From Elusimicrobiota bacterium (lineage in GTDB: Bacteria > Elusimicrobiota > Elusimicrobia > Elusimicrobiales > UBA9959), in contig JAPLKJ010000237.1 in the NCBI GenBank assembly GCA_026388125.1, forward strand, positions 1-32,010: 32,010 nucleotides of DNA, written 5' to 3'. This document shows positions 1 through 32,010 of the stretch, in pieces; the first letter of the stretch is position 1, and each line of letters opens with the position of its first letter. A program made the position numbers and the translations under genes. The notes under the pieces were generated by a model, which did no database searches, was not told the origin of the DNA, and saw only the letters and a program-made list of their open reading frames with translations.

Positions 1-84
1 GGTGAAGAAGTTCAGTGGGAACTGGATTCTCGCAAGCAACTGCACCTGCTCCGGCCGAATCTTAAAGAACAAAATAAAAAGTAG
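1..84 (+). CDS. AbrB/SpoVT-like small protein, 3' end only (IS passenger)
   Basis: Only the last 27 codons and the TAG stop are inside the window. The encoded tail (GEEVQWELDSRKQLHLLRPN...) is the same as the C-terminus of the complete 64-residue gene at 24719-24913, so this is the passenger gene of another copy of the same insertion sequence, in the opposite orientation. The family is a swapped-hairpin AbrB-type DNA-binding fold. The upstream part is lost at the window edge. Confidence 0.8.
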   Translation, partial: GEEVQWELDSRKQLHLLRPNLKEQNKK

Positions 85-107
85 ACAGGGGGTTTTTCAG
101 CGGAATC
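1..107 (+). mobile_element. IS1182-like element, partial copy (end with TIR)
   Basis: The segment ends with the 19-bp terminal inverted repeat at 89-107 (GGGGTTTTTCAGCGGAATC), identical to the end of the complete element at 24696-26780. It is inverted relative to that copy. Positions 9-107 are the reverse complement of 31912-32010, so the window begins and ends in copies of one element. Outside the TIR the flank (108-140) is a fragment of the interspersed repeat that ends in CATGCGG before a terminator hairpin. Confidence 0.85.
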
Positions 108-140
108 ACTTAATGATTATTTGTCAACAAGTCATGCGGA

Positions 141-169
141 ACCGCCGGGGAAGCCTGGCGGTTTTGTTT
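141..169 (+). terminator. Terminator-like hairpin, punctuation repeat copy 1
   Basis: A stem of ACCGCCGGG with a one-base mismatch (CCTGGCGGT) around a GAAG loop is followed by TTTTGTTT. It runs directly into the TAGAAT box of the acetyltransferase gene. Confidence 0.7.
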
Positions 170-171
170 GG

Positions 172-177
172 TAGAAT
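172..177 (+). promoter_or_regulatory. -10-like box TAGAAT, predicted leaderless start
   Basis: TAGAAT ends 6 nt before the ATG at 184, so a start site 6-7 nt downstream of the box would coincide with the start codon. No Shine-Dalgarno site is present and no good -35 is visible, because that region lies inside the terminator stem. Confidence 0.5.
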
Positions 178-183
178 AGGGAA

Positions 184-750
184 ATGAAAAGTATCCAGCT
201 GGAAACGGAACGGTTGCTGCTGCGGACGGTAAGAGAAGAGGACGTGCCGGCCATTTACGCGTACAGGTCCAGGGCCGACGTGGGCAAGTACCAGACCAGG
301 TACAGGCGCCTTGCGGATGCCAGGCGGCTCATCAAGCGGGTAAGGGGCATAGCGCTCAACACCCCCAACACGTGGCACCAGCTTGCCGTTATAGAAAAGA
401 GCGGCGGCGGCCTCATAGGGGACCTGGGGATACATTTCACCGGCAAGGAGAACCGGCAGGCGGAAATAGCGTACACTATCGCGCCCGAATACCAGGGCAA
501 GGGTTACGCCACCGAGGCGGTGCTCCGCATGATGGGGTTCCTGTTCGGCAAGCTGCGCAAACACAGGCTGGTAGCCACCGCGGACCCGCGCAATAAGAGC
601 TCGATAAAACTGATGGAGCGGGTTGGTATGCGCAGGGAGGCATATTTCAGGAAAAGCTTCTGGACCGGCACGGAGTGGACGGATGACGTCCTTTACGCGC
701 TGCTGAAAGAGGAGTGGCCCGTGATAAAAAATATAAAAAAGGGACGCTGA
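184..750 (+). CDS. GNAT N-acetyltransferase (RimJ/RimL type)
   Basis: A 188-residue single-domain acetyltransferase that would transfer acetyl from acetyl-CoA to an amine, perhaps a protein N-terminus or a small molecule. The N-terminus has the ETERLLLR...D strand typical of the Acetyltransf_3 group. The acetyl-CoA pyrophosphate loop is IAPEYQGKGYATEA (about residues 99-112). The C-terminal part has the N-x-x-S...L-x-x-x-G pattern (NKSSIKLMERVGMRREA). The ATG at 184 is 6 nt after TAGAAT and lacks an SD site, so a leaderless mRNA is likely. The TGA stop (748-750) lies inside an interspersed GGGACGCTGATGAC repeat, so the last residues (KKGR) probably derive from the repeat. The substrate cannot be told. 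Confidence 0.85.
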   Translation: MKSIQLETERLLLRTVREEDVPAIYAYRSRADVGKYQTRYRRLADARRLIKRVRGIALNTPNTWHQLAVIEKSGGGLIGDLGIHFTGKENRQAEIAYTIAPEYQGKGYATEAVLRMMGFLFGKLRKHRLVATADPRNKSSIKLMERVGMRREAYFRKSFWTGTEWTDDVLYALLKEEWPVIKNIKKGR

Positions 751-784
751 TGACTGAATGATTAATTATTGATAACCATTTTTA
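741..784 (+). repeat. GGGACGCTGATGAC-type interspersed repeat (half unit)
   Basis: GGGACGCTGATGACTGAATG followed by AT-rich sequence matches repeat units at 2804, 6433, 26782 (reverse) and 28104 (reverse). It supplies the stop codon of the acetyltransferase gene and leads into a degenerate terminator hairpin. Confidence 0.6.
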
Positions 785-814
785 ACTGCCGGGGAAGTTC
801 TGCGGTTTTGTTTT
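785..814 (+). terminator. Degenerate terminator hairpin, punctuation repeat copy 2
   Basis: CTGCCGGGGAAGTTCTGCGG followed by TTTTGTTTT. The stem is imperfect compared with the other copies, but the T-rich tail is kept. Confidence 0.45.
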
Positions 815-855
815 ATACAATATCAGGGTAAGGCAGGCGGGGAGACCATATGCTG
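802..855 (+). repeat. Terminator tail + TACAAT + leader repeat, copy 1
   Basis: This stretch matches 5160-5212 with one substitution and one single-base indel. It contains TATACAAT (814-821), a plausible -10, then TATCAGGGTAAG and ends in CATATGCTG. Both copies precede genes for small or secreted proteins, so terminator, promoter and 5' leader appear to move or be conserved as one block. Confidence 0.6.
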
Positions 856-1029
856 TTGATGACGTCAAGGTCTAAGCCCTTTCCCCAATTCGTCCTGGGC
901 CTTTTGGGGTAAAGCCGGAGGGTCAATTTGCCCTTACGCGGGCGGATAATATTAAGCATAATGTATACATATAAAAGCGGCCGGGCGGCGGCGGCCCGGG
1001 TGAGTTTCAGATCTTTACCGGAGACATTT

Positions 1030-2040
1030 GTGAAGATAAAACATTTTGTAATACTGTCGGCGGTTCTGCTGCCGGCTTCGTTTATTTTTATGAAAAAAGC
1101 GGCGCCGGTGCCTGGCGATCTGCGCGACGCTGTGGCCGATAACGCTTACGTGGCGCTGCATAATACCGGTTCAGAGGCGAGTGTGCCGGAGGTTCCGGCC
1201 CCCATGGCAACCTCGCGCTCCGAAGCCAAGTCCATTTACGGGACCGATGACCGCCTGGATTATTACGAGACCAGCGCCGCCATGAAAGAGTTGTCCAACT
1301 CCGTGGTCTCTCTCTGGTCCGCCAATGCCGTTACGATAGCCGGCAACAAGGCTTCTTTGCGCGTTACGCCTTTCGGAGCGTTCGCCCGTCTCTGCCCCGG
1401 GGAGAAGTTCGCCGAGCAGCCTATGGGCGCTCTCTGCTCCGGCACCCTGGTAGGCGACGATATCGTTATGACGGCCGGCCATTGCGTGACCAGCCGGGTC
1501 AAGTGCGCCGCCACAAAATTCGTGTTCGGCTACGTCCTTAAAAAAGCCGGCGATTATCCCGATTCAGTCCCGGCCGGCGACGTGTACAGCTGCAAGAATA
1601 TTATAGCCAGGGACCTGGACACGGTCTCCGATCCTGCGAACGGCGGGCCGGGGCCGGATTTCGCGCTGATAAAACTGGACAGGAAGGTTACGGGCCGCAG
1701 GCCGCTGCGGATAAACAGGAACTCCCGCCCGGCTAAAGGGAACAGGCTGTTCGTGATAGGCTACCCGGCCGGCTTGCCGCTCAAGGTGGCCCACAACGCC
1801 CGGGTGCTCGACGCTTCTCCCAGGTATTTTTTTAAGGCCGACCTGGACACTTTCGGCGGCAATTCCGGCAGCGCGGTGTTCAACGCCGAGACCAAACTTA
1901 TAGAAGGCATACTGGTGCGCGGAGGCAAGGACTTTGTGCTGACCCCGGCCGGCTGCAGAATAAACGCGGTGGCAGCGCAGACCGGCGCCAACGGCGAATC
2001 CGTAACCAAGATCTCCGTGCTGGACGAGTATATCCCCTAG
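1030..2040 (+). CDS. Secreted V8/trypsin-like serine protease
   Basis: A chymotrypsin-fold endopeptidase (family S1, V8-like group). I place the start at GTG 1030, because GGAG at 1020-1023 lies 6 nt upstream and the N-terminus is then a signal peptide or anchor (KIKHFVILSAVLLPASFIF). The open frame extends further upstream but without such features. With this start the protein has 336 residues. The triad is visible: His151 in VMTAGHC, Asp210 in GPDFALI and Ser279 in GGNSGSA. Cysteines near 137, 152, 159 and 188 could form disulfides. It should act outside the cytoplasm. The gene stands alone between a leader repeat and an inverted repeat at 2056. Cleavage specificity cannot be inferred. Confidence 0.85.
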   Translation: MKIKHFVILSAVLLPASFIFMKKAAPVPGDLRDAVADNAYVALHNTGSEASVPEVPAPMATSRSEAKSIYGTDDRLDYYETSAAMKELSNSVVSLWSANAVTIAGNKASLRVTPFGAFARLCPGEKFAEQPMGALCSGTLVGDDIVMTAGHCVTSRVKCAATKFVFGYVLKKAGDYPDSVPAGDVYSCKNIIARDLDTVSDPANGGPGPDFALIKLDRKVTGRRPLRINRNSRPAKGNRLFVIGYPAGLPLKVAHNARVLDASPRYFFKADLDTFGGNSGSAVFNAETKLIEGILVRGGKDFVLTPAGCRINAVAAQTGANGESVTKISVLDEYIP

Positions 2041-2055
2041 GCCTTGAGGGGAAGA

Positions 2056-2142
2056 TAGGGGACGTATTTGACTAATTGACTATTTATCAACCGGATGCCA
2101 TAAGGTCTCCTGAATTAGTCAAATAATCAAATACGTCCCCTA
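2056..2142. repeat. MITE-like inverted repeat GGGGACGTATTTGACTAATT, copy 1
   Basis: An approximately 86-bp unit. The left arm TAGGGGACGTATTTGACTAA is answered by TCAAATACGTCCCCTA on the right, with central GGATGCCATAAGGTCTCC. The copy at 4278-4364 is nearly identical. A half copy lies at 13153-13194 and a degenerate reverse copy at 30917-30990. It has no coding capacity and would fold into a long hairpin if transcribed. Confidence 0.8.
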
Positions 2143-2167
2143 CGCCTAATTACTGGGGGATAAACTG

Positions 2168-2803
2168 ATGAATAAGATCATATTGACGACTTTTAGTGCA
2201 GCCATGCTTTTTGCGCCGGCGGCGGTACGGGCGCAGGACGATAAAGGCAAAATGTCGCGTGAACAGGCGGAACATTTCGCAAAAACGATCACGGAGTTTT
2301 CCGTGAACGGCGTGGTGCGGCCCTCGCTGAACAAAGTAATGGACAACGCCTCCGCCTGCGCCTGGGCGCTTTGGGATCTTACTAATGACCTGTCCGCCCG
2401 GCTGAAGGCCGGAAAAGAGCCCGAGCCGGACGCGGAATTTGTTGAAACCAATATCCGTTTACGGATGCGTAACGATTACGGCAAGCTTTGCTCCAAGTTC
2501 GCGGGCAACTGCAAGGAATATCCCGGAGACGCCGAGTTCGCCAAAGCCACGCAATACGCCTCTAAGGACATAAGGGCCTATGTGGCCGGGTTTAAGACTG
2601 CCCAGAATTTCGCGAAAAAACCGCACCGGGGCAAGATAGAGAATTTTCTGGAAAGCGCGCGGGAACGCGCGATGTTTTCTCTGATGATGACCCATAATAC
2701 CAGTATTCAGGCCACGCCGCCGACACCGGAGGAGGCCAGATATCTCCAGTTAGCCCTTGAAAAGAAACAGGGCGATAAGTTTTCATTCCCGCCCTGGCCG
2801 TAG
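2168..2803 (+). CDS. Hypothetical exported protein
   Basis: A 211-residue protein that I do not recognise. A clear signal peptide (MNKIILTTFSAAMLFAPAAVRA) predicts cleavage after residue 22, so it is periplasmic or secreted. The mature part is mainly alpha-helical and charged, with three cysteines near residues 64, 109 and 115 and no known catalytic motif. The ATG at 2168 has a good ribosome site (GGGGGAT, about 2154-2160). The gene is flanked by an inverted repeat upstream and a GGGGACGCTGATGAC repeat plus terminator downstream, so it is probably monocistronic. Confidence 0.7.
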   Translation: MNKIILTTFSAAMLFAPAAVRAQDDKGKMSREQAEHFAKTITEFSVNGVVRPSLNKVMDNASACAWALWDLTNDLSARLKAGKEPEPDAEFVETNIRLRMRNDYGKLCSKFAGNCKEYPGDAEFAKATQYASKDIRAYVAGFKTAQNFAKKPHRGKIENFLESARERAMFSLMMTHNTSIQATPPTPEEARYLQLALEKKQGDKFSFPPWP

Positions 2804-2850
2804 GAGGGGACGCTGATGACGTTATGACTGTTTATTAACAAGTCATGCGG
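2804..2850 (+). repeat. GGGGACGCTGATGAC-type interspersed repeat
   Basis: GGGGACGCTGATGACGTTAT then GACTGTTTATTAACAAGTCATGCGG. It leads without a gap into terminator copy 3, the same arrangement as at 108-169, 6433-6510 and 8184-8253. Confidence 0.65.
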
Positions 2851-2881
2851 AACCGCCGGGAAAACCCGGCGGTTTTGTTTT
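2851..2881 (+). terminator. Terminator hairpin, punctuation repeat copy 3
   Basis: A perfect stem AACCGCCGGG/CCCGGCGGTT with an AAAA loop, followed by TTTGTTTT. It is placed 48 nt after the stop of the exported protein gene. Confidence 0.75.
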
Positions 2882-2993
2882 GTGAGGAAGTGAGTGGCAG
2901 GGCCACAAGGAACTAAAGCTGGCATCAATTTGTGATACTCTCTGACTTTAAGCAGGGGCCTTTGCTTCTGGTTATGAGCCGGCGAAAGATCTC

Positions 2994-3022
2994 TTGACAT
3001 TGAAATCGGCCGGCTGTACACT
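2994..3022 (+). promoter_or_regulatory. Sigma-70-type promoter (TTGACA-17-TACACT)
   Basis: TTGACA at 2994-2999, a 17-bp spacer and TGTACACT with -10 hexamer 3017-3022 (TG directly before it). Transcription would begin near 3029, giving a short leader that contains AGGA before the metalloprotease start. This is the best canonical promoter in the window. Confidence 0.7.
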
Positions 3023-3046
3023 ACTGTTGACGTTTCAGGAATGATT

Positions 3047-4195
3047 ATGACAGCCGCAAAAACCCTGTTAGCCGCGTTCTTGGCCGTCTTTGCCGCGGCT
3101 TTTTATTCCGTCCGTCCCGGACTGGCCACCGCGCCGGCCGTTCCGGCGGAAGACCGGGGCCGCGAAGTTATAGATACCCCCTTCGCAACCTCTTCCGGGG
3201 GGTCTCGCGCTATTCTGCGTATCAGCAAAAGCGAGGGCCTTTGGAACTTTATGTGCGCGCTCACCGGCCGGGAGGAGGGGGATCAGCGCGACTTGGCGGC
3301 ATTATTCGACAAAAGCCGGTTCAACACCGCGGACTTCACGGCCCAGTTCAACCTCTATAGCGGCGTGTGCCGGACCCCGGAGCTTTGGAGCAAGGTTTCC
3401 ATGGCCGCGGCGAAAGCGGACGGGCTTGCCGGCTTTTACCGAACACTCCCGCGGGCTTTAGCCCGGTCTTCCGCCGACCCCGCGGCGGCTGCGCGCAAGG
3501 CCGAAGCTATACGGGGGGCCCTTTCCCGGTTCGCTCCGGTTTACGAGGAGCTCGTCTGGGCTCCCTCGCTGGACAAGATCAGAGCGGTTCAGGGCAAACT
3601 TGCCGGCCTTTCGCGGGAAACGGATTTTTCCGCGCTTTATTCTAGCGCGGCGGCCTTCTACCGTTCCTCCTATAAAGGCCCGCTGCTGGTAGTCCTTGTG
3701 CCTGTGCCGGGCGGCGGCGGCGGCTCCCAGCCGCTGCTGGAAAACATTTTCTTCTTCGAGATCCCGCTATACGAACGCAGTCTGGACCCCGGGCAACTGG
3801 CCAGTTCCTACGGCGTGATCTTCCACGAAATGTGCCACATGCTCTACGCGCACAAAGACGCGGCGGTTGAAAGGAAGATCGCCGGGATCGCGGGCGAAAA
3901 GCGGGGTTCCGACTGGGCGGTCAACGAAGCGCTCGCTATTTCCGCGGGCATGTGGGCGGAGCGTAAACTCTCGGGAGGCGCGCGGATCTGGAACGAGAAC
4001 TGCGGTTACGACGCGCGCACCTGCGCCTATGCGAAGGCGCTTTATCCGCTGGTCGCCCAATATCTGGACGCGGCCCGTCATATGGACGGGGAGTTTTTCT
4101 CGTTCGCCGGACAACAATACCGCCTGCTTCCGCTCCCGGCCGGGGAAGAGACCCCTTCCGAAGGAACGCGGCCCAAGCCATCTTTTCTCCGTTGA
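3047..4195 (+). CDS. Exported gluzincin-like zinc metalloprotease, family unassigned
   Basis: A 382-residue protein with an N-terminal hydrophobic export signal. I chose the ATG at 3047 over the ATG at 3041 because AGGA (3037-3040) is then 6 nt away. The motif HEMCH (residues 260-264) in GVIFHEMCHMLYAH is a zinc-binding HExxH with Glu261 as general base. A downstream NEALAIS (Glu295) is a candidate third ligand, as in gluzincins. A Gly-rich loop (PGGGGGS, near 220) precedes it. Four cysteines (near 70, 108, 318, 325) could form disulfides. A strong promoter lies just upstream. I cannot name the family, and the N-terminal 200 residues are unfamiliar helical sequence. Confidence 0.65.
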   Translation: MTAAKTLLAAFLAVFAAAFYSVRPGLATAPAVPAEDRGREVIDTPFATSSGGSRAILRISKSEGLWNFMCALTGREEGDQRDLAALFDKSRFNTADFTAQFNLYSGVCRTPELWSKVSMAAAKADGLAGFYRTLPRALARSSADPAAAARKAEAIRGALSRFAPVYEELVWAPSLDKIRAVQGKLAGLSRETDFSALYSSAAAFYRSSYKGPLLVVLVPVPGGGGGSQPLLENIFFFEIPLYERSLDPGQLASSYGVIFHEMCHMLYAHKDAAVERKIAGIAGEKRGSDWAVNEALAISAGMWAERKLSGGARIWNENCGYDARTCAYAKALYPLVAQYLDAARHMDGEFFSFAGQQYRLLPLPAGEETPSEGTRPKPSFLR

Positions 4196-4238
4196 GGGCC
4201 GCGGAAAGCTTCCTGCCGTATTTACGGCGCGCATGCGT

Positions 4239-4264
4239 AACCGCCGGCAAGCCGGTTCTGTTTT
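4239..4264 (+). terminator. Short terminator hairpin, punctuation repeat copy 4
   Basis: A shortened stem CCGGC-AA-GCCGG followed by TTCTGTTTT. It lies between the metalloprotease gene and the second MITE-like repeat, at the convergent end of the TetR gene. Confidence 0.5.
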
Positions 4265-4277
4265 GGTAGGGGAAAGA

Positions 4278-4364
4278 TGGGGGACGTATTTGACTAATTG
4301 ACTATTTATCAACAGGATGCCAGAAGGTCTCCTGAATTAGTCAATTAGTCAAATACGTCCCCTA
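4278..4364. repeat. MITE-like inverted repeat GGGGACGTATTTGACTAATT, copy 2
   Basis: Nearly identical to 2056-2142, but with better pairing: the right arm reads TAGTCAATTAGTCAAATACG, an exact complement of the left. It occupies the gap between two convergent genes. Confidence 0.8.
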
Positions 4365-4371
4365 TTAGAAG

Positions 4372-5004
4372 TTACGGCCGGGTCGGCTGCCCGTCGTAAT
4401 TCGTCAGCGCGATGATCACCTTCATCCACACAGCTTCCAGCTCGGATTCCTTAACGCTGCCTTCCGGGGCGGCCGCCGCGTAAAGCATGGCGCCGAACAG
4501 GCTGTGATGCAGGAGCTCCGCTATGGTGGCGGGATCGCTGGTGAAATGGAACATCCCCTCGCGTTTTCCGGCCATCAGGTGCTTCAGTATCCTTTGCCGC
4601 CCGCCGGCCGTCATCTGGTCGAACGTGTCGGCAAATTCCTTCCTGCGGCCGGCCAGGTAATAGAGGAGTATCAGTATCTGGGCCTCGGCTCCCCGGTTGC
4701 GCAGCGCCCAGACGACGTTCCCCACGCAGTGCCTCAGCAGGCGGTACCCGGCGTCGTCGCCGCTGCTGATGAGCCCGTCCACTACGGCGTGGTTGTGCCG
4801 GATGATGGTCTGTACCATCTCGTGCATCAAGGCGTTCTTGTTGGGGAAGTGGCACAGGACTTCCGCTTCGCTCACTCCAAGTTCATCGGCCAGCATCTTG
4901 AAAGTGGTTTCAGTAAAGCCGTGCTTGGCCACTAATTTTATGGCGGCTTCGGCGGCTTTCTCGCTGGTGCAGGAGCTCTTGTCGGTTCCGGTTCTTTTAG
5001 CCAT
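4372..5004 (-). CDS. TetR/AcrR-family transcriptional regulator
   Basis: A 210-residue one-component repressor-type protein. The N-terminal helix-turn-helix spans about residues 14-62 (AAIKLVAKHGFTETTFKMLADELGVSEAEVLCHFPNKNALMHEM), the classic TetR layout; the helical C-terminal half would bind a ligand and dimerise. The true start is the ATG at 5004. An in-frame TTG at 5010 lies in the 6-nt gap between the -10 box and the ATG and is unlikely to be used. The promoter TTTACA-17-TAGAAT (5039 to 5011) ends exactly 6 nt before this ATG, so the mRNA should be leaderless. The gene stands alone, so its targets are unknown. It could control itself or the divergent downstream gene at 5286. Confidence 0.85.
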   Translation of the reverse strand: MAKRTGTDKSSCTSEKAAEAAIKLVAKHGFTETTFKMLADELGVSEAEVLCHFPNKNALMHEMVQTIIRHNHAVVDGLISSGDDAGYRLLRHCVGNVVWALRNRGAEAQILILLYYLAGRRKEFADTFDQMTAGGRQRILKHLMAGKREGMFHFTSDPATIAELLHHSLFGAMLYAAAAPEGSVKESELEAVWMKVIIALTNYDGQPTRP

Positions 5005-5010
5005 ATTCAA

Positions 5011-5039
5011 ATTCTAGCTAACTCCGGATTTAATGTAAA
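5011..5039 (-). promoter_or_regulatory. Promoter TTTACA-17-TAGAAT of the TetR gene
   Basis: Read on the minus strand, TTTACA (5039-5034) and TAGAAT (5016-5011) are separated by 17 bp. The ATG follows 6 nt later. This is the clearest case with both -35 and -10 supporting a leaderless transcript. Confidence 0.65.
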
Positions 5040-5144
5040 CATCAATAGACCCGCCCTCGCCCGAAGACTGACCGGCTAGGCGGGATAGGGGACGTATTTG
5101 AAGGGGTTATGGGGGCAGTATATTTAATTAATGTTTGTTTAATC

Positions 5145-5172
5145 CGTCCGGGAAGCCCGGCGGTTTTGTTTT
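5145..5172 (+). terminator. Terminator-like hairpin, punctuation repeat copy 5
   Basis: A truncated left arm (CGTCCGGG) with an intact right arm (CCCGGCGG) and TTTTGTTTT. It continues into the second copy of the TACAAT leader repeat. Confidence 0.5.
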
Positions 5173-5212
5173 ATACAATATCAGGGTAAGACAGGCGGGG
5201 AGCCATATGCTG
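5160..5212 (+). repeat. Terminator tail + TACAAT + leader repeat, copy 2
   Basis: Matches 802-855. TACAAT at 5174-5179 is the likely -10 for the gene at 5286, giving a leader of about 100 nt that ends with an AGGAGA ribosome site. Confidence 0.6.
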
Positions 5213-5285
5213 ATCATGAATAATCTGTCCTTTAGGTCAAGGAAACTGCGGGTGGGCCTGCACTGACACCCGAGAGGAGATCCGA

Positions 5286-5807
5286 ATGAAAATAATACTT
5301 TTATCTGCCGTCGTCGCCGCGTTTTGCGCCTGCTACGGGAAGGGCGTAGAAAAGGCCGGCGCGATAACGCTGCAGGCGTATCCGGCGGTGGAAGGCGCTG
5401 CGGGAAATAGGGACTGTAAGGATTTCCTCGGCCGATGCATGCTCTTCCAGACCGAAAAGCCTTTATTCGAATTGAGCGGCTTCCGGTTCAGGGCCCGGCC
5501 AAGAGGCTCGGAGGACAGACATAATCAGCTGGAGATCTTTCTGGCCGCGGAGCAGACGGCGGCTTTCGAGGCCATACCCGGGAAATTTATAGGCGGGGGG
5601 AAACGGCTGGCGCTCGTTTACCAGGGCAGAATACTGCATGCCCCCAAGTTAAAGGCAAAGATAAAGGCGGATTCCGTTACGATAGATTTCTGCAACGCGC
5701 ACGTGTACGAGTTGCTCCTGGCGAGCCTGCGCGGGAAAACTCCACCGGGTTATAATTTCAGCGAAGATAAAGCCTGGAACATGTGCGACCCGGTCTCCGA
5801 GAATTAA
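5286..5807 (+). CDS. Small exported protein with a SecD P1-head-like domain
   Basis: A 173-residue protein with an N-terminal hydrophobic export signal (MKIILLSAVVAAFCACYGKG); the FCAC could be a weak lipobox. The central part (about residues 75-155) resembles the P1 head of the Sec translocase subunit SecD: AFEAIPGKFIGGGKRLALVYQ, then GRILHAPKLKAKI, then a short strand and LLLASLRGKTPPG. In SecD that domain sits in a multi-pass membrane protein; here it is alone. The role is unknown, perhaps an extracytoplasmic binding module. AGGAGA (5275-5280) with a 5-nt spacer fixes the start. The assignment comes from motif order only. Confidence 0.55.
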   Translation: MKIILLSAVVAAFCACYGKGVEKAGAITLQAYPAVEGAAGNRDCKDFLGRCMLFQTEKPLFELSGFRFRARPRGSEDRHNQLEIFLAAEQTAAFEAIPGKFIGGGKRLALVYQGRILHAPKLKAKIKADSVTIDFCNAHVYELLLASLRGKTPPGYNFSEDKAWNMCDPVSEN

Positions 5808-5841
5808 AACATATGAACATATGGGACGCTGATGATTTTAT

Positions 5842-5859
5842 GATTCCGCTGAAAAACCC
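5842..5859 (+). mobile_element. Solo end of the IS1182-like element (relic)
   Basis: GATTCCGCTGAAAAACCC matches 18 of the 19 TIR bases of the IS at 24696-26780. It is followed by unrelated sequence rather than the element interior. It is preceded by GGGACGCTGATGATTTTA, the interspersed repeat that also flanks other copies. A deletion or decay scar is likely. Confidence 0.65.
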
Positions 5860-5966
5860 TTCTTTCAAAAAAACGATTTCAAAAAAGATCATCGAAACAT
5901 CTTGCCCAATTTCGGTTGGCAGGAATTGCCGGGTAAGGTAAACGGAACGGTTGCTGCTGCGCGGAA

Positions 5967-5995
5967 AAAGGTGCCAGGAGACTTTTTTTTGCCAG
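5967..5995. repeat. Imperfect palindrome AAAAAGGTGCCAGGAGACTTTTTT
   Basis: A near-palindromic motif of A-tract, GGTGCCAGGAGAC and T-tract. A diverged copy lies at about 14564-14590 (AAAAGGTCCCGGGAGAGTTTTT). Its function is unknown. Confidence 0.45.
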
Positions 5996-6016
5996 GGGTT
6001 TCAGGATTAAGCTTTT

Positions 6017-6406
6017 ATGTCAAATCAAAAGAAAATTAAATTAAAAATGCCATGCGGCGGGATTATAGATTTGGAGCGGAAGGACCACCGGGATCCGACA
6101 GCTGTCTGCTCACTGGGGTGTTTTCACACGCCAGAGGAAATCCTCGGCGCTTTGGCGGCCTTAAGAGGCCCTTTGCTGAAGCCTTTCGATCTACTGCTTG
6201 TGCTGGTATGCCTTCCTCTTCTAGCCGGACTTGTATTGCTGGATAGTAATAACACTGTAAACATCTTTGGCCGCCATTGGAATTTTAAAAACTACCATTT
6301 TTTTATTTGGGATTGGACCATCATAGAAATAGGAGTGATTGTTATGATGCTTATATTTCTTATCAGGATCTTTATGAATCGACGGATCGACAAGGTTGAA
6401 AATTAG
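6017..6406 (+). CDS. Hypothetical membrane protein with two TM segments
   Basis: A 129-residue protein that I do not recognise. The N-terminal 50 residues are soluble and contain three cysteines and two histidines (MPCGG, VCSLGCFHTP), which might bind metal. Two hydrophobic segments follow, at about residues 57-75 (PFDLLLVLVCLPLLAGLVLL) and 100-120 (IIEIGVIVMMLIFLIRIF), separated by an aromatic-rich loop. Base composition is more AT-rich than in neighbouring genes. The ribosome site is weak (AGGA about 10 nt upstream of ATG). Confidence 0.55.
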   Translation: MSNQKKIKLKMPCGGIIDLERKDHRDPTAVCSLGCFHTPEEILGALAALRGPLLKPFDLLLVLVCLPLLAGLVLLDSNNTVNIFGRHWNFKNYHFFIWDWTIIEIGVIVMMLIFLIRIFMNRRIDKVEN

Positions 6407-6432
6407 CATGTCTAATGACAATAGGGGGATAG

Positions 6433-6480
6433 AGGACGCTGATGACGGTGTGCGGTCATATTTACTGTCAAGCCATGCGG
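6433..6480 (+). repeat. GGACGCTGATGAC-type interspersed repeat
   Basis: GAGGACGCTGATGACGGTGT leading to CAAGCCATGCGG, directly followed by a terminator hairpin as at 2804-2881. Confidence 0.55.
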
Positions 6481-6510
6481 AACCGCCGGAGAAACCCGGC
6501 GGTTTTGTTT
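6481..6510 (+). terminator. Terminator hairpin, punctuation repeat copy 6
   Basis: The stem AACCGCCGG...CCGGCGGTT encloses AGAAAC, followed by TTTGTTT. TAGAAT begins 2 nt later. Confidence 0.7.
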
Positions 6511-6511
6511 G

Positions 6512-6517
6512 TAGAAT
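6512..6517 (+). promoter_or_regulatory. -10-like box TAGAAT, predicted leaderless start
   Basis: The box ends 7 nt before ATG 6525 (an in-frame ATG also lies at 6519). No SD site is possible in this gap. Confidence 0.5.
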
Positions 6518-6524
6518 TATGGGC

Positions 6525-7001
6525 ATGAGAATTAAAACCGGAGTTGCAGGCTTGCTCCTGCTGGGTACGCTGCTGGGCGGCTGTGGGGGCAAGTCGGATG
6601 ATCTTTCTACCGACCCTGAGTACGCGTACATCATGGGGCATGTCTTTGAGACCACCAGCGTCATGCTTATCATTAGCCGCGGGCCCGATTCTATAGCGCT
6701 GGAGGTGCCCGGTACGGGCGGCGCTCCCGAGCTTTCTGAACTGCCTGCGGACCTGCCGTACAAGGATTACAATGGCGACATCGTGCTGGGGGTAATGCCT
6801 GCCGGCAGCCGGTTCCAGGTGGTACGCGTTTACCGGGGCTGGAGCACGGTAAGCGGAGGTTACATCAGCTATGTGCTGCGCATGCAGACCCCTAAAGAAT
6901 ACAGCAACTGGAACCTTTCCGATATAGGATTGATAGATTATGGCGTCAGGCCCGGGCGTTTTAAGAAAAAACTGATCAGGGAAGTGGTTTGGCGGGATTA
7001 G
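6525..7001 (+). CDS. Hypothetical lipoprotein
   Basis: A 158-residue protein of unknown function. The N-terminus is a typical lipoprotein signal (MRIKTGVAGLLLLGTLLGGC) with lipobox LGGC and Cys20 as the lipidation site. The mature part looks beta-rich (MLIISRGPDSIALEVP, GDIVLGVMPAGSRFQVVRVYRG) and ends with a basic tail. I chose ATG 6525 because it begins the signal peptide and lies at the leaderless distance from TAGAAT. A longer reading frame upstream runs through the terminator and should not be translated. The gene is followed after a few bases by a decayed ORF6N fragment. Confidence 0.75.
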   Translation: MRIKTGVAGLLLLGTLLGGCGGKSDDLSTDPEYAYIMGHVFETTSVMLIISRGPDSIALEVPGTGGAPELSELPADLPYKDYNGDIVLGVMPAGSRFQVVRVYRGWSTVSGGYISYVLRMQTPKEYSNWNLSDIGLIDYGVRPGRFKKKLIREVVWRD

Positions 7002-7008
7002 GGACCTT

Positions 7009-7219
7009 ATGCTGGATAGCGCTGGCGAATCTGTACGAAGTGCGCACGAAGAGCCTGAACAAAGCCGTTTCAAGGAATATTGAAAGCTTTCCGGCTGATT
7101 TCATGTTCCAGCTCCCGGCGGAAGAATACCGGTCTTTAAGGTTCCAATTTGGAACCTTAGAAAGAGGGGCCCATTCTAAGTGTTTGCCCCGGGTTTTCAT
7201 GGAGCAGGGCGTGGCGATG
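7009..7219 (+). pseudogene. ORF6N-domain gene fragment (frameshifted, truncated)
   Basis: The translation LANLYEVRTKSLNKAVSRNI then FPADFMFQLPAEEYRSLRFQ and [11 protein letters not shown] matches the ORF6N domain encoded intact at 28836-29357. The start reads MLDS in one frame and LANLYEV in another, so one frameshift lies near 7020. The family N-terminus and the whole C-terminal helical half are missing. The end of the fragment (GATGGGGAG) now serves as the ribosome site of the next gene. It carries an internal palindrome at 7137-7159. Confidence 0.8.
7137..7159. repeat. Palindrome inside ORF6N fragment
   Basis: An 11-bp arm TAAGGTTCCAA, one central T, and the exact complement TTGGAACCTTA. 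It lies at the same codons as the palindromes at 28025-28055 and 29139-29161. Confidence 0.85.
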
Positions 7220-7230
7220 GGGAGTATATT

Positions 7231-8184
7231 ATGCGAAAAAAGATCCTTGAGCCGGTAATGCTGGGCGGTTTGGTCCTGTCAGCGTTCTTATGCTGGTATA
7301 TCCTTTCTCGCGCCGTAACGGTGCCCGGCTCCAGCGTCTGGGGCGCCCCTATAACTATCTTCTTCATCCTGCTCGTGTTTTTCTTCATGTGCACGGTCCT
7401 CGTCAGGAAAGCCGCTTATCTGGTAACGGTCCTGGCCGCTTCGCTGCTGCTGAGCCTTGTTTTTACGGCCACGCTGCTCCATTTCGCTTTACTTCTGCTT
7501 TCTATCGTCATCGCTTATTACGCCATGCGCAATATACGGGAGAGCCTGGAGTTCTCGCTGAAGCTCCGTTTCTTCAATTCATTCATGACCGGCCGCAGTT
7601 ATCTCGTATTCGCATTGATCGTAGCTATTACCAGCCAGTATTACGCCCTGGTGGGCAGGGGCGCGGGCGAGGTGAATCTTCCGACCTTCGAGGTAAGCCG
7701 GGATGTGGCGCTTTCCCTTGGAAAAATATACGGCCGTATAAACCCGAAATATTCCTTTTTTTCATCCGCGCGGGAAATAACCGTTGATAACTTCATTCTG
7801 CAGAATCAGAAGGCAGATCTTCCCTGGCAGGATCCGGCACGGTCGGCTGCGGCCATAAACTCGGTGCTGGAGCAGGGAAGAAAACACCTCTCCGGGCTTT
7901 CAGGCAAGCAATTGAACGGCAGCGAACCGGTGGCCGATGTTTTTGTGGAGCTTGTCACCAGGAAGATAAACGACTATTTTACGGTCGGGATAGCGCAGTC
8001 CGGCAAATCCAGCCCCATCCCGCTGTTCCTTACCTGCGTACTCTTCCTTACCCTGCTGCCTATCGCTACTATCGTAGGTTATGCCGGCACCCTTTTCTCA
8101 GCGCTGCTATGCGGCGCCCTGCTTAAGAAAGGAATTATTAAAATGAAAATAAAGCAGGTTGAGGCTGAATCGTTGCTCTTCTAG
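7231..8184 (+). CDS. Hypothetical polytopic membrane protein
   Basis: A 317-residue membrane protein that I do not recognise. Hydrophobic segments lie at about residues 9-26, 40-57, 62-98 (probably two), 124-142 and 268-300 (one or two). A soluble loop of about 120 residues (145-265) with a mixed charged sequence lies between the last two groups and is probably extracytoplasmic. The start is ATG 7231, with GGGGAG 6 nt upstream; the frame is open further upstream, but only through the decayed ORF6N fragment. The gene is followed at once by a GGGGACG repeat and a terminator. Confidence 0.65.
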   Translation: MRKKILEPVMLGGLVLSAFLCWYILSRAVTVPGSSVWGAPITIFFILLVFFFMCTVLVRKAAYLVTVLAASLLLSLVFTATLLHFALLLLSIVIAYYAMRNIRESLEFSLKLRFFNSFMTGRSYLVFALIVAITSQYYALVGRGAGEVNLPTFEVSRDVALSLGKIYGRINPKYSFFSSAREITVDNFILQNQKADLPWQDPARSAAAINSVLEQGRKHLSGLSGKQLNGSEPVADVFVELVTRKINDYFTVGIAQSGKSSPIPLFLTCVLFLTLLPIATIVGYAGTLFSALLCGALLKKGIIKMKIKQVEAESLLF

Positions 8185-8223
8185 GGGACGTTTGACTTAA
8201 TGACTGTTTGACGGGCATGCGAA
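8184..8223 (+). repeat. GGGGACGTTTGAC-type interspersed repeat
   Basis: GGGGACGTTTGACTTAATGA then CTGTTTGACGGGCATGCG. A reverse-oriented relative lies at 29490-29526. It leads into terminator copy 7. Confidence 0.6.
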
Positions 8224-8253
8224 ACCGCCGGGGAAGCCCGGCGGTTTTGTTTT
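8224..8253 (+). terminator. Terminator hairpin, punctuation repeat copy 7
   Basis: A perfect 9-bp stem ACCGCCGGG/CCCGGCGGT, loop GAAG, then TTTGTTTT. It terminates the membrane protein gene 40 nt after its stop. Confidence 0.75.
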
Positions 8254-8420
8254 GCCGGAAGTGAACGCGGGGGATAGGGACTATGCCCGAAGGACCTATA
8301 TCTGGCGGGCCATTTTCCCCGCAACAACCGGGCCTTTCTGCTCTATGTATCCATAGCAGGGTCCGCTACAATATCCTAGCGGTTCGATGGTCAGTAAATC
8401 CGGTAACCAGGGGTACGTTA

Positions 8421-10349
8421 ATGAAAAAAACATTCTGCGCGGCGTCGTTGTTTCCCTCCCTTCTATTAGCCTCAAGCGTGGTCTTCGCCTCAAGCGGCGG
8501 GGCTATTCAACTGTCGGATGTTACCAAAATTCTACAAGATCAGAAAGATTTACAAGCCAAGCCGTTTCCCGGCCAGCCCGGCGGCTTTCCCGGCGGCTTT
8601 CCTGGCGGCTTTCCTGGCGGCCCCGGCGGCAATCACGGCGGTCAGCCCGGCCAACCTGGGCAGCCCGGCGGCGACCATGGCGGCCCCGGCGGCAATCACG
8701 GCGGTCAGCCCGGTCAGCCCGGTCAGCCTGGCCAGCCTCCCCAGCCGCCTCAGCCCCCTCAGCCTCCCCAGCCGCCTGTGGTAGATACCACTCAGGCGCA
8801 TAACGCCGGCTTAAGAGATGGCGCCGCAGTAGGCGAAAGAGAAGGCCGTCAGAGAGGTTACGCGGACGGCGTAGATTCCGGTGAAAGGGAAGGGCGCCAG
8901 AGAGGCACTAATGAAGGCGATGCCTCGGGCAGGCAAGCCGGCTATAGGGACGGCTATACCGTGGATCAGTCCGCGGGAACGCAGAGAGGCAACGCGGACG
9001 GCCAGAACGCCGGTACCGCTAACGGCACCGCGGCCGGCCAGAAGCGCTGCTATGACGAGGGCTATACGAACGGTTACAACTCCGCCTTCGCCACGGCGAA
9101 ACAGTTAGGCCTGCAGGATGCCGCTTCCTATAATGCGGGCTTCGCTAAGGGCCAGGCCGAGGCGGGTGTTACAGAGGCCGCGAACGGGCAGAAGGCCGGC
9201 TATCAGGCCGGTTTCAGCCAGCGCGAGGCCGAACTTCAGAACTCTACCTTGGATACTAAGGGCTTCTTCACGAAAAGCGCACTGACGAGGGGCATAACGA
9301 AGGGCCTTCCTATAGAGATGGCCCGCAACGGGTACAATACTCCTCAAGAGCAGCAAGCCTATCAGCAGGGTTATCAGGAAAGCTATCGCAATAGCTACCA
9401 GCGGGCGTATGAGTTCGCCAAGCGGCAGGGCTATAACGAGAGATTCCAGAACGCCTACAGGCAGGCCTACGACATGCAGTACTCGAGCAGCTACCGGACC
9501 GCCTATGCCGATGGCAAAGAAAAGGGTTACCAGGAAGCTTATCAGACGGCGTATAACACTACGTATAACTCGTACTACGATAGCTACAACAGAATGGAAT
9601 ATGCCGACCAGAGAGCCCAGGGCCTGAGCATCGGCCAGGCTACCGGCCAGAAGGAAGGTTTCGCTGCCGGCTGCGCCGTACAGACGAAGCTTGGCTACAA
9701 AGCGGGCTACGAGCAGACTACGGCCACGGTTTATCCCGCAGCCTTTGCCGCGGGCAAACAGGCCGGTATAGCGGCGGCGGACAAGTATTACAGCGAGAAC
9801 GCGGTGCTGAAGGTCTTCAACATCTCGTTCTACGACGAGAACGGTAACGGCCAGTTCGAGGCCAGCGAGAACGTAATGATGAAGGCCGAAATAAGGAACT
9901 ATGGTTCCCAGATGTCGGACACGGTAGCCATAGTGGTCAAGAACGAGCGCGGGGAAATAACCCTGGTGCCCGATCTGAAGGCCGCCGGCATAGGTGGCCG
10001 GGCGAAAACCGTGGTGACCTTGAAAGTGGGCAAGCTCTACGATGTGGTGGCGCCGGATGCGGATGCCCTTGTGGTGACGTTCTCGGAAAAGGGCCAGCCC
10101 GTAGGCGATGCCCGCCAGATGTATACCAGGACCAACCCCAATAAGGTGGGCGTGGTTATAAAGGACGGCACCGATGTAAAGAAAAAAGCCACCTGGTTCT
10201 TCCCCGGGGACGCGGCAACGCTCAACCACGGCGAGAAAGTGTTAATAATCGGCCAGGACGGGAGCTTTTACAAAGTACGCAGGGCCGAATTAGGCAGCGG
10301 CAACTGGACCGAGGGTTTTATCAAGAGCAATGAACTGAACCTGCAGTAA
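8421..10349 (+). CDS. Large exported repeat protein: Gly/Pro collagen-like, Gly/Tyr repeats, C-terminal SH3-like end
   Basis: A 642-residue protein. A signal peptide spans residues 1-24 (SSVVFA). Residues 48-119 are low-complexity GGFPGG, GQPGQPG and QPPQPP repeats. Residues 126-270 have short repeats of the form G-x-x-x-G with Asp/Arg/Gln (AGLRDGAAVGEREGRQRGYADG). Residues 310-395 are a Tyr/Gln/Ala-rich tract of roughly 4-residue spacing (QQGYQESYRNSYQRAYEFAK). Residues 460-565 look like a beta-sandwich of CARDB/DUF11 type (LKVFNISFYDENGNGQFEAS, with an EF-hand-like DENGNGQFE). The C-terminus (575-642) resembles a bacterial SH3 domain (WFFPGDAATLNHGEKVLIIG). The start is ATG 8421 with AGGGG 7 nt upstream. 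It is likely a surface or matrix structural protein. Only the signal peptide and repeats are certain. Confidence 0.75.
   Translation: MKKTFCAASLFPSLLLASSVVFASSGGAIQLSDVTKILQDQKDLQAKPFPGQPGGFPGGFPGGFPGGPGGNHGGQPGQPGQPGGDHGGPGGNHGGQPGQPGQPGQPPQPPQPPQPPQPPVVDTTQAHNAGLRDGAAVGEREGRQRGYADGVDSGEREGRQRGTNEGDASGRQAGYRDGYTVDQSAGTQRGNADGQNAGTANGTAAGQKRCYDEGYTNGYNSAFATAKQLGLQDAASYNAGFAKGQAEAGVTEAANGQKAGYQAGFSQREAELQNSTLDTKGFFTKSALTRGITKGLPIEMARNGYNTPQEQQAYQQGYQESYRNSYQRAYEFAKRQGYNERFQNAYRQAYDMQYSSSYRTAYADGKEKGYQEAYQTAYNTTYNSYYDSYNRMEYADQRAQGLSIGQATGQKEGFAAGCAVQTKLGYKAGYEQTTATVYPAAFAAGKQAGIAAADKYYSENAVLKVFNISFYDENGNGQFEASENVMMKAEIRNYGSQMSDTVAIVVKNERGEITLVPDLKAAGIGGRAKTVVTLKVGKLYDVVAPDADALVVTFSEKGQPVGDARQMYTRTNPNKVGVVIKDGTDVKKKATWFFPGDAATLNHGEKVLIIGQDGSFYKVRRAELGSGNWTEGFIKSNELNLQ
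8571..8775 (+). repeat. Tandem short repeats coding GGFPGG / GQPGQPG / QPP
   Basis: Imperfect tandem units such as GGCGGCTTTCC and CAGCCCGG(C/T) make up the collagen-like region. A larger block (GGCCCCGGCGGCAATCACGG) occurs twice, near 8620 and 8680. Such DNA can change copy number by slippage. Confidence 0.8.
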
Positions 10350-10373
10350 AGAAGTTTCAATAAGTAATACAGA

Positions 10374-10403
10374 ACCGCCGGGGCAGCCCGGCGGTTTTGT
10401 TTT
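10374..10403 (+). terminator. Terminator hairpin, punctuation repeat copy 8
   Basis: Stem ACCGCCGGG/CCCGGCGGT with a GCAG loop, then TTTGTTTT, 25 nt after the repeat-protein stop. Confidence 0.75.
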
Positions 10404-10446
10404 GGGGGCGGGGATGAGGCAGGCCGGAGGCGGTGGTCTTTTAAGG

Positions 10447-10452
10447 TAAAAT
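10447..10452 (+). promoter_or_regulatory. -10-like box TAAAAT, predicted leaderless start
   Basis: TAAAAT ends 6 nt before ATG 10459. It is the same spacing as the TAGAAT genes, although this box is 44 bp downstream of its terminator hairpin. Confidence 0.45.
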
Positions 10453-10458
10453 AGGGGG

Positions 10459-11289
10459 ATGAAAGGCGCTGCATTTCCGATATTATTATTATTTCTTTTT
10501 TCCGGATGCGCGGGGTGGGCCAAGCACGGGGTGGTGATGGCGCCTCCGCGTAAGTTGAAGGTGGCGGTGCTGCCTGTGTTCGAAGGGGTGAAGATCAAAA
10601 AGCTGAAATACGTTATGACGGTTTCCACTTCGGCCGCGGAGGTAACTGATGAGCGGGCGGCCGTGGAGGAGGAGCTGCGCAAGGCGCGGGAGAATATTAC
10701 CGCTTCGCTCGAAGCGGACCTGGCCGCGGGCTACTTTTACGATGTTATTCCCGGCACCGCCGTCCGCGCGGCCCTGGCGGATATGAACGTCTGTGTTTCC
10801 ACCTGCGTGCCTGACAGCCGGCAGGTGCGCGCCCTGGGGCGCGCGCTGGGCGCCGATGTGGTCCTTTCCGCCAAGCTGTCCGGGTACGGCCGGGTAAAGG
10901 ACAAATGGATAATGCTCCTGATCGCCTCGGGGGTGGTAGAAGGCGGCGTGCAGGGCTTTGTGGCGGCGAAACTCGTGCATAACACCTGGGTGGCCGTAGC
11001 GGTGGCCGCCGAAGAGATAGGCCAGGAAACGCTTACCTGGTGGGGAGGCTCTTTCCTGCTGGGGAAAGTCTTTAGCCCGGTCATTCTCGAAGGCAAGCTG
11101 ACCAGCGCTTCGGACGGCGCGGTGATCTGGAGCAAGACCTCGTTCTCCACGCTGGACAGGAAAGGGCTGAAGAAATATCCCAAGGCTGAGCAGGCCAGGA
11201 AAGAGCTGCGCCTCAAAGTAACCGCCGAAGCCGCGGCGAAAGAGCTGGTCATGAGCCTTCAAAAAAAGACGGCGAAAAATATCCCCTGA
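10459..11289 (+). CDS. Lipoprotein with CsgG/LpoB-like fold (putative)
   Basis: A 276-residue lipoprotein. The lipobox LFSGC places lipidation at Cys17. After it, PRKLKVAVLPVFEG is the first strand typical of the CsgG / DUF799 / LpoB-type alpha-beta fold, followed by a long helix, YFYDVIPGTAVRAAL and ALGADVVLSAKLSGYG (the 'GAD...G' strand pattern of that group). Unusually, a hydrophobic stretch at about residues 155-185 (LLIASGVVEGGVQGFVAAKL) interrupts the domain. The C-terminus is Lys-rich and helical. It probably acts at the outer membrane or cell surface. The following HEAT-repeat gene is 91 nt downstream and may be cotranscribed, since no terminator lies between them. Confidence 0.65.
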   Translation: MKGAAFPILLLFLFSGCAGWAKHGVVMAPPRKLKVAVLPVFEGVKIKKLKYVMTVSTSAAEVTDERAAVEEELRKARENITASLEADLAAGYFYDVIPGTAVRAALADMNVCVSTCVPDSRQVRALGRALGADVVLSAKLSGYGRVKDKWIMLLIASGVVEGGVQGFVAAKLVHNTWVAVAVAAEEIGQETLTWWGGSFLLGKVFSPVILEGKLTSASDGAVIWSKTSFSTLDRKGLKKYPKAEQARKELRLKVTAEAAAKELVMSLQKKTAKNIP

Positions 11290-11380
11290 GAGGACTTTGG
11301 CCGCCGCCCTGCCGGAAGAGAGCGGGCTTGCCTTCCAAAGAGTTTTTGAGGACGCCGGTTATCGAGATACAGGAATTTCT

Positions 11381-11956
11381 ATGGAAACAGCGGAGCAACG
11401 CGCGCGGATGTTCGTAGCCATCTTTTTTCTGGCGGCCACCGCCGCATTCCTCATCTACCGCAGGGTCAGTGTGGCGGACAGGCTGGTTTCCATGGACGAG
11501 ATATTGCGCGAGGAGGCCGGCGACGACCTGAAAGCCTTGAGCGAACCGGCAAAAGCAAAACTTATCCCGCAGCTCATCAGTTCGCTGAAAAGCAGGGAGC
11601 CCGCCGTGCGCTTCCACGCGGCCCGCACACTGGGGATGCTCGGGCCGGCGGCCGGTGCGGCTATCCCGGTTCTCTTAATGATGCTGAACGACACCGGCAT
11701 GAATTCCACCGTGGGGGTGACAGCGGCTGATGCATTCGCGCGTATCGCCCCCGATCCCGTCCCGCGGCTCATGGCTGCGCTGAAAGACAAGGACCTGGAG
11801 ACCAGGCGCAATGTAGCATGTGCGCTGGCGGACTTGGGCCCCCGCGCCGGCGCGGCGGTACCGCTGCTGACGGAACTGACTAAAGACGCAGACCCGGAGT
11901 TGAGACAATGCTCCCGCCGCGCGTTAGGGGCTATAGTGCCGGCTGGAAGAAAATAG
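11381..11956 (+). CDS. Membrane-anchored HEAT-repeat protein
   Basis: A 191-residue protein with one N-terminal membrane anchor (residues 10-26, MFVAIFFLAATAAFLIY). After it come at least three HEAT-type helical repeats: about 48-85 (LIPQLISSLKSREPAVRFHAARTLGMLG), 86-125 and 126-185 (LMAALKDKDLETRRNVACALADLGPRAG, then LLTELTKDADPELRQCSRRALGAI). HEAT repeats usually make protein-binding surfaces. The start is ATG 11381 with AGGA 6 nt upstream; the frame stays open back to a TTG at 11297, which lacks a ribosome site. It may be cotranscribed with the upstream lipoprotein gene. Confidence 0.8.
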   Translation: METAEQRARMFVAIFFLAATAAFLIYRRVSVADRLVSMDEILREEAGDDLKALSEPAKAKLIPQLISSLKSREPAVRFHAARTLGMLGPAAGAAIPVLLMMLNDTGMNSTVGVTAADAFARIAPDPVPRLMAALKDKDLETRRNVACALADLGPRAGAAVPLLTELTKDADPELRQCSRRALGAIVPAGRK

Positions 11957-11972
11957 AGGATAGCGACGCGGA

Positions 11973-12004
11973 ACCGCCGGGGCAGCCCGGCGGTTTTATT
12001 TTTT
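11973..12004 (+). terminator. Terminator hairpin, punctuation repeat copy 9
   Basis: Stem ACCGCCGGG/CCCGGCGGT with a GCAG loop and a stronger U-tract (TTTTATTTTTT) than the other copies. It lies 16 nt after the HEAT gene stop. Confidence 0.8.
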
Positions 12005-12140
12005 ATGGGGGGAGGGCGCATTTGCGGCTGCAGTACCTAGGCGCGTGTACCCAATATGCTCAGGCGCCGGCAGGCTATTGCTTCAGGGTAGAGGGACTTT
12101 CGCCTCATAAGGGGCTGCCCGGTTCTTTCATACCATTACT

Positions 12141-12191
12141 ATAGCGGTCTTGCGGTAACGGGGTGGCTTAAGTAAAAGGCCGGACCGCTAT
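12141..12191 (+). promoter_or_regulatory. Structured 5' leader candidate (9-bp closing stem)
   Basis: ATAGCGGTC (12141-12149) pairs perfectly with GACCGCTAT (12183-12191). Inside, GGCT...GGCC can form a second short stem. The closing arm ends 7 nt before the AGGAG ribosome site of the gene at 12209, so folding could affect translation. It does not match a riboswitch class that I can name. Confidence 0.4.
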
Positions 12192-12208
12192 CCATTAAGG
12201 AGAAAATA

Positions 12209-12784
12209 ATGAAAAATCTAGTTGCTGTAGCTGTTCTGGCGCTTGCGGCGTATCCTCTCTCTGCCCAGTCCGTAGAAAACCTGAAGCCGCTGGACTTGAA
12301 CGCGGTAACCCTTCAGTCCGTTATGGCGGTACCGGTGCCCGAAGTTAAACTCGTTCCTGCTCCGGCCGCACCTTCTGCGCGGGACAGCTGGAAGCATGTC
12401 AGGCTGTACGCCGCCGACGGAACGGTGATAGCGGTGGATTACTCCGTAGTGAACCTTGGCGGCTCCATTATAGCAGCGCCGGTGTGGGTCAACGTCTCCA
12501 ATAAGGCCTTCGGCAGCCGCAACAAGATACGCGTGATCCTTATCAATTATTACGACAACCAGGGCGGGCCTTCCGGCCAGGTGCAGGAAACCCAGCAGAT
12601 AGACCTTACCTACGCGGGCGGCACCCGGTATACGGGCCAGGCGCAGAAGGTGTCGCTCTCCGAGAGCCACATCGGCTACGGCTACAACTTCCGGCAGGAA
12701 GTGGCAGTGGTGGTGGACGGGCAGTGGCTGAGCACTACGCAGGGTAATTCGCATAACTTCGGCTTCAAGATGACCTGGTATTGA
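12209..12784 (+). CDS. Hypothetical exported protein
   Basis: A 191-residue secreted or periplasmic protein of unknown function. The signal peptide MKNLVAVAVLALAAYPLSA gives a cleavage site after residue 19. A Pro/Val-rich linker follows, then a predicted beta-rich domain (VRLYAADGTVIAVDYSVVNL ... KIRVILINYYDNQGGPSGQV) that ends in aromatic-rich strands (SHNFGFKMTWY). It contains no cysteine. AAGGAGAAAA upstream of ATG is a strong ribosome site. A candidate RNA hairpin lies in the leader and a terminator follows the gene, so it is probably monocistronic. Confidence 0.7.
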   Translation: MKNLVAVAVLALAAYPLSAQSVENLKPLDLNAVTLQSVMAVPVPEVKLVPAPAAPSARDSWKHVRLYAADGTVIAVDYSVVNLGGSIIAAPVWVNVSNKAFGSRNKIRVILINYYDNQGGPSGQVQETQQIDLTYAGGTRYTGQAQKVSLSESHIGYGYNFRQEVAVVVDGQWLSTTQGNSHNFGFKMTWY

Positions 12785-12820
12785 CCCGGGAAACGGGGTC
12801 AGGTCTTGAAACTTAGCATT

Positions 12821-12850
12821 ACCGCCGGGGAAACCCGGCGGTTTTGTTTT
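12821..12850 (+). terminator. Terminator hairpin, punctuation repeat copy 10
   Basis: Stem ACCGCCGGG/CCCGGCGGT with a GAAA loop and TTTTGTTTT. It is 36 nt after the exported-protein stop and just beyond the convergent DUF808 fragment. Confidence 0.75.
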
Positions 12851-12855
12851 AGCCG

Positions 12856-13137
12856 CTATGGCAGTTTATGTTTCGCGGGGCCGTTGGCGACATGTCTTCG
12901 CAAGCTCTTGGCTGTCCAGAATAGTCCGCAGAGCAGCGCGCCGTAGGCGAAGCCCAGCAGTACCTCCAGCAGCAGCGTCAGGGGCAGGCCGGCCGCCCCG
13001 TTCACCTGATGCGCGTTCAGCGCCAGGTCGTCGCCTATCACGCCGGTGGTTTTCTTGACGGCCAGCTTGCTGAGCACGGCCACATCGCCGAGCATGTTGG
13101 TAATATCGTCCAGCAGGAATAAAAATCCGGTAGCCAT
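12856..13137 (-). CDS. Truncated DUF808/YedI-like membrane protein
   Basis: A 93-residue protein. The first 46 residues ([20 protein letters not shown], then [18 protein letters not shown]) match the conserved N-terminus of DUF808 (YedI) inner-membrane proteins, which are usually near 300 residues. The rest is one hydrophobic segment ([23 protein letters not shown]) and a basic tail that I cannot place. An internal or 3' deletion is likely. The promoter box TAGAAT (13149-13144) lies exactly 6 nt before the ATG, so the truncated gene may still be transcribed as a leaderless mRNA. Whether the product is functional is doubtful. Confidence 0.65.
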
Positions 13138-13143
13138 TGAACT

Positions 13144-13149
13144 ATTCTA
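13144..13149 (-). promoter_or_regulatory. -10-like box TAGAAT of the DUF808-like gene
   Basis: On the minus strand TAGAAT is followed by AGTTCA and then ATG, a 6-nt gap. The -35 position, TTAGTC with a 17-bp spacer, lies inside the adjoining half MITE repeat. Confidence 0.5.
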
Positions 13150-13152
13150 GCA

Positions 13153-13194
13153 TAGGGGACGTATTTGACTAATTGACTATTTATTAACATTCTG
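13153..13194. repeat. Half copy of the MITE-like GGGGACGTATTTGACTAATT repeat
   Basis: TAGGGGACGTATTTGACTAA followed by TTGACTATTTATTAACA, then the sequence changes directly to a terminator hairpin. The right half seen at 2100-2142 is missing. Confidence 0.65.
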
Positions 13195-13201
13195 AGGTTC
13201 A

Positions 13202-13231
13202 ACCGCCGGGGAAGCCCGGCGGTTTTGTTTT
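13202..13231 (+). terminator. Terminator hairpin, punctuation repeat copy 11
   Basis: Stem ACCGCCGGG/CCCGGCGGT, loop GAAG, TTTTGTTTTA. There is no plus-strand gene directly upstream, as the DUF808 gene is divergent. This copy may insulate the M3-like gene. TAGAAT at 13250-13255 is 18 nt further on. Confidence 0.65.
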
Positions 13232-13307
13232 AGGGGCGGGACAGTTTGGTAGAATGGCTGTGCCGGGTTTAGGGGGGGGGCAAGCGTGCCCTGCCTGTTG
13301 ACTGCTT

Positions 13308-14549
13308 ATGAATGAAGAAGAAAAGGTCCCTCAAGTATACGAAGAGTACCTGACTCTTTGCCGCAGCATAAAATATACGGAGGCGGCGGATGCCGGGGGC
13401 GCCGCGGCCGATCTTTTTGCCGGGTTGAGGGCGCCGGACCCCGTTTGCCGGAGCAGGGCCTGGGGGTTGTTGTGCGGCGCCTGGAGCCGGCACCGTCCAG
13501 CGTTCGCTTCCCTTCTGGCGCGGGCCTGCGGCAAGAAAAGCACCGACGTTCAGGCGCGGTTCGGGCTGGACCCCGCTCCGCTTCTGGCGGCAGTGGGGGA
13601 TACAAAGAATATCCTGCACCGCGCGCTCAGGCGCAAAGCGGCCCGTATAGGCGCCGACGGTTTCCGTTTCTGCGATATCTGGGCGCGGGTCCCCAATGCC
13701 GGGAATACCAGCGCCATGCCGCTTGCCGCCGCGCTTGCCTTGCTGGGCGATATGCTGGAGAAACACCTTGAGGGCGGCAAAGCGTTCGTTGAGGGGATCT
13801 CCGCCGGCCAAAGGCTGCACCTGGAGGTTCAGACCGTGGATTGTCCGCATTGCTGCACGCCCGTTCCCGGCGGACCGGTGCATGTCTATATGCCGGTCCG
13901 GTTCAAGGACGTCAGGCCGTGCGACCTTCCTTCCCTGGCGCACGAATTGGGCCACGCCATGCATTGTGACCTGCTCGATAAACTGGCTCCGGGGAAACCT
14001 ATCAGCGTGGTGTTCCTTGAGACGTTCAGCCAGCTGCTTGAAGGGATGGTCTGGCTTGAACTGTGCGACGGCGCCGAATTCAGGGACGTGCGCGAAGATA
14101 TGCTTCTGGACCGTCTTACGGAAGAAACGCTGGATCTTCTGCTGTTCCCGGCTTTGCTGGAATTCGAAGGGCGGATGATCCATTCCGCCAGGCAGGGCGC
14201 CCTGCCGCTGGAAGCCGTGGAAGAGGCCTACCGGGAAATATTCTCCAGGTGGTTCGGCGTTTCGCCGGAGGGCACCTGGTTCTGGATGCGCACTAAATCT
14301 CTTTATGACCCGAGGTGGCCTTTCGGCGACCTTACCTATCTTCTGGGGCGCATGGTTTCCCTGGAATTGATACAGCGGATCCGGACCAGGGGGAAAATGA
14401 GCCGGGCGGAATACTGTAAAGCCGTCGAGGATACCCTCTCGTCCGACTTTTCCGGCTACAGGCTGAAACAGGGGCGCACTTCTCCCATGCAGGCGGCCGA
14501 CTGGAAAGAAATACTGCAGCCTGTGCGCGACATGTTCGCGGAGGAATGA
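13308..14549 (+). CDS. M3-family (oligoendopeptidase F-like) metallopeptidase, diverged
   Basis: A 413-residue cytosolic protein. The zinc site HELGH (residues 212-216, SLAHELGHAMHCDLL) and Glu238 in FLETFSQLLEGM, 26 residues after the first His, follow the M3 (thimet/PepF) pattern, in which the third ligand is a Glu about 25 residues downstream. The length is well below the roughly 550-600 of typical PepF proteins; the missing part is mainly N-terminal. Family members hydrolyse oligopeptides. A CPHCC cluster (179-183) is unusual. The ATG at 13308 has no close SD site; TAGAAT at 13250-13255 could give a leader of about 45 nt. There is no export signal. Confidence 0.75.
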   Translation: MNEEEKVPQVYEEYLTLCRSIKYTEAADAGGAAADLFAGLRAPDPVCRSRAWGLLCGAWSRHRPAFASLLARACGKKSTDVQARFGLDPAPLLAAVGDTKNILHRALRRKAARIGADGFRFCDIWARVPNAGNTSAMPLAAALALLGDMLEKHLEGGKAFVEGISAGQRLHLEVQTVDCPHCCTPVPGGPVHVYMPVRFKDVRPCDLPSLAHELGHAMHCDLLDKLAPGKPISVVFLETFSQLLEGMVWLELCDGAEFRDVREDMLLDRLTEETLDLLLFPALLEFEGRMIHSARQGALPLEAVEEAYREIFSRWFGVSPEGTWFWMRTKSLYDPRWPFGDLTYLLGRMVSLELIQRIRTRGKMSRAEYCKAVEDTLSSDFSGYRLKQGRTSPMQAADWKEILQPVRDMFAEE

Positions 14550-14707
14550 ACGTGCTAGCGGGAAAAGGTCCCGGGAGAGTTTTTGGGGTTCGCAGGCCGG
14601 AGCTAACGGCTTAACACCAGAAAAAAATTTATCAGGAAGATGGCTGCCATGGCCCCCGGGGAAACGGAGGGGAAGGGCAGGTTAGGGGTTTAGTTGAGCG
14701 AGGCGGA

Positions 14708-14736
14708 GCCGCCCGGGAAGTCCGCGGTTTTGTTTT
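14708..14736 (+). terminator. Degenerate terminator hairpin, punctuation repeat copy 12
   Basis: GCCGCCCGGGAAGTCCGCGG then TTTTGTTTT. The stem is weakened by mismatches. The tail merges into GATAGAAT. Confidence 0.5.
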
Positions 14737-14738
14737 GA

Positions 14739-14744
14739 TAGAAT
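14739..14744 (+). promoter_or_regulatory. -10-like box TAGAAT with SD-containing leader
   Basis: TAGAAT lies 27 nt before the ATG at 14772. The predicted leader of about 20 nt contains GAGGAGGGG, so this promoter serves an ordinary SD-led mRNA. Confidence 0.5.
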
Positions 14745-14771
14745 ACTGTAGGCGCTGACGGAGGAGGGGCA

Positions 14772-15251
14772 ATGCCACAGACACCGGGAATAAATGAAGC
14801 GTATCCGCAACCAGGCGGCCGCATCATGGCGCTTGCCGCCGGCGCCGCTTTGGCCGCAACGATAATTTTTTTAAACATCCTGTTAACCCGGCATGCCGGC
14901 AGCCCGGGCGATCCCGCTGAAAACCTTCTTTTTATCTCCCTGGTCCTTTGTTTCTTTCCCGGGCTGACATTTGCCGGGTTCGTTTTCTCGCGGCCGGTCA
15001 GGACGGGCTTTTATTTTAATGCTGCCGTGAGCGGGCTTACCTCGGGGATGTTCCCGGCGGTCCCGTTCGTGATACTGCTGGCGTTGTACATCGTATATTC
15101 CATATTCATAGCGCCTCAGGATATAGGCATGCTGTTTATTCTGGGCGGCATGACGTTGTTCTCCCCGGTCATAGGCCTTACCGTTTCCGTAAAGAATTCA
15201 CCGGCGGCCCCCTTGTCAGCGCTGCGGAAGCCGGAGACGTTAAAGCTATGA
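14772..15251 (+). CDS. Hypothetical membrane protein, possibly 5' part of a split Sel1 gene
   Basis: A 159-residue protein with four predicted membrane segments, at about residues 19-38, 51-72, 80-105 and 115-138. The family is not recognised. GAGGAGGGG is a strong ribosome site just upstream of the ATG. The TGA stop overlaps the next ATG (ATGA), so translation is coupled. The alternative frame just before that ATG already encodes typical Sel1-repeat sequence (SAAEAGDVKAM), starting around 15218. The last 10 to 20 residues here may therefore be out-of-frame sequence, and the two genes may once have been one membrane-anchored Sel1 protein. Confidence 0.65.
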   Translation: MPQTPGINEAYPQPGGRIMALAAGAALAATIIFLNILLTRHAGSPGDPAENLLFISLVLCFFPGLTFAGFVFSRPVRTGFYFNAAVSGLTSGMFPAVPFVILLALYIVYSIFIAPQDIGMLFILGGMTLFSPVIGLTVSVKNSPAAPLSALRKPETLKL

Positions 15252-15634
15252 TGGTCCTCGGGTCGAAGTTCTACTCGGGGGATGGGATACCGGCCGATCG
15301 TGCCCGGGCTGCCGCCTGGTTCGCCCAGGCGGCGGAACTGGGGCTGGCGGCGGCGCAGGCCAACCTGGGGGAAATGTACTGTAACGGCGACGGGGTTGAA
15401 CAGGACTACCAAAAAGCCCGCGAGTTCTGGACGAAAGCGGCCGAACAGGGGGATGCGGAAGGGCAATGCGGCCTTGGCACCCTGTATGCAAAAGGTCTGT
15501 CGGTAGAAACGGACAAGGCTAAAGCTTTGGAGTGGTGGCGAAAAGCCGCCGCGCAAGGCCATAAAAGAGCTATGAAGAATCTGGAAGTATTGGAAGCTAT
15601 CGGCGCCGGTCCCAAAGCAGAAAAGGGCGGATAG
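15248..15634 (+). CDS. Sel1-like repeat (SLR) protein
   Basis: 128 residues from the first ATG. There are three Sel1-type repeats of about 36 residues: MVLGSKFYSGDGIPADRARA, then AQANLGEMYCNGDGVEQDYQ, then GQCGLGTLYAKGLSVETDKA. Each continues with AAxWFxxAAExG-type helices. SLR proteins are TPR-like scaffolds that bind partner proteins, often in the envelope. The first repeat begins before the ATG in the same frame (AAEAGDVKA), so the annotated start cuts a repeat. This supports a frameshift from the upstream membrane gene or initiation by translational coupling at the ATGA overlap. Without the upstream part the protein would be cytosolic. Confidence 0.75.
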   Translation: MMVLGSKFYSGDGIPADRARAAAWFAQAAELGLAAAQANLGEMYCNGDGVEQDYQKAREFWTKAAEQGDAEGQCGLGTLYAKGLSVETDKAKALEWWRKAAAQGHKRAMKNLEVLEAIGAGPKAEKGG

Positions 15635-15762
15635 CGGCAGGAGCCTTTTGAAGATTACAGCTATAAGACCTTCCCGCTGGCCGGGGACAGCTTCGGCGAG
15701 GCCTGTCGGCCTGCAAGTTAGAAGAGTGTAAACAGGCGGCGGGGTTCCATAGGGGGATTTAT

Positions 15763-16605
15763 ATGATATCCGTTAATGACATTATCTGCTGCCCCGTATG
15801 CCGGGGCGGCCTGAACGCGGAGCTGCGCTGCAGCGGCTGCGGCGAGCGTTTCGCGCTGGAGGACGGGATATACCGGCTGGTCAGCCCCAAAGTCTCCGAC
15901 ATGACGGAATTCACCGGCGACAAGGACTGGGACGGCGAATACAAGCCCGGCGTAGACCAAGACGAGAACGGCAAGACCTATTCGGATTATCTCAACGAGG
16001 AGACCAAGGCCGCCAGGGATGCCTGGGCGGCGCGGTTCAGGGAGCGGCTGGGCGCGCTGCGCGGCAACGTGATGGACATAGCCACCGGCCCGGGCAGCAA
16101 CCTGCGCTACCTGCTTGAGAGCGGCGGGGATTTCCGGCCCATAGCCACGGACATCTTCCCGGAGGAGCTGCGCTACGCCCGCGGCCGGCTGGCGGCCGAA
16201 CACGGCATAAAAAGGGAGTTCGCCGCCGTGGCTACCGACATCAAACATTTGGCCTTCCGCGCGGGGGTGATGGACGCGGCAACTACGCTGGGCGGCCTGC
16301 AGGAAGTGTCGAACTCCGGCGCCGCGGCGGCCGAGATCCGCCGCGTTATGAAATCCGGCGCCAGGCTGCTGGCCATGACCTGCGCCTACGCCAGGGATTC
16401 CGCCTCCGCCCGCCGGGCGGAGGGCTTTGGCCACCTGCGCGGGGTTATACAGGAACTGCTCATAGAGGACCTGGCCGCCGCCGGGTTCATGAATATAAGC
16501 GCGGAGCGGGTGGCCAAGAGTGTGCTGGCGATGAACCCCCGTGACCGCACGCCGGTGGCCGGGGACGTGATGTACTACGACATTATCGAAGCTTTTGTGA
16601 AATAA
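15763..16605 (+). CDS. SAM-dependent methyltransferase with N-terminal zinc ribbon
   Basis: 280 residues. The N-terminus (residues 5-45) is a Trm112-like zinc ribbon with CPVC (Cys10, Cys13) and CSGC (Cys23, Cys26), followed by DGIYRLV, as in RlmA-like and UbiE-like methyltransferases. The Rossmann methyltransferase core starts at about 103 with motif I VMDIATGPGSNLRYL, an acidic post-I strand ATDIFPEEL (Asp130) and a middle strand VMDAATTLGGLQEVS. The substrate is unknown; RNA or a small molecule are both possible. AGGGGGAT (15751-15758) is the ribosome site. The last 43 codons are duplicated at 17652-17780. A terminator follows 16 nt after the stop. Confidence 0.8.
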   Translation: MISVNDIICCPVCRGGLNAELRCSGCGERFALEDGIYRLVSPKVSDMTEFTGDKDWDGEYKPGVDQDENGKTYSDYLNEETKAARDAWAARFRERLGALRGNVMDIATGPGSNLRYLLESGGDFRPIATDIFPEELRYARGRLAAEHGIKREFAAVATDIKHLAFRAGVMDAATTLGGLQEVSNSGAAAAEIRRVMKSGARLLAMTCAYARDSASARRAEGFGHLRGVIQELLIEDLAAAGFMNISAERVAKSVLAMNPRDRTPVAGDVMYYDIIEAFVK

Positions 16606-16621
16606 GCCTCTTGAAGTTTAC

Positions 16622-16651
16622 GCCGCCGGGAAAGCCCGGCGGTTTTGTTTT
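16622..16651 (+). terminator. Terminator hairpin, punctuation repeat copy 13
   Basis: GCCGCCGGG/CCCGGCGGT with an AAAG loop and TTTTGTTTT. TAGAAT begins 2 nt after the tail, the tightest terminator-promoter fusion in the window. Confidence 0.75.
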
Positions 16652-16652
16652 G

Positions 16653-16658
16653 TAGAAT
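16653..16658 (+). promoter_or_regulatory. -10-like box TAGAAT, predicted leaderless start
   Basis: The box ends 6 nt before ATG 16665 (TAGAAT-TGAGGG-ATG). GAGGG abuts the ATG too closely to act as a normal SD site. Confidence 0.5.
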
Positions 16659-16664
16659 TGAGGG

Positions 16665-16994
16665 ATGAAAAAAACTGACACCGGTCTGCCTGAGGGGGCC
16701 ACGCTGGCCCAACTGCAGCGCTATATCGAGCGCGAGGCCAAAAAGCGGGGCTTCGGCAACCAGCGCGTGCTGGAGAAATGCCTGATACTCGGCGAAGAGA
16801 TGGGGGAACTTTTTAAGGCCATCAGGAAAGAGGAAAAGATCCCGGTGGGCCGGCATTCCAAGATAGGCACCGTCAGCGAGGAGCTGGCGGACGTGCTGAT
16901 GTACGTCTGCACCATAGCCAGCTATTACGGCGTAGACCTGGAAGCGGCGTTCCGCGCCAAGGACAAAGTGCACGCCCGGCGGGTGTGGCGCTAA
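16665..16994 (+). CDS. MazG-like nucleotide pyrophosphohydrolase
   Basis: A 109-residue all-alpha NTP pyrophosphatase-type protein. The metal-binding pattern is present: LGEEMGELFKAI (Glu44, Glu45, Glu48) and EELADVLMYV (Glu72, Glu73, Asp76), the E-x-x-E ... E-x-x-D signature. Such enzymes hydrolyse (d)NTPs to NMP and pyrophosphate and may clean the nucleotide pool. The single domain and size match short MazG/iMazG proteins. The next gene is an NDP kinase, so both act on nucleotides, although the latter has its own TATAAT. Confidence 0.8.
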   Translation: MKKTDTGLPEGATLAQLQRYIEREAKKRGFGNQRVLEKCLILGEEMGELFKAIRKEEKIPVGRHSKIGTVSEELADVLMYVCTIASYYGVDLEAAFRAKDKVHARRVWR

Positions 16995-17030
16995 AGGGCT
17001 GCAATGCCGGGCGCGCGGGCGCCAGTTTTA

Positions 17031-17036
17031 TATAAT
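17031..17036 (+). promoter_or_regulatory. -10 box TATAAT of the NDP kinase gene
   Basis: TTTTATATAATTGAT contains a consensus TATAAT 30 nt before the start codon, leaving a leader of about 24 nt with AGGAG. No clear -35 is visible. Confidence 0.5.
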
Positions 17037-17066
17037 TGATCTACTGGGTTTCCTAGGAGACTATAA

Positions 17067-17612
17067 ATGGAAGAATCTATACTGGTAATAGTTAAGCCCG
17101 ACGGGATGGTGAAGGGGCTGGCGGGCTACGTGCTCACGCGCTTCGAGGCCACCGGCCTGCGGATAGTGGCCGCGCGCATGACCAAGGTAACCAGGGAACT
17201 GGCCGAGGCGCATTATAACCATCTTAAGGAGAAGCCCTTTTACGAGGAGCTTATCCGCTTCATCATGGGCGAGTTCGACAACCACCAGGACAACGTGCTG
17301 GCTTTCGCCTTTACCGGCGAGGACGCGGTGAAGAAAGCCCGCGCTATTGCCGGCGCCACGAACCCCGAAGAGGCCGATTACCGCAGCATCCGCGGCAGCC
17401 TGGGGCGTGTAACCACCAAGGGCATCTTCGAGAACGTGGTGCACGTCTCTTCGGACCCCATAGAGGGCGAGCGCGAGATCAAGCTGTGGTTCTGGCCGGA
17501 AGAACTCACCGTAGAGCTGTTCCCCACCAAGCTGTCCGGCAACCGCAAGACCTGGGTGGAACCCGGCGGTGTAAAAACCCGCACCGGCCCCTGGCCCGTG
17601 GAATCTAAATAA
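17067..17612 (+). CDS. ndk: Nucleoside diphosphate kinase, extended form
   Basis: A 181-residue enzyme that transfers the gamma phosphate of ATP to NDPs through a phosphohistidine. Key elements are LVIVKPDGMVKG (Lys10), GATNPEEADYRSIRG and the active site ENVVHVSSD (His126), where the usual N-x-x-H-x-S-D has one extra residue. Bacterial Ndk proteins are usually near 140 residues. The extra length is an insertion around 66-90 (MGEFDNHQDNVLAFAF) and a C-terminal extension of about 35 residues (WFWPEELTVELFPTK and on). AGGAG 7 nt upstream fixes the start. It probably acts in nucleotide supply, like the MazG-like neighbour. Confidence 0.9.
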   Translation: MEESILVIVKPDGMVKGLAGYVLTRFEATGLRIVAARMTKVTRELAEAHYNHLKEKPFYEELIRFIMGEFDNHQDNVLAFAFTGEDAVKKARAIAGATNPEEADYRSIRGSLGRVTTKGIFENVVHVSSDPIEGEREIKLWFWPEELTVELFPTKLSGNRKTWVEPGGVKTRTGPWPVESK

Positions 17613-17651
17613 ACTGGAAGAGCGGGGACGCTGCACGATAACTGATCCCCA

Positions 17652-17780
17652 GCCGCCGGCTTCGTGAATATAAGCGCGGAGCGGGTGTCCAAGGGCGTGC
17701 TGGCTGTGAACCCCCGTGACCGCACTCCGGTGGCCGGGGACGTGATGTACTACGCCATTATCGAAGCTTTTGTAAAATAA
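17652..17780 (+). pseudogene. Duplicated 3' end of the methyltransferase gene
   Basis: 129 bp aligns without gaps to 16477-16605, the 3' end of the zinc-ribbon methyltransferase gene, with about 10 mismatches. It includes the same stop codon and a few downstream bases. The frame is intact (NISAERVSKGVLAVNPRDRT) but has no start or catalytic core. It is preceded by GGGGACGCTGCACGATAACT (17624-17643), a piece of an interspersed repeat, which may mark the recombination joint. Confidence 0.85.
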
Positions 17781-17824
17781 GCCTTGTGAGGGGCGAAAAT
17801 AAATTGAACGAGCCAACGGCCCCC

Positions 17825-17872
17825 GGCAGGTTATGGGTATATAAACTTATGGCTTTTTCCTGATAACCTGCC
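17825..17872. repeat. 10-bp inverted repeat across the response regulator 3' end
   Basis: GGCAGGTTAT (17825-17834) and ATAACCTGCC (17863-17872) are exact complements. The right arm is in the last codons of the response regulator. No T-tract follows on either strand, so it is not a standard terminator. Confidence 0.5.
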
Positions 17873-18272
17873 ACGGTTTATCCCCCTGAGTGTCATGCTG
17901 TTCTTTCTGCTCGGCGCCCTGTATAGCGTTCAGAAGTATATTCCTGATCTGTTTAATATCGAAAGGCTTTGTAAGATAGCCGGAGGCTCCCAGCTTGAGC
18001 GTCTTAAGCGCGATATCCAGATCCTCTTCTCCGGTAAGCATCCAGATGATGGGCGTAAGGCCGGTTTCCTTTATCAATGACAGGACTTCCAGGCCGGAAA
18101 TGCCCGGCATCTTCATGTCCAGAAAGACCAGCGTGGGACGCTCTTTTTTTATTATTTCCAGGGCGGACAGCCCTTCCGAGGCCAGGAACACCTGGTAGGT
18201 TTTTGAAAAAGCCTCTTTGATGACAAATCTCACGTTATCTTCGTCATCCACTATCAGGATCTTGTGTTGCAT
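17847..18272 (-). CDS. Single-domain response regulator (CheY-like)
   Basis: 141 residues, essentially one receiver domain. The acidic pocket is Asp9/Asp10 (ILIVDDED), the phosphoacceptor is Asp52 (VFLDMKMPG), and the switch residues are Thr80 (WMLTGEED) and Lys102 (LTKPFD). No DNA-binding or enzymatic output domain is present; a short hydrophilic tail of about 20 residues follows. The start codon overlaps the end of the histidine kinase gene by 19 nt, so the two are cotranscribed and translationally coupled. It probably signals by protein interaction, or as a phosphorelay intermediate to another effector. Confidence 0.9.
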   Translation of the reverse strand: MQHKILIVDDEDNVRFVIKEAFSKTYQVFLASEGLSALEIIKKERPTLVFLDMKMPGISGLEVLSLIKETGLTPIIWMLTGEEDLDIALKTLKLGASGYLTKPFDIKQIRNILLNAIQGAEQKEQHDTQGDKPWQVIRKKP

Positions 18273-19642
18273 TTTTTCCTTGGTAGAACCACGCCGTCCG
18301 TTTTTTCCTGTTTTTTTATCTCCACCTTCGCGCCGCCGGGCGCTTCGCTCCCGTTTCCCGCCGCCACAGGCAGGGAGAAAGAGAAACAGGCGTTTCTGCC
18401 GGGTTCGCTTTTAACTTCCAGCGAACTGCCGTGCAGCAGCAGCATGTCGCTGCAGATCTTAAGCCCAAGCCCGAAACCCTCAGCGGCGGCCTGGCCTTCC
18501 CCGGTCCTGAAAAATTCCGTCTTTATCCTCTCTATGTCGGCGGCGGCGATGCCGCGGCCGGAATTCTCTATACAAAAAGTTATGCGGCCGGCCTTTTCAG
18601 CGTCCGGCGCCAGCCTTACCGCTATCCGGCCGCTTTCCGGAGTGTACTTGACGGCGTTGCCCATAAGGTTGGAGATCACCAGCGCCAGCGCTTCGGGGTC
18701 GGCATCCACCAGGCCCGGCCCCCTGGCTATGTCGAGCGAAAATGAGATCTTCTTCCTGCGCATCAACTCTTCCATGGCCGCCGCGGAGCTGGCCACCAGG
18801 TCGCGCAGCGCCAGCGGCTTCTTTTCTATCCTGAACCTGCCGGCATCCATCTTTGCCTCGTTCAGGATGTTCTTCACATAGCGCTTCAGGGAGTCCCGTT
18901 CATAAGCGAGCGCCCGGTACAGACCCGCCCGCGAAACGTCGCTTTTTTCAGGCTCGGATTCTTCCAGCATAAAAATGGCCGCGTCGATGACCGTGAGCGC
19001 GTTATTGAATTCATGGCTGACGGTGTGGACCATAGCCGATTTTAACGCGGCGGTTTTCTGCTCCTTGCGCATCAGCGACCTTATCTCCAGCAGCAGCCAC
19101 ATGGCGCCCAGCGCTGCCAGGAAGATAAGCGCCAGTTTATGCGTGGTGGCGGCCAGGCGGGATCTCATGGTCTCGCTGTTGACCGCCACCGCAACGGTGC
19201 CAAGCCGCCTGCTGCCCACGGTAATAGGCTCCGAAAAGTAAAAATAATCAAGGCCGCCGGCGCCCTTGAAATTCTGTATCAGGGGAACCTTGGAGTACCT
19301 TGCCGCGGCCCCTTCGCGGCTCTCATCCCTGCCCCCTATCTTGTCGGGGTCGGAGTGGGAACGTATTTTGCCGGACTGGTCGGACACCACGGCATATTTT
19401 ATGACCTTATCCAGTACCAGCGTGTTAACGAGGAAGTGCAGCGAGAACAGGTCTTCTTTCGGGAACATGGCCGTACCGGCCCTCTTGGAGGATATTGCGG
19501 CGCGCAGGCGCATATCGTTGAAGATGGAGTTCCTGGCATCCTTAAGTATCAGGCCGGCGGTCCCGAGTATAAGCAGGAACCCCAGCGCGGAAAAACCGAT
19601 GGAAGCGTTTACGGCGATCTCCCGGAGCCTGTTGGTTTTCAT
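18254..19642 (-). CDS. Membrane sensor histidine kinase
   Basis: 462 residues. There are two membrane segments (about 13-33 and 168-187) enclosing an extracytoplasmic sensor region of about 130 residues. The dimerisation/H-box is HTVSHEFNNALTVID, with His210 as the phosphorylation site. The ATPase domain shows an N-box (NLMGNAVKYTPESG), a G1 box written ENSGRGI instead of the usual DxGxG, and a G2 box (GFGLGLKI). About 25 polar residues follow the kinase core. It phosphorylates the overlapping response regulator. A TAGAAT box on the minus strand (19778-19773) would leave a leader of about 120 nt containing a run of eight C. No strong SD site precedes the ATG. Confidence 0.9.
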   Translation of the reverse strand: MKTNRLREIAVNASIGFSALGFLLILGTAGLILKDARNSIFNDMRLRAAISSKRAGTAMFPKEDLFSLHFLVNTLVLDKVIKYAVVSDQSGKIRSHSDPDKIGGRDESREGAAARYSKVPLIQNFKGAGGLDYFYFSEPITVGSRRLGTVAVAVNSETMRSRLAATTHKLALIFLAALGAMWLLLEIRSLMRKEQKTAALKSAMVHTVSHEFNNALTVIDAAIFMLEESEPEKSDVSRAGLYRALAYERDSLKRYVKNILNEAKMDAGRFRIEKKPLALRDLVASSAAAMEELMRRKKISFSLDIARGPGLVDADPEALALVISNLMGNAVKYTPESGRIAVRLAPDAEKAGRITFCIENSGRGIAAADIERIKTEFFRTGEGQAAAEGFGLGLKICSDMLLLHGSSLEVKSEPGRNACFSFSLPVAAGNGSEAPGGAKVEIKKQEKTDGVVLPRKKCNTRS

Positions 19643-19772
19643 GGTCTTTGCGGCAGGGGGGGGCTACTTGCTCCCGGAGACGAGCCTTATCTTTTCCCGC
19701 AGCTGCGCGGCCGGCGGATAGCGGCGAAAACTGCGAATAGATATTTACTGTGGCGCATAATGGCAACATTAC

Positions 19773-19778
19773 ATTCTA
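19773..19778 (-). promoter_or_regulatory. -10-like box TAGAAT upstream of the kinase operon
   Basis: On the minus strand GAATGTAGAATGTAATG. If used, it gives an untranslated leader of about 120 nt for the histidine kinase gene. It is weakly supported. Confidence 0.3.
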
Positions 19779-19828
19779 CATTCTTTTCACGTCTGCCCGT
19801 CATTTTATTCCGAACAGCGGGAGGATCG

Positions 19829-19886
19829 GGGACGCTGCACGATAACTCGATAATTAAAGACAGTTAAGTTATTTCGTAACGTCCCT
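19829..19886. repeat. Inverted repeat GGGGACGCTGCACGATAACT, degenerate copy
   Basis: GGGGACGCTGCACGATAACT CGATAAT then a diverged right arm (AGTTATTTCGTAACGTCCC). A nearly perfect copy is at 23057-23118 and a left-end fragment at 17624-17643. Confidence 0.7.
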
Positions 19887-19900
19887 ATGTTCCATTTGAC

Positions 19901-19930
19901 CCCGCCGAGGAGGCCCGGCGGTTTTGTTTT
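19901..19930 (+). terminator. Terminator hairpin, punctuation repeat copy 14
   Basis: CCGCCGAGGAGGCCCGGCGG, with a 5-bp closing stem and a larger loop than other copies, then TTTTGTTTT and TAGAAT at 19933-19938. Confidence 0.6.
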
Positions 19931-20087
19931 GGTAGAATAAGCCTGGGGTATGGGATGTAGTTGACTCTTCGCTGGTGAAAAGCCCCGGAGTGGCGGCTGT
20001 TGGGGTGCAGGAGCCTTTTTGTCCTGCCAAGGTCCTGAGTCTTTTATTTTTAATGGCAAAAACTATCGAGACAGGCTGGCCCGTTAC

Positions 20088-20906
20088 ATGAACGAGAGCG
20101 ACCGCCCCGCTTTCAACCCCCGGCTGGCCTGCCCCTGGCCGCGCCGGGACAGGCTGGTGAACGTAGGGCAGATAACTCCGGCGGAGCTCGCCAGCTGGAT
20201 AATCCACCACGATGACCAGGTTATAGTAATAAACAAGCCGGGGGACCTGCTGTGCCACCCGTCCAAGGACGGGCCCTGGTCCAGCCTTGCCGGCGCTGTG
20301 CGCGAGCACTTCGGCCTGGCCGCGGCCCACCTGGTGTTCCGGCTCGACCGCGAGACCAGCGGCGTGGTGGTGTTCGCCAAGACCCCCGCGGTGGCGGGCC
20401 GCCTGCAGACCGCCATGCAGCGGCGGCAGGCGGGTAAAACCTACCTGGCCATAATGACGGGCGAATTTTCCGGCCCGGTAACGGTGGATCAGCCTCTGGG
20501 CCCCGATGAGGCCAGCCCTGTGTACTTCAAAGCGGGCGTGAGACCGGACGGGCGGGCCGCGGTGACGCACTTCACCCCGCTGGCCAGCGGCGGCGGTTTT
20601 ACGCTGGCGCGCGTGGTTACCGAAACCGGCCGCATGCACCAGATCCGGGCCCACGCGCAGTGGCTGGGGCACTACCTGGCGGGCGACAAGGTGTACGGGC
20701 CGGACGCTAACTGTTACTTGAATTTTCTCGACCATGGCTGGACGCCCGCTCTGGCGGAAAAACTGCTGCTGCCGCGGCAGGCGCTGCATTGCGCCGGAAT
20801 AGATCTGCGTAAAGCGGGGCTGGAGCGCGTGTTCTCCGTGCCGCTGCCCGCGGACCTGCGCGCCTTCTGCGCCGCCCGCGGCCTGGCTGTCCCCGCGGGG
20901 CTTTAA
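20088..20906 (+). CDS. RluA-family pseudouridine synthase
   Basis: A 272-residue enzyme that isomerises uridine to pseudouridine in rRNA or tRNA. The catalytic motif RLDRETSG carries Asp87. The N-terminal strand DDQVIVINKPGDLLCHP and the C-terminal TGRMHQIRAHAQWLGHYLAG match the RluA fold. No S4 RNA-binding domain precedes the core. I place the start at ATG 20088; the frame is open back to a TTG at 20019, and neither has a strong ribosome site, so the N-terminus is uncertain. The nearest promoter box is TAGAAT at 19933-19938. The target site cannot be told. A terminator follows directly. Confidence 0.85.
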   Translation: MNESDRPAFNPRLACPWPRRDRLVNVGQITPAELASWIIHHDDQVIVINKPGDLLCHPSKDGPWSSLAGAVREHFGLAAAHLVFRLDRETSGVVVFAKTPAVAGRLQTAMQRRQAGKTYLAIMTGEFSGPVTVDQPLGPDEASPVYFKAGVRPDGRAAVTHFTPLASGGGFTLARVVTETGRMHQIRAHAQWLGHYLAGDKVYGPDANCYLNFLDHGWTPALAEKLLLPRQALHCAGIDLRKAGLERVFSVPLPADLRAFCAARGLAVPAGL

Positions 20907-20912
20907 CCCGGA

Positions 20913-20943
20913 ACCGCCGGGGGAAGCCCGGCGGTTTTGTTTT
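20913..20943 (+). terminator. Terminator hairpin, punctuation repeat copy 15
   Basis: ACCGCCGGG/CCCGGCGGT with a GGAAG loop and TTTTGTTTT, starting 6 nt after the pseudouridine synthase stop and touching TAGAAT. Confidence 0.75.
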
Positions 20944-20944
20944 G

Positions 20945-20950
20945 TAGAAT
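20945..20950 (+). promoter_or_regulatory. -10-like box TAGAAT of the DUF2157-like operon
   Basis: TAGAAT lies 44 nt before the ATG at 20995. The predicted leader carries GAGGGGAGA, so this is an SD-led mRNA. Confidence 0.5.
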
Positions 20951-20994
20951 AAGGGGAATAAAAAGAAGTTAAAAAGGGGAAGAGGGGAGACGCT

Positions 20995-21987
20995 ATGGCT
21001 GACAGGCAGACAAAAGAATTTATGCAGAGCGAGGCGGCGACCTGGCTGGCGGACGGGGTTATCGACCAGGCCACCCACGACACGCTGCGCCAGCGGTACG
21101 CTTTCACCTCGTTCGGTTTCGCCGGGATTATAAAGTACATAGGCATCATGGGCGGGCTGCTTACCTTCTTCGGCATAGTTGGGGGCATCACGGCTATGAC
21201 GCGCTCCCTGGCCTTCAGCGCACTGGTTAGCGGGGGCATAGGCTGCGCGGCCGTTATATTCGGGCTGCGCCTGGCGGAGGACCTGCAGGAGCAGTATTCA
21301 ACCTCCTCCAAGATCATAGTTACGCTGGGTATTTTCATGGTCTGCAGCGCGGTCGGCATGCTCTGCACCTCCATGGGAATAAAAGACATGGCCGCGCTGC
21401 ACGCCACCATGGTGATCTGCCTGCCCGTCGCCTTCTACCTGGCCTACAGAAGCCGCAACACCTACCTGCTGCTGCTGGGCGTGCTTTCGCTTTTCCACTG
21501 GGTAGGCTCCTGGGACGGCATGCTTGGCCGCTCCACTTACGCGTTCAGCGTTCAGGACCCGCGCCTGATGTGGCCGGCGGCCCTGGGCGCTGTGGCCATA
21601 GGCGTTTACCATGAGCTGTTCCTTTACCCGCAGACCGGCCGCTTTTACAAGGTGTGGCAGACCGTCGGGCTTATCTACTTCAACCTGTCCCTGCTTATCC
21701 TGTCCTCCCTTTCGGGCAGCAGCGGCTACGCGCTGGACTGGGTGGTGCTGTTCACCCTGGGCTGCATAGCGCAGATAGTGGCCGCCGACCGCCTGCAGAA
21801 CGGGCTGCTGCGCGGCTTCGGCATAACTTTCCTCGCTATCGATATTTTTACGCGCTTTCACGAATTATTCTGGAACTCCATGCAGGTGGGCACTTTCCTG
21901 CTGGCCGGCGGGGCCGGGCTGCTGGTGTTCAGCGCGGCGCTGCATTATTATCTTAAATACGCCGTGGCCGTGGGGAGGGAATCATGA
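20995..21987 (+). CDS. DUF2157-like polytopic membrane protein
   Basis: 330 residues. The N-terminal 45 residues are soluble and helical (EAATWLADGVIDQATHDTLRQRY), resembling the W-x-x-x-G-x-I...Y motif that opens DUF2157 proteins. About nine to ten membrane segments follow, from residue 45 to the end. The function is unknown. Its stop overlaps the start of the next gene (ATGA), so the two are translationally coupled and probably form one complex. GAGGGGAGA is the ribosome site. Confidence 0.7.
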   Translation: MADRQTKEFMQSEAATWLADGVIDQATHDTLRQRYAFTSFGFAGIIKYIGIMGGLLTFFGIVGGITAMTRSLAFSALVSGGIGCAAVIFGLRLAEDLQEQYSTSSKIIVTLGIFMVCSAVGMLCTSMGIKDMAALHATMVICLPVAFYLAYRSRNTYLLLLGVLSLFHWVGSWDGMLGRSTYAFSVQDPRLMWPAALGAVAIGVYHELFLYPQTGRFYKVWQTVGLIYFNLSLLILSSLSGSSGYALDWVVLFTLGCIAQIVAADRLQNGLLRGFGITFLAIDIFTRFHELFWNSMQVGTFLLAGGAGLLVFSAALHYYLKYAVAVGRES

Positions 21988-23054
21988 GCGCCGGACTGGA
22001 GCTGCACGGGAAGCTGCACGCCGAGCTGGACAAGCTGGGGGTAATGCAGGTGCTTACCTGGGAACAGGTGGCCGCCCTGAAGCTGCGCTACCCGGTAGCC
22101 CCGCAGGACGCGGGATTCCTTGTGCGTGTCTTTGTAGCGCTGGGTGTTGTGTCGGTGATAGCCGGCGCTGGCGTGAGGATGCAGGACCAGCTGCTGGTTC
22201 TGTGGCATTACCTCAAGGAATATATCGATTGGCGGCTGGCCGCGGAATTCTCGCTGCTGCTGGCCTCCGTTGCTTTTGTGCTGGAAGGCCGTAAACTGAA
22301 GAGCAGCCGGCCCCGGCCGCTATGGGGGGAGCTCTGCGAACTGGCCGGCGCGGGCACGCTGCAGTGGCTGACCGTGGTACTGGCGAAGCATTACTCCACA
22401 GGCAGCCAGAATTGGCCGGCCCTGCTGGGGATGGACGCGGGGTTATTGCTGCTGCTGGCCTACGCGCTGGGCAACCGGCTTATACTTTGGTACGCGCTGG
22501 CTGATTTCTTCTTTTACTTCGGCGCCGAAACCGGCTATGTTTCCGGCTGGGGCGCGTATTACCTGGGCATGACCTACCCCGTGCGGTTCCTGGGGATAGG
22601 GCTGCTCACGCTGGGCGCGGCCTGGGCGCACGGCATGGTGGTGCGCGGGCGGCTGGCCAATTTCAGCCGGGTCTACGCCCATTACGGCCTGCTGCTGGTG
22701 AACCTTTCGCTCTGGTTCCTGGCGCTGTTCGGCTATTTTGAGAACGGCCACGTGCGCTGGGAGGGTACTACGGGGGAAAGGCTGGCTTTCAGCTGCCTGT
22801 GGGCCATAGTTTCCGCCTCCGCGCTGCTGGCCGGCGCTAAGTCCGGGCTGCGCCTGCTGCGTGGCTACGGGCTGACGTTCCTGATAATCAACGTTTATAC
22901 TTTTTACTTCCAGTTCATTGTGGCGAACAGCCCCGCGGCCGGGTTCATTCACCTGCTGGTAACCGGCGGCAGCCTGCTCTGGCTGGGGCTGCACATGGAA
23001 AAGCTGAAAAGCGTTGCGATGCCGGGCGATAAAGAAGGGGCCGGGGAGAACTGA
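21984..23054 (+). CDS. DUF2157/DUF4401-like polytopic membrane protein, partner of the upstream gene
   Basis: 356 residues. It has a soluble N-terminus (LHAELDKLGVMQVLTWEQVAALK) and then about ten hydrophobic segments. Its layout parallels the upstream protein, including a late GLTFLIINVYTFYFQFI segment that corresponds to GITFLAIDIFTRFHELF there. The two are therefore distant paralogs. The start overlaps the upstream stop by 4 nt. The arrangement recalls adjacent DUF2157 and DUF4401 genes in other bacteria, but the specific match is not certain. Function unknown. Confidence 0.65.
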   Translation: MSAGLELHGKLHAELDKLGVMQVLTWEQVAALKLRYPVAPQDAGFLVRVFVALGVVSVIAGAGVRMQDQLLVLWHYLKEYIDWRLAAEFSLLLASVAFVLEGRKLKSSRPRPLWGELCELAGAGTLQWLTVVLAKHYSTGSQNWPALLGMDAGLLLLLAYALGNRLILWYALADFFFYFGAETGYVSGWGAYYLGMTYPVRFLGIGLLTLGAAWAHGMVVRGRLANFSRVYAHYGLLLVNLSLWFLALFGYFENGHVRWEGTTGERLAFSCLWAIVSASALLAGAKSGLRLLRGYGLTFLIINVYTFYFQFIVANSPAAGFIHLLVTGGSLLWLGLHMEKLKSVAMPGDKEGAGEN

Positions 23055-23056
23055 CA

Positions 23057-23118
23057 ATGGGGGACGCTGCACGATAACTCGATAATCAGAAATGAGCGAG
23101 TTATCGTGTAGCGTCCCC
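23057..23118. repeat. Palindromic repeat GGGGACGCTGCACGATAACT, complete copy
   Basis: The left arm GGGGACGCTGCACGATAACT CG and right arm CGAGTTATCGTGTAGCGTCCCC are complementary except for a single change. They surround ATAATCAGAAATGAG. It sits 3 nt after the second DUF2157-like gene and could act as a transcript 3' end. Confidence 0.8.
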
Positions 23119-23137
23119 AAGTTTACAAGGAAAGATC

Positions 23138-23845
23138 ATGAACGATAGAATAAAAAATACAGTTGCTTGCGGCTGCGGGCTCATCTTCCTGCTTTTACTG
23201 ATCTCCGCTTTGCTGCCGGCGGACCTTTCTGCCCGTGCCGGCGGCGGAGGGGGAGGCGGCGGGGGCGGGGGCGGTATCCTGGGAATTATCCTCTACCCGT
23301 TCATCTTGATCTATATCGGCATTCTGCATTTCAAGATCTACCGGAAGAATAAGGAAGCCGCGGCCCTCATAGAAAAGGCTGCCGGCACCGACAGCGGCTG
23401 GAGAATGGAAAGCCTGAAACAACGGATAGAGGAATGCTTCTACAGGGTGCAGGAAGCCTGGACGGAAAGGAACCAGGACCTGGCCAAGGGTTTCATGAGC
23501 CGGCGCCTGTACCAGAAACATCGGGAGCAAACCAACAAGATGATAAGGGACGGGGAAAAGAACATCCTGAAAAACGTTGAGCTCCTCGGGGCCAGGATCG
23601 TCGAGGCTATAGATTACACGGATAATTCGAAAGATCTTTTCTGGGTCTATATCAGGGGCTCGATGATAGATTACACGGTTACGGAGCCCGAAGGAACAGT
23701 GATAGATGGGAATCCAGATGAAAACGGGAAATTCGGCGAGCTGTGGAAGTTCACACGCGAAGACGGCCGCTGGGTGCTTGACGAGATAGACTCGGACGTC
23801 AGCCTTGAAGACCTGGATGGCTTCAGGTCCCGCAGGGAGGAATGA
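23138..23845 (+). CDS. Tim44-like domain membrane protein
   Basis: 235 residues. A hydrophobic N-terminal signal or anchor (residues 9-30) is followed by a run of about 12 glycines (35-46), a second membrane segment (ILGIILYPFILIYIGILHF, 47-65) and a soluble domain of about 150 residues. The layout (signal, Gly-rich linker, TM, alpha-beta domain with FYRVQEAWTERNQDLAKGFM and VEAIDYTDNSKDLFWVYIRG, then LWKFTREDGRWVLDEI) matches bacterial Tim44-like proteins, whose role is poorly known. AAGGAAAG precedes the ATG. The glycine tract is coded by a GGC/GGG-rich run prone to slippage. Confidence 0.75.
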   Translation: MNDRIKNTVACGCGLIFLLLLISALLPADLSARAGGGGGGGGGGGGILGIILYPFILIYIGILHFKIYRKNKEAAALIEKAAGTDSGWRMESLKQRIEECFYRVQEAWTERNQDLAKGFMSRRLYQKHREQTNKMIRDGEKNILKNVELLGARIVEAIDYTDNSKDLFWVYIRGSMIDYTVTEPEGTVIDGNPDENGKFGELWKFTREDGRWVLDEIDSDVSLEDLDGFRSRREE

Positions 23846-23884
23846 GCGGGGGCGCTGCGCGATCCAGGGAAGAACGGATAACCT

Positions 23885-24667
23885 ATGAAGTTCGGGATGT
23901 ATTCATTTTTCGGGTATGTGCTCCCGCTGGAGGAACGGCTGCGGCTGATCCGGGAAGCGGGCTTTGATTTCACCGCGCTTTGGTGGGGTGAGGAAGAGCC
24001 CGATATCCGGGCGGGGCGCAAACACGAGCTCCCGCGGCTGGCGCGCGACCTCGGGCTGGCGGTAGACAATATCCATGTGCCGTTCGAAACTTGCAACCGG
24101 CTCTGGAGCCCGGATAAAGCTGAGCGCGAGGCGTGGGTAAACGACAACCTCGGCTGGGTGGAGGACTGCGCCAGGGCCGAAGTGGAGATCTTAGTGATGC
24201 ATCCTACCCACGGGAAGGATTTTCTTCCTCCCGGAGAGGACGGGTTGGAGGCCTTTGCCCGCGTGCTGGCGGCGGCGGAGCGCAGCAAGGTGCGGCTGGC
24301 CGTTGAAAATACCCGCGGAGAGCTTCACCTGGATAAATTGCTGGAGCGTTTCAGCTCGCCGTTCCTCGGGCTTTGTTATGACAGTTCGCATGCCAGGATA
24401 GTCAGCCCGGCGCCCCTGGCCCTTCTGGAGCGCCACGGCGGCCGGCTCCTTACTACTCATCTGTCGGACAATGACGGTGAAGCCGACCGGCACTGGCCGC
24501 CCGGGGAAGGCGTGGTGGATTGGCGCGGCCTTGCGGCCGAGCCTGCTTTCCGCCGGCTGGGCGCGGTGATGCTGGAAGTGCTCGGTCCCCGCAACGAACC
24601 CTGGCCGGCTCCGGAAACCTTCCTGCGCGATATGCGCCGCCGGCTCCAGGGGCTATGGGGCATATAA
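23885..24667 (+). CDS. Sugar phosphate isomerase/epimerase-like TIM-barrel protein
   Basis: A 260-residue protein of the xylose isomerase-like / AP endonuclease 2 superfamily. The barrel begins MKFGMYSFFGYVLPLEERLRLIREAGFD. Candidate metal ligands follow the family order: His in NIHVPFE, Glu in LAVENTRG, Asp/His in CYDSSHAR, His/Asp in THLSDNDGEADRH and Glu in VMLEVLG. Members isomerise or epimerise sugars or inositols, or cleave abasic DNA; the sequence does not decide between these. The gene starts 40 nt after the Tim44-like gene with only a degraded repeat (GGGGGCGCTGCGCGATCC) between them, so it may be cotranscribed. Confidence 0.75.
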   Translation: MKFGMYSFFGYVLPLEERLRLIREAGFDFTALWWGEEEPDIRAGRKHELPRLARDLGLAVDNIHVPFETCNRLWSPDKAEREAWVNDNLGWVEDCARAEVEILVMHPTHGKDFLPPGEDGLEAFARVLAAAERSKVRLAVENTRGELHLDKLLERFSSPFLGLCYDSSHARIVSPAPLALLERHGGRLLTTHLSDNDGEADRHWPPGEGVVDWRGLAAEPAFRRLGAVMLEVLGPRNEPWPAPETFLRDMRRRLQGLWGI

Positions 24668-24718
24668 TCCGCTAATCATAAACAATCGAGTTATTGATTC
24701 CGCTGAAAAACCCCCTGT

Positions 24719-24913
24719 CTACTTTTTATTTTGTTCTTTAAGATTCGGCCGGAGCAGGTGCAGTTGCTTGCGAGAATCCAGTTCCCACTGAACTTCTTCA
24801 CCCTGTTCCATATTGATGGCGGCAGCCAGCGCCATCGGAATGGCGACAAAGAGTCTGACAGGGCGGCCTTTGCTTTTAATGACTTGCACTTTGATCGGGT
24901 AGGTGATTTGCAT
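24719..24913 (-). CDS. AbrB/MazE/SpoVT-type DNA-binding protein carried by the IS
   Basis: A 64-residue protein. VQVIKSKGRPVRLFVAIPMA then LAAAINMEQGEEVQWELDSR shows the swapped-hairpin AbrB fold: a beta strand, the P-x-x-x-x-x-x-x-I helix and a G-E/D-x-V strand. Such domains dimerise and bind palindromic DNA. The gene diverges from the transposase; between them lies a perfect 20-bp palindrome (24922-24941) next to a TATAAT. A role in repressing transposase expression is an attractive inference. A 3' part of the same gene is at positions 1-84, so the gene belongs to the element. Confidence 0.75.
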   Translation of the reverse strand: MQITYPIKVQVIKSKGRPVRLFVAIPMALAAAINMEQGEEVQWELDSRKQLHLLRPNLKEQNKK

Positions 24914-24921
24914 ATATTATA

Positions 24922-24941
24922 GGCTATTATATATAATAGCC
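24922..24941. promoter_or_regulatory. Perfect palindrome in the IS divergent promoter region (operator candidate)
   Basis: GGCTATTATATATAATAGCC is a perfect 20-bp palindrome. It lies 9 bp from the AbrB-like start and 38 bp from the transposase start, overlapping or touching TATAAT-like hexamers on both strands. Confidence 0.6.
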
Positions 24942-24978
24942 CTTGTCAAGTATAGACCACAGCCTCTAAACCTATAAT

Positions 24979-26634
24979 ATGAGCCTACCAAAATTAAACT
25001 TACAACGCACATTCTTCGAGCCAGAAATTCTGTTCCCCGGCCTTGGCAAAGCGCCCGGCGCCGAGCGGTTCAGCTTTTTTGCAGAACACATTCTGCCCGA
25101 GCTTCGCAAACAGCGCCCGGCGCTGGAGCGCATGTATTGCGCGGACAACGGTCGGCCCGCCGAGGAGCCGGTGCGGATGCTGGCGGCGCTAGTCCTGCAG
25201 TTCATGGAGCGTATGCCCGACCGGCAGGCGGCGGAGGCATGCAGTTTTGACCTGCGCTGGAAACTGGCGTTGGGAATGGAGGCTGATGAGCCGGCGTTCC
25301 ACCCTACGAGTTTAGTTAAGTTTCGAGAGCGGCTGCTGGCGCATGGTCTGGAGCAGCTTGGCTTTGAGGCCGTATTGGAGCAGATGAGTGCGGCCGGGTA
25401 TTTGCCCAAGCGCACGCGGCAGCGCCTAGATTCCACACACATAATAGGTCTGGTGAGCCATATGACCAGACTTGATTGTGTGCGCGAGACGCTGCGCCTG
25501 GCGCTGGAGGATTTGGCGCAGATCGAGAACTTGCCCCGGCCTGCGGCCTGGGCGCTATGGTGGGAACGTTACGTCGAAAGTCGCATAGACTACAAAAGTT
25601 CCGGTGATATTCTGCGTCTGAAAATGAGCCAGGCGGGTTTGGATGCGCGGGACGTACTGAACTGGGTGAACGGATTGCCGCCGGAGATACGGCAGGGCGA
25701 AGCGGTGCGGCTTTTGCAGCGGGTTTTTGATGAGAACTTTGAAACACGTCACGACGGGACAGTGGAGCAATCGCGTGCGCGGCCTGCGGGTGCTGTTCAG
25801 AACCCGCACAATCCTGACGCCCAGTGGAGCTACAAATCCACGATGAAGAACAAAGAGTGGGTAGGCCACAAAGTGCAGGTGGCGGAAACGGTTGAAGCAG
25901 CGCCGCGCAGCACTGGTGAGCCGACAAAGAACGTGATAACAGCCATAGTAACACAGAGCGCGCCCGAGAGCGAGAAGGCAGGTATGGCCGCGGTGTTAAA
26001 AGAGCAGCGGCAGTTGGGTTTAGAGAAGCCTGAAGTAATTTATGCGGACGCGGGGTATGTGTCAGGGCCAAGCATGGCCAAAGCCAGTGCGGAGGGTTTT
26101 ACGTTGATGGGCCCGGCGCTGCCTTCGGCTAAGCGTGGCGTGTATCCATCCGAAGCGTTCGAAGTAAATGTCGAGCGGCGCTCGGCGGTCTGCCCGGCGG
26201 GCAAGACCAGCACGCAATGCGCGCGGATGAAAGCCGCGAAGACCGGCAGGATCACTTACCGGTTTGAATGGGTCGGCTGCTGTGACGGTTGTAATTTAAA
26301 GGCGGAGTGTCTTCATAAAGGTGAACGGGGCCGGATGCTGCGTGTAAACGAACATCACACATTTTCACAGACCCGCTGGCAATTGATGCGCACGGCGGAG
26401 TTTAAGAAAGATATGCACCACCGCAACGGGATCGAAGGGACACACAGTGAGTTGGTACGGGGGTATGGATTACGCAAGGCACGGTATCGCGGGGAAAAGA
26501 AGGTCCGGCTGCAAAACTATTTGATTGGTGCGGCCTGCAACATAAAACGCTGGTGCCGGCGTGTTACCTGGGAGGCGAAGCAGGCCATGGTCGGGATTGA
26601 AAGTATAGCAAAGCCAATGGCGGTGCCAGCTTAA
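24979..26634 (+). CDS. IS1182-family DDE transposase
   Basis: A 551-residue transposase. The N-terminal DUF772-type domain (residues 20-140) includes PAEEPVRMLAALVLQFMERM and HPTSLVKFRERLL. The RNase-H-like catalytic core has Asp151 (RLDSTHIIG), Asp357 (VIYADAGYVSG) and Glu486 (NGIEGTHSELVRGYGLRKAR), consistent with a DDE triad. A Cys cluster (VCPAG...CCDGC...AEC, 405-444) is typical of IS1182 and resembles a zinc ribbon. Length and layout are complete and no frameshift is seen. TATAAT directly precedes the ATG (24973-24978), which is too close for a standard promoter, so the true promoter lies further up near the palindrome. Confidence 0.9.
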   Translation: MSLPKLNLQRTFFEPEILFPGLGKAPGAERFSFFAEHILPELRKQRPALERMYCADNGRPAEEPVRMLAALVLQFMERMPDRQAAEACSFDLRWKLALGMEADEPAFHPTSLVKFRERLLAHGLEQLGFEAVLEQMSAAGYLPKRTRQRLDSTHIIGLVSHMTRLDCVRETLRLALEDLAQIENLPRPAAWALWWERYVESRIDYKSSGDILRLKMSQAGLDARDVLNWVNGLPPEIRQGEAVRLLQRVFDENFETRHDGTVEQSRARPAGAVQNPHNPDAQWSYKSTMKNKEWVGHKVQVAETVEAAPRSTGEPTKNVITAIVTQSAPESEKAGMAAVLKEQRQLGLEKPEVIYADAGYVSGPSMAKASAEGFTLMGPALPSAKRGVYPSEAFEVNVERRSAVCPAGKTSTQCARMKAAKTGRITYRFEWVGCCDGCNLKAECLHKGERGRMLRVNEHHTFSQTRWQLMRTAEFKKDMHHRNGIEGTHSELVRGYGLRKARYRGEKKVRLQNYLIGAACNIKRWCRRVTWEAKQAMVGIESIAKPMAVPA

Positions 26635-26781
26635 ACGCTGGTTTTAGCACGTGTTTGCGCGACGAAAAGTGTTTTTATATGAAAAAAACGTAACTGAACG
26701 ATAAAAATATCAGCGGAGCAAAAAATAAAATCTTGTTTTGCGCCCCCGAAAATTAAAACAAGGGGTTTTTCAGCGGAATCA

Positions 26782-26803
26782 TTAAGTCATCAGCGTCCCC
26801 TAT
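26782..26803 (-). repeat. GGGGACGCTGATGACTTAAT repeat, reverse orientation
   Basis: Read on the minus strand this is GGGGACGCTGATGACTTAAT, abutting the right end of the IS. It is the same unit as at 2804 and 28104. Confidence 0.65.
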
Positions 26804-26806
26804 CCC

Positions 26807-27553
26807 CTAAAGCTGCGTAAAGTTATCACTTTCAGCGCGGAGCTCTTTAAGGAATTGTTCCAACTCCGCCTTGCGCGCCGGCAACAGCGCGCGGCCGGCC
26901 GGGGACAATACCCTGGCGGGCACCTTGGCCAGCACATCCTCAAGCCCGGCCGCCATCATCGGCAGCGTAGGAGCAGCTCCGTTGGGATCCGCCAGCGCCA
27001 GGAGGCGCGCCGCGCCTATAGCGCCAAGCCACTCAAGGGCGTCGGCATCGTGCAGGTACAGCGCCTCAGGCCCCTCCGGAGTGCGCTCGTACATATGCGT
27101 GCGCATGGCCCCGCGCACGGCCTCCTGCTTGGCCGCGGGGAAACCGGCGCCGGCCAGCATTTTCGCGGCGCTTGATAGCGCAACCTCCGCATGATCGGCC
27201 TTCGGGTCCGCCCATGGCGCGAACGCACCCATGTCGTGCAGCCACGCCGCGGCGTAAAGCACGTCGTCGTCCAGCTTTACCTTATCCGCCGCAGCCAGCT
27301 TTAGCGCCAGGCTGTAATCACGCGCCGCATGGGAAGCGCCCCAGGCCGGGTGTTTGAAACTGGTCATGGCGAATTCGCGCACGTTGGCGCGCCAGCCCTG
27401 CACGGCGGCGCTGCTGACCATGACCGGTTGCTGCCCGCCGTCCGGTCCCACCGCAAAAGCCGATGTGCCCGCGCCCGCCGCTAGAATTGCCGCCAGTAAC
27501 TCCGACAAAATCCCCGGCCTAAACCGAGAAGCGCAAAAATGCATGTTGGTCAT
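26807..27553 (-). CDS. Exported HD-domain phosphohydrolase-like protein
   Basis: 248 residues. The start is ATG 27553; a TTG further up lies inside the promoter box. The N-terminus has a signal-peptide-like hydrophobic segment (ILSELLAAILAAGAGTSAFA, cleavage near residue 34). The HD-fold metal site follows: His75 (GASHAARDYSLA), His106-Asp107 (AAAWLHDMGAF), His121, His153 (RTHMYE) and Asp169/Asp171 (YLHDADALEWLGAIG). HD enzymes hydrolyse phosphoesters such as nucleotides; most are cytosolic, so the export signal is notable. TATAAT (27565-27560) ends 6 nt before the ATG, predicting a leaderless mRNA. Confidence 0.75.
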   Translation of the reverse strand: MTNMHFCASRFRPGILSELLAAILAAGAGTSAFAVGPDGGQQPVMVSSAAVQGWRANVREFAMTSFKHPAWGASHAARDYSLALKLAAADKVKLDDDVLYAAAWLHDMGAFAPWADPKADHAEVALSSAAKMLAGAGFPAAKQEAVRGAMRTHMYERTPEGPEALYLHDADALEWLGAIGAARLLALADPNGAAPTLPMMAAGLEDVLAKVPARVLSPAGRALLPARKAELEQFLKELRAESDNFTQL

Positions 27554-27559
27554 ATACTG

Positions 27560-27565
27560 ATTATA
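27560..27565 (-). promoter_or_regulatory. -10 box TATAAT, predicted leaderless start
   Basis: On the minus strand TTTGTATAATCAGTATATG: a consensus -10 with a 6-nt gap to the ATG, the same spacing as the TAGAAT genes. Confidence 0.55.
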
Positions 27566-27577
27566 CAAACCCCACTC

Positions 27578-27605
27578 CCAAAACCGCCAGACTACCCCGG
27601 CGGTG
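27578..27605 (-). terminator. Punctuation terminator hairpin in reverse orientation
   Basis: On the minus strand ACCGCCGGGGTAGTCTGGCGGT then TTTGGG. It is a degenerate member of the plus-strand family, again directly upstream of a -10 box and gene start. The T-tail is short. Confidence 0.5.
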
Positions 27606-27613
27606 AGGATATC

Positions 27614-27649
27614 ACACCCGTGATCCCCTCATAATTTTCTCACGGGTGT
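27614..27649. repeat. Perfect 10-bp hairpin ACACCCGTGA/TCACGGGTGT
   Basis: Arms at 27614-27623 and 27640-27649 with a 16-nt loop. There is no U-tract on the plus strand, and on the minus strand ATCC follows. It lies between the truncated ORF6N gene and the reverse terminator. Function unknown. Confidence 0.55.
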
Positions 27650-27725
27650 TGCGCTTAACTACTTCTCCCGCTTCTCTTTAGTTGTGGAACCGAAGGTCTT
27701 TTGCGGCTTCCTTGCAGCAGGCCGC

Positions 27726-28106
27726 TTATTTTCCCGGTTTAAAACCCGGGATTGTTTTAGGACCCGGGTCCGTGTTGGACGGCGGCGTCATTAGCATCCG
27801 TATGGCGTCAAAGACACTCTTGAATTGCGCATCATATTTCTTTTCCAGCTCTTCCAGCTTACGCGATAGTTCCTTATGTGTATTCAGGAGTTCACGTAAT
27901 TTCACGAACGCCCTCATTATCTGAATATTTACCTGTCTGGCACGTTTGCTTTTAAGAACGCTGGAAAGCATCGAAACCCCTTGTTCCATAAAAACACGCG
28001 GCAGATACTTAGAATGTGATCCTCTCTTTAAGATTCCAAATTGGAATCTTAAAGATTTATACTCCGCTGTTGAAAGCTGAAACATAAAATCAGTAGGGAA
28101 GCTGTC
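27726..28106 (-). pseudogene. ORF6N-domain gene lacking its 5' end
   Basis: The translation [20 protein letters not shown] then [20 protein letters not shown] and [20 protein letters not shown] aligns with residues of about 47-173 of the intact ORF6N protein at 28836-29357, down to the shared C-terminus GFKPGK. The first 45 or so residues are missing: homology stops at GACAGC (28106), exactly where a GGGGACGCTGATGACTTAAT repeat begins. An internal ATG at 28085 could start a 119-residue protein, but no ribosome site is evident. It contains a 31-bp perfect palindrome at 28025-28055. Confidence 0.8.
28025..28055. repeat. 31-bp perfect palindrome inside truncated ORF6N gene
   Basis: A 15-bp arm TCTTTAAGATTCCAA, one central base, and the exact complement TTGGAATCTTAAAGA. 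It occupies the codons for [11 protein letters not shown], the same place as the palindromes in the other two ORF6N copies. Confidence 0.9.
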
Positions 28107-28128
28107 TAGATTAAGTCATCAGCGTCCC
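28107..28128 (-). repeat. GGGGACGCTGATGACTTAAT repeat, reverse orientation
   Basis: The repeat unit abuts the broken 5' end of the truncated ORF6N gene, marking a deletion or insertion joint. Confidence 0.65.
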
Positions 28129-28146
28129 CCGGCGTTCCCTTATCCC

Positions 28147-28794
28147 CTATTCCCCTTCGCAAATATTCTTTCCCAGTTCGAAGGCCTTTTGGCAATCCAG
28201 GGGGAACACTTCCCTGCGCCGCTTCGCTTTAGCCGCGGGGTCGAACCGGCCGGCCTCGTATTTGGAATAATCCTCGAACTGCAAAGTGTCGAAACAACAC
28301 AACCCCTCGCAAGCCCCGAGCATCCGCGAAAGGTAAGAAGAGATGTGGGCCATGAACTGCTCATACCCTATTTGCTTCATATACTCTTCCGGGACATTCA
28401 TAGTATAGATGAACCCGGTCTTTATACGCCTGCCGAACAATGAGCCCGGCTTTTCGCCATAGGTAAGGTACTGGAACACCAGACGCTCCAGGAAAGAATG
28501 CATCTCGCCGGTAACATGCCCCAGGTAGACGGGCGAACCGAAGAGCAGCGCGTCGGCCGCCTCTATTTTTTTGAAGACAGGGGCCAGGCCGTCGTTCACG
28601 GCGCAGTGCCCGTAGCTCTTCCCGCCCTTCAGCTTGCACGCAAAACAGCTTATGCAGCCCTTGTAATCAAGGTCGTAGAGGTGGATAAGCTCCGTCTCGG
28701 CGCCCTGCGCCGCGGCGCCAGCCAAAGCCTTCTGCAGCAGCGCAGCAGTGTTCCAATTCTTCCGCGGACTACCGTTAAAAGCGAGTATCTTCAT
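28147..28794 (-). CDS. Flavodoxin-fold NADPH-dependent FMN reductase / iron-sulfur flavoprotein-like
   Basis: 215 residues. The FMN phosphate loop is FNGSPRKNWNTAALL (residues 5-19). A compact Cys motif CISCFACK (Cys48, 51, 54) plus a further Cys in YGHCAVND resembles the Fe-S ligand region of archaeal and bacterial iron-sulfur flavoproteins. ALLFGSPVYLGHVTGEMHSF is the second flavin loop. Such enzymes pass electrons between NAD(P)H or ferredoxin and acceptors such as quinones or oxygen species. TAGAAT on the minus strand (28808-28803), with TTGTTG 16 bp upstream, lies 8 nt before the ATG, so the leader is absent or very short. Confidence 0.8.
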   Translation of the reverse strand: MKILAFNGSPRKNWNTAALLQKALAGAAAQGAETELIHLYDLDYKGCISCFACKLKGGKSYGHCAVNDGLAPVFKKIEAADALLFGSPVYLGHVTGEMHSFLERLVFQYLTYGEKPGSLFGRRIKTGFIYTMNVPEEYMKQIGYEQFMAHISSYLSRMLGACEGLCCFDTLQFEDYSKYEAGRFDPAAKAKRRREVFPLDCQKAFELGKNICEGE

Positions 28795-28802
28795 ATCTAA
28801 TT

Positions 28803-28830
28803 ATTCTAGCAAAAGGAATCCGGACAACAA
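28803..28830 (-). promoter_or_regulatory. Promoter TTGTTG-16-TAGAAT of the flavoprotein gene
   Basis: Minus strand: TTGTTG (28830-28825), 16-bp spacer, TAGAAT (28808-28803). The ATG at 28794 is 8 nt further on, giving a near-leaderless mRNA. Confidence 0.5.
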
Positions 28831-28835
28831 TTCCA

Positions 28836-29357
28836 TTATTTCCCCGGCTTGAATCCGTGGATGGTTTTGATCCTGGTAGGGCTGTCTGTGGAAAATTTCA
28901 TCAACGCTTTTATCGCGTCGAACACGCTTTTAAACTGCGAATTATATTTCTTTTCCAATTCCTCTATTTTATTGGCCAAGTCGCGATGGGAAGACATAAG
29001 CTCCCGCAACCGGACGAAAGTTCTCATTATCAGTATATTCACTTCTATGGCGCGCTCGCTGTTTAATACGCTTGAGAGCATGGATACCCCTTGTTCTGTG
29101 AAAGCATTTGGGAGATGGCCACCTAAATACTTTATGTGTGGTATCACATTCCGTGATACCAGGCTGGCGGCTTCCTCTTTTGTCAGTGTGAGCATAAAAT
29201 CCGGCGGAAATCTTTTGAGATTTCTATCAACTGCTTGATTCAAAGCTCTGGTTTCCACTTCATACAACCGGGCCAGATCTCTATCCAAAAGAACCTTATT
29301 TCCACGTATAATCAATATTTTTTGCTCTATCACTTCCAACGGGATTAAATGTTTCAT
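28836..29357 (-). CDS. ORF6N-domain DNA-binding protein, full length
   Basis: 173 residues. The N-terminal ORF6N domain (about 5-100) is shared with phage antirepressor-type proteins: VIEQKILIIRGNKVLLDRDL, ARLYEVETRALNQAV, then RFPPDFMLTLTKEE and [17 protein letters not shown]. The C-terminal half is a long helical, probably coiled-coil region (MRTFVRLRELMSSHRDLANK then [20 protein letters not shown]). In phages ORF6N occurs with KilA-N and other DNA-binding modules; chromosomal stand-alone copies have no agreed role. GGAGGG 5 nt before the ATG is a strong SD site. A palindrome (29139-29161) is embedded at codons 66-73. Two degraded paralogs lie at 27726-28106 and 7009-7219. Confidence 0.85.
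   Translation of the reverse strand: MKHLIPLEVIEQKILIIRGNKVLLDRDLARLYEVETRALNQAVDRNLKRFPPDFMLTLTKEEAASLVSRNVIPHIKYLGGHLPNAFTEQGVSMLSSVLNSERAIEVNILIMRTFVRLRELMSSHRDLANKIEELEKKYNSQFKSVFDAIKALMKFSTDSPTRIKTIHGFKPGK
29139..29161. repeat. Palindrome inside the full-length ORF6N gene
   Basis: TGGTATCAC, 5-nt centre ATTCC, GTGATACCA: 9-bp perfect arms. The sequence is unrelated to the palindromes in the other two copies, yet lies at the corresponding codons. Confidence 0.85.
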
Positions 29358-29419
29358 ATACCCTCCATGCTTAACAAGAATATCCTACCAGACCAACCCG
29401 ACAAACGTGTGTCGGGGTA

Positions 29420-29459
29420 AAAAAGAAAACCCTGGCTGGTCCTCTCGGGCCAGCCAGGG
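29420..29459 (-). terminator. Intrinsic terminator of the signal peptidase operon
   Basis: On the minus strand CCCTGGCTGG, a 10-nt loop, CCAGCCAGGG, then TTTTCTTTTTT. It is a classical strong terminator, different in sequence from the punctuation family. It lies 110 nt after the signal peptidase stop. Confidence 0.85.
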
Positions 29460-29489
29460 ATGGCAAAAGCAAGCGTTTAGGCTACGGTA

Positions 29490-29526
29490 AGTTGTTAATG
29501 AACAGTCATTAAGTCATCAAACGTCC
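29490..29526 (-). repeat. GGGGACGTTTGATGACTTAA repeat, reverse orientation
   Basis: On the minus strand GGGGACGTTTGATGACTTAA then TGACTGTTCATTAACAAC, a relative of the unit at 8184-8223. Confidence 0.6.
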
Positions 29527-29569
29527 CCTACGCTGCGCACCTGCTCCGCCGGATCTGCCGGGCCCTGTT

Positions 29570-30277
29570 TCAAGCGTGAGGCAGCAGCAATTTCATGCTT
29601 TTTCTCAGCGGTATGCCGGAATACGTCCACAGCACCTTACCGTAAATAACTCTTTTAATCAGAAAGCCGAAATATCTGCTGTCCACGCTGACGGCAGGAT
29701 TATCCCCCAGAACATAGTAGGCATCGGCTGGGACCGCGAGCGCTTGTCCTTGTTTGCCAAATTCACCCGCGTTCACATAAGAGATTCCCGCGGGCAATTC
29801 CGGGATCAGCGTAGGAACCCCATTTACGTAAATACGGCCTTCTTTGATCTCGATGTTCTCTGTGGGAAGGCCGACCACCCTTTTACATTGCAGCGTCATT
29901 TTGCCTTGCTGCTCAAATTCAAAAACTATTATATCGCCCCGCTGCGGCGTTCTGGCGGCATACGCCTTTCTATCCACCATAAACCTCCCGTTCTGCTGTA
30001 TGGAGGGGACCATAGAGGCCGACGGCATTTTAAAAGCCCGGTAAAGCTGGCGATAATAGAAAGACGTTCCAAATACCGCCGCCAGCAGTACGAGCGTGAA
30101 TATTCTGCGTTTTATCGTAAAACCACCGCTTTTTATCTCTCCCGCCGAATCCTTAAGCACATAAACGGCGACCGCGCAGATCACCAGGCCGATTAAACCC
30201 ACGACCGGAACCAGGAATCTTAAACCAAGGGCCAGGAGGACGCCAGCCAGCAATAACTTGCCCGTTTTGGCTGCCAT
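29570..30277 (-). CDS. lepB: Signal peptidase I (LepB-like) with extended N-terminal membrane region
   Basis: A 235-residue membrane protease that removes signal peptides on the outer face of the inner membrane. The catalytic Ser88 is in MPSASMVPSI and the general-base Lys132 in CKRVVGLP. Box D/E sequences RGDIIVFEF and VLGDNPAVSVDSRYFG are present. The N-terminus has three hydrophobic stretches (about 8-22, 24-41, 60-74) instead of the usual one or two. GGGAGA upstream is a good SD site, and TAGAAT (30308-30303) would give a leader of about 20 nt. It lies 46 nt after the SAF-TPR gene and may be in one operon with it. Confidence 0.9.
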   Translation of the reverse strand: MAAKTGKLLLAGVLLALGLRFLVPVVGLIGLVICAVAVYVLKDSAGEIKSGGFTIKRRIFTLVLLAAVFGTSFYYRQLYRAFKMPSASMVPSIQQNGRFMVDRKAYAARTPQRGDIIVFEFEQQGKMTLQCKRVVGLPTENIEIKEGRIYVNGVPTLIPELPAGISYVNAGEFGKQGQALAVPADAYYVLGDNPAVSVDSRYFGFLIKRVIYGKVLWTYSGIPLRKSMKLLLPHA

Positions 30278-30323
30278 AGAAATATCTCCCTTATTTATTT
30301 CAATTCTAGCAGTTCCGCGCCCT

Positions 30324-30836
30324 TTACTTGCTTCCGGAGAGTATCTGCTCTATCCGTTTAAGACCTGCGGCGGCATCTGCGTTGGATGGATCCAGCTTCA
30401 GGGCGAGCTTCCATTCCTTGCGCGCCTCTTCATAGTTGGCATTCTGAAAATATTTGACGCCTTCCAGACTATGCTGCTGCGAGGGAGAGATCCCGGCGTC
30501 CGTAGCCGCCTTCAGGCCCCCTGCAGCGAGGGCTGACTGCGTGAGCTGGTTGCCCTTGGGGATCCTCACCAGCGTCACCAGGTTAGTAATAAGCTTAATA
30601 TCGGACATGCTCCGCACTTCATAGGCGTCCTGCTGCATATAACGCCTCGGCAGTTGCATCGTCTCCACCAGGTCCTCTTTCAGTACGGTCCCGGCCGGCA
30701 GGTCCGCTCTGGCTACCAGCACCTGCGCCAGTTCGTAAGCCTGCGAGGGAGAATGCTCCCTATAAGCCATCCCCGCCCAGAAAGCTGCCGCCAGCAGAAG
30801 CAAAGACACCGGGATAACCACGCCTTTATTGCACAT
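30324..30836 (-). CDS. SAF-domain plus TPR-like membrane protein
   Basis: 170 residues. One N-terminal anchor (VVIPVSLLLLAAAFWAGMAY, about 7-24), then a SAF-like domain (35-110) with VLVARADLPAGTVLKEDLVE and IPKGNQLTQSAL, as in CpaB-type pilus assembly and FlgA proteins. A C-terminal TPR-like unit follows (SLEGVKYFQNANYEEARKEW, then LALKLDPSNADAAAGLKRIE). SAF plus TPR in one small protein is uncommon. AAGGAGAG before the ATG is the ribosome site. With the signal peptidase downstream, a role in assembly of secreted or pilin-like structures is possible, but no other Tad/pilus gene is in the window. Confidence 0.75.
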   Translation of the reverse strand: MCNKGVVIPVSLLLLAAAFWAGMAYREHSPSQAYELAQVLVARADLPAGTVLKEDLVETMQLPRRYMQQDAYEVRSMSDIKLITNLVTLVRIPKGNQLTQSALAAGGLKAATDAGISPSQQHSLEGVKYFQNANYEEARKEWKLALKLDPSNADAAAGLKRIEQILSGSK

Positions 30837-30916
30837 AAATACTCTCCTTAACTTTTTGCGCTACTCTTCGTTATATTTGAATGATCTTAATAGCTTTAAA
30901 GTTTTCTCCGGTCTTT

Positions 30917-30990
30917 TGATTATTTGACTAATTCAGGAGACCTTATGGCATCCTGTTGATAAACAATCAATTAGTCAAATACGTCCCTTG
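30917..30990 (-). repeat. Degenerate MITE-like repeat, reverse orientation
   Basis: Read on the minus strand it begins AGGGACGTATTTGACTAATT, continues with CAGGATGCCATAAGGTCTCC and ends TTAGTCAAATAATCAAAAGACC. It is the 2056/4278 family with a decayed second terminus. Confidence 0.7.
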
Positions 30991-31002
30991 CCTTCCCCCA
31001 CT

Positions 31003-31857
31003 TTATTTCAGCTCCCCGTCTTTACAGAGAAAGCTTAACAATTCAGTCTCACCAGGAGATAATATGGTTTCTGGCTCAACAAATATCTGTCCATTGCGGC
31101 AGGCACGGACTCTTTTTTGTGCAGCTTTTACTATATTCGAGAAAGCAGTAACATCCGAAGCAGTTACACTTTGCTTAAGCTCTTTTATTTGAACAACCTG
31201 ATCGGCTGGATTTAAAAGCGCCATACAGTAGTACATTTTACACGGCTCACTTGGAACAACACTATTGTAAGTATTAAACCCACACCTTTTTGCTTTTCGC
31301 CCACATATAGACGCGAACAAAGTTTCTTCCGGTGAATTTTCTTTAATCGCACACACCTGAGCTTCAGCATACTCGATTAATTTATTTCTCATTTCACTAT
31401 TTAAAACATTTATCCGAAGCGCCTGCTCTTCCGCCTTTAGGAAAAGGAGCCCGCGCCAGATTATTGAGACATTCCCAGAATACAGATACTCTTCATTGTC
31501 AGGAGGAAATTCCTTGGTGGTATATTTAACCACTGTCCCAGTTATCACTACATCAGAACGGATTATCAAGGGGAAGTAAATATGGGGGAATGCGACAGTC
31601 TTCCTCTCTGCGTAGACATTGACAAGCGCGTCCCCAGCCTTACCCGCCAAGGCGTTGTTCATGGCAGATTTTAACGAATCGTCTCCAATAGGACAAGCAT
31701 TGTAGCAGGGAAAGAATGACCACCTACGAGACACACCTTCAGCGATTCCACTAGGTCTTTCATACTGGCTACCGACACTTGAGGATGATATCCCTATCGG
31801 CTGATAATAAGCGCAACCACTCAAAAACAAAATTGGGATGCAAATTAGTTTTTTCAT
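31003..31857 (-). CDS. AT-rich lipoprotein with TRL-like domain
   Basis: 284 residues. The signal MKKLICIPILFLSGC has lipobox LSGC with lipidation at Cys15. The segment around residues 50-115 (GDDSLKSAMNNALAGKAGDA, LVNVYAERKTVAFPHIYFPL, VVITGTVVKY) resembles the TRL-like lipoprotein family. The remainder (150-284) is rich in Cys and is not recognised. The DNA is clearly more AT-rich than nearly all other genes here, and the codon use differs, so recent acquisition is possible. It is flanked by a MITE-like repeat and an IS copy. Confidence 0.7.
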   Translation of the reverse strand: MKKLICIPILFLSGCAYYQPIGISSSSVGSQYERPSGIAEGVSRRWSFFPCYNACPIGDDSLKSAMNNALAGKAGDALVNVYAERKTVAFPHIYFPLIIRSDVVITGTVVKYTTKEFPPDNEEYLYSGNVSIIWRGLLFLKAEEQALRINVLNSEMRNKLIEYAEAQVCAIKENSPEETLFASICGRKAKRCGFNTYNSVVPSEPCKMYYCMALLNPADQVVQIKELKQSVTASDVTAFSNIVKAAQKRVRACRNGQIFVEPETILSPGETELLSFLCKDGELK

Positions 31858-31911
31858 ATTAACCCTCGAAAAACACTTAACCTTAAAGGACTTTTATCTT
31901 ATCGAGTTATC

Positions 31912-32010
31912 GATTCCGCTGAAAAACCCCCTGTCTACTTTTTATTTTGTTCTTTAAGATTCGGCCGGAGCAGGTGCAGTTGCTTGCGAGAATCCAGTTC
32001 CCACTGAACT
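31912..32010 (+). mobile_element. IS1182-like element, partial copy at the window end
   Basis: It begins with the TIR GATTCCGCTGAAAAACCCC (31912-31930) and continues as in 24696-24794, including the 3' part of the AbrB-like gene on the minus strand. It is cut by the window edge. The flank CGAGTTATC on its left is a piece of the GATAACTCG repeat. Confidence 0.9.
31931..32010 (-). CDS. AbrB-like IS passenger gene, 3' part
   Basis: Same sequence as the 3' portion of the gene at 24719-24913. The stop codon is at about 31935-31937. The 5' part lies outside the window. Confidence 0.75.

Follow-up and report, generated by a model that had tools for sequence, protein, structure and literature searches.

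The question raised by this locus is what an exported protein might do with two long stretches in which glycine or alanine, often followed by an aromatic residue, recurs at every fourth position. The gene lies in a 32,010-nucleotide stretch of an Elusimicrobiota contig (the whole stretch analyzed, hereafter the window). A sequence-only reading had laid out its product as a signal peptide, a collagen-like tract, a G-x-x-x-G segment, a separate aromatic tract, a beta-sandwich with an EF-like loop and an SH3-like end; this order of modules was right, while the collagen label, the separation of the two repeat segments, the placing of tyrosines on one helix face and the view of repeat number had to be corrected. 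Our answer, to which we give about even odds, is that the protein is exported to the cell envelope and serves there as a self-associating rod or tether.

The Gene and Its Transcription Unit

The coding sequence (8421..10349, + strand) extends from an ATG at 8421 to a stop codon at 10347-10349. Both the open reading frame with its translation and the alignment of 33 homologues bear out the start and stop first assigned to it, and the aligned homologues share the same MKK start. The open reading frame is a real gene, present in a single copy in the 3.47 Mb source genome. When it was compared with five relatives, dN was well below dS in both repeat blocks described below (dN/dS against locus L043: 0.028/0.254 in block A and 0.039/0.172 in block B).

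Residues 1-23 (8421..8489, + strand) read directly as a signal peptide devoid of a lipobox, with the sequence MKKTFCAASLFPSLLLASSVVFA up to the predicted cleavage point (VFA/SS) and SS after it. The hydrophobic N-terminus is conserved among homologues and, judged from sequence, the 642-residue protein is exported via this Sec-type signal.

Two strong terminator-type hairpins flank the gene, which is therefore probably transcribed alone. One ends the preceding gene (8216..8252, + strand; fold -27.2 kcal/mol, z -5.9, with a U-rich tail), and the other sets the gene apart downstream (10368..10405, + strand; fold -27.3 kcal/mol, z -6.3). Near-identical hairpins of the form CCGCCGGGGnAGCCCGGCGGTTTTG occur 13 times in the window, often right behind gene ends, at 142-166, 2853-2877, 5144-5168, 6483-6507, 8225-8249, 10375-10399, 11974-11998, 12822-12846, 13203-13227, 16623-16647, 19902-19926, 20915-20939 and 27579-27603 (the search gave 15 matches, two of them reverse reads of the same palindromes; shuffles expect 0). 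They represent either a uniform terminator sequence or a small mobile repeat. The window also holds an intact-looking DDE transposase gene (DDE_Tnp_1_6, DUF772) at 24979-26634.

The lipoprotein and HEAT-repeat genes downstream had been proposed to belong to the same envelope structure. This could not be upheld, and an operon with them was rejected: a terminator hairpin intervenes and the neighborhood is not conserved, as the lipoprotein gene adjoins none of the relatives and a HEAT gene lies near only 1 of 32, on the opposite side. No conserved partner was found near most homologues, the commonest neighbor family occurring in 8 of 33 loci, and the gene would seem to function with no operon partner of its own. 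A membrane gene upstream (7180-8184) keeps its linkage in 7 of 33 loci, always on the + strand and about 1-3.5 kb upstream, a linkage that may be simple synteny. An exported trypsin-like protease (Trypsin_2) is encoded at 928-2040 of the window, and relatives of it lie 1.6-5 kb from the repeat gene in 4 of 32 other loci (L052, L067, L068 and L071), possibly again through synteny.

Distribution

Within one Elusimicrobiota family, 37 of 59 genomes yielded relatives. Of the 38 good genomes in that family 14 lack the gene, and this cell plan can therefore do without it. No full-length or repeat-region relative was detected in about 236 sampled genomes of other Elusimicrobiota families, one of which matches the Ig-type domain weakly and in part, and the phages, plasmids and viral contigs searched held none. 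A genome-wide search for the in-phase GGN pattern (9 codons) gave, among the matches listed, mostly low-complexity Gly-rich stretches plus the family itself, with no comparable second family. Two genomes carry two paralogues each (G107, contigs 15 and 64; G111, contigs 15 and 26); in the second copies the SH3-like part is shortened.

The C-Terminal Ig-like and SH3-like Domains

According to an AlphaFold2 model of residues 444-642 (mean pLDDT 73), the C-terminus is a CARDB-like Ig sandwich followed by an SH3 domain, which agrees with the beta-sandwich and SH3-like end recognized earlier. In Foldseek comparisons, the Ig-like part (residues ~460-570; 9798..10130, + strand) resembled the CARDB domain of PF1109 (3idu, TMt 0.60), while other Ig-like domains also matched, among them carbohydrate-binding Ig folds such as the Wzt CBD. 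The likeness to CARDB comprises the beta-sandwich, an acidic DxNxDG loop, a subsequent E-x-V-type strand and an N-x-G turn. In our protein the acidic EF-like loop is DENGNGQFEASE (residues 472-483; 9834..9869, + strand), whose D, G, F, E, A and E columns are invariant or nearly so. However, the CARDB profile (PF07705) matched only 1 of the 33 members, and weakly (E 0.11), so that the modeled resemblance is one of fold only and the domain is not assigned to the CARDB family.

The SH3-like domain (residues ~571-642; 10131..10346, + strand) is recognized by the Pfam SH3_3 profile (PF08239) in 24 of 33 members at E<=1 (best 4.5e-4), whereas the window's own copy gives no sequence match. In fold, its last 70 residues resemble SH3 domains, among them the bacterial ones 2kt8 and 2krs (TMt 0.68 and 0.64, rmsd 2.4).

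Some sequences resemble the Ig part alone. A reverse-strand open reading frame near 6190-7746 of locus L073 (G281 contig 141) matches it weakly; read by eye, this frame encodes a CARDB-like DANGNGVYEPGE domain and then a caspase-like domain. The Omnitrophota contig L042 and G053 were rejected as relatives, their weak matches spanning only the Ig/acidic-loop type domain.

A C-terminus of this kind invites the reading that the protein is a cell-surface adhesin, whose repeats form a stalk projecting the Ig/SH3 tip to bind a surface, mineral, glycan or cell. Stalk plus tip is a common adhesin plan, CARDB stands for "cell adhesion related domain", and both the similarity to carbohydrate-binding Ig folds and the patchy occurrence in the family would suit such a role. 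However, the sequence has no visible outer-membrane anchor, lipobox, sortase, autotransporter or PEP-CTERM-type signal, and the tip does not consistently evolve faster than the stalk. An adhesin is a candidate, if on balance a rather unlikely one.

The Tetrad Blocks

Between the signal peptide and the repeats lies a low-complexity tract rich in Pro, Gly and Gln (residues ~46-119; 8556..8777, + strand). Its length is hypervariable, the distance from the initial Met to a VDT motif spanning 84-206 residues among homologues, and it may serve as a flexible spacer. The tract had been labeled collagen-like, an identity that we rejected because a long uninterrupted G-X-Y run is missing: the longest run of consecutive triplets is 4 in the window copy and 0-9 in the relatives.

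The repeats themselves form two blocks that take up the middle 330 residues of the protein. Block A (residues 124-276; 8790..9248, + strand) starts with 12 consecutive GxxxG motifs (G130-G178), continues with more in-register glycines and undergoes a single register shift near residues 231-240. After a linker of variable length (residues 277-295; 9249..9305, + strand; 10-20 residues among homologues), block B (residues 296-455; 9306..9785, + strand) consists mainly of [A/G/S]-Y-x-x tetrads. One register modulo 4 accounts for 22 of 28 glycines in block A and, in block B, for 13 of 14 glycines and 23 of 27 Tyr/Phe residues; none of 20,000 shuffles attained any of these counts. Since Tyr or Phe nearly always directly follows the Gly or Ala of a tetrad, the GxxxG and aromatic tracts, formerly treated as separate segments, are one repeat, [G/A]-[Y/F]-x-x, in a shared register. 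Leu, Ile, Val and Met make up only about 6-7% of the block residues, so the blocks have no heptad hydrophobic core.

Not a single indel was found in either block among the 33 aligned homologues, down to about 53% identity. Length changes are confined to the N-terminal region with the Pro/Gly tract, to the linker (277-291), where the sole indels between the two blocks lie, and to a few SH3-like residues. The run of 12 consecutive GxxxG is kept in 32 of 33 homologues and comprises 8 in the remaining one. Repeat number, which had been expected to be worth comparing between strains, was therefore constant across species in the tetrad blocks, with appreciable change only in the N-terminal tract and the linker. 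Strict register and indel-free blocks together imply that both the length and the phase of the repeats are important. The net charge of block A is negative in 32 of 33 homologues and that of block B positive in 31 of 33, making A the acidic and B the basic block. Cys210 (9048..9050, + strand), which occupies the Gly ("a") position of a CYDE tetrad, is invariant (33/33); Cys418 (9672..9674, + strand) is conserved in 27 of 33 and lost in six species.

The mature chain contains 38 Tyr and 92 Gly, is exported and has no membrane anchor, as might be expected of a secreted matrix protein whose Tyr/Gly-rich chains self-assemble extracellularly, perhaps with cross-linking of tyrosines to dityrosine. 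However, such proteins usually vary in repeat number, whereas the length of the tetrad blocks is fixed, and no oxidase or peroxidase gene was seen next to it. We consider this explanation distinctly unlikely.

Structure prediction for the repeat region, which had been suggested as a check, returned helices, but mostly at low confidence (AlphaFold, 11 sequences; mean pLDDT 53, pTM 0.37). A continuous helix is predicted at residues 368-459, in block B (mean block pLDDT about 51-80 for the most part). Going by these models, the blocks are likely helical; because the prediction is of low confidence, the rod geometry given below is one that we infer. The low confidence would also fit a disordered, low-complexity filler whose repeats were born of slippage, and the Pro/Gly tract does behave in that way. 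But the complete lack of indels in 33 homologues, the low dN relative to dS in both blocks and the invariance of non-repeat residues such as Cys210 make a filler without defined structure very improbable for the tetrad blocks.

Relation to FliH and Yae1/Lto1

Profile searches found no characterized family covering the full length of the protein, a whole-protein PDB sequence search gave nothing meaningful, and when PDB sequences were searched with the family profile, no relative of the tetrad blocks with a solved structure turned up. The earlier statement that the protein matches no known family thus holds for its full length but not for its repeats, which resemble the glycine repeats of deca-GX3 proteins and FliH.

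Because of its Gly every four residues, block A scores against the Pfam Yae1_N (PF09811) and NCBIfam FliH models. Yae1_N gave 23.9 bits with the full-length protein and 30.8 bits with residues 126-446 alone (gathering cutoff 27.5), and matched all 33 homologues at E<=1; the conserved GxxxG run attains the about ten consecutive GX3 units of the deca-GX3 motif. However, the signal peptide and the extra Ig/SH3 domains, as read from the sequence, set the protein apart from a cytosolic adaptor of the Fe-S machinery. The FliH model gave 49.1 bits against a cutoff of 180, on the repeats only, and the FliH C-terminal domain (PF02108) is absent from both the protein and the source genome. With FliH undetected in the genome and an export signal at its own N-terminus, the protein is assigned to neither family. 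That it should be a displaced FliH- or Yae1-like adaptor binding an ATPase or Fe-S target is scarcely conceivable, the match of both models to block A being outweighed by the export signal, at odds with a cytosolic role, the missing FliH C-terminal domain, the low FliH score and a genome devoid of detectable FliH.

The similarity to these repeats is nonetheless informative. The primary GxxxG repeats of FliH/YscL likewise consist of consecutive GxxxG motifs with predicted helix pairing and a preference for Tyr/Phe after Gly, these residues occupying more than 45% of the x1 position (PMC2674601); Tyr plus Phe amount to 68% at the b position of our block B. FliH differs in being cytosolic and in having a mean of 2.8 and at most 10-12 consecutive GxxxG, in repeats of variable length, whereas our protein has 12 uninterrupted GxxxG within about 75 tetrad units in two fixed-length blocks; it is also exported, several times longer, without a FliH domain and encoded in an unrelated gene context. 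The deca-GX3 motif of Yae1/Lto1 (PF09811) has Gly every 4 residues over ~40 residues, and the Lto1 glycines are required for the complex with Yae1, which their mutation breaks (PMC4523923). Those proteins are eukaryotic and cytosolic with a single ten-unit motif, whereas ours has many units, plus Tyr tetrads, export and the Ig/SH3 domains. By analogy, helix pairing in our protein most likely follows the mode of the FliH and deca-GX3 repeats. The self-association suggested by the sequence-only reading is plausible in this light, the tetrads following the statistics of these helix-pairing repeats.

A Proposed Self-Associating Envelope Rod

How might the blocks be arranged in the rod or tether that we favor? 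With a turn of about 400 degrees for every four residues of an alpha-helix, the Gly/Tyr stripe cannot keep to a single face but winds around the helix in a right-handed sense. The tyrosines, which had been placed along one face of a helix, would accordingly drift by about +40 degrees per tetrad and spiral around it. For a tetrad helix pair 6.5-7.5 A apart, with 3.60-3.65 residues per turn, we calculated a pitch of about 50-60 A and a right-handed crossing angle of about -38 to -52 degrees. With these values a continuous right-handed coil is geometrically self-consistent, and the crossing angle is close to that of membrane GxxxG pairs.

It speaks against the rod that helices rich in Gly are, on their own, intrinsically unstable. 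The blocks, of 153 and 160 residues, would each measure up to about 23-24 nm as an alpha-helix. Each would pair with another such helix via its glycine stripe, with the Tyr next to each Gly packed against the backbone of the partner. With its period of four residues, the repeat would force a right-handed, glycine-tight, two-stranded coil rather than a left-handed heptad coil. The Ig and SH3-like domains, through putative glycan binding, would anchor the rod in the envelope, on peptidoglycan or on another glycan.

Two modes of pairing can be envisaged. In one, pairing would occur between chains, possibly locked by the invariant Cys210, whose location in the interface would suit a disulfide-locked parallel dimer. 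In the other, the acidic block A would pair with the basic block B. A simple A/B hairpin turning at about residue 286 and stapled by Cys210-Cys418 was tried and rejected: such a turn would bring residue 210 opposite about residue 362 instead of 418, which leaves the cysteine pair unexplained by a plain hairpin. The source genome encodes two DsbA-like proteins (CPYC and CPAC) with exported or membrane-anchored N-termini; VKOR was not found in it.

More tentatively, the protein may represent a new exported structural class: a continuous right-handed, glycine-tight, two-stranded Gly-Tyr-x-x coil, tens of nm long and possibly Cys-closed, serving as an envelope rod in one Elusimicrobiota family. 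We regard this as a possible, though somewhat doubtful, extension of the rod proposal.

Long GxxxG repeats in soluble proteins other than FliH were described in 2009 as extremely rare, with no structure known (PMC2674601). The protein described here is a naturally occurring example that is soluble, exported and much longer, and its register is fixed in dozens of species; it is well suited to working out how helices built on tetrad glycines pair. For the little-studied Elusimicrobiota, whose member studied here is uncultured, it is a candidate architectural element of the cell envelope.
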